Made by a program: the position numbers and the translations under genes. From IMG/VR virus record IMGVR_UViG_3300028610_001612, positions 1 to 43,772 of that record: a DNA stretch of 43,772 nt; one strand, 5' to 3'. The notes beneath the pieces are model-generated. The model worked only from the letters and a program-made list of their open reading frames with translations. It was not told where the DNA came from and did no database searches. The stretch comes from a virus. Position 1 is the first letter of the stretch, and the number at the start of each line of letters is the position of its first letter. Positions 1-43,772 of this stretch are shown one piece after another.

Positions 1-1554
1 GATATTAGTGGTTGGGATAGTGGTTCAAATTTATATTTATCTAACACAACTACATCAACAGTTGTTATAGGAGATAATACTAACATATATTCAAACACAG
101 AAGGTACTTTTGAAAATAGATATTCATTAGTTAAAAATAATATAGTACTTGGTGTAAATGCCGGTAAAGCAAATCCACAAGATGATCCAGATCCAAGATT
201 TAGAGGTAGTTATAATATTATAATGGGACTCAATGCTGCTTTTACTCTTATACTTGCTGATAATAGTATAATTTTAGGACAAGAAGCCGGATATTTATTG
301 GAAGATGGAGATGCTAATATTTTTATAGGATATCAAAGCGGTCGTAGTATAGTTGATAGTACTTATAATACTTTGATAGGATATCAAAGTGGTAAATATT
401 TAACCGGTGAATACAATATCGCATTAGGATCACAAGCTTTAATGGGTAAATCTTCAAATAATTCTTCAGATGATCATAATATAGGTATAGGAAGATATAC
501 TGGATTTAATCTTCAAACAAATGCTAAATATAATATATTGATGGGATATTATGCAGGAGGAACATTAGGAAACCATGATAATAATATATTTATAGGATAT
601 CTTGCTGGTAGATATGCTGTTGCAGATAATAACATAGCAATTGGTTATGAAGCATTAGGCGGAAATACAGCGTTAGCTGGAAATGATAATGTTGCAATAG
701 GAAGATTAGCGGGAAAAACTTTATCTACAACCGCATATAGTAATGTTGTTATAGGAGCAAATGCCGGACCACAAAGCGGAAGTGGAAATACAGCATATAA
801 AAATGTTATTATCGGAAAAGGTGCAGGTGATTCAGTTACAACTGGTTTTGAAAATGTAATAATAGGTGAAAGCGCAGGTGCTTCAATAACAGCCGGACAA
901 GAAAATGTATTAATCGGAGTAGGTACTGGAGGAGCAATCACAACATTAGATTATAATACCATAATAGGTTGGAATGCAGGTTTAATTACATCTGGTGCAT
1001 CAAATGTAATGTTAGGACAAAGTGCAGGTGTTAGTAATACTACTGGAAGTTCTAACACATATATTGGACGAGGTGCAGGTTCAGATAATGTTGGAAGTTC
1101 TAACGTTTTTATAGGTAATTTTGCAGGTGAACTTCAAACAGTAGCAAATAATAAACTTATTATTGCTAATTCTAATGTACAAGAATTAATAACGGGAAGT
1201 TTCACATCAGATACGTTATCGTTAAACGCAGATGTAACAATAAGAGATTTTTTAGTATTGGATAACGTTGCACACGCATCACTAAGTGGAACATTTACCA
1301 TAGCACCTACATCATCCTTTATGAGTGTAGATGCAGCTGGTGGTGTTACATCTGATGCATCTACTGCAATAGATGATGGAGATTATGATGGTCAGATACT
1401 AATTATAACAAATACTACAACTAATCCTGTTACAATTAAAAACGGTGCTAATACAAGAATGGCTGGAGATGTTACACTAGGTAATTATGATACAATATCT
1501 TATATATGGTTAAATACAGATTGGTTAGAAACATCAAGAAGTGATAATAGTTAA
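1..1554 (+). CDS. Tail fibre with YadA-head-like repeats (5' end outside window)
   Basis: The frame is open from base 1 with no stop, so the gene begins upstream and the ATG at 223 is internal. The visible 517 residues contain about 20 copies of a short repeat of the form N-hydrophobic-hydrophobic-IG-x-x-AG, for example NVVIGANAG and NVFIGNFAG, spaced mostly 15-30 residues. Such repeats form the trimeric left-handed beta-roll of YadA-type adhesin heads. From about residue 390 the repeats stop and a beta-rich C-terminal domain begins, containing TIAPTSSFMSVDAAGG and ending LETSRSDNS. By inference this is a trimeric receptor-binding or side tail fibre, with the C-terminal domain as tip or trimerisation unit. 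It sits in front of tail and virion genes. The family assignment rests on repeat form only, since no named fibre was recognised. Confidence 0.75.
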   Translation, partial: DISGWDSGSNLYLSNTTTSTVVIGDNTNIYSNTEGTFENRYSLVKNNIVLGVNAGKANPQDDPDPRFRGSYNIIMGLNAAFTLILADNSIILGQEAGYLLEDGDANIFIGYQSGRSIVDSTYNTLIGYQSGKYLTGEYNIALGSQALMGKSSNNSSDDHNIGIGRYTGFNLQTNAKYNILMGYYAGGTLGNHDNNIFIGYLAGRYAVADNNIAIGYEALGGNTALAGNDNVAIGRLAGKTLSTTAYSNVVIGANAGPQSGSGNTAYKNVIIGKGAGDSVTTGFENVIIGESAGASITAGQENVLIGVGTGGAITTLDYNTIIGWNAGLITSGASNVMLGQSAGVSNTTGSSNTYIGRGAGSDNVGSSNVFIGNFAGELQTVANNKLIIANSNVQELITGSFTSDTLSLNADVTIRDFLVLDNVAHASLSGTFTIAPTSSFMSVDAAGGVTSDASTAIDDGDYDGQILIITNTTTNPVTIKNGANTRMAGDVTLGNYDTISYIWLNTDWLETSRSDNS

Positions 1555-1565
1555 AATAAAATAAA

Positions 1566-1805
1566 ATGATAATAGATAACGAAGAAAAAAAGGAAGCAAT
1601 CAGACTCATGGATGAATATCGAACAGTTCACGAGCAGATTGTAATACTCGAAGAAGAAATAGAAGATTTAGGTAAAAGAAAGGATAATTTAGTCGAAGAA
1701 CTTAAATCTTTAAGAGAAGAGGATAAGTACTTTATGAATATTCTTGTTGAAAAATATGGACCTGAAAACGTGAATATAGAAGAATTAAAAAAATTAGTAA
1801 TATGA
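1566..1805 (+). CDS. Small coiled-coil protein
   Basis: 79 residues, highly charged. From about residue 5 to 55 it is an almost continuous heptad-like helix (EEKKEAIRLMDEYRTVHEQI and onward), then a short tail ending KKLVI. There are no cysteines and no membrane segment. It starts 11 nt after the tail fibre stop and its last four bases overlap the start of the next gene (ATGA), so translation is probably coupled to the membrane protein that follows. Position between fibre and spanin-like protein could fit a fibre chaperone or lysis accessory role, but nothing in the sequence decides this. Function unknown. Confidence 0.7.
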   Translation: MIIDNEEKKEAIRLMDEYRTVHEQIVILEEEIEDLGKRKDNLVEELKSLREEDKYFMNILVEKYGPENVNIEELKKLVI

Positions 1806-2674
1806 AAATTTTAATGTATTTAGGAAAAGCATTTAAATGGATAATTGATCCTAAAAATAGAACATTGGTAATGTTTTTAGGAATGGCTTTGTTTTTAGTT
1901 TTGTTTTTAAGTCAATGTAATAGAACAAAACATTTTAAGGGTGAGGTTAAAGCAGCTGAAAAGAAAGCTTTAGTAACCCATAACAATTATTTAGCATCAC
2001 AAGATAGTGTTGAAACATATGTGACTAAAAATAATTCACTTAAGGGGGTAATAAGTGGTTATCAAATAACTGAAAAAGAACTTAATGATATTTATAATGA
2101 TTTATTTACTGAACATGAAGAACTTAAAAATACTAAACCTAAAACAATTATAGAAACTAAGATTGAATATAGGGAAAAGATAGTTGAAGTTCCTGTTTAT
2201 GTTGAAATGGATAGTAATGGTGGTAAATTTACATTCAATGCAGATACTGCTTTTGATGAATTAAATTCTAGAAAATTAAGTGGGATAATACCGTTTAAGA
2301 TGAAATATTTTAATACTTTTGATAGTACTGAAATAGATATATCTTATAACAATCTTTTTGGTATTCCTTATCCTGGATTGGCAAATTTTGATCTTAAACA
2401 ATCAATGGGATTGATAGTAGGATTATCTAATGATGAAGAAACTGGTAGACCTGTAATATGGGCAGAAACAAAATACCCAGGTATAACGTTTTCAAGTATA
2501 GTTGGAGCAGATATATTAGCAGATGAAAAAGATAATAAATTAATTAGAAGCTATAGAAAAGTTTGGGGTGTTGGTTTAAACGGAGGAATAGGATTGGATG
2601 CTAATTTAGAAAAGACATTCTTTTTGGGAATAGGATTGAATTATACACCTAGATTTTTACAGTTTGGAAAATAA
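1802..2674 (+). CDS. Membrane-anchored spanin-like protein
   Basis: 290 residues. One membrane helix near residues 22-40 (TLVMFLGMALFLVLFLSQC) follows a short basic N-terminus. A predicted periplasmic coiled coil then runs to about residue 125, followed by a KTIIETKIEYREKIVEVPVY segment and a beta-rich C-terminal domain with glycine-alternating strands (GVGLNGGIGLDANL, FFLGIGLNYTPRF). The C-terminus resembles the outer-membrane-like ends of many hypothetical Bacteroidota phage proteins found near lysis genes. An N-in helix plus periplasmic coiled coil is the layout of an i-spanin or Rz-like protein, and the beta-rich end might replace a separate o-spanin. No endolysin or holin is adjacent. 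An alternative is a virion protein that spans the envelope during entry. Confidence 0.5.
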   Translation: MKILMYLGKAFKWIIDPKNRTLVMFLGMALFLVLFLSQCNRTKHFKGEVKAAEKKALVTHNNYLASQDSVETYVTKNNSLKGVISGYQITEKELNDIYNDLFTEHEELKNTKPKTIIETKIEYREKIVEVPVYVEMDSNGGKFTFNADTAFDELNSRKLSGIIPFKMKYFNTFDSTEIDISYNNLFGIPYPGLANFDLKQSMGLIVGLSNDEETGRPVIWAETKYPGITFSSIVGADILADEKDNKLIRSYRKVWGVGLNGGIGLDANLEKTFFLGIGLNYTPRFLQFGK

Positions 2675-2682
2675 AATAAACA

Positions 2683-4128
2683 ATGGCAAGTAGCAGTAGA
2701 TATATACAAATGAATGACTACGTATTAGTAGAATACGAATATACTGATCCTTCTAATTTGGAAGAATATGAAGTTGACGATTGTCCAGTAGAAATACTTA
2801 CTAATGGATATACATCAACAAATTATATGTTTACTCCAGATGATGCGATTACTGATTTAGGAAACATTAGAGATAGAAGTGCTACACCTATCAATAATGA
2901 TAAGGATGAATATGTCTCATTAAATACTGATTTACCGATTGAATATGTGGATTATGATAGTCAAATGACTGAATCTGCAAATCTTGAACAGGTATTTGAT
3001 TCTCCAACAACTACATCTATAGCATATGATACGGTTAAATTTCATATGAGAGCAGGATTTTCATTTGAAGATTATGATGGTTATCTTTTTGAAATAATGG
3101 TTTCACAACGAGATAATACAAAGATGAATTTAAGTTCGTTGGTATTCTATAGAACTGATAGTTTTCAAACTCTTAATCCAAAGCCGTTCTTGGTTGGTGA
3201 TAAGTTGTATACTACGTATATTGAAATAAAAATACCAGCTATAAAATATTTTAATTTTACAACAGTTAATACAATAGTTGGTACAGATAAAATAGAATCT
3301 AGATTAACTACTCCTAACATACAACCAGTATCTGCAGCAAACAGAGTAAAGGGTCAGGGATTTTTAACAAGTACTTTGATAGATATTACATTAAAGGGAA
3401 TATATGAAACAAATATCATAAATGGATTTACATATTACAAAGTTAAATCTCTTAATTCTGCAACATTAAATCAAGCAGATACTTTTGGTGATTTAGTTGC
3501 TAAGATAGAAGAAGCCGAAGACGGTGATTATTACAGATTTTACGGAGAATATAATGGAATCATATTTGAAGATTTCATAACAGAATTAAATAATCAAGGA
3601 AATGATTATCTAGTATTTCATGAATTAACTGTTAATGAACAGGTAGGAATAAATACTATTGAAAGTGGAAATTATACATTGTTACAAACAGATAATTGGG
3701 ATACTATAAATACATTTAGACCTGTATTATTGAATAGTGGAAATGCTGTTAGTTATACAATATCTTATGTTTTAAGGTTAATGAATAAGGTTGATAACAG
3801 TCAAATAATAAAATCATCACAGTTAAGTTCATATGATGTTAAAAAGTATGGAAAGAAAATGATGCAATTAAATATGGGATTGATTCCCACAATTACTAAA
3901 GTTTATAATAAAATAGAAAATGTTAATATATTACCGGAAACTGAAATTGAAACAGTTGAAGTAGTTGAAGAAGAAGTTATTACATTACCAGATCCAATTA
4001 TAAAAACATTGACAACTACTGTAGAAAAAATAGTTATAAAAACAGAATATGTAAATTTATTTAGAGATAGAATTAACATAAAGGTTGGTTCATCTAAAGT
4101 AAGTGTAACAAGTAAAAAAATAAATTAA
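2683..4128 (+). CDS. Putative tail or baseplate structural protein
   Basis: 481 residues with no signal peptide. Composition is beta-rich, with many Asn, Thr, Tyr and Asp, as in phage baseplate and fibre-attachment proteins. The N-terminal 60 residues (YVLVEYEYTDPSNLEEYEVD) look like a small domain. The last 60 residues are an extended repetitive strand region rich in Val, Glu and Thr (TVEVVEEEVITLPDP, KTLTTTVEKIVIKTEYVN). It is preceded by an A-rich tract and lies in a run of tail genes with 2-9 nt gaps. No recognised T4 counterpart. The role is inferred from position and composition only. Confidence 0.55.
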   Translation: MASSSRYIQMNDYVLVEYEYTDPSNLEEYEVDDCPVEILTNGYTSTNYMFTPDDAITDLGNIRDRSATPINNDKDEYVSLNTDLPIEYVDYDSQMTESANLEQVFDSPTTTSIAYDTVKFHMRAGFSFEDYDGYLFEIMVSQRDNTKMNLSSLVFYRTDSFQTLNPKPFLVGDKLYTTYIEIKIPAIKYFNFTTVNTIVGTDKIESRLTTPNIQPVSAANRVKGQGFLTSTLIDITLKGIYETNIINGFTYYKVKSLNSATLNQADTFGDLVAKIEEAEDGDYYRFYGEYNGIIFEDFITELNNQGNDYLVFHELTVNEQVGINTIESGNYTLLQTDNWDTINTFRPVLLNSGNAVSYTISYVLRLMNKVDNSQIIKSSQLSSYDVKKYGKKMMQLNMGLIPTITKVYNKIENVNILPETEIETVEVVEEEVITLPDPIIKTLTTTVEKIVIKTEYVNLFRDRINIKVGSSKVSVTSKKIN

Positions 4129-4130
4129 TA

Positions 4131-4973
4131 ATGGCAATAGATATAAGAACATATAATGAAAATGAAAGTGATCAATATACGACAGTTGTTCAAAAATTAT
4201 CTGAGAATAATGAGATATTTGCACAAGGTTACGCTATAATAAGGATTTCTCCTTTTGGTGATTATTATATGTTTACTATATATAGGGAAATAGATGGTCA
4301 AAACATACCGATGGATTTAACAACTCTTGGAACACTGTACCTTAATTTTTATGATGAAAGTGAAGAAATATCAGTTAAAAGTTATAGAAATACTGAAGGC
4401 GTTGATAGCACACAAGGTGAGGTAATGTTTAAAGTGAATAAAACTCAATCCAAAAAAATATTAGGTTTTAAAAATAATACTTTTTATATTACAAATAGAA
4501 TGGAATTAGGTGAAGATGCATCAGATGAATCAGTTATTTATAGTGGTATATTTTATAAGTTTAGTGAAGCAGATGAAAATGCACTAAAGGAAGAATTTGA
4601 AAAATATAAATTAAAGACGCAGGAAATTATTGCTTTACAAAATGATGAAATTGAAAATTTACAGGAAGAAAATGATGCTTTAGTTAAAAGATTATCGTAT
4701 ATTGTTGATTTATATAACAAACAAAAAGCTTTAAATGCAGAATTACAAAATCAAATTGAAACTGGACAAACTGAACAAAATGGACAAACTGAACAAGAAA
4801 ATATAATTATACCACCTATAAATACGATAGATCCTAATACTGTTTTAGAAGAATTGTCTAATAATATTCCATTAAGTGAACAAGAATTAGAAAATATAGT
4901 TGATAGTTCTAATAAAATAGGTATTAAACAATTTCAATCAGTATCAACAAGTGGTGGTATAGGATTACAATAA
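4131..4973 (+). CDS. Putative tail structural protein with C-terminal coiled coil
   Basis: 280 residues. Residues 1-150 form a compact beta-rich domain (FGDYYMFTIYREIDGQ, LYLNFYDESEEISVK). Residues about 155-205 are a strong coiled coil (EEFEKYKLKTQEIIALQNDE). A Gln/Glu/Asn-rich linker with a near-perfect short repeat (GQTEQNGQTEQ) follows, then a tail that ends GGIGLQ. A globular head plus trimerising coil is common in baseplate and fibre-network proteins. The gene starts 2 nt after the preceding stop, so the two are probably co-expressed and may interact. No family recognised. Confidence 0.55.
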   Translation: MAIDIRTYNENESDQYTTVVQKLSENNEIFAQGYAIIRISPFGDYYMFTIYREIDGQNIPMDLTTLGTLYLNFYDESEEISVKSYRNTEGVDSTQGEVMFKVNKTQSKKILGFKNNTFYITNRMELGEDASDESVIYSGIFYKFSEADENALKEEFEKYKLKTQEIIALQNDEIENLQEENDALVKRLSYIVDLYNKQKALNAELQNQIETGQTEQNGQTEQENIIIPPINTIDPNTVLEELSNNIPLSEQELENIVDSSNKIGIKQFQSVSTSGGIGLQ

Positions 4974-5008
4974 CATCAAAATGTCAGAAGATAAATTAAA
5001 TATAGAAA

Positions 5009-5563
5009 ATGATATTAAACGCTAGAAACGATACTTTTACATTTTTCTTTCCAATTAAATTCGTACCAGATTGGGTAAATGAAAGATATGCACCATATTT
5101 AAATAAAATGCCTGGTAATTTGATAACTAAACCAATTGATCTTATTAATTATGGCGTACAATCTTTAAATCTTCCAGGTGCAGCATTTACTCCAGTTGAA
5201 CAAGTAGGTAAACATGGAAGAATTAGAACATATAGAGATGCAAAACCAGAACAGGAATTATTATCAAAAGAATTAACAGTAACTATTCAAATGCTTGATG
5301 GTTATATTAATTATTGGATGATGCTAGATATATTTTCTCATTGGTATGGATTCGAAGAAAGTTCAACGCATTTACCCGAAGGAACTGCAATAAGAATACA
5401 TGATTCGGAAGGATTAACAATAGTTACAATACAGATGAAAAGAATGTTATTTACAGAAATAGGAGCAATTGATATGTCATTTTCAAATAATGAATTAACA
5501 TTTTCAACCTTTGATTGTACATTCAGCTATAATGAATTATATACAAACGTTGATTTAGATTAA
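5009..5563 (+). CDS. Tail tube-like protein
   Basis: 184 residues. The pattern F-x-F-P near the start, then Y-x-PY, YGVQSLNLPG, veQ, SKELTVTIQMLDGYINYWMM and a closing FSYNELY matches conserved proteins of T4-like phages that I associate with the tail tube or its baseplate initiator (gp19/gp54 group; T4 gp19 is 163 residues). In many tail-tube proteins the DGYINYW segment lies in the beta-sandwich core. The ATG used here overlaps another ATG at 4981 in a different frame, which encodes 14 residues and sits in a better A-rich context. The true N-terminus is therefore uncertain. Function inferred from similarity of pattern. Confidence 0.5.
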   Translation: MILNARNDTFTFFFPIKFVPDWVNERYAPYLNKMPGNLITKPIDLINYGVQSLNLPGAAFTPVEQVGKHGRIRTYRDAKPEQELLSKELTVTIQMLDGYINYWMMLDIFSHWYGFEESSTHLPEGTAIRIHDSEGLTIVTIQMKRMLFTEIGAIDMSFSNNELTFSTFDCTFSYNELYTNVDLD

Positions 5564-5580
5564 TATATAAAAAAATAAAC
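5564..5580 (+). promoter_or_regulatory. Candidate late promoter (TATATAA class)
   Basis: TATATAAAAAAATAAAC lies 23 nt before the ATG at 5587, immediately after the tail tube-like gene. No AAAC box sits upstream at the early-class spacing. It matches sites at 6319, 14041, 18601, 36271 and 38765, all before probable virion genes. Inferred gp55-dependent by analogy with the T4 late box TATAAATA. Confidence 0.5.
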
Positions 5581-5586
5581 TTTATA

Positions 5587-6309
5587 ATGGAAGCCTTTAG
5601 TGATTATATAAAAATAGAAACAAGACTTGATGAAATCTTTACAAAGTTTTTAAATGAACAAGATGAGGATTCTAAATTTTCTAATAATGTTAAGATGATA
5701 ATTATAAATAAAAAAGAAGAATTTATAGTTGATGAAAATATAAAGGGCTTTTTTAATAAAATAAAAGATAAATTTAAAAATCTTAAAGCTAACGTTAAAA
5801 GAAAAATAGAAAAAATCAAAAAGAGAAAAGATATAACTGATGATGAAAAAGAAACTGAAATAGAAACTGTTTTGAGTGAATATGATGAATCAGTACAAAT
5901 TACTTTTAATGAATCAATAGAGGAATACATAACATCAAATGGAAATGATTTTAAAACATTTTCTGAATACTTAGATAATTTAAAAATTATAATTGATGAA
6001 AGTAAAAAAAGTGAAGAAGAATTAAATAGGATCTTTGATAAAAAGTTCGATGAACTGTGTGAAAAATTACGATTGATGGATTTGGAAAGTTTATCAGAAG
6101 AAGAATTGGAAAAACTTGTTCAAGAAAATTTGATTGAAGAGGGTGTTTTAGGAACCATAATCGGAGGATTAGCTGGTTTTGCGTTAGGAAAATGGATTGG
6201 AAAAAAAGTTGCAAAGGTATTGGGAGTTGAAAAGGGTATTCTTTATGATCTATTTACGAGTAGACTTGTTGGTACAGCAATAGGAGCATCAATTGGTAAA
6301 AAGATATAA
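5587..6309 (+). CDS. Probable internal head protein with small-residue hydrophobic helix
   Basis: 240 residues. It begins MEAFSDYIK, a loose match to the N-terminal signature of other probable packaged proteins here. A Lys/Glu-rich region (FFNKIKDKFKNLKANVKRK) and a helical middle follow. Near residues 180-212 there is a glycine-zipper-like hydrophobic stretch, GVLGTIIGGLAGFALGKWIG, with a second small-residue stretch at the C-terminus (GTAIGASIGKKI). Glycine-zipper helices insert in membranes, and similar ones occur in phage ejection proteins. Several hydrophobic-x-Glu sites (LIEEG) could be prohead protease targets. Preceded by a candidate late promoter. Function inferred; a holin is less likely because the hydrophobic part is C-terminal to a long charged domain. 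Confidence 0.5.
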   Translation: MEAFSDYIKIETRLDEIFTKFLNEQDEDSKFSNNVKMIIINKKEEFIVDENIKGFFNKIKDKFKNLKANVKRKIEKIKKRKDITDDEKETEIETVLSEYDESVQITFNESIEEYITSNGNDFKTFSEYLDNLKIIIDESKKSEEELNRIFDKKFDELCEKLRLMDLESLSEEELEKLVQENLIEEGVLGTIIGGLAGFALGKWIGKKVAKVLGVEKGILYDLFTSRLVGTAIGASIGKKI

Positions 6310-6325
6310 ATAAATAAATATATAA
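6303..6325 (+). promoter_or_regulatory. Candidate late promoter, includes an exact T4 late box
   Basis: TATAAATA at 6305-6312 equals the T4 late promoter consensus and overlaps the stop codon of the upstream gene. A second element, TATATAA, lies at 6319-6325, 29 nt before the ATG at 6348, which is the distance seen at the other late-class sites. Either or both could be used. Confidence 0.5.
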
Positions 6326-6347
6326 AATAAATAAAAACAAAAAAATT

Positions 6348-7397
6348 ATGGCAAAAGTACTAAATTTTAATCAATTTTTTAGCGTTGAAGACAAGGTTTT
6401 TACCGTTGATGAAATGAAAAATATAATTGCAAATGATTATATTAAGAGTTCTAGTCAAGACTTGTTAAAAGAATGGTTAGAATTAGACGAAAAAGAAGAT
6501 GTTCTTTTAAATTCTGAAATATTTGAAGCAGAAGGTTTAAAATTAACTTATACTGATGAAGGTGAATTAAGTGAAGAATCAATAGAACTTCTTATATCTG
6601 AAATGGAAGATGATGAAGTAGAAGAAATGCTTGCAGAATTTACAGATGAAGATTTTAATGAAATGCTTGCAGAATTTACAGATGAAGATCTTGAAGAAAT
6701 AATGTTAGAATTTTCTGATGAAGATATGGATGAAATCCTTTCTGAATTGAAAGATGAAGATTATAAAGAAATTGTTGAGGATTTTACTGATGAAGAAATC
6801 AAAGAATTAAGAACTCAATTAAAGTTTACAGAAGATGAAGATCTTTTTGAAGCAGGTGCTAAATCAAGAGTACTTAAAGCTGTTGTTAAACAGGGAAAAG
6901 CTGCTAAAAAAATACTTAAAACTCAAAAGGATAAAGTTGCAAGTAAAGCAAAATCTGTAATTAAAAGCGCTAAAGATTCTAAAGCAGGTAAAAAAGTAAA
7001 AGCTAAACTTCTTAAAACTAAAATGGTTAAGAAAAAAATGGGTGGTAAAGTTACTCTTACTAAAAAAGGTAAACAAGCAATTAAAACTGCTAAAACTGCA
7101 GGAGTTGTTGGAGCAGCAGGTGTAGGAGTTGGAGCAGCAGCAGCTACAGCAAGAGCTAAAAAGAAAAACGAAAGTTTACAAGAAAGTATAGAAAATGAAA
7201 CTAATTCAGAAGTTATTTTATTATTAAAAGAGCAAAAGGAATCTTTGAGATTTAAAATAGTTAAATTAAAAGCATCTTTAATGGAATCATGTGAAACATT
7301 GATTGAAGAAGAATTTATTTATGATACATTAGATGAAACTGTAATGGAATCCATAGATAAAAAAGCAGAAATAATTACTGGCATATTAAACGATTAA
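6348..7397 (+). CDS. Probable internal head protein with acidic 12-residue repeats and basic helix
   Basis: 349 residues in three parts. The N-terminus, MAKVLNFNQF, carries the Phe-10 signature shared by a dozen proteins here. Residues about 85-165 hold six degenerate tandem 12-residue repeats of the form EMLAEFTDEDF, very acidic; two units are nearly identical in DNA at 36 nt spacing, indicating recent duplication. Residues about 170-250 are extremely Lys-rich (KVKAKLLKTKMVKKKMGGK), then an Ala/Gly hydrophobic segment (GVVGAAGVGVGAAAA) and KKKNES. A C-terminal helical domain ends the protein. The acidic-then-basic layout recalls scaffold or core proteins that are cleaved in the prohead, with basic parts binding DNA. 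A terminator follows at 7419. Function inferred. Confidence 0.55.
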   Translation: MAKVLNFNQFFSVEDKVFTVDEMKNIIANDYIKSSSQDLLKEWLELDEKEDVLLNSEIFEAEGLKLTYTDEGELSEESIELLISEMEDDEVEEMLAEFTDEDFNEMLAEFTDEDLEEIMLEFSDEDMDEILSELKDEDYKEIVEDFTDEEIKELRTQLKFTEDEDLFEAGAKSRVLKAVVKQGKAAKKILKTQKDKVASKAKSVIKSAKDSKAGKKVKAKLLKTKMVKKKMGGKVTLTKKGKQAIKTAKTAGVVGAAGVGVGAAAATARAKKKNESLQESIENETNSEVILLLKEQKESLRFKIVKLKASLMESCETLIEEEFIYDTLDETVMESIDKKAEIITGILND

Positions 7398-7405
7398 TAC
7401 TAACC

Positions 7406-7449
7406 AAATCCATATATAGGGTATCTTTTTGGTACCCTTTTGTGGATTT
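7406..7449 (+). terminator. Terminator, hairpin nested in a second stem
   Basis: The inner hairpin pairs GGGTATC (7419-7425) with GGTACCC (7431-7437) across a TTTTT loop, with one G-T wobble, and is followed by TTTT. Outside it AAATCCA (7406-7412) can pair perfectly with TGGATTT (7443-7449), giving a nested structure. It ends the virion gene block before the RuvC-like gene. Confidence 0.75.
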
Positions 7450-7463
7450 ATAATACTTACAAA

Positions 7464-8114
7464 ATGAATTATATTGGAATCGATTTCTCGATCAACTCAC
7501 CAGGAATTTGTTTATTTACAGAAGTATCAAACAATTATAAATTTATAAATTTTACAAACACTACAAAACCAGTCGAAAAATTAAAATTACATTATAATTT
7601 ATATGTTGATGTGGATTGTTTTGATTTAGTCACCTATTTAAGAGATAAAAAGAATGATGATTATGCAACAGATCAATTAAATAAGATAAAAAATGCACAA
7701 GATTTGGCATATGCGATTGTAATAGAATTAGAGTCACATATAATATTAAATTATAAAGTTAAGATTGGTATAGAAGGATATTCGTACGGTTCAAGGGGAA
7801 ATGCATTTATAGATCTTATTGCATTCAATTCTGTTCTTAGAAATAAACTTTATAATAGGTTTGGAAATGTTAGTGTATTTTCACCATCCCAGATTAAAAA
7901 GCATGCTGGTAAAGGAAATGCAAATAAATTAATGATGTTTAATTATTTTTTAGAAAATGCATTAGATGATAAGGTTTTAGAAAATAATGCATTCTGGCTC
8001 TGGTGTCATGATAACAAAGATAAATGTTTTAATAAGAAAGGAGATATAGTAAAGCCTCTGGATGACATAGTCGATTCTTATTTCGTTTGTAAATATCTTA
8101 TTGACTTGGAATAG
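7464..8114 (+). CDS. RuvC-like Holliday junction nuclease
   Basis: 216 residues from ATG 7464; an in-frame TTG further upstream lies in the terminator and was not used. RNase H-fold signatures are visible. The first strand is YIGIDFSINSPG (Asp at about residue 6), the second acidic site is IGIEGYSYGSRG, and a C-terminal DDIVDSYF helix supplies the last acidic pair. The central SPSQIKKHAGKGNANK resembles the K-x-x-x-G-x-G-x-A-x-K loop of RuvC-type and phage crossover-junction nucleases. It would resolve recombination intermediates or branched DNA before packaging. T4 uses the unrelated endonuclease VII for this. TATAAT at 7449-7454 may be a -10 box, without the AAAC box of the other early sites. 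Confidence 0.7.
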   Translation: MNYIGIDFSINSPGICLFTEVSNNYKFINFTNTTKPVEKLKLHYNLYVDVDCFDLVTYLRDKKNDDYATDQLNKIKNAQDLAYAIVIELESHIILNYKVKIGIEGYSYGSRGNAFIDLIAFNSVLRNKLYNRFGNVSVFSPSQIKKHAGKGNANKLMMFNYFLENALDDKVLENNAFWLWCHDNKDKCFNKKGDIVKPLDDIVDSYFVCKYLIDLE

Positions 8115-8207
8115 TGTTTATCACCAACTAAAAACAACTAATATTTATATTGTGCCGGTCAGAGAAAGTTTCGGTTTCGGAAAAATAACCATAAAATATT
8201 TTTTTGT

Positions 8208-8234
8208 AAACATTTTTACTTGAAAAAATATAAT
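8208..8234 (+). promoter_or_regulatory. AAAC-N17-TATAAT promoter P1
   Basis: AAAC at 8208-8211, 17 nt, then TATAAT at 8229-8234. The extended upstream box TGTAAACATTTT is identical to that of P6 before the sliding clamp, and both -10 boxes continue as TATAATTAAT. It drives the 2H phosphoesterase, small ORF and GroES-like genes. The 141 nt gap before 8256 shows no gene. Confidence 0.75.
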
Positions 8235-8255
8235 TAATGTTAAAATAATAATGAA

Positions 8256-8750
8256 ATGAAAAGAGAATTTGGTTGTTTAATGATAAATTTTGATGATACT
8301 CCTTGGAGTAATTTTTTGAATGAATTTATCGACAGAGAAGATATTTATGATGATGAAACGCATGATTATGGTTTGGAACACGAACCACACGTGACAGTAT
8401 TGTATGGATTACATGATGATGAATTTGATTATGGAGATTTAAAACAGATGTTACCTAAATTAAATGATATCACAATTAGTTTAAAAAATATTTCATTCTT
8501 TACAGGTGATAAATATGATGTTGTAAAATTTAATATAAACAGTAAGGATTTAATTACTCTTAACAAACAGATAACAGAAAAATTTCCATATTCAACAGAT
8601 TTTCCCATATATCATCCACACACTACAATAGCATATGTAAAGAAAGGAACTGGATATAAATATATTGATCCAAAGAAAGAAATTGTAATGGGAATAGATT
8701 GTTATAAGTATGGATTTAAGAGTGGTGATAATGATTATTTTTTAAAATAA
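8256..8750 (+). CDS. 2H phosphoesterase (2'-5' RNA ligase-like; possible Acb1-type)
   Basis: 164 residues with two HxT motifs, HVTVLYGL near residue 47 and HTTIAYVKKG near residue 121, the catalytic pair of the 2H phosphoesterase superfamily. The spacing of about 75 residues and total length fit the single-domain family. Known members hydrolyse 2',3'- or 2',5'-cyclic phosphodiester bonds in RNA or signalling nucleotides. T4 57B (Acb1), a member of the same superfamily, destroys CBASS cyclic nucleotides. This makes an anti-defence role plausible, but RNA repair or ADP-ribose cyclic phosphate hydrolysis is equally possible from sequence alone. It is first in an early-class transcription unit, which suits an anti-host function. 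Confidence 0.75.
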   Translation: MKREFGCLMINFDDTPWSNFLNEFIDREDIYDDETHDYGLEHEPHVTVLYGLHDDEFDYGDLKQMLPKLNDITISLKNISFFTGDKYDVVKFNINSKDLITLNKQITEKFPYSTDFPIYHPHTTIAYVKKGTGYKYIDPKKEIVMGIDCYKYGFKSGDNDYFLK

Positions 8751-8755
8751 AAAAA

Positions 8756-8938
8756 ATGGATTTAACTATAATAAGTAAAGAAAAAGTAAATATTTTTTTA
8801 GAAGATGTAATGTATTTATATAAAAGTTCCAAAGGAACTGAACTTGAAAGGAAATATAAAGTAATGAAATTATGTCGAATGACTGAAGGTATAGTTCCTT
8901 GGGTTGTATATGAAATTTTTAATGATTGTGTAAAATAA
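8756..8938 (+). CDS. Small hypothetical protein
   Basis: 60 residues, mixed charge, no membrane segment. One compact helical domain (KEKVNIFLEDVMYLYKSS) ends in a hydrophobic segment (GIVPWVVYEIFNDCVK). The ATG follows an A-rich tract 5 nt after the phosphoesterase stop and 6 nt separate it from the GroES-like gene, so it belongs to the same transcript. No family recognised. Codon use looks like its neighbours, which supports a real gene. Confidence 0.6.
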   Translation: MDLTIISKEKVNIFLEDVMYLYKSSKGTELERKYKVMKLCRMTEGIVPWVVYEIFNDCVK

Positions 8939-8944
8939 ATATAA

Positions 8945-9304
8945 ATGGAAAAAGAAAAAATTAAAATAGAAGAATATAAAAAAGAAGATTTTAATACTAT
9001 AAATGTTTTGTATGATAGAGTTTTAGTAATAAAGGAAAAAGTAGAAAAGATATCACCCGGTGGTATTTTGTTACCTACTAATCTTGATAGAGAATTCAAA
9101 AATACTGGATTTATAGTTAAAATTGGAGAAGGTACTAAGGACATAAAACCTCCATCAGTACTAGGGATAGGTAGTAAAATTGTTTATTTTCTGAATGCAG
9201 GAATAAATTTCAAGTATAAGGGATATAATATGGTATCACTAAGATTCTTAGATATTATGGCGGTAATAGGATTAGATGATGAATTCGAATTGACTCGAAA
9301 ATGA
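8945..9304 (+). CDS. GroES-like co-chaperonin (gp31-type)
   Basis: 119 residues. Cpn10 features are LYDRVLVIKEKVEKISPGGI near residues 22-42, a mobile loop region (LLPTNLDREFKNTGFIVKIG), and a closing strand (YNMVSLRFLDIMAVIG). GroES and T4 gp31 cap the host GroEL. T4 gp31 is needed for folding of the major capsid protein gp23. The N-terminal 18 residues (EKEKIKIEEYKKEDF) are an extension beyond bacterial GroES. It lies in the early-class operon from P1; the next promoter overlaps its stop codon. Confidence 0.75.
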   Translation: MEKEKIKIEEYKKEDFNTINVLYDRVLVIKEKVEKISPGGILLPTNLDREFKNTGFIVKIGEGTKDIKPPSVLGIGSKIVYFLNAGINFKYKGYNMVSLRFLDIMAVIGLDDEFELTRK

Positions 9305-9330
9305 AACTTTTCTTAGTTTCCGTATATAAT
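9304..9330 (+). promoter_or_regulatory. AAAC-N17-TATAAT promoter P2 (gp32 unit)
   Basis: AAAC at 9304-9307, 17 nt, then TATAAT at 9325-9330 within CGTATATAAT, a decamer also present at P3, P5 and P9. It overlaps the end of the GroES-like gene. The transcript would carry a leader of about 310 nt before gp32. Confidence 0.75.
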
Positions 9331-9650
9331 ATTTAATTAGATGGCAAATAAATAGGCATTAAAAAGTAAAAGAATTAAGAGGTTTAAATTGGCGTAATAT
9401 GGCTTAAAGTGGCAAGATTTTCAAAACGATAGCATATCCATGTTATCTAATTCAACCAAAAATTCCCAGCTTTTTAATTAAACGGTGCTATTTCGTAATA
9501 GCATATTATTGTTAATATGATATAACATTAATATGTATTGCGTACACCAAAACACATCTAAGATGTATTGTGAATATGTTATCTCATTATTGAGAGTTTA
9601 CATAGGTTTAAATAGGTTTAAATAGTTTAATTAAAAAAAAAGTTATTAAC
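9331..9650 (+). promoter_or_regulatory. Structured untranslated leader of gp32
   Basis: About 320 nt without a credible gene; the only ORFs are tiny, such as a 4-codon one at 9341. Hairpins: 9428-9447 (8-bp stem with one G-U, loop ATCC), 9486-9503 (TGCTATT with AATAGCA), 9502-9519 (CATATTA with TAATATG) and 9554-9666-side ACATC at 9554-9558 with GATGT at 9562-9566. GGC recurs at 9391, 9401 and 9411, exactly 10 nt apart and each preceded by T. Just before the start codon, AGGTTTAAAT-type repeats run from about 9605 to 9630. In T4 a pseudoknot plus UUAAA-rich repeats form the operator by which gp32 represses its own translation. This leader has the same two parts, so autoregulation is inferred. 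Confidence 0.6.
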
Positions 9651-10610
9651 ATGGCAGAACAAAATGAACAAAATGAAGTTTTTGATCTTTTTAATTTAAG
9701 TGCAGATTCAATTGACACTTATAATGATGAAAGAAAAGAGTCTGTATTTTACAGACCATCAGCAGACGCTGGTAAAGATGGTGTATACACATCATTGATT
9801 AGGTTTATTCCTAATCCAAAAAATCCATTGAAGAAATCGATAATTAGAAAATTCGTTTATTGGTTAACAGATGATGAAGGCAACAGTGAATATTTTGATT
9901 CACCTAGTACAGTAGGAGACAATGATCCAATCCAAACAATGTTTTTCAAATTGAGAAATAGTGATTCAGCAGTCGATAAGAAAGACTCTGAAGGTTTAAA
10001 AAGGAGAGAAGTCTTTTATAGTTTGGTACAAATCATAACAGATCCTCATAGATCAGAACTTGAAGGTAAAATCAAGGTTTTCAAATATGGTGCTAAAATC
10101 AAAGCAAAAGTCGATGAAGAATTGAATCCTAAGTATGAAGAGCCAACTCAAATTTTCGATCTTTATGAAGGTAAAAATTTTGAATTAACAGTTACGAAAG
10201 TATCAGGTTTTAACAATTATGATAGTTCAAAATTCCAAAGTAAAATAAGTGCTCTTAAAATAGCTGATCAAGAAATTGAAAGAAATGATGAAAGCAGAAA
10301 AACTATTATGGAATATCTTAATGCAGCACCAGAGTTGGAAGAATATGAATACAAACCATGGGATGAAGAAACTAAAACAAAAATCAACAATGTACTTAGA
10401 AGATTCACTAAACATGGTGTAGCAGTTGATACTGTAACTAATCAAAAGGAAACACTTTCAAAACTTAAAGTTGAAGGAGATAGTCTTGGAATAGGAGATA
10501 TTTCTTTGACTGAAGCTAAAAATTCAGCAAAGAAAGAAACTACTAAATCAAATGTTGAAAGTGAAAAGGAAGATTTAGATGGATTTTTAAAAGATTTAAA
10601 TTTGGGATAA
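9651..10610 (+). CDS. 32: Single-stranded DNA-binding protein gp32
   Basis: 319 residues, close to the 301 of T4 gp32. It has a short N-terminal cooperativity arm (EVFDLFNLSADSID), the OB-fold core (VYTSLIRFIPNPKNPLKKS, FYSLVQIITDPHRSELEGKI), and FEGxKF-like YEGKNFELTVTKVSGFNNYD. An acidic C-terminal tail ends DLDGFLKDLNLG, the region that contacts other replication proteins in T4. The protein contains no cysteine, so the structural zinc site of T4 gp32 (one His, three Cys) is absent. It coats single strands in replication, recombination and repair. It is followed 4 nt later by the primase, and the long leader suggests translational control. Confidence 0.92.
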   Translation: MAEQNEQNEVFDLFNLSADSIDTYNDERKESVFYRPSADAGKDGVYTSLIRFIPNPKNPLKKSIIRKFVYWLTDDEGNSEYFDSPSTVGDNDPIQTMFFKLRNSDSAVDKKDSEGLKRREVFYSLVQIITDPHRSELEGKIKVFKYGAKIKAKVDEELNPKYEEPTQIFDLYEGKNFELTVTKVSGFNNYDSSKFQSKISALKIADQEIERNDESRKTIMEYLNAAPELEEYEYKPWDEETKTKINNVLRRFTKHGVAVDTVTNQKETLSKLKVEGDSLGIGDISLTEAKNSAKKETTKSNVESEKEDLDGFLKDLNLG

Positions 10611-10613
10611 AAG

Positions 10614-11717
10614 ATGGAAACAGAAATTAGTAAGGATAAAATTGTACTTACTAATGATATGAAGGATCTTATTTCTCAAAGCATAAAAGTCGTGCTCTTA
10701 AAGGAGCACGACTCTCCTACCAAACAGGATATCCATTCATATGATAGTAGGTTAAATTTCGCTTGTCCATATTGTGGTGATTCATCAATGGACAAAAATA
10801 AAAAAAGAGGCAATTTGTATTGGGACACATTGTATTATAAATGTTATAATGATGGGTGTCAAAAATACACAAGCGTAATAGATTTTTTAAAGAATTTTGA
10901 TGAAAATATAGATGATTTAAAAAGATTTAAACTTTTAAGATACATAAAAGAAAACCATGTTGAAATAGCACATGCCAAAAGTTTAGATTTTGAAAAATTT
11001 GAAATATTAAATTCATTGGGATTAACTTTAGATCAATTTTATAAAGCATACTGGGCAAGACCTATAAATAAACACATGTATAGAGTGTATCCCTATCTTA
11101 GAAGTAGGTTACTTATAAATAGATTACATTATTTTGCATGGGATCCAAAACGATTAAGACTATTCATTCTTAATTTAAATCATAGAAGAGATAAAGTTTT
11201 GGGTTTACAGATAAGTTATTTAGGTTCAAATCCAAAATATAAAACAGCAAAATACATAACTCATGATATAGAGAAAATGAGAGAAAATGCTGGTTTAGAA
11301 ACTGAAACACCCTACAAAGAAGATATAAAAAAATTATCAATGATTTTTAATATCTTAAATGTTGATTTTTCAAGAACATTTACGGTATTTGAAGGAGCAA
11401 TTGATTCAATGTTTATGAAGAATTCCATTGCGATATTGGGTTTGAAAAAAGAACCATACAACTTTGATGATCTTCCAACAGTTAGATATTTTTTAGATAA
11501 TGATTCTGGTGGAAGAAATAAGATGATCAAGAAACTTAAAATAAGAAAGGAAGTTTTTCTATGGGAAAAATTTGTTAAAGATTATAGATTACAAAGAAGA
11601 AATAAAAAGAAAGATCTTAATGATTTGGTAATTATAGCATTTAAAGAAAAGAATAATATGTTAAATAAATTAGAAACTTATTTTAGTGCAGATCCACATG
11701 ATATAATTTACATGTAA
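10614..11717 (+). CDS. 61: DNA primase (gp61-type)
   Basis: 367 residues (T4 gp61 is 342). The N-terminal zinc-binding domain shows CPYCGD near residue 52 and CYNDGC near 81, a C-x2-C pair and a C-x4-C pair. A TOPRIM-like part follows, with FTVFEGAIDSMFM near residue 261 (the conserved Glu) and YFLDNDSGGRNK near 292 (the acidic D-x-D type site). The C-terminus KKKDLNDLVIIA resembles primase ends. It makes RNA primers together with the helicase encoded at 31.7 kb. A perfect 10-bp inverted repeat lies inside the coding sequence about 75 nt after the ATG. Confidence 0.85.
   Translation: METEISKDKIVLTNDMKDLISQSIKVVLLKEHDSPTKQDIHSYDSRLNFACPYCGDSSMDKNKKRGNLYWDTLYYKCYNDGCQKYTSVIDFLKNFDENIDDLKRFKLLRYIKENHVEIAHAKSLDFEKFEILNSLGLTLDQFYKAYWARPINKHMYRVYPYLRSRLLINRLHYFAWDPKRLRLFILNLNHRRDKVLGLQISYLGSNPKYKTAKYITHDIEKMRENAGLETETPYKEDIKKLSMIFNILNVDFSRTFTVFEGAIDSMFMKNSIAILGLKKEPYNFDDLPTVRYFLDNDSGGRNKMIKKLKIRKEVFLWEKFVKDYRLQRRNKKKDLNDLVIIAFKEKNNMLNKLETYFSADPHDIIYM
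10688..10713 (+). repeat. Perfect 10-bp hairpin inside the primase gene
   Basis: AGTCGTGCTC (10688-10697) pairs perfectly with GAGCACGACT (10704-10713) across TTAAAG. The stem is GC-rich for this genome. It has no T run after it, so it is not an intrinsic terminator. It lies just downstream of the gp32 stop and could stabilise or process the gp32 mRNA 3' end, or slow primase translation. Role inferred. Confidence 0.7.
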
Positions 11718-11741
11718 CATTTTTAAAAATTCGTATATAAT
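11715..11741 (+). promoter_or_regulatory. AAAC-type promoter P3 (uvsY-uvsW unit)
   Basis: TAAC (one mismatch) at 11715-11718 within ATGTAACATTTT, 17 nt, then TATAAT at 11736-11741 in CGTATATAAT. Only 8 nt separate the -10 box from the ATG at 11750, so transcription would begin about at that ATG. The following bases TAATGAAAATAAAT recur at the same place after P9. Confidence 0.75.
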
Positions 11742-11770
11742 TAAAGGTAATGAAAATAAATGATATTCAT

Positions 11771-11971
11771 ATGTCGGAAGAATTAGAACAATTTCATAAG
11801 GATAATGAAATTCATAAAAAGAAATTTAAATTATTAATTAGTAATTTTCCGTTTATCTTTAATTATAAATCTATTGATTTTGAACCTGGAAAAAAAGTCA
11901 TGAAAAAGCTTAAAAGAATCAAAATTATTAATAAGAAAAAAATGAAGGATTCTGAAAATTCGGTATTTTAA
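11771..11971 (+). CDS. Small basic hypothetical protein
   Basis: 66 residues from the ATG that gives MSEELEQF. An in-frame ATG 21 nt upstream would add MKINDIH but lies where transcription should begin. The same sequence around that ATG precedes the late sigma gene, where homology also favours the downstream Met, so I chose the later start with moderate confidence. The N-terminus is acidic; the C-terminal third is very basic (KKVMKKLKRIKIINKKKMK). It is first in the uvsY-uvsW transcript. No family recognised. Confidence 0.55.
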   Translation: MSEELEQFHKDNEIHKKKFKLLISNFPFIFNYKSIDFEPGKKVMKKLKRIKIINKKKMKDSENSVF

Positions 11972-11983
11972 AAAAATGAAATA

Positions 11984-12415
11984 ATGGCAAATATTGTTGA
12001 AGAATTGGAAAAAAGAACAATTGAAAGTAGAGTTAAATGGAATAATAAAATACTTAGTTTAATCAAGAGTATAGCTGATATTAAAGGTGTTCCAAACGCT
12101 CAAATTTTTATGTTATCTTATAGACATCAACTCGTTGATAAAATTGCAGATTTAAGATTGAATGTATTTAAAATTAATAGTTTATATGATACTACATATA
12201 AAGAAAAATATATTGAATATAAAAGTAGTTATAATCTTAAATTAAATGCTGGAGAAACCGATAAATTTGTTAAAAGCGATTTATCAAATATAAAAAGACA
12301 ATACGAAGTATTGAATTCCCATATAGATTTTTACAGTGAAGTTATAAAAACTTTGGATAATTTAGGTTGGGCTATCAAGAGACGTATGGATCTTTATACA
12401 GACGAAATGTTGTAA
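11984..12415 (+). CDS. uvsY: Recombination mediator UvsY-like
   Basis: 143 residues (T4 UvsY is 137), predicted all-helical and charged. The C-terminal segment, ending NLGWAIKRRMDLYTDEML, lines up with the T4 UvsY end that reads RGFAIKHIQDMRAFE, and the preceding helix (SNIKRQYEVLNSHIDFYSEV) matches its oligomerisation region. UvsY helps UvsX displace gp32 from single strands. The gene directly precedes uvsW with a 1 nt gap, the same pairing as in T4, which supports the call. Similarity is weak by eye outside the C-terminus. Confidence 0.7.
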   Translation: MANIVEELEKRTIESRVKWNNKILSLIKSIADIKGVPNAQIFMLSYRHQLVDKIADLRLNVFKINSLYDTTYKEKYIEYKSSYNLKLNAGETDKFVKSDLSNIKRQYEVLNSHIDFYSEVIKTLDNLGWAIKRRMDLYTDEML

Positions 12416-12416
12416 T

Positions 12417-13934
12417 ATGAATTTAACTCTATCACCCGATAAAAGATTTTTATATATAGAAAGTTGTATTGAACCTGAATACGATCAACTTAAGTTATCT
12501 TTGACAAAACGAATAGCTTCATGGAGATATCACCCACTTGTAAAACGGGGCGTGTGGGACGGTTTCGTATCATTTTTAAAGGGCAGTAAAATGCCATCTG
12601 GTTTATGGAAAGAATGTATGGACATCGGTAAAAAATACAATTTTGAAGTACAACTTAATGGAATATTAAAGCTATTTAATATTGATGTTGATAAAGATGA
12701 ATTTCATGCATGGGTTACTAGATTTTTTGAAGGATTTGAGAAGCAACCACGAGATTATCAAATTGAAACAGCATACCAAATATTAAGATATCGTAGATGT
12801 TTAGCAGAATTAGCTACATCATCAGGTAAATCTTTGATAATGTTTATGATAATAGCCTATATGAGAGATCAGGGTTATGCAGAAAGAGTGTTATTGATAG
12901 TTCCAAATGTTCAATTGGTCATTCAGATGGCCGATGATTTTACTGAATATAATTTTAGAGATGAATTACCATTAGCAATACAACAAATATATGCTGGTTC
13001 AAAAATAAAGGAAAAAAGTAATTTAGTTGTTGGAACATACCAATCATTGGTCAAAAAAGAAAAGGCATATTTTCAACAATTTGATGCAGTAATAGTGGAT
13101 GAAACCCATCGCGCAAATTCTAATAGTATAAGAAAGATACTTGATTTCTGCTGGCATATGGATTATCGTTTCGGATTATCAGGAACTGTTCCAAAGGATG
13201 AAGTGGGTAGATTAACTCTTACTGCAAATACTGGACCACTGGTTAAAAATATAAGTGCTAATTATTTAATTGATAGAGGATTTATTTCACCTGTTAATGT
13301 AAAAGTTATCATGATGAATTATGCTACAAATGAACAGAAAGAAGCATTTAAAATACTGTATGATAATTCAGACGAGGGAAGTAAAAATCTCGCAATGGAA
13401 CAAAAGTTTATCATTGCTAGTAAAAAAAGATTAGATTTTGTAACAGGTATAATAAAAAAGGTTAATAAAAATAGTTTGGTATTATTTCATAGAATAGAAC
13501 ATGGTAAATTACTTTATAATACATTAAGGGATGAATATGACGGTGAGGTTTATTATGTTGATGGTGGTACTGATGCTGATACCAGAGATAGGTACAAAAA
13601 ATTAATGGAAGAAGATGAAAGAAAGATTCTTGTTGCATCATTCGGTACATTTTCAACTGGTATAAATATCACAAATATACATAACATATTCTTAACAGAG
13701 TCATTCAAATCAGAAACTATAATAAGACAGTCAATCGGTAGAGGATTAAGAAAGCATGCTACGAAGGGTAAGCTTATAATAATTGATTTCGTTGATGATT
13801 TTAGATACAAATACTTTACACCCAAAGGTAAAGAAAGGATCTATAAGAATTACATGCTTAGACATGGTGAAAGTAGGTTATCTATCTATAAAGAACAAAA
13901 ATTTCCATATAAAATAAAGAGGATATCGTTTTAA
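12417..13934 (+). CDS. uvsW: UvsW-like superfamily 2 helicase
   Basis: 505 residues, against about 503 for T4 UvsW. Motif I is ELATSSGKSLIMF near residue 135, motif II VDETHRANS near 226 (the DExH box), motif III LSGTVP near 253, and motif VI RQSIGRGLRKH near 440. The N-terminal 100 residues hold the double-stranded-DNA-binding domain typical of UvsW (KRGVWDGFVSF). It unwinds branched DNA, R-loops and recombination intermediates and in T4 shuts off origin-dependent replication late in infection. Last gene of the P3 transcript. Confidence 0.92.
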   Translation: MNLTLSPDKRFLYIESCIEPEYDQLKLSLTKRIASWRYHPLVKRGVWDGFVSFLKGSKMPSGLWKECMDIGKKYNFEVQLNGILKLFNIDVDKDEFHAWVTRFFEGFEKQPRDYQIETAYQILRYRRCLAELATSSGKSLIMFMIIAYMRDQGYAERVLLIVPNVQLVIQMADDFTEYNFRDELPLAIQQIYAGSKIKEKSNLVVGTYQSLVKKEKAYFQQFDAVIVDETHRANSNSIRKILDFCWHMDYRFGLSGTVPKDEVGRLTLTANTGPLVKNISANYLIDRGFISPVNVKVIMMNYATNEQKEAFKILYDNSDEGSKNLAMEQKFIIASKKRLDFVTGIIKKVNKNSLVLFHRIEHGKLLYNTLRDEYDGEVYYVDGGTDADTRDRYKKLMEEDERKILVASFGTFSTGINITNIHNIFLTESFKSETIIRQSIGRGLRKHATKGKLIIIDFVDDFRYKYFTPKGKERIYKNYMLRHGESRLSIYKEQKFPYKIKRISF

Positions 13935-13961
13935 ATTCTAATATATATTTTAAAAAGATAG

Positions 13962-13995
13962 GTTTTACAGGTATCTGACAACCCTCGGATAAAAC
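13962..13995 (+). other. Possible RNA hairpin downstream of uvsW
   Basis: GTTTTA (13962-13967) can pair with TAAAAC (13990-13995), with an inner TCTG/CGGA stem separated by a bulge. No T run follows, so it is a weak terminator candidate at best, but it sits in the 133 nt gap between uvsW and the late cassette. The rest of that gap holds the late-class promoter and no gene. Confidence 0.3.
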
Positions 13996-14038
13996 ATTGA
14001 AAATAATATTCGATAAACTTGGAATTAAAAATGAAAAT

Positions 14039-14055
14039 GATATATAATAAAAAAA
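14039..14055 (+). promoter_or_regulatory. Candidate late promoter (TATATAA class)
   Basis: GATATATAATAAAAAAA begins 29 nt before the ATG at 14068. No AAAC box lies at the early-class distance. It opens the virion cassette that lies within the replication genes and closely resembles the sites at 36269 and 38763. Confidence 0.55.
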
Positions 14056-14067
14056 TAAAATAATACT

Positions 14068-14706
14068 ATGGGTTTAGGTAAATTAAGCGATCTAAGAAAA
14101 GAGATCAATACAGTTAAATTTTCAGAAGACATGGAATCTTCAATTCTTGAAACTATGAAAGAAATGGGAATAGAAGATCTTAGCAAACTTGACGAAAATC
14201 AGATGTTGGGATTTTACAGTAATGTTCACAGAATAATTACAGGACACGATATTCTAAAAGAAAAGAAAGAAGTTGCTCAAAAACTTGCAGAAGCAAAGAA
14301 AATTGAAGAAGAAAATGCATATCAAACATTTTTTGCTAAGAAATTAAAAGCTTCTGGTTTTGATTCAATATCTCAGATGAGTGAAGATGAAAGAAAGAAA
14401 TTCTTTGATGAAGTAAGTACTGAATGGAAGGGTGATAAAAAAGTAAGTGAAAAATACAATAATGCAGCAATTGAAGAATGTGTAAAGAAAAAGAAAAAAG
14501 GTTCATTAGTTGAAGTTAAGACAGAGGATATTAAAATGTATAACGAAAAATATAAGCATCTATACGAAAAAGTTTATGCAGCATTGAATACTGAAACTGA
14601 AATCAATAGAGCGTATGAATATATGAATATGATGTTACCAGATCAAATAAGTAAAGATGCATCTGGATATTTTAGAAACTTTAGATTGGACGAAATTAAT
14701 CAGTAA
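14068..14706 (+). CDS. Probable head or capsid-associated protein
   Basis: 212 residues, helical and charged. A central stretch (AYQTFFAKKLKASGFDSIS then MSEDERKKFFDEVSTEW) follows a form I associate with conserved hypothetical proteins next to head genes in large marine phages: a short F-x-K-x-L-x-x-x-G helix, then a D/E-x-x-x-x-x-FF-x-x-V-x-x-x-W helix. A Lys-rich patch (EECVKKKKKGS) follows. The protein lacks the Phe-10 signature. First gene after the late-class promoter at 14039; next gene starts 11 nt later. Role inferred. Confidence 0.5.
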   Translation: MGLGKLSDLRKEINTVKFSEDMESSILETMKEMGIEDLSKLDENQMLGFYSNVHRIITGHDILKEKKEVAQKLAEAKKIEEENAYQTFFAKKLKASGFDSISQMSEDERKKFFDEVSTEWKGDKKVSEKYNNAAIEECVKKKKKGSLVEVKTEDIKMYNEKYKHLYEKVYAALNTETEINRAYEYMNMMLPDQISKDASGYFRNFRLDEINQ

Positions 14707-14717
14707 TACTTTAAAAT

Positions 14718-16652
14718 ATGGTAGGCCTTTTAGATTTAAGAGAAGTATATGTTAAAAGGGGTCGAGATTTTATAACTAAATTATTAGATAGCTATGTAAG
14801 TGTATCTGAAAATCTCGATGGATCAAATGTTTATATCCAAAAAAGTGATGGATATGGAAATGTTGGAAACGGAATAGATGTGTTCAAAAGGGATGATAGA
14901 GATCCATTGAATAAGGTTGATAGAGTATTGATGGTATATTATGAAAACATGATAAACCTTTTCAGTAATTTGGATAAGAGTATATTAAATCAAATACCTT
15001 CTGATTGGAGATTTGGATTTCAATATTTTGTAAGTACATCTCCAGCTAACATCAAATATGATCAAATACCAAAAAATAATTTGGTAATAACTCACATACT
15101 TGTCAAAAATAAAAGCAATAAAAATATAAAGATAATAGATGATTTTAAGACATTAAAGTTTTGGGCTGATATGTTTGATATAGATGGTCCACCGATATTT
15201 TTTACGGGTTATCTTAGAGAAAAACAGAAAGCAAAAATTTTGGATTATTTGGATACTCCTCTTGAAGCTTTGAAGGAAATGTTTGGAACAGATTCATTCA
15301 CAAAATATTTTTTACAGATAATAAATCCATCCTTAAAGAAAACATTTTTGAATGTTACAACTGAAAAACCCATAGATTCTATAGTATTTAAATTTCAGAC
15401 GGGCGATGGGGTATATTCTGCAAAATTTATAGATCCAATAATAATGTTTTCACATGCTAAGGAACCTAAAAAACCAGATGATACATATTCTATAATACTT
15501 TTAGATATATTAGAATATTTGACAAAATATCCTGAAAAATTGAATGTTGTTTTATCTAAAAGAAAACCAGATGAAAGATATTTAGAATTTATATCAAGTA
15601 TATTTAATGATTATGTTGAAGAAAATGCTTCAAAATATGAAAATATAGTTATTAATGTTCCAAGATTTGCAAAAAGAAAAGAATTTAACATAAATATAGA
15701 TTTAATATCTAACAATAAAACTAAAAAAATATTACAGAATGATATTTATAAAAATTTGTTTAAGATATTTGTATCATCGTTAAGAAAACTTCGAAGAAGA
15801 TCCAGTGATATTTTGACTCCACAAATAATTAAAAACATAAACGGTATAGTTCTTAAGATTAAAAAAATAACTGAGGTATCAGAAGTAAATGAGTTTAAAA
15901 CATTCAAAGAATACCTTAGTATTAAAGAACAAAACGAATTCTTGTATGAAAAAGAGGAAATCGAATATAAAGAACCTTTTGTAGAAGAAGTAAAATCTAA
16001 AATAAAAATAGTAGATTTAGAGAAAAAGGTATTGAATAAAAAGGAAGAACTAAAAGAAAAAGAAAAGGTTGCAATTGTTGATGGATATTTTCATCCTATA
16101 ACAAAATTTCATATCAATTACCTTAAAAGGGTACATATAAAAGCTAAAAAACCAATAGTATTAGCAATAATAGAAAAATCAAGTAAACAAAGGGGTTATA
16201 TCAAACCTGAAATATTAAAAAAGATGTTGGATGAAACTATTAAAAATGTAGATTTTATTTGTGATTATAAAATGTGTGATAATTCTTTGAATATTAAAAA
16301 GACATATGAAAAGGTTGCTGAAAAATACATACCAACTTCTGTATATACAGTGTTTCAAAGAATGAATGGTTATATGGCAGAAGTATACGGTAATAAATAT
16401 TTTAATAAGAAAGGATTTATTGTTCAAAATATAGATGAACGTGATAATGGAGATATAAGATCAAAGATGGCAATTGATACAGTTTTTATAGATGATATAG
16501 AAGGATTTAAAAATTTTACTCCTGAATATTTACATGGAATTTATAAAGAACTTAAAGAATCAACTGTTACTTTTGATGTTGAAACAATAGAGAAATTAAA
16601 AAAATGGCACAAGGTCGTTAAAGGAAGAAAAAAAGACAAACAACACAAATGA
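14718..16652 (+). CDS. Ligase-like and HxGH-type nucleotidyltransferase fusion
   Basis: 644 residues, two enzyme-like parts. The N-terminal 300 residues resemble a covalent nucleotidyltransferase (RNA/DNA ligase) fold: SENLDGSNVYIQ near residue 30 sits where ligase motif I (E-K-x-D-G) is expected, WRFGFQYF near 98, and DSIVFKF near 220 in the place of motif IV. However, Asn-32 replaces the catalytic lysine. A basic linker follows. From about residue 450, VAIVDGYFHPITKFHINYLK has the G-x-F-x-P-x-T-x-x-H signature of the NMN/cytidylyl-transferase superfamily, and NGDIRSKMA near 580 fits its second motif. It could act on NAD or RNA ends. It belongs to the late cassette and its stop overlaps the transglycosylase start. 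Confidence 0.6.
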   Translation: MVGLLDLREVYVKRGRDFITKLLDSYVSVSENLDGSNVYIQKSDGYGNVGNGIDVFKRDDRDPLNKVDRVLMVYYENMINLFSNLDKSILNQIPSDWRFGFQYFVSTSPANIKYDQIPKNNLVITHILVKNKSNKNIKIIDDFKTLKFWADMFDIDGPPIFFTGYLREKQKAKILDYLDTPLEALKEMFGTDSFTKYFLQIINPSLKKTFLNVTTEKPIDSIVFKFQTGDGVYSAKFIDPIIMFSHAKEPKKPDDTYSIILLDILEYLTKYPEKLNVVLSKRKPDERYLEFISSIFNDYVEENASKYENIVINVPRFAKRKEFNINIDLISNNKTKKILQNDIYKNLFKIFVSSLRKLRRRSSDILTPQIIKNINGIVLKIKKITEVSEVNEFKTFKEYLSIKEQNEFLYEKEEIEYKEPFVEEVKSKIKIVDLEKKVLNKKEELKEKEKVAIVDGYFHPITKFHINYLKRVHIKAKKPIVLAIIEKSSKQRGYIKPEILKKMLDETIKNVDFICDYKMCDNSLNIKKTYEKVAEKYIPTSVYTVFQRMNGYMAEVYGNKYFNKKGFIVQNIDERDNGDIRSKMAIDTVFIDDIEGFKNFTPEYLHGIYKELKESTVTFDVETIEKLKKWHKVVKGRKKDKQHK

Positions 16653-17650
16653 AATATCTATTAGAACATAATGAATATGTAGAGCAATCATTTTTAAATG
16701 AAGCTATCATAAATGAATCCTTAAAAGATGTTTATGATCATTTGAAGGTTGCGTATAAAATAGGTATTCGTGACAGAGGATCTTTGATGATACTTATAAA
16801 ATTTATTTTACACAAAAAAATGAAAGCTTCAAAGCTTAAAAAGTTTTTTGCAACAAAAAAAGATGATCCTAAGTTTAAAAAAGTTTTAAAAGATATAGGA
16901 CACTTAGAACTTGGTAAAGCTATAGATGATTTATTGGGTAAAACTAAAACTGAAAAGCAACAACATATTGTATTTAAAGCTATATTGACATATCTTATAG
17001 TTATGATATTGGTATTAAAACCAGATTTTATAGGTTTTGAAAAACAAGATTTAGATCATGTTGATAAGGATTTAGTTATAATGGTGAATGATATAGTTAG
17101 AGAGAAAACTGTTGATAAAATGAAAACAGTATCAACGAAAGAAATTAAAATTAATTTAGAAAAATCTATTAAATACATTGATACATTACCAATAGGAACT
17201 AAAAAGTTTTTGGATTATTTAGCATCTAGAGAATCTACTAATTTATGGGATACAAGTAATATTTATGGATATATTGGAAAATATCAAATGGGTGAAGCTG
17301 CTTTGTCTGATGTAGGTAGAAAAATAACAATAAAAGATTTTATAAAGAATCCAAGTATATGGCCAGAAAATGAACAGGATAAGGATGTTGTAAAATGGAT
17401 GAAACTTAATAAAAGAAGATTGAAATCATATATTAAAATATATGATGGTACAATAATAGATAGTATTAAAATAACTGAATCTGGAATATTGGCTGCTGCT
17501 CATTTAGCAGGAGCAAAAGGTGTTAAAAGATATTTAGATAATAATGGATTACCAGATAAAAAAGGTATAACAGATACTATCGATAAAAATGGTACAAAAC
17601 TTTCAGATTATATGAGAGATTTTGCAAATTATGAAATAGATTTAAAATAA
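16649..17650 (+). CDS. Capsid-targeted lytic transglycosylase
   Basis: 333 residues. The N-terminus MKYLLEHNEY matches the shared Phe/Tyr-10 signature and is followed by FLNEA and INES, possible prohead protease sites. Residues about 20-190 are helical and basic with one hydrophobic segment (AILTYLIVMILVLK). From about 185 the lysozyme-like domain begins: ASRESTNLWDTSN supplies the catalytic Glu region, then GYIGKYQMGEAAL, SGILAAAHLAGAKGVKRYL and NGTKLSDYM. This is the form of goose-type/SLT phage muramidases, which cleave peptidoglycan. The N-terminal signature plus a late transcript suggest it is packaged and ejected to open the host wall, rather than acting as the lysis enzyme. The latter remains possible because no other endolysin lies in the window. 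Confidence 0.75.
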   Translation: MKYLLEHNEYVEQSFLNEAIINESLKDVYDHLKVAYKIGIRDRGSLMILIKFILHKKMKASKLKKFFATKKDDPKFKKVLKDIGHLELGKAIDDLLGKTKTEKQQHIVFKAILTYLIVMILVLKPDFIGFEKQDLDHVDKDLVIMVNDIVREKTVDKMKTVSTKEIKINLEKSIKYIDTLPIGTKKFLDYLASRESTNLWDTSNIYGYIGKYQMGEAALSDVGRKITIKDFIKNPSIWPENEQDKDVVKWMKLNKRRLKSYIKIYDGTIIDSIKITESGILAAAHLAGAKGVKRYLDNNGLPDKKGITDTIDKNGTKLSDYMRDFANYEIDLK

Positions 17651-17659
17651 ATATATTAG

Positions 17660-17953
17660 ATGAAACATATTAAATCAATAAATGAATTTTCTCCTTTAAA
17701 TATTTCACTTTCAGAAAATGAATATGAAACATTGTTAAAGGGTGATGTTGTTGAAGTAAGCATATCTAAACCTGGAAGTGATACGTTTAGAATATCACTG
17801 AAACCAAATTCTAATGCAACTATCATATTAAGTAGAAAAGAATTTATCGATTTATCTAATGGTAGAATTGTAGATAAAGGTAATATTAATTTAGCTTTAC
17901 AGGACATTGGTTTAGATAGAATTAAAATGTTAAGAAAAAAATATAAAGTATAA
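17660..17953 (+). CDS. Small protein with capsid-targeting-like N-terminus
   Basis: 97 residues. It begins MKHIKSINEF (Phe at position 10) followed by LSEN, a hydrophobic-x-Glu site. The rest looks like a small beta-rich domain (DVVEVSISKPGSDTFRISLK) and a basic C-terminal helix (DRIKMLRKKYKV). It sits 9 nt after the transglycosylase gene and abuts the next gene. Probable minor internal head protein. No family recognised. Confidence 0.55.
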   Translation: MKHIKSINEFSPLNISLSENEYETLLKGDVVEVSISKPGSDTFRISLKPNSNATIILSRKEFIDLSNGRIVDKGNINLALQDIGLDRIKMLRKKYKV

Positions 17954-18196
17954 ATGGATTATTTATTAGAATATGATGAATTTATGAATGAAAATGTAGC
18001 TACAACGATATTAAACTTGAATTTTAAAATTGAAAAAAAAGGTGGTAAACACGTACTTAAAAGAGATAAAGTTTTCAAAAAACATGGAATAGAATATATT
18101 GGACATTTAAAAACTTTAAATCTTGCAAGTAAGGATATAAAGGTACAAAAGGATGTGTTAAAAGATCTTTTAGCGATTGATTTGAGTAAAAATTGA
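17954..18196 (+). CDS. Small protein with capsid-targeting-like N-terminus
   Basis: 80 residues. It begins MDYLLEYDEF (Phe at position 10) followed by MNEN, a likely protease site. The body is basic (KIEKKGGKHVLKRDKVFKKH) with a helical end. Its ATG follows directly on the stop codon of the previous gene, so the two are probably translated together. By inference a packaged, perhaps DNA-binding protein. Confidence 0.55.
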   Translation: MDYLLEYDEFMNENVATTILNLNFKIEKKGGKHVLKRDKVFKKHGIEYIGHLKTLNLASKDIKVQKDVLKDLLAIDLSKN

Positions 18197-18204
18197 ATAC
18201 TATT

Positions 18205-18600
18205 ATGATATTAAGTTATGAATTATTTGAAAAAGCAAAAAGTATAGCACAACAGAGGTTGTTTGGTATGGCATGGGGTGTTAGAAAGGGAAGTGTAGAA
18301 CGAAACAAAGTTACTAAACAGGTTTTACAATTAGCAGATAGTGATATAACAGATAAGGAATTGAAAGATTTCGCTAAAACTAAACATGATGACATAGAGG
18401 AAAATGTAACAGGACATAATACTCCTGGAATGGGAGCAGTAATACTTCCTGATGGAGCTAATACAGGTTCTGGGGATTTTCCATTCATTTTGGATTTCGA
18501 TAAGAAAAAAAAGAAAAAACTTAAAAAAATTCTATCAATAAAGGATTTTTTCAAATTAAAATATAGTAACAAAGATGAAATTCGCTCTACAGGAGCATGA
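18205..18600 (+). CDS. DUF3008-type phage protein
   Basis: 131 residues from the ATG giving MILSYELFEKAK; an upstream in-frame TTG was rejected. AKSIAQQRLFGMAWGVRKGS near residue 9 is the mark of the DUF3008 group (S-K-x-Q-Q-R-F-x-G-M), and ITDKELKDFAKTKHDDIEEN fits its second part. These small proteins are common in T4-like phages, often beside head genes, with unknown role. A Gly-rich loop and a very basic segment (DFDKKKKKKLKKILS) follow. Phe at position 8 is a loose match to the shared N-terminal signature. Its stop codon abuts a late-class promoter. Confidence 0.65.
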   Translation: MILSYELFEKAKSIAQQRLFGMAWGVRKGSVERNKVTKQVLQLADSDITDKELKDFAKTKHDDIEENVTGHNTPGMGAVILPDGANTGSGDFPFILDFDKKKKKKLKKILSIKDFFKLKYSNKDEIRSTGA

Positions 18601-18615
18601 TATATATAAAAAATA
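18599..18615 (+). promoter_or_regulatory. Candidate late promoter (TATATAA class)
   Basis: GATATATATAAAAAATA overlaps the stop of the DUF3008-type gene and lies about 31 nt before the ATG at 18632, supporting that ATG over an in-frame one at 18575 inside the previous gene. Confidence 0.45.
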
Positions 18616-18631
18616 CAAAAAAATTAAGAAT

Positions 18632-19171
18632 ATGGAATATGTAATGACATTCGAAGAATTCGAAGAAAAACTAAGAGAAGACGAAGCTATGAATGAATCT
18701 CATAGCCCTGGAGATAAAGTAAGTACTCCTAAAGGAAACGGTACCATTATAGAATGGGATGAAGAAAAAGAAGCACATAAAGTACAACTTGATGAAGGTG
18801 AAGATAAGTTTGAATTTTTTAAAGATGATGAATTAACTCCAGTAGCTGAGGAATATAAACCATTTGAATTGGGAGCAACAGTTGAAACTGAAAAAGGAAA
18901 TGGTGAAGTTGTTTCTTTTGATGAAATAGAAAAAGTTTATAAGATTCAATTATCAGAAGGAAATGTCGAAGATTTTCCAGCAGATGATGTAAAAGAATTT
19001 GTAAATGAATCACATTTGGAACCAGGATGTAAAGTAACTACTCCTAAAGGAGCTGGTCAAGTTATTTCATGGAATGATATTAAAGAAGAATATACTGTTC
19101 AATTAGATGACGGTGGAGATCCTGAACAATTTAAAGATGCAGATATAACAAAAATCGCAGTAAATCCGTAA
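18632..19171 (+). CDS. Triple SH3/KOW-like repeat protein, capsid-targeting-like N-terminus
   Basis: 179 residues from ATG 18632. It begins MEYVMTFEEF (Phe at position 10), then AMNES, a good hydrophobic-x-Glu site. Three tandem repeats of about 50 residues follow, each of the form G-x-x-V-x-T-P-K-G-x-G-x-V then YxVQL-x-x-G and an acidic D-x-x-x: PGDKVSTPKGNGTIIEW, LGATVETEKGNGEVVSF, PGCKVTTPKGAGQVISW. This is the layout of small beta-barrel SH3/KOW or Tudor-like domains, which bind proteins or nucleic acid. Very acidic overall. A terminator follows 30 nt later, closing the late cassette. Confidence 0.6.
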   Translation: MEYVMTFEEFEEKLREDEAMNESHSPGDKVSTPKGNGTIIEWDEEKEAHKVQLDEGEDKFEFFKDDELTPVAEEYKPFELGATVETEKGNGEVVSFDEIEKVYKIQLSEGNVEDFPADDVKEFVNESHLEPGCKVTTPKGAGQVISWNDIKEEYTVQLDDGGDPEQFKDADITKIAVNP

Positions 19172-19200
19172 GAAATTAATTTTCTGTTAAACATATTTGA

Positions 19201-19225
19201 AAGCCTCTTTTTAAGGGGCTTTTTT
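19201..19225 (+). terminator. Intrinsic terminator after the late cassette
   Basis: AAGCCTC (19201-19207) pairs with GGGGCTT (19215-19221), one T-G wobble, loop TTTTTAA, followed by TTTTT. It separates the late cassette from the next early-class promoter. Confidence 0.8.
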
Positions 19226-19236
19226 AGGCTTTCTTG

Positions 19237-19263
19237 AAACAATTCACATACCGAAAATATAAT
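19237..19263 (+). promoter_or_regulatory. AAAC-N17-TATAAT promoter P4
   Basis: TTGAAAC with AAAC at 19237-19240, 17 nt, then TATAAT at 19258-19263. It would drive the small ORF, dUTPase, polymerase N-part and ribonucleotide reductase. Confidence 0.7.
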
Positions 19264-19286
19264 TTAAAATCCAAAATTACGTAAAT

Positions 19287-19460
19287 ATGAAGACAATTCA
19301 AAAAAAATCAAGTATAAAAAGGGTCTCAAATGAAGATGCTGATAAGCTTGTAAAAAATGATGGTTGGATGTACGTACCCAAATCAGTGTGGAAAACACAA
19401 AGTAGGGATCTTACCCCAAAGAAAGAAAAAACTAAGAAAATTAAAAAAATTAATCAATAA
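19287..19460 (+). CDS. Small conserved phage protein with GW-YVPKSxWK motif
   Basis: 57 residues, in a different frame from its neighbours. SIKRVSNEDADKLVKNDGW then MYVPKSVWK follows a form I know from small T4-like phage proteins (R-V-x-x-x-x-A-x-x-L-V-x-x-G-W-x-Y-x-x-K-x-x-W-K). The C-terminus is Lys-rich (KKEKTKKIKKINQ). The ATG lies 23 nt after the -10 box of P4 and is its first gene. The stop precedes the dUTPase ATG by 16 nt. Function unknown; the motif makes it a real gene despite its size. Confidence 0.65.
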   Translation: MKTIQKKSSIKRVSNEDADKLVKNDGWMYVPKSVWKTQSRDLTPKKEKTKKIKKINQ

Positions 19461-19476
19461 AAAATTAAATTTAAGT

Positions 19477-20049
19477 ATGAAAATATCTAAAATTAGGGAT
19501 GTAAAAACTCCTAACAGGGGAACTGCTAACAGTGCAGGTATCGATTTTTATGTTCCAACATTTAACGAACAGTTTGTAAAAGATTTTAATTCTAAAAATC
19601 CAGGAATAGAATTTAAAATTGATCTTTTAGAAAGAAAATTCACATTACAACCAAAAAGAAGAGTTCTTATACCATCTGGTATAAAAGTTAATTTAACAAC
19701 AGTTAATAAGTTAAAACAATTTGGAAACATGGGACAACCTTTAATGGATTTTAATCATCAAATAAATGGTATAGCTCTTATTGCATTTAACAAATCTGGT
19801 ATATCAACCAAAAAGGGTGTAGATATTCTAGCATGTGTTGTTGATGAAGATTATCAGGGTGAAGTTCATCTAAGTTTATTGAATACAGGTTATGAACCAA
19901 TAGATTTACATGAAGGTGATAAGGTTGTTCAATTCATATTGATTCCAGTAATATACGATTACATTGATGTAGTAGATGAAATTGATTTATATGAAAGTAA
20001 AAGTGAAAGAGGTCCATCAGGATTTGGTGAAGGAACAGGAAATAATTAA
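19477..20049 (+). CDS. dut: dUTPase
   Basis: 190 residues from ATG 19477; an upstream in-frame start overlaps the small gene before it and was rejected. All five trimeric dUTPase motifs can be traced: I AGIDFYVP, II NKSG in place of the usual RSS, III VVDEDYQGE with the catalytic Asp and Tyr, IV GDKVVQFIL, V RGPSGFGEGTG. About 40 residues are inserted between motifs I and II (VKDFNSKNPGIEFKIDLLER). It hydrolyses dUTP to dUMP, keeping uracil out of DNA and feeding dTMP synthesis. Expressed with polymerase and reductase. Confidence 0.88.
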   Translation: MKISKIRDVKTPNRGTANSAGIDFYVPTFNEQFVKDFNSKNPGIEFKIDLLERKFTLQPKRRVLIPSGIKVNLTTVNKLKQFGNMGQPLMDFNHQINGIALIAFNKSGISTKKGVDILACVVDEDYQGEVHLSLLNTGYEPIDLHEGDKVVQFILIPVIYDYIDVVDEIDLYESKSERGPSGFGEGTGNN

Positions 20050-20069
20050 ACATTTTAAATAATAAACAT

Positions 20070-21488
20070 ATGCTATTAGATGTAGATAGTGATAATAACA
20101 AAATTTTTGTATCTTACTATAATAAAGAAGGTACAGTTTCATTTAAAGAATTTAATACTCCTTTATGGTCGTGGTATGTCTGTGGAGAAAGGGATTACAA
20201 TAAACACAGTAAAATCAGAAATTGGGATGGTAGAGCTGTGAAGAAGGTTCCAAGTAAATATTTCAACAAATTAGCCATGATTGAATTTCTACATAATCTT
20301 CCTGAAAAAGATCAGAAAGAAATTTTCGAACCTCATTTCCCTAAAGTATATTTTGTTGATATTGAGACAGAAGTAACTGATGGATTTCCACATCCAGAAC
20401 AAGCAAACAATAAAGTAACATCTATAGCAATATCAACACCAAATAAAGAAGTCATAGTTTTGGCCATAAAGGATATTAATTTTAAAGAAAAAGAAAGAAT
20501 AGGTGAAAGAATAAACAAATATTTAGAAAGTGTTGATGAAAATTTTAAATTTGTATTTCAATATTTTAAAACTGAATATGATATGATGTATACTTTCATA
20601 CATAAATTTTTACCAAAGTTTCCAATGGTTACTGGTTGGAATTTCATAAAATTTGATTGGTTATACATAGTCAATAGATGTAAACATTTGGGAATAGATC
20701 CAAGACAGGCATCACCAACAGAAAAATTAAGAAAGGATGATTATATACCATGTCATATAGGAATGTTAGATTATATGGATATGTATAGAAAATGGGATAG
20801 AACTGTTGATGTTAAAGAAAATTTTAAATTGGATACAGCAGCAAACGCAGTATTGGGTTTAAAGAAAGTAAAATACAACGGAACATTACAGGATTTGTAT
20901 GAAAAAGATTATGAAAAATTCATATTTTATAATGCAATTGATACGATATTGGTTCAATTAATACATGAAAAACTTAGAACTATGGAAATAGTTTTGACAT
21001 TATCTAATATGTGTATGATTAGTTTGTATAAAGCTGAATCACCTGTAACGATTACTGAATCACTTTTACTTAGAAAATTCTTGGATAGAGGATTAGTAAT
21101 GGCTAGAGACTTTACAGATCAAGCACAACAGGGTAAAAAGGAACAGTATACAGGAGCATACGTAAAACAACCAATTGTTGGAATGCATATAGGAGTTGCA
21201 TGTTTTGATTTTGCATCCCTATACCCTTCAATAATGAGACAGTTTAATGTATCTCCAGAATCATTTCTTAAAAAAGTTCATCCTTCAAAGGAAAAAGAAG
21301 AAAGAGAAGCAAATCCTACAAAAATTGTTTCTTGTACTGGTGCAGTATATGAAAAAGAAGCTTCTATACTTAAAAACATTTTGGATGAATTATATGCAAA
21401 CAGAAAATCATACAAGAAAATTAGTTTTTCGTATGAATTAGAAGTTGATAAAATTGAGCATATAATTGAAAGGAAGAAAAAAGAATAA
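20070..21488 (+). CDS. 43A: DNA polymerase gp43, N-terminal part (exonuclease and palm motif A)
   Basis: 472 residues of a family B polymerase. Exo I is YFVDIETEV near residue 95, Exo II GWNFIKFDW near 189, Exo III YNAIDTIL near 287, and palm motif A CFDFASLYPSIM near 378. It stops in the fingers, after LDELYANRKSYKKI, with a charged helical end (DKIEHIIERKKKE). Motifs B and C are missing and lie in a separate gene at 28.4 kb. The two parts sum to 864 residues, against 898 in T4 gp43, so together they make a full enzyme. The end is a normal stop followed by the reductase gene, with no sign of intron or intein. Confidence 0.9.
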   Translation: MLLDVDSDNNKIFVSYYNKEGTVSFKEFNTPLWSWYVCGERDYNKHSKIRNWDGRAVKKVPSKYFNKLAMIEFLHNLPEKDQKEIFEPHFPKVYFVDIETEVTDGFPHPEQANNKVTSIAISTPNKEVIVLAIKDINFKEKERIGERINKYLESVDENFKFVFQYFKTEYDMMYTFIHKFLPKFPMVTGWNFIKFDWLYIVNRCKHLGIDPRQASPTEKLRKDDYIPCHIGMLDYMDMYRKWDRTVDVKENFKLDTAANAVLGLKKVKYNGTLQDLYEKDYEKFIFYNAIDTILVQLIHEKLRTMEIVLTLSNMCMISLYKAESPVTITESLLLRKFLDRGLVMARDFTDQAQQGKKEQYTGAYVKQPIVGMHIGVACFDFASLYPSIMRQFNVSPESFLKKVHPSKEKEEREANPTKIVSCTGAVYEKEASILKNILDELYANRKSYKKISFSYELEVDKIEHIIERKKKE

Positions 21489-21503
21489 AAATAAAACATT
21501 TAG

Positions 21504-24077
21504 ATGGAAAATATTTCAGAAAAAGTTGTTACATATACCTTTGACGAAGCGTTTAAAGAATCATTAGAATATTTTAATGGTGATGAACTTTCAGCAAAGG
21601 TGTTTATAAATAAATATGCCCTAAAAGATTCAGATGGAAACATATACGAAAAAACTCCAGATGATATGCATTGGAGATTGGCAAAAGAAATTAATAGAAT
21701 AGAATTGAAATATCCAAATCCTTTGATGACAGAACAGATTTATGATATGTTGAAAGGATTTAAACGTATAGTTCCACAGGGTGGTCCCATGGGCGGTATA
21801 GGAAATAACAAACAGATAATATCTTTATCTAATTGTTTTGTTATTGGTGTAGATGGGCCTGGTGATTCATATGGAGTTATAATGAAAATAGATCAGGAAC
21901 AGGTACAACTTATGAAAAGAAGAGGTGGTGTTGGTCATGATTTATCAGCAATAAGACCTGCAGGAACTCCAGTTAAGAATAGTGCTCTCACATCTACTGG
22001 AGTTGTTCCGTTTATGGAAAGATATTCAAATTCAACAAGAGAAGTTGCACAAGATGGTAGAAGAGGTGCTTTAATGTTAAGTATATCTATAAAACATCCT
22101 GATGCTGAAAATTTTATTGATGCCAAAACTAAAAAAGGTAAAATTACTGGTGCAAATGTTTCTGTTAGAATAGATGATGAATTCATGAATGCTGTTTTAA
22201 ATGAAGAAAAATATACACAACAGTGGCCTGTTGATGTACCAATAGAAAAAGCTAAAGTTGTAAAAGAAATTGATGCAGTAAAAATATGGGATAAAATTGT
22301 TCATAATGCATGGAAATCAGCAGAACCTGGTATATTGTTTTGGGATAATATCATAAATGAATCGCCAGCTGATTGTTATGCTGATGTTGGTTATAAAACT
22401 GTTAGTACGAATCCCTGTGGGGAGGTGCCACTTTGTGTAGATGATTCCTGTCGTTTGCTTGCTATTAATTTGTATGGTTATGTAGAAGATCCATTTACTG
22501 AAAATGCTAAATTTAATTTTAGAAAATTCAGAAGTGATGCTAAAGCTGCACACAGAATAATGGATAGTATAATCGATCTTGAACTTGAAAAAATAGATGC
22601 TATAATAAATAAAATCAAAAAAGATCCTGAAGCAGCTATCATAAAAAGTATAGAATTGGATCTTTGGAAAAGAATGCAAAAGAAAGCCAAGGAAGGTAGA
22701 AGAACTGGAATCGGTGTAACAGCAGAAGGTGATATGTTAGCTGCTATGGGATTGACATATGGAACAGATGAAGCTACAAAATTTTCTGAAAACGTTCATA
22801 GAATTTTAGCAATAGAAGTATATAAATCATCAGTTATTCTTGCAGAAGAACGTGGAGCATTTACTGTTTGGGATAATAAAAAAGAATTAAATAATCCATT
22901 CATAAAAAGAATTAAATTTGCTATAGCAGAAGAAATGGCAGGTCATGTAGATCAAGATATAAGAAATGAATCTGAATATGTTATAAGAGCATGGTCCAAA
23001 ACAGGTAGAAGAAACATAGCATTGTTAACGATAGCACCTACAGGTACAACATCTCTTATGACTAAAACAACATCAGGAATTGAACCATTGTTTTTACCTT
23101 ATTACAATAGAAATAGAAAAGTTAATCCTAATGATTTAAGTGTTGATATAGCATTTACTGATGAAATTGGAGATTCTTGGGAAACCTATAAAGTGTTCCA
23201 TCCGAAATTTTTAAAATGGTTAAAGGTTCATGGTCATGACGTAAAAAAGGTTATGACGATGCCAGATGAAAAGGTTGATAGATTGGTTAAAAAATCACCA
23301 TATTACAAAGCAACAAGTAAAGATGTTGATTGGGTTGCTAAAGTTAAAATGCAGGGAGCTGTACAAAAATGGATTGATCATTCGATATCTGTAACAGTTA
23401 ATTTACCGAAAGATGCAGATGAAGAAATTGTTGGAAAAGTATATAAAGAAGGTTGGAAATCTAAATGTAAGGGCATTACTGTTTACAGAGATGGTTCAAG
23501 ATCTGGTGTTTTAGTGTCAACTAAAAATGATGATAATGAAAGAAATGGAACCAAAATTATTAAAAGAAGTGCACCTAAAAGACCCAAAGAATTGGAATGT
23601 GATATTCATCATGTTACAGCTAAGGGTAAGGATTGGATAGTTTTGGTTGGTTTATTGTATAATGATCCATACGAAGTATTTGCATTCAAACAAAAATACA
23701 TATCAATATCAAAACAGATCAAAACTGGTAAATTGATTAAAATTAAGAGTGGTTATTATTCTCTTGAACTTGAAAATGGAGCTATTTTGGGTAACATAAA
23801 TGAAATGTTTGAAAGGGACGAAGAAGAGGCACTAACTAGAACTTTATCAATGGCTCTTAGACATGGTGTTGATATAAAATATAGCATAGAACAATTGAAC
23901 AAGGCAGAAGGAACAATTATATCTTTTTCGAAAGCGATAGCAAGAACACTTAAGAAATACATACCAGATAATACTGTACCGTCAAATGCTAAGTGTCCTA
24001 AATGTGATGATCCTGTTGGATTGGTTTATAAAGAAGGCTGTGAAATGTGCAAGAGTTGCGGCTTTTCCAAATGTTAA
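21504..24077 (+). CDS. nrdJ: Class II (adenosylcobalamin-dependent) ribonucleotide reductase
   Basis: 857 residues. Signatures are SNCFVIG near 112, KRRGGVGHDLSAIRP near 139, NPCGEVPL near 303 (active-site Cys and Glu), RTGIGVTAEGDML near 400, APTGTTSLM near 511, and SVTVNLPKDADEEI near 630. The C-terminus CPKCDDPVGLVYKEGCEMC carries Cys pairs like the zinc and redox region of NrdJ proteins. Size and motifs fit the monomeric or dimeric B12-dependent type rather than class Ia, and no small NrdB subunit follows. It makes deoxynucleotides without oxygen but needs host cobalamin. It lies between the polymerase N-part and an accessory cluster. Confidence 0.9.
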   Translation: MENISEKVVTYTFDEAFKESLEYFNGDELSAKVFINKYALKDSDGNIYEKTPDDMHWRLAKEINRIELKYPNPLMTEQIYDMLKGFKRIVPQGGPMGGIGNNKQIISLSNCFVIGVDGPGDSYGVIMKIDQEQVQLMKRRGGVGHDLSAIRPAGTPVKNSALTSTGVVPFMERYSNSTREVAQDGRRGALMLSISIKHPDAENFIDAKTKKGKITGANVSVRIDDEFMNAVLNEEKYTQQWPVDVPIEKAKVVKEIDAVKIWDKIVHNAWKSAEPGILFWDNIINESPADCYADVGYKTVSTNPCGEVPLCVDDSCRLLAINLYGYVEDPFTENAKFNFRKFRSDAKAAHRIMDSIIDLELEKIDAIINKIKKDPEAAIIKSIELDLWKRMQKKAKEGRRTGIGVTAEGDMLAAMGLTYGTDEATKFSENVHRILAIEVYKSSVILAEERGAFTVWDNKKELNNPFIKRIKFAIAEEMAGHVDQDIRNESEYVIRAWSKTGRRNIALLTIAPTGTTSLMTKTTSGIEPLFLPYYNRNRKVNPNDLSVDIAFTDEIGDSWETYKVFHPKFLKWLKVHGHDVKKVMTMPDEKVDRLVKKSPYYKATSKDVDWVAKVKMQGAVQKWIDHSISVTVNLPKDADEEIVGKVYKEGWKSKCKGITVYRDGSRSGVLVSTKNDDNERNGTKIIKRSAPKRPKELECDIHHVTAKGKDWIVLVGLLYNDPYEVFAFKQKYISISKQIKTGKLIKIKSGYYSLELENGAILGNINEMFERDEEEALTRTLSMALRHGVDIKYSIEQLNKAEGTIISFSKAIARTLKKYIPDNTVPSNAKCPKCDDPVGLVYKEGCEMCKSCGFSKC

Positions 24078-24088
24078 AAAATGAAAAA

Positions 24089-24274
24089 ATGAAAAAAGAA
24101 AAACAAAAAGATAGTTATTGTGTAAAAAGACATATGTTCTTTGCAGTAACAAATCCTGTAATGAAAGATGGACTTACTTTAGATGAGGCCAATAAGTTAC
24201 AAAATGAATTAGATGATGAAGAACAACAATTCGGTGATGCTATTTATGTTCATTATCAAGTTCATAAAGAATGA
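24089..24274 (+). CDS. Small hypothetical protein
   Basis: 61 residues from the second of three closely spaced in-frame ATGs; an earlier start would overlap the reductase end. HMFFAVTNPVMKDGLTLDEA then DEEQQFGDAIYVHYQVHKE suggests a compact alpha/beta domain. No family recognised. It begins the run of small accessory genes after the reductase. Confidence 0.5.
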   Translation: MKKEKQKDSYCVKRHMFFAVTNPVMKDGLTLDEANKLQNELDDEEQQFGDAIYVHYQVHKE

Positions 24275-24304
24275 TAGATATGGAAAAATTTAAAGCAATT
24301 AAAA

Positions 24305-24571
24305 ATGATTAAAGAAACAGTTTATATGACAGACTCTTTACAAGAGGTATTGAGAAAGCTTAATGACAATTTTATAGGAGTAAGTGAAGAACATGCATAT
24401 CTTATAAAATTTTCATATAATTCTAGTGAACCTAATACACAAGAATATTGGGAAATTGTAACTATGCTTTCATATGGAATATCTTATGAAGATGCTTGTC
24501 ATAATATAACATATCAAACTAAATATGCAACAGCTACTAAGTTTGAAAATTTAACAATTAAACCGTATTAA
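24305..24571 (+). CDS. Small hypothetical protein
   Basis: 88 residues, mildly acidic, no membrane segment or Cys pattern (one Cys). Predicted helices (SLQEVLRKLNDNFIGVSEEH) and a Tyr-rich C-terminal half (YWEIVTMLSYGISYEDAC). It lies between two other accessory genes with the next start 2 nt after its stop. No family recognised. Confidence 0.55.
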   Translation: MIKETVYMTDSLQEVLRKLNDNFIGVSEEHAYLIKFSYNSSEPNTQEYWEIVTMLSYGISYEDACHNITYQTKYATATKFENLTIKPY

Positions 24572-24573
24572 TT

Positions 24574-24957
24574 ATGGTATTAAAAATAACAGATAAAAAT
24601 GAACATGATTTTCCCATTGGAACTATTGTCTGGGATCCATCAGATTTGAAACAAAAAGTTTATATAGAAAATGAATGGATTTGTATAGCTAAAATTCCAT
24701 TTCATCATGAATTAAAGGTATGGATGCCGTATTTTCAATGTATAGAGGAGGGATCAAAAAACTTTGAATTACGATATAATGATAGAAATTATAAAGTTGG
24801 AGATGTTTTACGTTTACAGGAATGGAATCAATATGAAAACGAGTATACAGGAAGAACTATAAATAAACAAATAGTTTATATTTTAGAAGGTGGTAAGTTT
24901 GGTTTGGAAAAAGGTTATGTTATTATGCAATTAAAAGATACAGAATATGGATTGTAA
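24574..24957 (+). CDS. DUF3850 (ASCH-like) protein
   Basis: 127 residues. From about residue 47, HELKVWMPYFQCIEEGSKNF then ELRYNDRNYKVGDVL, LQEWN, EYTGR, YILEGG and GLEKGYVIMQL is the full DUF3850 pattern, a PUA/ASCH-like small beta-barrel found in many phages. ASCH-type domains bind RNA or modified nucleotides; no enzymatic role is established for DUF3850. Residues 1-45 (FPIGTIVWDPSDLKQKVYIE) form a separate small domain not seen in the minimal family. Its end overlaps the next gene by 11 nt. Confidence 0.8.
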   Translation: MVLKITDKNEHDFPIGTIVWDPSDLKQKVYIENEWICIAKIPFHHELKVWMPYFQCIEEGSKNFELRYNDRNYKVGDVLRLQEWNQYENEYTGRTINKQIVYILEGGKFGLEKGYVIMQLKDTEYGL

Positions 24958-25234
24958 GGGAAATTTTAAGGATGATAGAGTATGTCAATTATGTTATAAA
25001 ATTGATGGTGTTTTACATTATGAATGTAAAGAATTGACAGAAGAAAAAAGAAATAATCATATAATGTTATATGAAATAGGAGAAAAATGTTCTAAACGAT
25101 TAGAAGCATACGATGAATATCAGAAATTTTTTGCATGTACTCTTAATGAAAATGGACATGGAAGATCTGCTGAAGAGTGTAAACCAAAATTATGTTGTAA
25201 GAAATATGCAAGACAAATTAATAAACCAAGATAA
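24947..25234 (+). CDS. Cysteine-rich small protein
   Basis: 95 residues with nine cysteines, including C-x2-C in VCQLCYKI, and CTLNENGHGRSAEECKPKLC followed by CKKYAR. The spacing suggests one or two zinc-binding sites. The gene overlaps the DUF3850 gene, so the two are probably translationally coupled. No named zinc family recognised; regulator or nucleic-acid binder are possibilities. Confidence 0.55.
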   Translation: MDCKGNFKDDRVCQLCYKIDGVLHYECKELTEEKRNNHIMLYEIGEKCSKRLEAYDEYQKFFACTLNENGHGRSAEECKPKLCCKKYARQINKPR

Positions 25235-25239
25235 AAATC

Positions 25240-25797
25240 ATGAAAAAGTTAATTGAAAAATGGAAACCTATTTTAGAAATGATGGATATTTCAGAAAAAT
25301 ATTATGAAAAAATTTCAACATATGCAGATCATATTGCAAAATTGGAAGCTCATTTGTTTACAACGACATCATCAGATGAAGGTTTATATCCTTTATCGGA
25401 AAAGGATATGAAAAAAACACGATCAAATCCTTTTAAATCACTTCTTCCGATAAGTCTTAAAATACTTTCAAAAATAAAAAATCTTGATAGTGTACATATT
25501 ATGACAGAACCTTCTGGAGTAAAAGATGGAAAAATGATAGATGCTCTAAATTATTCATTTTCTATTTCAATTAGTCAAAAGGATATGATAGATTTAAAGG
25601 AAGTCTTTGGTTTAGATATCGTTGATAAAATAGAAAACATGATTATAGAACATGTATCACAAAAATTAAATGAGTTGATTTCTGGTGGTAAACTTTTATA
25701 TGTATATAATTTAGGTGTATCTTTAAATATGATAGTTGAAAAAACTTTTGCACCAAAATTAACATTGGTTTCTAGATTTGTAACTTTAGATAAATAA
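25240..25797 (+). CDS. Hypothetical protein
   Basis: 185 residues, mixed alpha/beta, no membrane segment, no cysteine. An N-terminal helical domain (ILEMMDISEKYYEKISTYAD) is followed by strands and a long helix (LKEVFGLDIVDKIENMIIEH). No motif recognised. Last gene of the accessory cluster before the late-type element in front of the ATP-grasp gene. Confidence 0.5.
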   Translation: MKKLIEKWKPILEMMDISEKYYEKISTYADHIAKLEAHLFTTTSSDEGLYPLSEKDMKKTRSNPFKSLLPISLKILSKIKNLDSVHIMTEPSGVKDGKMIDALNYSFSISISQKDMIDLKEVFGLDIVDKIENMIIEHVSQKLNELISGGKLLYVYNLGVSLNMIVEKTFAPKLTLVSRFVTLDK

Positions 25798-25801
25798 AAG
25801 T

Positions 25802-25840
25802 AAACTTTATCTAGTCATTCAAATATATATTTTAAATAAT
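25802..25840 (+). promoter_or_regulatory. Promoter region of the ATP-grasp gene, mixed features
   Basis: AAAC at 25802-25805 is followed after 17-18 nt by an AT alternation (ATATATATTTTAAATAA) lacking a clean TATAAT. TATATA starts 24 nt before the ATG at 25848, the distance typical of the late class. It could be either class or both; late use would fit the capsid-targeting-like N-terminus of the gene product. Confidence 0.4.
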
Positions 25841-25847
25841 CTATTAC

Positions 25848-26825
25848 ATGAAGTATATCAAACTTCTAGAAAAATTTCTTAATGACGATAAAGTTCAATG
25901 GGTAAAAATACATAAAGTTGGTTCTAAAACAGAAAGTAAAAAGGTTGATGCTTTAACAGATCTGGCAAAGAACAAATTGTTCAATATGTTTTTTATGAAT
26001 CCAGAACTGATGGAACGAACTAAAAAGAAAAAATTAGATCATACTGTTCCAACATTAAGATACGGTGGTTCCAACAAAGATGTCATTAAATATATAGAAG
26101 ATAATAAATTAGATAAATCAACTGTATATAATTGGAATACTGATGCTATAAATTTAAGTAGTGATAAAAAACTATGGCATCAAAAACTTGAGGGTAAAAA
26201 TTACATTCCTAAAACAGTTTATGATAAAAAAGATTTAAGTAAACTAAAATTTCCAATAATAGCTAAACCTTCAATAGGACACAGTGGTATAGGAATCAAG
26301 AAATTTGAAACGATTGAAGAAGCTAACAAAGATAAAGGTACGTTTGATCTTTATAGTGAGTGTATAGATTTTATATCTGAATATAGAATTATGTTTATAA
26401 AGGATAATCCCATTGTTCTTTATGAAAGAATAGTAAATAAGAAATATAATAAAACCATAGAAACAAAGGGTCTTAAAGAGGAAGTTAATTTCATATACAT
26501 ACAACAGAATATGGATAAGACACCTTTTATGGATCAAATAAAAGACATACAACAGGATTTCAGAAAATTGATTGAATTGGATTGTTATTCCTTGGATTTT
26601 TTTGTTGATAAAAAGGATAAGGTATGGATGATAGAATCAAATTCAAATAGTGGATTAGGTGCTAATAGTTTGGCATGTGTCTATAAAGGAATGTATGAAG
26701 ATTTTTATGGTAAGAAACCACCAAAAACAAAAATGGATATTGTTAATAAGATTATTCGTGAATACGCTGATGAAATGAAGAAAATGTATAGCGAAGAATA
26801 TAAGGAAACTAAATATCCACAATAA
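25848..26825 (+). CDS. ATP-grasp enzyme with capsid-targeting-like N-terminus
   Basis: 325 residues. The N-terminus MKYIKLLEKF has Phe at position 10, as in the other probable packaged proteins. The ATP-grasp fold is seen from about residue 95: KKLWHQKLEGKNYIPKTVY, then FPIIAKPSIGHSGIGIKKF with the ATP-binding lysine and glycine-rich loop near 138-152, SEYRIMFI near 178, and DFFVDKKDKVWMIESNSNSG near 245-265 with the metal-binding Asp, Glu and Asn. Such enzymes join a carboxylate to an amine through an acyl phosphate. The substrate cannot be told: peptide or protein modification (RimK-like) and small-molecule ligation are options. A dUTPase-fold gene follows. Confidence 0.75.
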   Translation: MKYIKLLEKFLNDDKVQWVKIHKVGSKTESKKVDALTDLAKNKLFNMFFMNPELMERTKKKKLDHTVPTLRYGGSNKDVIKYIEDNKLDKSTVYNWNTDAINLSSDKKLWHQKLEGKNYIPKTVYDKKDLSKLKFPIIAKPSIGHSGIGIKKFETIEEANKDKGTFDLYSECIDFISEYRIMFIKDNPIVLYERIVNKKYNKTIETKGLKEEVNFIYIQQNMDKTPFMDQIKDIQQDFRKLIELDCYSLDFFVDKKDKVWMIESNSNSGLGANSLACVYKGMYEDFYGKKPPKTKMDIVNKIIREYADEMKKMYSEEYKETKYPQ

Positions 26826-26877
26826 AAAACCAAGAAAGGAGGATACTTTTTAATCGAAGTAAAAAAAAAAATTCTGA

Positions 26878-27282
26878 ATGGAAGTAATTGTAAAACAACT
26901 AATGGAAGAAGCAAAGAATCCCGATATAGGTCAAGATAATGTTCTAGAACTAACTTGTACAACAAAAGAAATAGGATATAATTATATAGGTTATGGAACA
27001 GGTTTGGCAATATCGATACCTAAGGGTTATGCTGGTCTACTTTTTCCGATGGATTCAATTAATAGTAGAGATTTAATGACAAAGGACAGTATAGGTGTTA
27101 TACCTAACAATAGTGATGATGAAATAAAGGTGAAATTTTCTATCACAGAATCTGAACTTCCAAATACGTATCAAATTGGTGACAAAATAGCAAGAATGAT
27201 AATAATACCCGTAACAAATTTTAACTTTAAATTTTTAAAAATGCATGAACCGAATGAAACAATGCACTTTATTCGTATATAA
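26878..27282 (+). CDS. Degenerate dUTPase-fold protein
   Basis: 134 residues. It keeps the dUTPase/dCTP-deaminase core: YGTGLAISIPKGYAGLLFP corresponds to the strand before motif II, SINSRDL to motif II, and GDKIARMIIIPV to motif IV. Motif III reads GVIPNNSDDEIKV, lacking the catalytic Asp and Tyr, and the glycine-rich motif V is absent. It is unlikely to be a normal dUTPase; it may bind nucleotide, regulate, or partner the dUTPase encoded at 19.5 kb. An AAAGGAGG sequence lies 36-43 nt before its ATG, too far to act as a usual ribosome site. Its last bases overlap promoter P5. Confidence 0.7.
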   Translation: MEVIVKQLMEEAKNPDIGQDNVLELTCTTKEIGYNYIGYGTGLAISIPKGYAGLLFPMDSINSRDLMTKDSIGVIPNNSDDEIKVKFSITESELPNTYQIGDKIARMIIIPVTNFNFKFLKMHEPNETMHFIRI

Positions 27283-27283
27283 T
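27257..27283 (+). promoter_or_regulatory. AAAC-N17-TATAAT promoter P5
   Basis: ATGAAAC with AAAC at 27257-27260, 17 nt, then TATAAT at 27278-27283 in CGTATATAAT, overlapping the upstream stop codon. It drives only the H1-like gene before a strong terminator. Confidence 0.75.
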
Positions 27284-27333
27284 ATTATAAATTTCTAAAA
27301 TATGAAATTTTTAAAATTAAAAAAATAAAGATT

Positions 27334-27510
27334 ATGGAAAAATTTGAAGAGTTAAAAGATTTGATAGACTCAATGGAAAGTGATGTCAACAAATTTTATG
27401 AAAAGGGTAACAAGAGTGCAGGAACAAGAGTAAGAAAACTATTACAAGAAGTTAAAAAAGCCGCACAAGCATTACGTGTGGATATACAAGACAATAAAAA
27501 AACGTCTTAA
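27334..27510 (+). CDS. Histone H1-like (Hc1-type) DNA-binding protein
   Basis: 58 residues. FEELKDLIDSMESDV, then KFYEKGNKSAGTRVRK and LLQEVKKAAQALRVDI, matches the small histone H1-like proteins found widely in Bacteroidota, in which G-N-K-x-A-G-T-R-x-R-K is nearly invariant. In those bacteria the protein is a nucleoid component, assumed to bind DNA. In this phage it has its own promoter and terminator, a single-gene unit, which implies strong or separately timed expression. Possible roles are condensation of phage DNA, silencing of host DNA, or interference with host nucleoid. Its presence also supports a Bacteroidota host. Confidence 0.85.
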   Translation: MEKFEELKDLIDSMESDVNKFYEKGNKSAGTRVRKLLQEVKKAAQALRVDIQDNKKTS

Positions 27511-27530
27511 GGCTCCCCTATCAATTAAAT

Positions 27531-27559
27531 AAAAAAGGGTTCAACTGAACCCTTTTTTT
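27531..27559 (+). terminator. Strong intrinsic terminator
   Basis: GGGTTC (27537-27542) pairs with GAACCC (27547-27552), loop AACT, flanked by AAAAAA and TTTTTTT so the stem can extend and works in both directions. It ends the H1-like transcript just before promoter P6. Confidence 0.9.
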
Positions 27560-27570
27560 ATACGCCCTGT

Positions 27571-27597
27571 AAACATTTTATTAATGCGCTATATAAT
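27571..27597 (+). promoter_or_regulatory. AAAC-N17-TATAAT promoter P6 (clamp unit)
   Basis: TGTAAACATTTT with AAAC at 27571-27574, 17 nt, then TATAAT at 27592-27597. The upstream box is identical to that of P1. It drives the clamp, polymerase C-part and uvsX run. Confidence 0.75.
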
Positions 27598-27633
27598 TAA
27601 TAATAAATATGTTAATTGAAAAACTCCTAAGAA

Positions 27634-28425
27634 ATGGAATTAAAAATCAAAGAAATTAAGGTTGATGAATTCAAACATTTTGTTAAGAAATTATTAGCAA
27701 TTGATAAGTATGTTTTTATAAAGATGAACAATAAAACAATTAATTCTACTGTTTATCTTCCACAAAAAGATGCTGTTAAGTTAGTAAGTTTTGAAGTACC
27801 AGATGTATTTGAATTGGAACAACCTTTAGATGATATGTTAAGAATATCATTTTATGAAGGTCCAAAAATAATAGAATCTTTAAGTTATTTTGATAAAAAT
27901 GTTCAAGGTAAAATAACCTATTCTCAAATGGATGGTGAAGAAGGCTATTTTGCAAGTGATTTTATGATATACGATAAAAAATTAAGTATAAAATTATCAT
28001 GTGCAGATCCAGCACTGACATTTATTGATATGCCTAAAGATGATATTAAAAGAGCATTTAATAGAGATAATGCAGTATTTAAATTTAAATTAAGAATTGA
28101 TGATCTTTCTAAGATGATTTCTTTATTTAAATTAGATAAAGCAGAAAAAGATACTTTTAAGTTGAAGTTTAAAGATAAAGTTATCAATCTTGTTGGAAAT
28201 AACTATGATACAATTTTATCAGAAAGAGGTGAAACACTTGATGATGAACTTAATGAAGTAACTGTATATAAAAAATATATTCCTTTATTAGATAAAGAAA
28301 ATTATGAAGTTGAAATATGTACTAACAAAATCTTTTTAAGATCTCTTGATACAAATACTTTATTAACGATTGCACTTTGTGCATCAGTAGAAGATGATAC
28401 AGATTTTGATGATATAGAAATTTAA
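27634..28425 (+). CDS. 45: Sliding clamp (gp45-type)
   Basis: 263 residues (T4 gp45 is 228). The beta-alpha-beta pattern, the central LSCADPALTFIDMP segment and the second-domain repeat of strands (FKLKFKDKVINLVGNNYDTI) fit the gp45 clamp family; a very acidic tail (SVEDDTDFDDIEI) closes it. The clamp forms a trimeric ring around DNA that tethers polymerase and, in T4, couples replication to late transcription with gp55 and gp33. Position directly before the polymerase C-part supports the call. Primary similarity is weak by eye, so this rests on fold pattern and context. Confidence 0.7.
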   Translation: MELKIKEIKVDEFKHFVKKLLAIDKYVFIKMNNKTINSTVYLPQKDAVKLVSFEVPDVFELEQPLDDMLRISFYEGPKIIESLSYFDKNVQGKITYSQMDGEEGYFASDFMIYDKKLSIKLSCADPALTFIDMPKDDIKRAFNRDNAVFKFKLRIDDLSKMISLFKLDKAEKDTFKLKFKDKVINLVGNNYDTILSERGETLDDELNEVTVYKKYIPLLDKENYEVEICTNKIFLRSLDTNTLLTIALCASVEDDTDFDDIEI

Positions 28426-28427
28426 AG

Positions 28428-29606
28428 ATGGAAGATAACATAACTAATGATATTGAATATTACGAAAATCTTTCGATATTAGAATTAGAAAAAATAAAGA
28501 AAAAGAAAAAAATTCTAGCACAAAGGTACTTTAATTATGAACAGGCAATTAAATTAATGCTTAATTCTATATACGGTGCATTTGGTAACGAATATTTTTA
28601 TTTCTATAATACTGATATAGCTGAAACTATTACTATACAGGGACAGAATGCAATTCTTTTTACTGAAATGATTCTTAATAGTTATTTTCAAAAGTTTTGG
28701 CATACTGATATTAGTGTACATGAAAAAATGGGAATACAGATCAAAGGACAAGTTATTAAACCTGTAGTAATTTATATTGATACTGATAGTTGTTATGTTT
28801 CATTTCAGGAAATTATAGAAAAATCAGATTGGGAAGGTGATGAAAAGACATTCATTCTTAATTTGTATAAATATAGACTTCAAGCATATATTGCTGCAGC
28901 TTTAGAAAAATATGCAAAATCATATAATTCTGATAATTTTTTATTCTTTGAATTGGAAAGTGTTGCCAAATCTGGTATATGGTTGGCAAAGAAAAAATAC
29001 ATTCAAGATTTGGTATGGAAGGATCCTGATATAAGTTTTGAATCTTTAAGTAAAATAAAAGCAAAGGGATTTGAAATCATACAATCATCAACACCTCTAT
29101 TTGCAAGAACTGAATTGAAAGAATTGTTATCATTAATATTTGCAGATAATAAAAATGTTAAGATAGCAAAAATAGTAAGAAAACTTAAAAAATTAAAAAA
29201 CAAATTTAAACTTTCTGACATAGAAAACATATCAAAAAATGTTCGTATAAATAATTATACTAAATATATTGAAAATGATTATAAAACATTTGAAGTAATA
29301 AAGGGCTGTCCTGTACATGTTAGAGGAGCTGGATATCATAATTTTATAATAAACAATTCCAAGGAGTACAAGAAAAAATATAGATTGATAACAAGTGGCG
29401 AAAAAGTTAAAATGTATTATTCTATGGATAAAGGATGTAATGTATTTTCATACATAGCGGGAGAATTTCCCTACGAGATTGCCCCTAAAATAGATATGGA
29501 ATTACAGTTTGAAAAAGTAATTTTATCTCCAATTAATAGAGTAATACATGCAATAGGTTTACAAGTTTTAGATAGAAATTTATTATATTCAACAACCGTA
29601 TTTTAG
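28428..29606 (+). CDS. 43B: DNA polymerase gp43, C-terminal part (motifs B and C)
   Basis: 392 residues completing the family B polymerase begun at 20.1 kb. Motif B is KLMLNSIYGAFGN near residue 40 (the K-x3-N-S-x-Y-G helix of the fingers), and motif C VIYIDTDSCYVSF near 115 with the two catalytic aspartates. The thumb follows, with KKKYIQDLVW and KAKGFEIIQSSTP, and the protein ends in YSTTVF. The N-terminal 35 residues (YYENLSILELEKIKKKKK) are a charged helix that could pair with the charged helical end of the N-terminal part. The break lies between the two finger helices. No intein or intron ends are visible. Confidence 0.9.
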   Translation: MEDNITNDIEYYENLSILELEKIKKKKKILAQRYFNYEQAIKLMLNSIYGAFGNEYFYFYNTDIAETITIQGQNAILFTEMILNSYFQKFWHTDISVHEKMGIQIKGQVIKPVVIYIDTDSCYVSFQEIIEKSDWEGDEKTFILNLYKYRLQAYIAAALEKYAKSYNSDNFLFFELESVAKSGIWLAKKKYIQDLVWKDPDISFESLSKIKAKGFEIIQSSTPLFARTELKELLSLIFADNKNVKIAKIVRKLKKLKNKFKLSDIENISKNVRINNYTKYIENDYKTFEVIKGCPVHVRGAGYHNFIINNSKEYKKKYRLITSGEKVKMYYSMDKGCNVFSYIAGEFPYEIAPKIDMELQFEKVILSPINRVIHAIGLQVLDRNLLYSTTVF

Positions 29607-29607
29607 A

Positions 29608-30003
29608 ATGGATTACGAAAAATTTTATAAAGAACGATCAATATTAGAAATAGAAAGAACTGATAAGAAATTTATTTCACCAGAATCATTAAATAATTGT
29701 GTAAGTAGAATATTAGCATTTGATAATGCTATATCTGGTGAACGTCAAACTAATGTAGGTGCAGAACGTGTTGTATTTTATGGAAAATTAGGTAAAGAAT
29801 TACATGATCTTATTATAATTAATAAGAGTACTTCAATGACTATATTTGAAGAAATTTTATCAGAGCCTAAAGAGTATGACTATATTGAATTAACAAGTAA
29901 AGGTCGAAATGTAAAATTAATTGAAGATAATATAATATATGGAGAAAAAAAGCAGGAGGATATTATACGAATAATAAAAATAACAGAAAAAAAGAAAGAT
30001 TAA
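29608..30003 (+). CDS. Hypothetical protein between polymerase and uvsX
   Basis: 131 residues, mixed alpha/beta. It has an acidic-basic N-terminal helix (YEKFYKERSILEIERTDKKF), a central segment (RVVFYGKLGKELHDLIIIN) and a basic C-terminus ending KKKD. No recognised family. It is packed between replication genes with 1 nt gaps on both sides, so it is probably part of replication or recombination. Confidence 0.55.
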   Translation: MDYEKFYKERSILEIERTDKKFISPESLNNCVSRILAFDNAISGERQTNVGAERVVFYGKLGKELHDLIIINKSTSMTIFEEILSEPKEYDYIELTSKGRNVKLIEDNIIYGEKKQEDIIRIIKITEKKKD

Positions 30004-30004
30004 A

Positions 30005-31297
30005 ATGGCAAAAGAATTCACATTTGATGATTTAAATGAAGCACTATCAAAGGTTAGTATTCTTGGAAGTAAATTGAACGAAAACGAAGTAAGTAAGGTT
30101 AGTGAATACATTCACAGTGGAAACTATCACCTTAATGCATGTTTGACTGGATCTATTTTTAGAGGATATCCATCTAATAGAGCAATTCAATTATCAGGAC
30201 CTTCGGGTACTGGAAAAACGTATTTGTTACTTAATGCAATTAGAGAAGCGCAAAAGATGGGATACTATGTAGTATTCTATGATTCTGAAAATGCGGTTGA
30301 TTCTGAACTTGCAGAAAAGTTTGGTATTGATACAACTAAGATAAGATATGAACCTGTTGGTACAGTACAGGAATTTAGAACTTCAGTAACAAATCTCACA
30401 AAAGTTTTGATTGAAAAGAAAAGAGATGGTACTACAATACCAAAAATTCTTATTGCGTTAGATTCAGCAGGTAATTTAGCTACACAAAAAGAAATCGATG
30501 ATGCAGTTTCAGGTTCTGAAAAAGCAGATATGACAAGAGCTAAAATACTTAAATCTATTTTTAGAATAATGATGATTAGATTGGGTGAAATAAATTCATT
30601 ATTTATATTTACAAATCATACTTATCAAACACAATCATTCATTTCAATGGAAGTGAGTGGAGGTGGTCGGGGACCTGAATACGGAGCTTCTATTATATTG
30701 TTTTTAGGTAAAGCACAATTAAAGGAAGGTGATTCTAAAACAGGCATAATTGTAAAAGCAAAACCAAACAAGAATAGATTCAGTATACCAACACCAATAA
30801 AATTCCATATACATTACACAAAGGGTATGAATAAATATGTAGGATTAGAAAATTACATTTCATGGGAAACTTGTGGAATTGAAAAAGGAATAATTATAAC
30901 TGAAAAAGAAATAGAGAAGGTTGGTAAAAAAATTGAAAAAGAAAAGAGTGAAATTAAGAAAAAGAAAATGATTCTTGCTGGAGAATTAGTAGCTGCTACA
31001 AAATTCAAAGTAGATGATGAAGATAGTTATTTTGTAGATCCAGATAACGGAAAGATGCTTGGTATAGGTGGAACGAGTAAGGGATTAGCAGTAAGACATT
31101 TAGGTAGAAGTATAGATGGTTCTGAGTTGTTTACATCAAAAGTATTTACAAAAGAAGTTCTTGAAAGTATAAATGAAATAATAAAAGAAAACTTTGAATA
31201 TGCTGATGATGATTCAGCAGAATTAGAACAGATAGATACATTATTAAAGGACGAAATAAAAGCAATAAAGGGTACAGGGGACGCAGGTCCAGGATAA
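30005..31297 (+). CDS. uvsX: RecA-like recombinase UvsX
   Basis: 430 residues (T4 UvsX is 391). Walker A is LSGPSGTGKTYLL near residue 63, and the Walker B region ILIALDSAG near 155. MEVSGGGRGPEYGASIILFL corresponds to the L2/DNA-binding region and its following strand. An extra C-terminal section of about 100 residues follows, with a Lys-rich helix (IEKVGKKIEKEKSEIKKKKM) and an acidic end. It forms the presynaptic filament on single-stranded DNA with UvsY and drives recombination-dependent replication. Confidence 0.92.
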   Translation: MAKEFTFDDLNEALSKVSILGSKLNENEVSKVSEYIHSGNYHLNACLTGSIFRGYPSNRAIQLSGPSGTGKTYLLLNAIREAQKMGYYVVFYDSENAVDSELAEKFGIDTTKIRYEPVGTVQEFRTSVTNLTKVLIEKKRDGTTIPKILIALDSAGNLATQKEIDDAVSGSEKADMTRAKILKSIFRIMMIRLGEINSLFIFTNHTYQTQSFISMEVSGGGRGPEYGASIILFLGKAQLKEGDSKTGIIVKAKPNKNRFSIPTPIKFHIHYTKGMNKYVGLENYISWETCGIEKGIIITEKEIEKVGKKIEKEKSEIKKKKMILAGELVAATKFKVDDEDSYFVDPDNGKMLGIGGTSKGLAVRHLGRSIDGSELFTSKVFTKEVLESINEIIKENFEYADDDSAELEQIDTLLKDEIKAIKGTGDAGPG

Positions 31298-31309
31298 AAA
31301 CTTATAGCA

Positions 31310-31618
31310 ATGATAGATTTAAACATAGATGAATCTAAGCTAAAAGTTAAATATGTGTTGGGAAATTACATTCATTTAAGTGATTTCCCAACCACTGAAG
31401 ATGTATCATATTTGATAATCGATTGGCTTAGATTGAATAACAGTTTAACAGATACTGAATTTTCCGATAATACATTAAGAAATCAGTATGAAATAAACAA
31501 AGATATTTTTGATGAAAAATTAAAAGAATTGGAAAAGAAGGGAATAATTGAAATACAAAAAGAATTAAAAACAAGAAATGTTTACAAGTTAATTAAAAAT
31601 CCGTTTTTAACTGATTAA
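31310..31618 (+). CDS. Winged-helix-like small protein
   Basis: 102 residues. Helices (DVSYLIIDWLRLNNSLTD, FDEKLKELEKKGIIEIQKEL) followed by a hairpin (TRNVYKLIKNPF) suggest a winged helix-turn-helix. It lies between uvsX and the helicase gene, where T4 carries gene 40, but no similarity to gp40 was noticed. It could load helicase or bind DNA; unproven. Confidence 0.5.
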   Translation: MIDLNIDESKLKVKYVLGNYIHLSDFPTTEDVSYLIIDWLRLNNSLTDTEFSDNTLRNQYEINKDIFDEKLKELEKKGIIEIQKELKTRNVYKLIKNPFLTD

Positions 31619-31619
31619 T

Positions 31620-31646
31620 AAACAAAATAATAAATGCAAATATAAT
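31620..31646 (+). promoter_or_regulatory. AAAC-N17-TATAAT promoter P7 (helicase)
   Basis: AATAAACAAAAT with AAAC at 31620-31623, 17 nt, then TATAAT at 31641-31646, 24 nt before the helicase ATG. Confidence 0.7.
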
Positions 31647-31670
31647 ATTTACACTAAATATTTTAAAAAT

Positions 31671-32975
31671 ATGGATTATTCAACCGATTATGAAAAACTG
31701 TTTTTTCTTTATGCGTTAGAAAAACCAAGGTATTTTTCAAAATTCTATAAGGGATTTTTTACTGATGAATTTATAGATATTTTAGCAAATACTGCCGCAG
31801 AATTTTACGAAAAACATAAAGAATCACCGCGTAAAGATCAGATGAAACTACTTATACAACAAAGTAAGTATAAGGATAAAATAGATGCTGATCTTATTAA
31901 TACAGTATATGCTACAAACTTAAGAGAATATGATGAAGATTGGTTAAAAAGAATTTCAGAATCTTGGATCAAATGGAGAAATTTCGATTCTCAGATGATC
32001 AATATGATGGAATACATCAAGACACAAAACGTTGATCCTGATAATGTTGATGGTATCATAAACAAAGCGATTAAGATGTTACAGGAAAAGGGTAACATTA
32101 CTTTTGATACTGATCTTGGTTTGGATTTTTTTAATGTTGAAGATCATAAACAGGATAAAACAAACAAAGTAAATTCAGGTAAAAATTTTGTTGATGGTAT
32201 TACAGGGGGAGGATATGACAAAAAGACTTTAATTGTATATGCAGGTGAACAGAATATAGGTAAATCAATATGGTTGGCTAATGATGCTGCAGATTTTGTT
32301 ACAAGAGGTTATAATACCGTTTTTATAACATTTGAAATGGGAGCTTCAAAGGTTGTTAAAAGAATTGGTGCAAACATTCTAAACATAAAGATGTCAGAAT
32401 ATGATCAATTGAGTAGAGATCATAAGATGATAAAAAGAAAATTAGCAACAGTTGGTTCAGGTGTTATGCCTCCAGGAAAATTGTTCATAAAGGAGTATCC
32501 TACATCAGCTGCAGGTGTTCCTGATATAGAAGCCTATCTTAAAGAATTGGAAGAAATTACTGGTATAAAAGTACAAGTTGTTATTATTGATTACATCAAT
32601 ATTGTAAAAAATTATAGAAATCCACATACTGAAAACACATACATGAAAATCAAACAAATAGCTGAGGATCTTAGAGGGATGGCAGTTAGAAACGATTTTC
32701 TTATAATTTCAGCAACACAGATAAACAGAGGAGGATGGGATTCTACAGAAGTTAAAATGGAAAATATTGCCGAATCTGCAGGTTTAGCACATACAGCAGA
32801 TATTGTTTATGCAATCATACAGGATACAATCATGCATACTGAAAATCAATATATTTTAAAAGTATTAAAAATTAGAGATGGTTTTGGAAAAGGTACTAAA
32901 TGTACATTCAATATCAACTATGAATACATGAGATTAATTGAAACGGGAAATGTTGTTGGATCGAGTGACGTATAA
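31671..32975 (+). CDS. 41: Replicative DNA helicase (gp41, DnaB-like)
   Basis: 434 residues (T4 gp41 is 475). Walker A is YAGEQNIGKSIWLAND near residue 190, then FITFEMGASKVVKRIGANIL near 220, Walker B VQVVIIDYINIVKN near 303, and ISATQINRGGWDS near 345 with the arginine-finger region. The N-terminal helical domain (residues 1-150) matches the hexamer-forming part. It unwinds the fork and works with the primase at 10.6 kb. It has its own early-class promoter. Confidence 0.92.
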   Translation: MDYSTDYEKLFFLYALEKPRYFSKFYKGFFTDEFIDILANTAAEFYEKHKESPRKDQMKLLIQQSKYKDKIDADLINTVYATNLREYDEDWLKRISESWIKWRNFDSQMINMMEYIKTQNVDPDNVDGIINKAIKMLQEKGNITFDTDLGLDFFNVEDHKQDKTNKVNSGKNFVDGITGGGYDKKTLIVYAGEQNIGKSIWLANDAADFVTRGYNTVFITFEMGASKVVKRIGANILNIKMSEYDQLSRDHKMIKRKLATVGSGVMPPGKLFIKEYPTSAAGVPDIEAYLKELEEITGIKVQVVIIDYINIVKNYRNPHTENTYMKIKQIAEDLRGMAVRNDFLIISATQINRGGWDSTEVKMENIAESAGLAHTADIVYAIIQDTIMHTENQYILKVLKIRDGFGKGTKCTFNINYEYMRLIETGNVVGSSDV

Positions 32976-32979
32976 AAAT

Positions 32980-33006
32980 AAACAAATTAAAGTTTTTGAA
33001 TATAAT
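32980..33006 (+). promoter_or_regulatory. AAAC-N17-TATAAT promoter P8
   Basis: AATAAACAAATT with AAAC at 32980-32983, 17 nt, then TATAAT at 33001-33006. It precedes the 33026 gene and the gp47-gp46 pair. Confidence 0.7.
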
Positions 33007-33025
33007 ACTTTAAATAAGAGTTTAA

Positions 33026-33469
33026 ATGCGAAAAAAATTAGATAAAATTTTTGATAATAAATACGAGGAAAAAGAAATGGACTTTGTTTCCAACATGTCC
33101 TTTAACATAAGTTCTGTTTATAATCAAACCGGAGATCCTGAAGACGAAATTCATAGTAATATTTTGTATGGTGAAATCCAAAAAATGATAGTTGATTCTG
33201 AATTTGAAAGATTTAATCAGTTAGATGAAAATGGCAATATCATTAAATTAAATAAGGTTCAAATAAATCAGGTATATAGTTATGTGATAACGGGTTTACC
33301 GAACGGCTATAGAAAAATAGAAATATGGTCGATGCTTTCCGAATATTTTGATATCTATCCCACCAAATTTTATACATCCCTTTCAAACAAATTCAAACAC
33401 GATCTAGTAGAAGAACTAGATGTTACCACAAACATTCTCGAAAAGAAAAAAATACGTAAACTTTTTTAA
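33026..33469 (+). CDS. Hypothetical protein, possible transcription co-factor
   Basis: 147 residues, charged and helical, with no cysteines. The middle (IWSMLSEYFDIYPTKFYTSL) and end (LEKKKIRKLF) form helices with a closing L-F. It is first in the gp47-gp46 transcript. A gp33-like late co-activator is one idea because that protein must exist in a gp55-clamp system and is small and helical, but I see no convincing motif. Function unknown. Confidence 0.5.
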   Translation: MRKKLDKIFDNKYEEKEMDFVSNMSFNISSVYNQTGDPEDEIHSNILYGEIQKMIVDSEFERFNQLDENGNIIKLNKVQINQVYSYVITGLPNGYRKIEIWSMLSEYFDIYPTKFYTSLSNKFKHDLVEELDVTTNILEKKKIRKLF

Positions 33470-33494
33470 AACAATTATTAACGCCAGGATATAG

Positions 33495-34583
33495 ATGAAT
33501 TTTGATACTAATTACATAAAAAGGGTTTGGTGTATATCAGATATTCACTTTGGTGTAAGGGCGAATTCACTAGAATGGTTAAAATTACAAAAGAATTATT
33601 TTTACGAATTCTTTATACCACTCGTAAAAAAAGAATACAAACCAGGTGATGTTTTATTTGTCATAGGTGATATATTTGATAACAGACAAAGTATACAGAT
33701 ACTCGTTCAAAATACTGTTATAGATTTATTTGAAGATCTATCAGAAATATTTAAACAGATACATATTATAACAGGTAATCATGACATATATAGAAAAGAA
33801 TCAAATGAAATAACATCACTCAAGTGTCTTAAGAATATTAAAAATGTTAAGATATATAAGGATACAGAAATGTTAGACATAAATGGTAAATCTGTTTTAA
33901 TGATGCCATGGCAAAAAAGTCCAGAAGCAGAAATTGATACATTGGAACGTTTTAAAGGAGCTTCTTATTTATTTTGTCATTCAGAAGTTCAGGGAATAAA
34001 ACTAAACAAAAAATCTATTCAACAACATGGAGTTAATGCAAGTGCATATCAATTTTATAACAAAGTTTATTCTGGTCATATTCATTATGCACAAAAGAAA
34101 AAAAATATAAGATACATAGGTAATCCGTTTGAAATGACAAGGGCTGATATGTATAACAAAAAAGGAATATTTCTATTAGATATACAATCATTTAAAGAAA
34201 CTTATTTTCCAAACAATTATTCACCACATTTTATAAAGATGAATTTAAAATACCTTTATGAAATGACAATATCAGAATTAAGAAATAAAATAGAAAACAA
34301 TTTTGTTGATTTGTATGTTGCTGGACAAGATGCAATAAAGTATAATTTTAGTAAACTTATGGATATGTTAGAAAACCATGCCATATTGGTTGAACCGTAT
34401 ATTTATGATGATACTGAAGAAGGAAATTTAGAAGATATTGATAGCGATGATTATAGTAATTTTAATATACTTAAAATAGCAAACAAACATCTAGATAAAT
34501 CTTCATATGAAAAGAATATGAAAGATAAAATAGAATTTAAAATAAAGGAATTATACGAGGAAGTTATTAATAAAACAAAATAG
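33495..34583 (+). CDS. 47: Recombination nuclease subunit gp47 (Mre11-like)
   Basis: 362 residues (T4 gp47 is 339). Metallophosphatase motifs in order: ISDIHFG near residue 15, GDIFDNR near 58, GNHDIY near 95, CHSEVQG near 160 and SGHIHYAQ near 194. These bind two metal ions. With gp46 it makes the SbcCD/Mre11-Rad50-like nuclease that resects DNA ends and helps degrade host DNA. The stop is immediately followed by the gp46 ATG, giving coupled translation. Confidence 0.93.
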   Translation: MNFDTNYIKRVWCISDIHFGVRANSLEWLKLQKNYFYEFFIPLVKKEYKPGDVLFVIGDIFDNRQSIQILVQNTVIDLFEDLSEIFKQIHIITGNHDIYRKESNEITSLKCLKNIKNVKIYKDTEMLDINGKSVLMMPWQKSPEAEIDTLERFKGASYLFCHSEVQGIKLNKKSIQQHGVNASAYQFYNKVYSGHIHYAQKKKNIRYIGNPFEMTRADMYNKKGIFLLDIQSFKETYFPNNYSPHFIKMNLKYLYEMTISELRNKIENNFVDLYVAGQDAIKYNFSKLMDMLENHAILVEPYIYDDTEEGNLEDIDSDDYSNFNILKIANKHLDKSSYEKNMKDKIEFKIKELYEEVINKTK

Positions 34584-36254
34584 ATGAAAATAAATACAGT
34601 ATCATTTAAAAATTTTGCAAGTTATGGAAACAAAACACAGACTGTAAATTTTTCCAAAAAGGAAGCTGATTTGTATTTAGTTTTTGGAGCAAATGGATCA
34701 GGTAAATCTACCATAGCAAATGTTATAAAATTTTTATTGTATGGAAAAGTTGATGGTATAAATTTAACAGATCTTCCAAACAGAATAAACAAAAGTTTAT
34801 GGGGTAAGATAGATTTTAATGTTAAAAATACCCATTTAGAGATTGAACGAGGAATGAGACCAAACATATTCAAAGTTTTTATCAATGGTGTTGAATATGA
34901 TCAAGCAGGTAAATTGAATGTTCAAGATTATTTAGAAAAAGAATTTTATGATATTCCATTCCATGTATTTAAGAACATAATCATTCTTTCTGTTAATGAT
35001 TTTAAATCATTTTTATTTATGAGTCCTTCTGATAAGAAAATGATTGTAGATAAAATATTTGGTTTTTCTATTATAAATGAAATGAGAGAAGCACTTAAAC
35101 AGGAAAAGAAATCTATTGAATCAGATATTGCGATATATGAAAAAGAACTTGGAATGATAACCGAATCTATTACATCTATAAACGCAAAGCTTAATGAACT
35201 TGAAAAAACATCTACAGAAAAAGATAAAAGGAAAATAAATGAATTAAAAACAAAACTTTTAAAGTTAAATGAAAATAAAAAATTACTGAAAGATGCAAAG
35301 GGAAAGATAGATAAAAAAGTAAAAGATGCAGAAAACATAATAGAAAAACATAAAGGTAGATATAATAAATTACAGAATAGACAGAATGAAATAGTTAAGA
35401 AAACTAGTTTGTATAAAAATAAACAGTGTCCTGAATGTGAATCTGATCTATCTTCAGATTTTCATAAAAAGAAATTACAGTTATTTTTAGATGAATATTC
35501 TATAAATCAAAAGGAACTTGATACATTAGAAAATACCCTGTTAACTAAAAAGAAAGATTTTATAAAGAATAGAGATAACCAACATAAAGTAATTTCAAAG
35601 ATATCAACATTTGATGCTAACATGTTATCATTTAAAAATGAGTTGATTGAAATAGTTAATAAAGGAAAAAATGATCAATTTAAATATTTAGATAAACTTG
35701 TACAAGAATCAAAAGAAAAAGAACAGAAAAAATATAAAGATAAATTAGAATATGGAGATAAATTATATTTCTTAAAAATTGTTGATGAGGTATTGGGAGA
35801 AGAAGGTATCAAAAATGTTGCAATGAAAATGATATTACCAACATTGAATAAGATGATAGCAGATCTTTTAAGAACAGTTCATTTACATTTTAAAGTATTT
35901 TTTGATAACAAATTCGATCCACATATCACGAGTTTAGGAGAAGAAATTAATGCTAAAACTTTGAGTACAGGAGAGAAAAAGAAATTAGATTTTATTATCA
36001 TTATAGCTCTTATAAAGATGATGAAAATAAGATATCCAGGTTTAAATATACTTTTTTTAGATGAGATATTTTCAAGCATAGATGCAGATGGAATATATTC
36101 AATATTAAGAGTGTTGAATGAAACAATAAAGGATATTGATTTAAATACATTCGTAATAAACCACACAGTATTACCTACTGAAATATTTGATAAAAAAATA
36201 GAAATATTTAAGAAGCATGGATTTAGTAATTTAGAAGTAAGCGAAATAAAATAA
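34584..36254 (+). CDS. 46: Recombination ATPase subunit gp46 (Rad50-like)
   Basis: 556 residues, against about 560 in T4. Walker A is FGANGSGKSTIANVI near residue 35. Two long coiled coils flank a zinc hook CPECESDL near 282. The ABC signature LSTGEKKKLDF lies near 460 and Walker B ILFLDEIFSSID near 492. It bridges and processes DNA ends with gp47. Last gene of the recombination unit before the late-class promoter. Confidence 0.93.
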   Translation: MKINTVSFKNFASYGNKTQTVNFSKKEADLYLVFGANGSGKSTIANVIKFLLYGKVDGINLTDLPNRINKSLWGKIDFNVKNTHLEIERGMRPNIFKVFINGVEYDQAGKLNVQDYLEKEFYDIPFHVFKNIIILSVNDFKSFLFMSPSDKKMIVDKIFGFSIINEMREALKQEKKSIESDIAIYEKELGMITESITSINAKLNELEKTSTEKDKRKINELKTKLLKLNENKKLLKDAKGKIDKKVKDAENIIEKHKGRYNKLQNRQNEIVKKTSLYKNKQCPECESDLSSDFHKKKLQLFLDEYSINQKELDTLENTLLTKKKDFIKNRDNQHKVISKISTFDANMLSFKNELIEIVNKGKNDQFKYLDKLVQESKEKEQKKYKDKLEYGDKLYFLKIVDEVLGEEGIKNVAMKMILPTLNKMIADLLRTVHLHFKVFFDNKFDPHITSLGEEINAKTLSTGEKKKLDFIIIIALIKMMKIRYPGLNILFLDEIFSSIDADGIYSILRVLNETIKDIDLNTFVINHTVLPTEIFDKKIEIFKKHGFSNLEVSEIK

Positions 36255-36268
36255 ATTCATCAAACCTT

Positions 36269-36285
36269 GATATATAATAAAAATA
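36269..36285 (+). promoter_or_regulatory. Candidate late promoter (TATATAA class)
   Basis: GATATATAATAAAAATA begins 26 nt before the ATG at 36295 and has no AAAC box at the early spacing. Same form as 14039 and 38763. Confidence 0.55.
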
Positions 36286-36294
36286 GTTTTATTG

Positions 36295-37932
36295 ATGGGT
36301 CAGTTAGATGGTAAACAAATTAAAGATAGTACGGTTACACAAAATAAATTGAATCTTACAACACCAACAGGTTCAGATCCTAAAGCCGCAGTAACTGTAG
36401 ATTACTTAGAATCAAGTTCTTCAAATACATCATCAAGTATAGAAAACAAAAACATGACAGCAGAAACAACTGTTAATGTTGGAGATTTGGCTTGTGATAC
36501 TACAGTAACAGAAGCACCTTTATCAGGTTCACACATGAAAGTTTTAGTCAATGGAATAGATATAAATATCGGAGGAATTGAATATTTTGGAGCAACTGGT
36601 TTAGAATTGGATGATGTTTCTAGTGTAGAAGGTACTGGAGATTATGCAATAAAGGGAGATGCATTACCAGATAGTGGAGAAGGTACCATATATGGAACTA
36701 CTCAATATGTAAATGGAAACGATAAGAGAATATTTATAACATATAACAGTGGTGGTTTGTATGAATATAATGTTTATACAAATACTGGAAAATATTATAG
36801 TTATACCACAACATCGTCTACTGGAATAAATGCAGTAGATGGAGATCCTTTACCTGATGAAAATACATTAAATGTGATGTATGATAGTTATAATGATTAT
36901 CTTTATGTATGTACTCAAACATCAGTATGGAGATATGATTATGCAACGAATATAGGTTTGATTGTTCCAGGCAGTACAACAACTGGATCTAATGCTTGGA
37001 GATGTGCATGGATTGATGTTGATAACGATAAATTATATGTTGGCGGATGGGAGATATATATAAGAGTTGTTGATCTAATGGATGGTTCATATTCTACTTT
37101 GACACCTGCAAATGGAGATCCTATTCCAAGTAATATGTGGAGAATACAAAACATATATCCTAATTCAGATAATACAAAAATTGCTGTTAGTGGTTCACCA
37201 ACTAAACAAGTTTGGTTGTATGATATAGCAACAGATACTGGAAAACTTTTGAATACTACTACAACAGGTGGTGGAGGTAGTTATGAAGTAATTGGAGATG
37301 TAATACCAGCAAATGCAATAGAAAAGGTTGCATGGTTCGTTAATGATGAGGATAGAGATATTGTAGTTTGTGGATTATGGGATTATGGATTATGGTTATA
37401 TGATGAATTTGCAACAACAGGTGCTGGTGAAGGAACTCTTTTAGATACAACTACAACAGATGGAGGTTCACATCCAGTTAATGTTGATCCTTTACAACAC
37501 GATAGAATATACAATTTAGCAACGATAGATAATATTATATATGCAGGAACATCTGCTGGATGGTGGGTATATGATCCTGCTACAAATAATGGAAAAGAAT
37601 ACAGTATAACAACAACATCAAGTGGTGGAAGTTATGCAGTTAATTTGGATGCTTTATCAAGTGATAATACAAAGGATACTTTTATAGAAAATGTGGCTAA
37701 AATAGATAATAAAATTTATTTTGGATCTGCTACAAATTATTTATGGGTAAGTTTGGATGGATATGAATTAACAGAAGCTGCATTTTTTAAGGGTGATACT
37801 GCTCTTACGATAAGGGGTATCGATGATGTTGAAGAAGGAGATAAATTGTATTGGAACAACGGTAAAGCAGGATTTAATCTTGGTACAACAGATCAGATAG
37901 ATTATAATTATTTAATTAATTTATCGTCATAA
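36295..37932 (+). CDS. Tail fibre with six-bladed beta-propeller-like region
   Basis: 545 residues from ATG 36295 (an adjacent in-frame TTG was not used). N-terminal LDGKQIKDSTVTQNKL is a common opening of phage tail fibres. Residues about 110-470 hold six repeats of about 60 residues, each starting with a D-x-L/I-P-type turn (GDALPDS, GDPLPDE, GDPIPSN, GDVIPAN, VDPLQHD, LDALSSD) and containing a V-W/L-Y-D strand and a TTTT-type loop. This layout suggests a beta-propeller, unusual in a fibre and suited to binding a glycan. The end (FFKGDTALTIRGIDDVEEGD) is a small C-terminal domain. Late-class promoter upstream. Confidence 0.7.
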   Translation: MGQLDGKQIKDSTVTQNKLNLTTPTGSDPKAAVTVDYLESSSSNTSSSIENKNMTAETTVNVGDLACDTTVTEAPLSGSHMKVLVNGIDINIGGIEYFGATGLELDDVSSVEGTGDYAIKGDALPDSGEGTIYGTTQYVNGNDKRIFITYNSGGLYEYNVYTNTGKYYSYTTTSSTGINAVDGDPLPDENTLNVMYDSYNDYLYVCTQTSVWRYDYATNIGLIVPGSTTTGSNAWRCAWIDVDNDKLYVGGWEIYIRVVDLMDGSYSTLTPANGDPIPSNMWRIQNIYPNSDNTKIAVSGSPTKQVWLYDIATDTGKLLNTTTTGGGGSYEVIGDVIPANAIEKVAWFVNDEDRDIVVCGLWDYGLWLYDEFATTGAGEGTLLDTTTTDGGSHPVNVDPLQHDRIYNLATIDNIIYAGTSAGWWVYDPATNNGKEYSITTTSSGGSYAVNLDALSSDNTKDTFIENVAKIDNKIYFGSATNYLWVSLDGYELTEAAFFKGDTALTIRGIDDVEEGDKLYWNNGKAGFNLGTTDQIDYNYLINLSS

Positions 37933-37943
37933 AAAATTAAAAT

Positions 37944-38756
37944 ATGTCTAAATATAACTTAGAGTTTAATAAAGATGATTCCGTTATAAGAAGTATGATG
38001 GCAGCATTATTGTTTGAAATGCAAGATAAATTATCGTATACTCAAACAACAGAAGATGATTCTGATATATTGGATGTTCCATTCTATATGTCAATGGTTG
38101 GAAGTGAAAGATATTTAATGGATAAATTTTTACACGATGATGTGATTGATCCAAAGGGATTGAAAGCAAAAGGAAGTTATGATCCAGTACCGAGAGGAGT
38201 ATTAACATTTCAAACAGTAGAAATAGATGCTCAATCTATGATTAACAAGTACATTAGAACAGAAATATTAGAAAAAGAAGCAGGAACGTTGAAACCCTAT
38301 TCATATGTAACGAGAATAATACCACTTATTTTAAATTTTGATACAAAAATTATTTGTAATTCTATGTTAGAAATGTTAAAAATAACTGAATCAATAATTA
38401 CTGATTTATATAAGAATACAAGACTTGCAATAGATTTGGGTGGTTATAGAGTTGAAGGTAATGTGACCATACCTGAAAATTTAGATAGTGAAAGAAATAT
38501 TGAATTTGGATTTACTGATAAAAAGTTATTCGAAATTAACTTTTCTATACAGTTTTCTTCATTCATACCATCATTCGATAAATCAACTAAGATGTTTGCA
38601 GGTAACATAATGGAAGGTTTTGAAATGAGTGTAGATGATATAAAAAATGCACCAGAAAGAGGTCTATATGCGAATGTAAGTAATAAGGCTACTTTAGCAG
38701 ATACAGATGGTCTTTTACCTAGGGGACCTAAGTACGTTGATGATACTGAAATTTAG
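37944..38756 (+). CDS. Conserved virion structural protein
   Basis: 270 residues. VIRSMMAALLFEMQDKLSYT, then DVPFYMSMVGSERYLMDKF, YDPVPRGVLTF and PLILNFDTKIICNSMLEMLK follow a pattern I associate with conserved structural proteins of T4-like phages, with a closing strand region (EINFSIQFSSFIPSFDKS). Which virion part it belongs to (neck, tail or baseplate) cannot be told. It lies 11 nt after the propeller fibre gene and shares its transcript. Confidence 0.55.
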   Translation: MSKYNLEFNKDDSVIRSMMAALLFEMQDKLSYTQTTEDDSDILDVPFYMSMVGSERYLMDKFLHDDVIDPKGLKAKGSYDPVPRGVLTFQTVEIDAQSMINKYIRTEILEKEAGTLKPYSYVTRIIPLILNFDTKIICNSMLEMLKITESIITDLYKNTRLAIDLGGYRVEGNVTIPENLDSERNIEFGFTDKKLFEINFSIQFSSFIPSFDKSTKMFAGNIMEGFEMSVDDIKNAPERGLYANVSNKATLADTDGLLPRGPKYVDDTEI

Positions 38757-38762
38757 ATTAAT

Positions 38763-38780
38763 GATATATAAAAAAAATAA
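38763..38780 (+). promoter_or_regulatory. Candidate late promoter (TATATAA class)
   Basis: GATATATAAAAAAAATAA begins 26 nt before the ATG at 38789. No AAAC box at the early-class distance. Opens the internal head protein block. Confidence 0.55.
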
Positions 38781-38788
38781 AACGGATA

Positions 38789-40681
38789 ATGAATCCTAAG
38801 TTAAATGAAATGTTTGTAGGAGTTTATTCTAACGGATATATTCCATCTAGAAATGATTATGGTTTTAATAACCTAAAAGATTTGACTAGACAATTAGATA
38901 ACGGAAAAAGAAGTGCAGGACAAGTTTATGCTATTTTAATGGGTATGGGAGTACCTTTTGATAGAGCAAAACATGCAACAGAGAATTTTTTTGAAGGAGC
39001 TTCAAAGAAAGAAACTCTTTATTACTATGATGCAAATGATAAAAATAAAATAAATATAATGGTAAAAAAAGATTACAACCTAGAAGATTTAAAAGCAAGG
39101 TTGACTAGCCTAAAAGAAGAAATAAAGCCTATTGCAGAAGATGAAGTTACTAAAATCAACTACTCAGCAAAAAGAGTTTTTGAAATATTAGAATCATCTG
39201 TAATAAGAGTAACTGTTTTGGATGAAAGTCTAACTGCTTTAATCGAAGAAAAAGATCCTTCAAAGAGAAGTTTACTTCTTAACAGAGTACATGAAGCTCA
39301 TATAAAGGGTAATCCTGTATTTAATAGTATTGTAACTTCTATCGAAGAAGTCAAAAACTTTAATGATTTAGTTCCAGTAGCAGAATTTTTGGGAGAAATG
39401 TATCAATTCTTAAATGAAAACAAATTTAAGTATTTATTAACTAGAGCTTATTTGTTACTAGAAGGTGACACTAGAAATAATTACTATAAATATGCACTAG
39501 AAGACATCATGTATTTAATAGAAAAGGATGAGGAAGCAATTAGAGACACTTTGGTTAATGTTTTGGATAAACATAGATGGATACCTTCTGTTAAGACAAT
39601 ACTTGAAGCTTATTCTACTTTTGATCGTTCAACTAATAAACTTGCATCAAACAAAGATGGTGTAGTAAACAGAGTATATTCTCCAGTACAGATTAACGAA
39701 GATAAAAGTTTGATTTTTTATCTTGATAATGGATATTTTAAACTTCATGAAAATGAAATAACAATTGCTAAAAAGGGAGATTTAAATGCTAACTTTATGA
39801 GATTACAAAAAGTATTTGAAACCTTTAAAGTAAATAATGATAAATTCTTAACATATGGTAGAAACAATGTTCTTGAAATTGATCCAAATGAAGGTACAGT
39901 TAAATTAAATGAGAAAGAAGTTGATATAAAAGATTTTCAATCATTTAGAAATAAATTGATTGCTAAATCATTTTATTCAATGAATGATATGGGTCAATTA
40001 GATGAATTGTTTTATTTTATGAATTCTTTAGATAATATAAAAGAAATAGATTTTGTAACATCTGTTAAATCAGTAATTGCTGAAAATGTAAAAGTTAATT
40101 TGTTTAATATTGATGATAAAATTTATATACAAAGAATAAATCCTTCAATGAAAGTCAATGAATTTGTTGAAGTCGAAAGTGCAACAAAGGCTCAAGAACT
40201 TATGACTGAATATATCAACTTTGATATTTCTAAATCAGTATATGATAAATTAGAAGAAGAAAACAAGAAAAGATTAGATCTTGAAGAAAAGAAAGCTGTA
40301 ATAGTAGATGAAATTAATTTTATAAGTGAAAATAAAATTAAATTAGAAAAAGCATTGAAAATATACGGTAAAAGTGAACAACTTCAGGAAGGAGTAGAAC
40401 TTCTTAAAACTGAATTAAAAGATAAAGAAATTGAATTACAAAAAATATATCAGGAATTAGGTGGAACTTTAACTGAAGCTAAAAGCTTAGAAGATAGAGG
40501 TTATATACCTGCAACTATATCAGAAAACGAAGGACCATTTAAAAAAGGTGATACGGTATATGTTTATGCAGAAGATTATACAACTAAAGGTGATAAAGAA
40601 AAGGTAGGTGTAATAGCTGTAAAAGGTAAAAAAGAAACAAGTGGTTCAGTAATTAAGAAACATGTAAAAATAAGTGTCTAA
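38789..40681 (+). CDS. Large virion protein with coiled coil and SH3-like C-terminus
   Basis: 630 residues. Residues 1-270 are helical and charged. A middle part has beta strands (LIFYLDNGYFKLHENEITI). A long coiled coil covers about 485-565 (YDKLEEENKKRLDLEEKKAV, ELLKTELKDKEIELQKIYQE). A short LTEAKSLEDRGY segment precedes a C-terminal domain FKKGDTVYVYAEDYTTKG that resembles the SH3/KOW units of the 18.6 kb protein. LTEA is a possible prohead protease site. First of a run of probable internal head proteins. No family recognised. Confidence 0.55.
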   Translation: MNPKLNEMFVGVYSNGYIPSRNDYGFNNLKDLTRQLDNGKRSAGQVYAILMGMGVPFDRAKHATENFFEGASKKETLYYYDANDKNKINIMVKKDYNLEDLKARLTSLKEEIKPIAEDEVTKINYSAKRVFEILESSVIRVTVLDESLTALIEEKDPSKRSLLLNRVHEAHIKGNPVFNSIVTSIEEVKNFNDLVPVAEFLGEMYQFLNENKFKYLLTRAYLLLEGDTRNNYYKYALEDIMYLIEKDEEAIRDTLVNVLDKHRWIPSVKTILEAYSTFDRSTNKLASNKDGVVNRVYSPVQINEDKSLIFYLDNGYFKLHENEITIAKKGDLNANFMRLQKVFETFKVNNDKFLTYGRNNVLEIDPNEGTVKLNEKEVDIKDFQSFRNKLIAKSFYSMNDMGQLDELFYFMNSLDNIKEIDFVTSVKSVIAENVKVNLFNIDDKIYIQRINPSMKVNEFVEVESATKAQELMTEYINFDISKSVYDKLEEENKKRLDLEEKKAVIVDEINFISENKIKLEKALKIYGKSEQLQEGVELLKTELKDKEIELQKIYQELGGTLTEAKSLEDRGYIPATISENEGPFKKGDTVYVYAEDYTTKGDKEKVGVIAVKGKKETSGSVIKKHVKISV

Positions 40682-41176
40682 ATGAATAATTTATTAGAAT
40701 CTTTTGAAGATTTTGAATTAAATGAATTTTTTGGAGGAACTAGACCGATAATGGGAAAAAGTTATCTTGTAACAAAAAAGGTTGCAGTGGAGGATGTGTC
40801 TTCAGGTGAAACTATATATATCAAACCTGGTGAACTTATCGAAAATATCAAGGACATAGATAAGAAAAAAGGATTTATTTATTTTGATAGAAAGACTACA
40901 GCAGGAGAAACTATTAAATATGCGATTCGTTACAAGGATTTTTTGAAATCGGTTTCTGAAGAGGTTGAATTTCCTAGAGACATTATACTTGATAATTTAT
41001 CTACTATGATTGTTTATCTTAAAAATCTTAAAATAAAGATTGATTCCAAAGAAATGAAGGGACAGAAAAAAAGAATACATAGTGATTTAAAGAAAAAGAC
41101 AGATGCTGAAATATCTAATCTGATTGCAAAGTTTAGACAGTTTAATGTTATCTTTAGCGCAATAGAAAAAGAATAA
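40682..41176 (+). CDS. Small virion protein with capsid-targeting-like N-terminus
   Basis: 164 residues. It begins MNNLLESFEDF, the shared signature shifted by one residue (Phe at 8 and 11), followed by LNEF. A beta-rich middle (ETIYIKPGELIENIK, KKGFIYFDRKT) and a basic helical C-terminus (KEMKGQKKRIHSDLKKKTD) follow. The ATG is directly after the previous stop. Inferred internal head protein; no family recognised. Confidence 0.55.
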   Translation: MNNLLESFEDFELNEFFGGTRPIMGKSYLVTKKVAVEDVSSGETIYIKPGELIENIKDIDKKKGFIYFDRKTTAGETIKYAIRYKDFLKSVSEEVEFPRDIILDNLSTMIVYLKNLKIKIDSKEMKGQKKRIHSDLKKKTDAEISNLIAKFRQFNVIFSAIEKE

Positions 41177-41192
41177 AATAAAATAATATAAT

Positions 41193-41798
41193 ATGAAAAA
41201 TTTATTAAACTTTGAAAGGTTCCATGAAGTAAGGGACTTTGAAATAACAGAAGAAATTTTAGAAACAGCTTTTAATAAAGCTTTTGAAAGTGAAAATGAT
41301 TATTTGTTTGATTGGATGGAAAACATTTTAATTGAAGAAGAAGCTATTGATACATATCTTGAATCATTAAGTGAAGACGAACTTACTAAACTTGAAGAAA
41401 TGAATGATGAAGAATTGTTAGAAGCTACAACTCAAGCTACAAGAGATACTAAAAAACTTGCAAATTTTGCAAAAGATAAAAAAGTAAAACCTGGTAAAAA
41501 GATTGCTGATATAAGAAAGAAAGATATAAAGGGAAAATGGATTAAAAGAAAAATAAAAAATATTCCAAAAGGTGCTGCTAAAGTTGTAAAGAAAAACAAA
41601 AAACTTGCAATAGCTGCAGGTGCAGTAGGTGCAGCAGCAACAGCTGCAGCAGTTTTGAAAAAGAAAAAAAATGAAGCAATAGATTTTGATTTTGATACAA
41701 AAAGATATGTTTTTGAAATGTATAATTTAGATATTGAAGTTAATGTTGATAAAGATTTTAAAGTGTTCTTAGATGAACAGATAAATGATATAGATTAA
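41193..41798 (+). CDS. Probable internal head protein with basic Ala-rich helix
   Basis: 201 residues with the same layout as the 6.3 kb protein: MKNLLNFERF at the start (Phe at position 10), an acidic stretch (ESLSEDELTKLEEMNDEELL), a Lys-rich segment (KRKIKNIPKGAAKVVKKNKK), then a small-residue hydrophobic helix (LAIAAGAVGAAATAAAVL) and KKKKNEA, and a C-terminal domain. This repeated acidic-basic-Ala/Gly helix design suggests paralogues or convergent packaged proteins that bind DNA and insert into membrane on ejection. Function inferred. Confidence 0.55.
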   Translation: MKNLLNFERFHEVRDFEITEEILETAFNKAFESENDYLFDWMENILIEEEAIDTYLESLSEDELTKLEEMNDEELLEATTQATRDTKKLANFAKDKKVKPGKKIADIRKKDIKGKWIKRKIKNIPKGAAKVVKKNKKLAIAAGAVGAAATAAAVLKKKKNEAIDFDFDTKRYVFEMYNLDIEVNVDKDFKVFLDEQINDID

Positions 41799-41799
41799 T

Positions 41800-42045
41800 G
41801 TGAAATATATTTTAACAGTTGAGGCTTTTGCTGATCATATAGCAAAACCAATATTAAAAAGATTAAAAACTTCTAAACAAAAGAAAAAGGCGGCAACTAT
41901 ATCAGGTGCCGCTTTAATAGGTTTAGCATTTAAATTTAAAAAGGATAAAGAAAAAAGAATGGAAAAAGCTGCTGAAATCAAAAAGAAGAAGTCACAGGAA
42001 AAAAAATTAAAGAAAATTAAAAAACAAAGCAAAGATGATGATTAG
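41800..42045 (+). CDS. Small Lys-rich protein with hydrophobic helix (GTG start)
   Basis: 81 residues beginning at GTG; the overlapping ATG gives an immediate stop, and the GTG start yields MKYILTVEAF, the full Phe-10 signature, which supports it. A basic stretch (LKRLKTSKQKKKAATISG) leads into a small-residue hydrophobic helix (AATISGAALIGLAFKF), then a nearly pure Lys/Glu helix to the end. Probably a packaged DNA-binding or membrane-active protein. Part of the 38.8-42.0 kb transcript. Confidence 0.5.
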   Translation: MKYILTVEAFADHIAKPILKRLKTSKQKKKAATISGAALIGLAFKFKKDKEKRMEKAAEIKKKKSQEKKLKKIKKQSKDDD

Positions 42046-42047
42046 TG

Positions 42048-42074
42048 AAACAATTAAATTCTATCGTATATAAT
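42048..42074 (+). promoter_or_regulatory. AAAC-N17-TATAAT promoter P9 (late sigma factor)
   Basis: GTGAAACAATTA with AAAC at 42048-42051, 17 nt, then TATAAT at 42069-42074 in CGTATATAAT. As at P3, TAATGAAAATAAAT follows 7 nt after the -10 box. Confidence 0.75.
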
Positions 42075-42097
42075 CTAAGTTAATGAAAATAAATTAT

Positions 42098-42487
42098 ATG
42101 AGTAGTACTATTAATATTAAAAAAAATAAAAATTATTTAAAAAATAGCGAATTGTTTGCTGAAATCATTCTATCCAAAAAAAATAACGAATTAACTGAAA
42201 GGGCACAAAAAATGCTAATACTTTTAGCAAATAAAGTTTCTACTAAGTTGAAGTATAAAAATCCAGAAGATAGAAAAGATTGCATATCATTTGCATATTT
42301 AGACATTTTGAAGTACTGGAGAGGCTTTGATCCCGCAAAATCTAGCAATGCATTTGCGTATTATACGGAAATGATTAAAAAAGGTTTTGCTAAAGGCTGG
42401 AATCATCTTCATCCTAAAAAGTATGCAGGCACTTTAAGTTTGGATGGTGGTTTAGATGATGGATCCGAAGGTATTTACAGTATCTAA
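42098..42487 (+). CDS. 55: Late transcription sigma factor gp55-type
   Basis: 129 residues from the ATG giving MSSTINIKKN; T4 gp55 also begins with MSE. An upstream in-frame ATG would add five residues but lies where transcription should begin. YLKNSELFAEIIL aligns with the T4 start. DCISFAYLDILKYWRGFDPA and NAFAYYTEMIKKGFAKGWNH match the sigma region 2-like core (T4 HAYITQACFNAFVQRIKK). It directs RNA polymerase to late promoters. At 129 against 185 residues, it lacks most of the T4 C-terminal part, including the clamp-binding SLDFLYE end. It is driven by an early-class promoter, as expected for a late regulator. Confidence 0.8.
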   Translation: MSSTINIKKNKNYLKNSELFAEIILSKKNNELTERAQKMLILLANKVSTKLKYKNPEDRKDCISFAYLDILKYWRGFDPAKSSNAFAYYTEMIKKGFAKGWNHLHPKKYAGTLSLDGGLDDGSEGIYSI

Positions 42488-42490
42488 ATG

Positions 42491-42505
42491 TCTCAAAAAA
42501 TGAGA
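42491..42505 (+). other. Small hairpin between gp55 and gp4 genes
   Basis: TCTCA (42491-42495) pairs with TGAGA (42501-42505) across AAAAA, ending 4 nt before the gp4 ATG. It could cover the translation start region. Weak stem; role unproven. Confidence 0.3.
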
Positions 42506-42509
42506 TAAG

Positions 42510-42992
42510 ATGGCCAAGAATATTAAATCAATAAAACCCTCCAAAACATCAGGTTTTATACAATCGTATTATAAACCTGTCAATGAACAAAAATACGTAG
42601 GTGAACTACCAATAATCACAAGATCTTCTTGGGAAAAAAAATTCGCAATATATTGTGATAGCCAGGCACATATTGTTAAATGGGCAAGTGAACCATTTCA
42701 AATAAAATATATAAGCATAGTTGATAGAAAGGAACATATTTATTGGCCTGATTTTTATATCAAGGTCAAAAGAAATGGATTTTTTGAGGAATACGTTATA
42801 GAAATTAAACCAAAAGATCAACTGAAAAAACCAACAAAGCCAAAGAATAAAAACAAAAAATCAATGGCAAGATACCATTGGTCAATGAGAACTTATTTAA
42901 CAAATCTATCAAAAATAACTGCATTAAAAAGATTTGCAAAAGATAGAAATTACAAAGTAATTTTATTAACAGAAAAAAGTTTTATAATTTAA
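42510..42992 (+). CDS. 4: Head completion protein gp4 (gp50)
   Basis: 160 residues (T4 gp4 is 150). ITRSSWEKKFAIYCDSQAHI and IVKWASEPFQIKYIS, then IYWPDFYIKV and YVIEIKPKDQ match gp4 closely. The D-F and E-I-K-P-K pieces resemble a PD-(D/E)xK nuclease core. In T4 it finishes the DNA-filled head so the tail can join. KWASEPF and the basic end (KPTKPKNKNKKSMARYHWSM) are conserved. It shares the gp55 transcript. Confidence 0.85.
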   Translation: MAKNIKSIKPSKTSGFIQSYYKPVNEQKYVGELPIITRSSWEKKFAIYCDSQAHIVKWASEPFQIKYISIVDRKEHIYWPDFYIKVKRNGFFEEYVIEIKPKDQLKKPTKPKNKNKKSMARYHWSMRTYLTNLSKITALKRFAKDRNYKVILLTEKSFII

Positions 42993-42993
42993 T

Positions 42994-43632
42994 ATGGGAT
43001 TTATTAAAACTGACGTAAATTCATTGATAAGGAATTTTAGAAACCAAGATAGAGCTTCTAGGAACAGTATTGATGAATATGTTGAGATGTATAGGGATAG
43101 AACAAACAAAACTATCGAAAAAATGAGACCTGGAGATGGATTGGAACCAGGTAAGATGTTTAGGTTTGATTATTATCCAATAACAAAGGGTATGGAATGG
43201 TATGATATGAATCCACTTATACTTTCAATGGGTCAGATGAAATATAAAAACAATACAGTTGAGGTAGGTTTAAATTTAAATTTATTACCATTAAAAATAA
43301 AAGTTTATATTGTTGATACGATATACCATGCATTTGAAAATATGATAGAAGTAGAAATGAGAGGTAATACATCATATGAAGCAAGACAACAAAGACCATT
43401 AGGTTTTGATGTGTATGGAATAGAACACATATTAAATACTGTATATGGTAAATTTGCTGTTAGAAATTATATGAGACATAGAATAAGAAATTTAGCTTGT
43501 ATTAGTTATGAACATTGGAGTAATATGTTAGTTATAAATGAGTTTAAATTCAAAAATGTTAATGAGGGTAGTTTGTATAGAAAATATAATGAATATATAA
43601 ATAAAATAAAAAAGAAAAAGAAAAATGGCTAA
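42994..43632 (+). CDS. Conserved T4-like structural protein
   Basis: 212 residues. PGKMFRFDYYPITKGMEWYD then MNPLILSMGQM follows the pattern P-G-x-M-x-x-F-x-Y-x-P-x-x-K-x-x-x-x-Y-D-x-x-P-L-h, seen in conserved proteins of many T4-like phages, probably virion parts. LNLNLLPLKIKVYIVDTIYH and the Arg-rich AVRNYMRHRIRNLACISYEH follow. It sits where T4 places gene 53 (baseplate wedge), after gene 4, but no similarity to gp53 was seen. The end is Lys-rich and overlaps the next gene by 8 nt. Confidence 0.55.
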   Translation: MGFIKTDVNSLIRNFRNQDRASRNSIDEYVEMYRDRTNKTIEKMRPGDGLEPGKMFRFDYYPITKGMEWYDMNPLILSMGQMKYKNNTVEVGLNLNLLPLKIKVYIVDTIYHAFENMIEVEMRGNTSYEARQQRPLGFDVYGIEHILNTVYGKFAVRNYMRHRIRNLACISYEHWSNMLVINEFKFKNVNEGSLYRKYNEYINKIKKKKKNG

Positions 43633-43772
43633 TATTTTATCTTATAATGAATTTTGTGATTTATATGAGGGAATCGTTAGAAAAGTTCTTAAAACAAAGA
43701 TTGGAAAAGCTGCAGCAGCTGTTGGTGCAGGAGCATTATTGATGAAAAGAAAACATAAAAAAACTAATATAG
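43625..43772 (+). CDS. Probable internal head protein (3' end outside window)
   Basis: Open to the right edge, 49 residues visible. MANILSYNEF gives the Phe-10 signature, then DLYEG (a hydrophobic-x-Glu site), a Lys-containing helix (VRKVLKTKIG), a small-residue hydrophobic segment (KAAAAVGAGALLM) and KRKHKK. This is the same design as the 41.2 and 41.8 kb proteins. The gene overlaps the previous one by 8 nt. Confidence 0.55.
   Translation, partial: MANILSYNEFCDLYEGIVRKVLKTKIGKAAAAVGAGALLMKRKHKKTNI

What the first reader, a model, noticed from the sequence alone, without database searches (positions are those of the whole stretch)
25848..26825. ATP-grasp ligase that may be packaged in the phage head
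ATP-grasp motifs are complete (AKPSIGHSGIG, D near DFFVD, E and N in MIESNSNSG). The N-terminus carries the same signature as internal head proteins and the upstream region resembles a late promoter at the typical 24 nt. A carboxylate-amine ligase delivered with the DNA would be a new kind of takeover enzyme.
Basis: partly seen in the sequence, partly recalled or inferred. Interest (0 to 1): 0.7.

Follow-up and report, generated by a model that had tools for sequence, protein, structure and literature searches.

The report
Phage ligase with head-packaging tag
A T4-like giant phage carries a peptide-bond-type ligase whose first 13 residues are the address label that sends proteins into the virus head; relatives in many uncultured phages keep the label, so the enzyme is probably loaded into the particle and injected with the DNA.

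Summary
The ORF is real (25848-26825, 325 aa). Its predicted ATP-grasp fold is confident (pLDDT 91; nearest solved folds Ddl, ArgX/LysX, RimK) and its catalytic residues are conserved (K140, E178, R180, R194, D250 and E263 invariant in 38 homologs). The N-terminus MKYIKLLEKFLND matches a profile of head-targeting N-termini trained on other proteins: 17.5 bits, reached by 0 of 17,777 internal windows. It lies outside the fold, yet residues 7-13 are almost as conserved as the metal-binding core.

Most relatives in related T4-like phages (80 loci fetched, 122 found) begin with a T4-type capsid-targeting sequence (CTS) ending in the protease site [LIV]xE. These phages encode a gp21-type protease fused to a scaffold, and gp23. 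The window copy has Asp for the cleavage Glu; in T4 that blocks processing but allows targeting.

A promoter-like motif, [AG]ATATATA, sits 26 nt upstream; it precedes late-type and CTS genes, never gp46 or clamp genes. A second, RimK-like family carries the CTS in 64 of 74 distinct sequences; a homolog in phage YerA41 is annotated as a structural protein.

Packaging is well supported for the family and likely here. Host takeover and substrate remain untested.

The parts
25822..25829 (+). Late-promoter-like motif AATATATA, 26 nt before the start codon
   Evidence: Motif [AG]ATATATA lies 20-35 nt upstream of 7 starts in the window, 0.26 expected; in related loci it precedes 34/60 ATP-grasp genes, 35/118 other CTS genes, 152/1413 other genes, 0/30 gp46, 0/7 clamp
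25848..26825 (+). ATP-grasp ligase gene, 325 aa
25848..25886 (+). Capsid-targeting-like N-terminus, residues 1-13 MKYIKLLEKFLND (core LEKFLND, residues 7-13)
   Evidence: CTS profile 17.5 bits; conserved in 38 homologs; low pLDDT, outside the fold
25893..26138 (+). Pre-ATP-grasp region, residues about 16-97
   Evidence: AlphaFold secondary structure, first strand at residue 16; domain limits approximate
26139..26708 (+). ATP-grasp domain, residues about 98-287
   Evidence: Pfam and NCBIfam matches within residues 98-276, model
26262..26294 (+). AKPSIGHSGIG, ATP-binding lysine K140 and Gly-rich loop
   Evidence: K140 invariant in 38 homologs
26379..26387 (+). ExR motif (E178, R180) of the peptide-bond-forming ATP-grasp assemblage
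   Evidence: invariant in 38 homologs; meaning of ExR from PMC4431377
26595..26642 (+). Metal ligands D250, E263, N265
   Evidence: D250 and E263 invariant, N265 mostly conserved
42083..42487 (+). gp55-like late sigma factor, likely reader of the late-type motif
   Evidence: phrog_234 late sigma factor 3.6e-12; link to the motif is inference

Best explanation
The gene encodes a catalytically competent ATP-grasp carboxylate-amine (peptide-bond-type) ligase that is a head-packaged cargo protein of a T4-like giant phage. It is transcribed late. Its N-terminal capsid-targeting sequence docks it into the scaffold core of the prohead, and it stays in the head through DNA packaging. In most relatives the gp21-type protease would trim the tag after [LIV]xE; in this copy (FLND) the tag is probably kept. 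It would be injected with the genome, where it would ligate an amino acid or peptide to a host (or early phage) protein or small molecule. Shown by sequence: the fold (as a prediction), the catalytic residues, the tag and its conservation, the protease, scaffold and capsid proteins in relatives, and the promoter-like motif. Inferred: packaging, absence of trimming, ejection. Speculative: the substrate and a takeover role.
For: A CTS profile trained without ATP-grasp proteins finds it. The core [FY]xx[FY][LIV]xE is in the N-terminus of 35/66 ATP-grasp relatives against 97/1618 other ORFs, p = 2e-23. In the alignment of 38 homologs the first aromatic is kept in 35, the second in 38, and the P1 Glu in 27; residues 7-13 score 2.20 (mean BLOSUM62) against 0.32 for residues 31-60 and 2.41 for the metal-binding region. 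Residues 1-10 have pLDDT about 49 in an otherwise pLDDT 91 model. A gp21-type S77 protease and gp23 are found in 13 of 14 related records. The protease is fused to a scaffold made of repeats of the same Y-x-x-Y-L-x-E shape, and gp23 begins with LINE|A or LINE|S. Other CTS genes cluster beside ATP-grasp genes (33/426 neighbours against 1/221 near gp46). Late-type motif. The T4 CTS rules and the effect of Asp at position 10 are described in PMC9026906. A second ATP-grasp family has the CTS in 64/74 distinct sequences, and its YerA41 homolog is annotated as a structural protein, from a phage with 63 particle proteins found by LC-MS/MS (PMC7354516).
Against: No virion proteomics of this clade was found. 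In this copy the first aromatic is Leu and the P1 Glu is Asp, so the tag could be decaying. The gene sits among nucleotide-metabolism and replication genes, unlike the thyA-ATPgrasp-phosphoesterase-sigma position in several relatives. A profile made from scaffold repeats alone does not recognise this copy. The protease, scaffold and gp23 of this very phage are not on the available contigs. YerA41_066 has no clear CTS, belongs to another ATP-grasp subfamily, and that particle proteome contained many enzymes that could be carry-over.
Confidence: 0.68

Rival explanations
1. The enzyme is targeted to the prohead but works there or just before, modifying scaffold, capsid or other packaged proteins (a maturation or tagging enzyme), and any ejection is incidental.
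For: The CTS places it in the scaffold core together with the protease and other cargo. Late expression fits. Fusion forms carry internal LKE|S and ISE|S sites between domains.
Against: ATP-grasp needs ATP and free substrate, which should be scarce once DNA is packed (inference). T4 proteins with a CTS-like propeptide and a known function (Alt, IPI) act after injection (PMC9026906; PMC3012670).
Confidence: 0.14
2. In this phage the tag has decayed: the enzyme is an ordinary cytoplasmic ligase expressed late and not packaged.
For: Leu for the first aromatic and Asp for the cleavage Glu; in the LR756500.1 ortholog the core is interrupted (YEEFKIND). The gene lies next to dUTPase rather than thyA. 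A few relatives have lost the Glu too (L206, L212, L214).
Against: The copy still scores 17.5 bits, above 95% of other N-termini. M1, K2, I4, K5, E8, F10, N12, D13 and D14 are shared with an ortholog that is 46% identical overall. In T4, Asp at the P1 position blocks trimming but not targeting.
Confidence: 0.14
3. It is a small-molecule ligase (cell-wall precursor, peptide or nucleotide-linked metabolite) rather than a protein-modifying enzyme.
For: The closest solved folds include D-Ala-D-Ala ligase and LysX/ArgX, and Dala_Dala_lig_C is the only Pfam family over its cut-off.
Against: NCBIfam Ddl models score far below cut-off (25.2 against 245.65 bits). No biosynthetic partner genes were seen beside it. 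A packaged enzyme at few copies suits a protein target better than bulk metabolite synthesis (inference).
Confidence: 0.1

Closest known systems
T4 internal proteins and Alt (capsid-targeting sequence cargo)
   Same: N-terminal tag with aromatic-x-x-aromatic-aliphatic-x-E shape, S77 prohead protease, cargo of varied function, enzyme cargo known (Alt, an ADP-ribosyltransferase acting on RNA polymerase; PMC9026906)
   Different: The cargo is an ATP-grasp ligase. In this phage clade the tag is usually 12-13 residues (MKxIKxFExFxxE) rather than 10, protease and scaffold are one protein, and the window copy has Asp at the cleavage position
R2K clade ATP-grasp (CDC123-like, phage R2K.2)
   Same: Phage-encoded ATP-grasp with the ExR motif, proposed to modify proteins in phage-host conflict (PMC4431377; PMC7824862); the LR756500.1 ortholog passes the R2K_2 cut-off
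   Different: The window protein is below the R2K_2 cut-off (22.1 against 26.2 bits). Packaging in the head was not proposed for R2K proteins in the passages read
RimK and RimBK (ribosomal protein S6 glutamate ligase, hybrid with RimB protease)
   Same: ATP-grasp fold, and a profile link to the second, CTS-tagged phage family; hybrid RimBK enzymes are known in bacteria (PMC11957791)
   Different: The window protein is a different subfamily without the protease-like domain; no ribosomal substrate is shown
D-alanine-D-alanine ligase
   Same: Fold, and the Pfam C-terminal domain over cut-off
   Different: Far below the Ddl model cut-offs; phage context, tag, no cell-wall partners seen

Membership tests
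ATP-grasp superfamily | ATP-grasp fold | tested here: met
   AlphaFold pLDDT 91; Foldseek E about 1e-11 to 1e-13 to DdlB, ArgX, RimK
ATP-grasp superfamily | Catalytic lysines, Gly-rich loop, D/E/N metal ligands | tested here: met
   K107, K140, D250, E263 invariant, N265 mostly N in 38 homologs
R2K clade | Score over the Pfam R2K_2 or R2K_3 cut-off | tested here: not met
   Window protein R2K_2 22.1 against 26.2 bits; ortholog L002 29.3 passes; L121 passes R2K_3
[quoted passage not shown]
   Only K140 is invariant in that region; the other invariant lysine, K107, lies in the helix before it
RimK family | NCBIfam TIGR00768 cut-off | tested here: not met
   29.8 against 143.4 bits
D-Ala-D-Ala ligase | NCBIfam Ddl cut-offs | tested here: not met
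   TIGR01205 25.2 against 245.65 bits
T4-type CTS cargo | N-terminal tag with the targeting residues (aromatics at T4 positions 4 and 7) | tested here: inconclusive
   Family: 35/38 and 38/38 aromatic. Window copy: Leu and Phe, but the whole tag scores 17.5 bits
T4-type CTS cargo | Protease site [LI]xE at the end of the tag | tested here: not met
   Window copy FLND, LR756500.1 copy KIND; 27/38 homologs have the Glu. In T4, Asp here blocks processing but not targeting
T4-type CTS cargo | gp21-type S77 protease, scaffold and gp23 in the phage | tested here: inconclusive
   Met in 13 of 14 related records, with protease-scaffold fusion; the window's own contigs are fragments without them
T4-type CTS cargo | Present in virions and ejected | not testable with these tools
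   No isolate of this clade in hand; only a remote RimK-like homolog in YerA41 is annotated as structural
Late gene | Late-promoter-like motif upstream | tested here: met
   Motif at 25822, 26 nt before the ATG; statistics
Late gene | Late transcript | not testable with these tools
   No expression data

The most novel reading that the evidence does not exclude
ATP-grasp peptide ligases are a general class of virion-delivered enzyme. At least two distant ATP-grasp families in T4-like phages of several lineages carry capsid-targeting N-termini and are injected with the DNA to tag host proteins (for instance of the translation machinery) with amino acids before any phage gene is expressed.
Probability: 0.42. 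Interest if true: 0.87.

Novelty: new variant of a known kind. Interest (0 to 1): 0.72.

Why it matters
Among packaged T4-type enzymes, Alt is the one with a well-described target. A packaged protein or peptide ligase would be a new chemistry delivered at time zero of infection. The finding gives a concrete, cheap test (virion proteomics and a tag-reporter assay), and a rule (CTS plus protease site) that predicts the virion cargo of hundreds of uncultured phages. The Asp variant is a natural case of a known T4 observation, that targeting and trimming can be separated.

Tried and rejected
- Single-protein searches found only the same phage and one ortholog. Homologs are absent within 10 kb of gp46 or the clamp in about 90 related loci; they lie elsewhere in those genomes.
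- A profile built from scaffold repeats alone: higher for the family (p = 1e-7), but it does not recognise the window copy; 84% of other ORFs score at least as high at their N-terminus. So the 'tag mimics scaffold repeat' idea is only a resemblance in shape.
- Two scans of bacterial and archaeal genomes for the family found nothing, so host and cellular origin stay unknown.
- PDB sequence searches were not informative.
- Ddl, RimK and R2K equivalence rejected on cut-offs.
- 'Any ATP-grasp of a T4-like phage has such an N-terminus' rejected: RimK homologs of cyanophages S-RIM8 and S-RIM32 lack it.
- PubMed Central searches found no report of an ATP-grasp with a capsid-targeting sequence.

Full report
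WHAT IS THERE. The ORF at 25848-26825 (+) is intact, 325 aa, ATG start. The window is a 43.8 kb virus fragment of 27.6% GC. A 68 kb IMG/VR contig is identical over the stretch compared. The phage is T4-like: gp46 is 59% identical to a 462 kb uncultured phage, LR756500.1, then about 30% to the Lak megaphages. The fragment carries UvsX-, DnaB-like helicase-, DNA polymerase- and RNR-like genes and gp55-like sigma, head-closure and DNA-end-protector genes.

THE ENZYME. Pfam Dala_Dala_lig_C matches at 1.6e-6, over its cut-off; R2K_2, YheCD and RimK match weakly. An AlphaFold model from 38 homologs has pLDDT 91 and pTM 0.89. The best solved matches are DdlB, ArgX/LysX, RimK and the peptide ligase PsnB, E about 1e-11 to 1e-13. 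K107, K140, E178, R180, R194, D250 and E263 are invariant; N265 is mostly kept. The ExR motif marks the ATP-grasp assemblage that makes peptide-like bonds (PMC4431377). So an active ligase is likely; the substrate is not known.

THE TAG. The first 13 residues are MKYIKLLEKFLND. The LR756500.1 ortholog (46% identical) begins MKFIKPYEEFKINDD, and that genome has 34 ORFs, the ortholog included, with N-termini of the type MKYIKEYEEFLLE. A nine-sequence profile found 122 relatives in IMG/VR, 80 of which were fetched. At 80% identity these give 38 representatives, 25 with the core motif [FYLWH]xx[FYW][LIVM]xE in the first 30 residues and one more from a GTG start (L160). Examples: MKDYRQFLFE|A, MKNYRHFLNE|D, MKYIKLFEQFINE|A, MKKVSTYNDFIVE|A, MIIKDFQTFLNE|R. 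The T4 internal proteins begin MKTYQEFIAE|A (own knowledge). [quoted passage not shown] These are the positions conserved here: first aromatic 35/38, second aromatic 38/38, Glu 27/38.

IS IT MORE THAN CHANCE. (a) Motif in the N-terminus: 35/66 ATP-grasp ORFs against 97/1618 others, p = 2e-23; 1.6% of internal windows of equal size have it. Homologs are related, so the p-value overstates independence. (b) A profile from 61 other CTS proteins, none ATP-grasp, gives the window copy 17.5 bits, the best in the window; 0 of 17,777 internal windows reach it. (c) Residues 7-13 are nearly as conserved as the metal site (2.20 against 2.41) and far more than residues 31-60 (0.32), although residues 1-10 have pLDDT 49 and lie outside the fold. 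A conserved, unstructured N-terminus is what a targeting signal looks like. (d) Negative control: cyanophage RimK homologs lack it.

THE MACHINERY. A gp21-type S77 protease and gp23 are present in 13 of 14 related records. In the four proteins read in full, the protease continues into a scaffold made of tandem repeats such as DYAEYLSENLDKNISYSDYLAENV, with the same shape as the tag. gp23 starts with LINE|A or LINE|S. So the [LIV]xE rule is anchored in head proteins. A profile from the scaffold repeats does not recognise the window copy, so the scaffold resemblance is a lead, not proof. The window phage's own head genes are not on the available contigs.

EXPRESSION. [AG]ATATATA occurs 20-35 nt before seven starts in the window, including this gene (26 nt), against 0.26 expected, p = 2e-9. 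Across related loci it precedes 34/60 ATP-grasp genes, 35/118 other CTS genes, 152/1413 other genes, 0/30 gp46 and 0/7 clamp genes. It resembles the T4 late element TATAAATA (own knowledge), and a gp55-like sigma is encoded at 42083-42487. Only 1 of 5 gp23 genes examined has it, so it is not universal for late genes. This supports late expression but is not a transcript.

CONTEXT. In several relatives the gene sits between thyA and a phosphoesterase-like gene followed by a sigma-like gene (thyA by Pfam, the other two names from reading the sequence). Other CTS genes cluster with ATP-grasp genes (33/426 neighbours) but not with gp46 (1/221). Some relatives carry an extra domain between tag and ligase, with LKE|S or ISE|S sites around it. 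L179 and L180 have two tandem copies, each with a tag.

A SECOND FAMILY. In the contig behind L122, the same locus holds two RimK-like ATP-grasp proteins with tags. The larger one, with a C-terminal DTG-containing region (possibly RimB-like, untested), has over 300 relatives in IMG/VR; 64 of 74 distinct N-termini carry the tag, e.g. MKVPSFNEFISE|AV. Pelagiphage Mosig has MQVQPFKNYLEE|A. A homolog in Yersinia phage YerA41 (YerA41_066) is annotated 'structural protein', in a phage whose particle proteome listed 63 proteins including many enzymes (PMC7354516). It lacks a clear tag, so it is only suggestive that such enzymes travel in virions. The two ATP-grasp families are related at profile level over the catalytic core, so they are distant members of one superfamily; whether they gained the tag separately was not tested.

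CONCLUSION. The family is best read as head-packaged cargo. For this copy, packaging is likely and trimming unlikely. Ejection and host takeover follow by analogy with T4 Alt and IPI, not from evidence here. Literature searches found ATP-grasp enzymes in phages and proposals that they modify host proteins (PMC7824862), but no report of one with a capsid-targeting sequence. The library holds open-access papers only.

Noticed in passing
L122:9102-10586 and L122:10582-11553; L221-L300; Mosig (L216:2998-4383): RimK-like ATP-grasp proteins with T4-type capsid-targeting N-termini, the larger one with a DTG-containing C-terminal region, in hundreds of IMG/VR contigs.
   Followed up: partly
L143:3444-4022, L151:3841-4422, L156:3835-4419: CTS-tagged cytidylyltransferase-like proteins (PF01467 in L143), another candidate packaged enzyme.
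   Followed up: partly
L154:8407-9276: CTS-tagged protein with a PAP2 phosphatase domain (PF01569, 1.8e-7).
   Followed up: no
L123:1444-3249, L124:1441-3246, L128:1438-3258, LR756500.1 (L008:26725-28623, minus): Prohead protease fused to a scaffold built of tandem YxxYLxE repeats, each resembling a CTS core and protease site.
   Followed up: partly
window 18632-19171, 17954-18196, 17660-17953, 16649-17650, 40682-41176, 41193-41798: Other window proteins with looser CTS-like N-termini (e.g. MEYVMTFEEF, MDYLLEYDEFMNE); 18632 also has the late-type motif.
   Followed up: partly
window 19357-20049 and 26878-27282: Two separate dUTPase-like ORFs, the second directly downstream of the ATP-grasp gene.
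   Followed up: no
window 28428-29606: ORF matching only the C-terminal part of T4-type DNA polymerase, suggesting a split polymerase.
   Followed up: no
L117:9080-10498, L120:9059-10276, L146:3796-4101, L179:8712-9239: A domain SDAPDAEGRFKDLSIKDLAAWLIKTR (or close variants) occurs both as a separate CTS protein and fused between the tag and the ATP-grasp domain.
   Followed up: no
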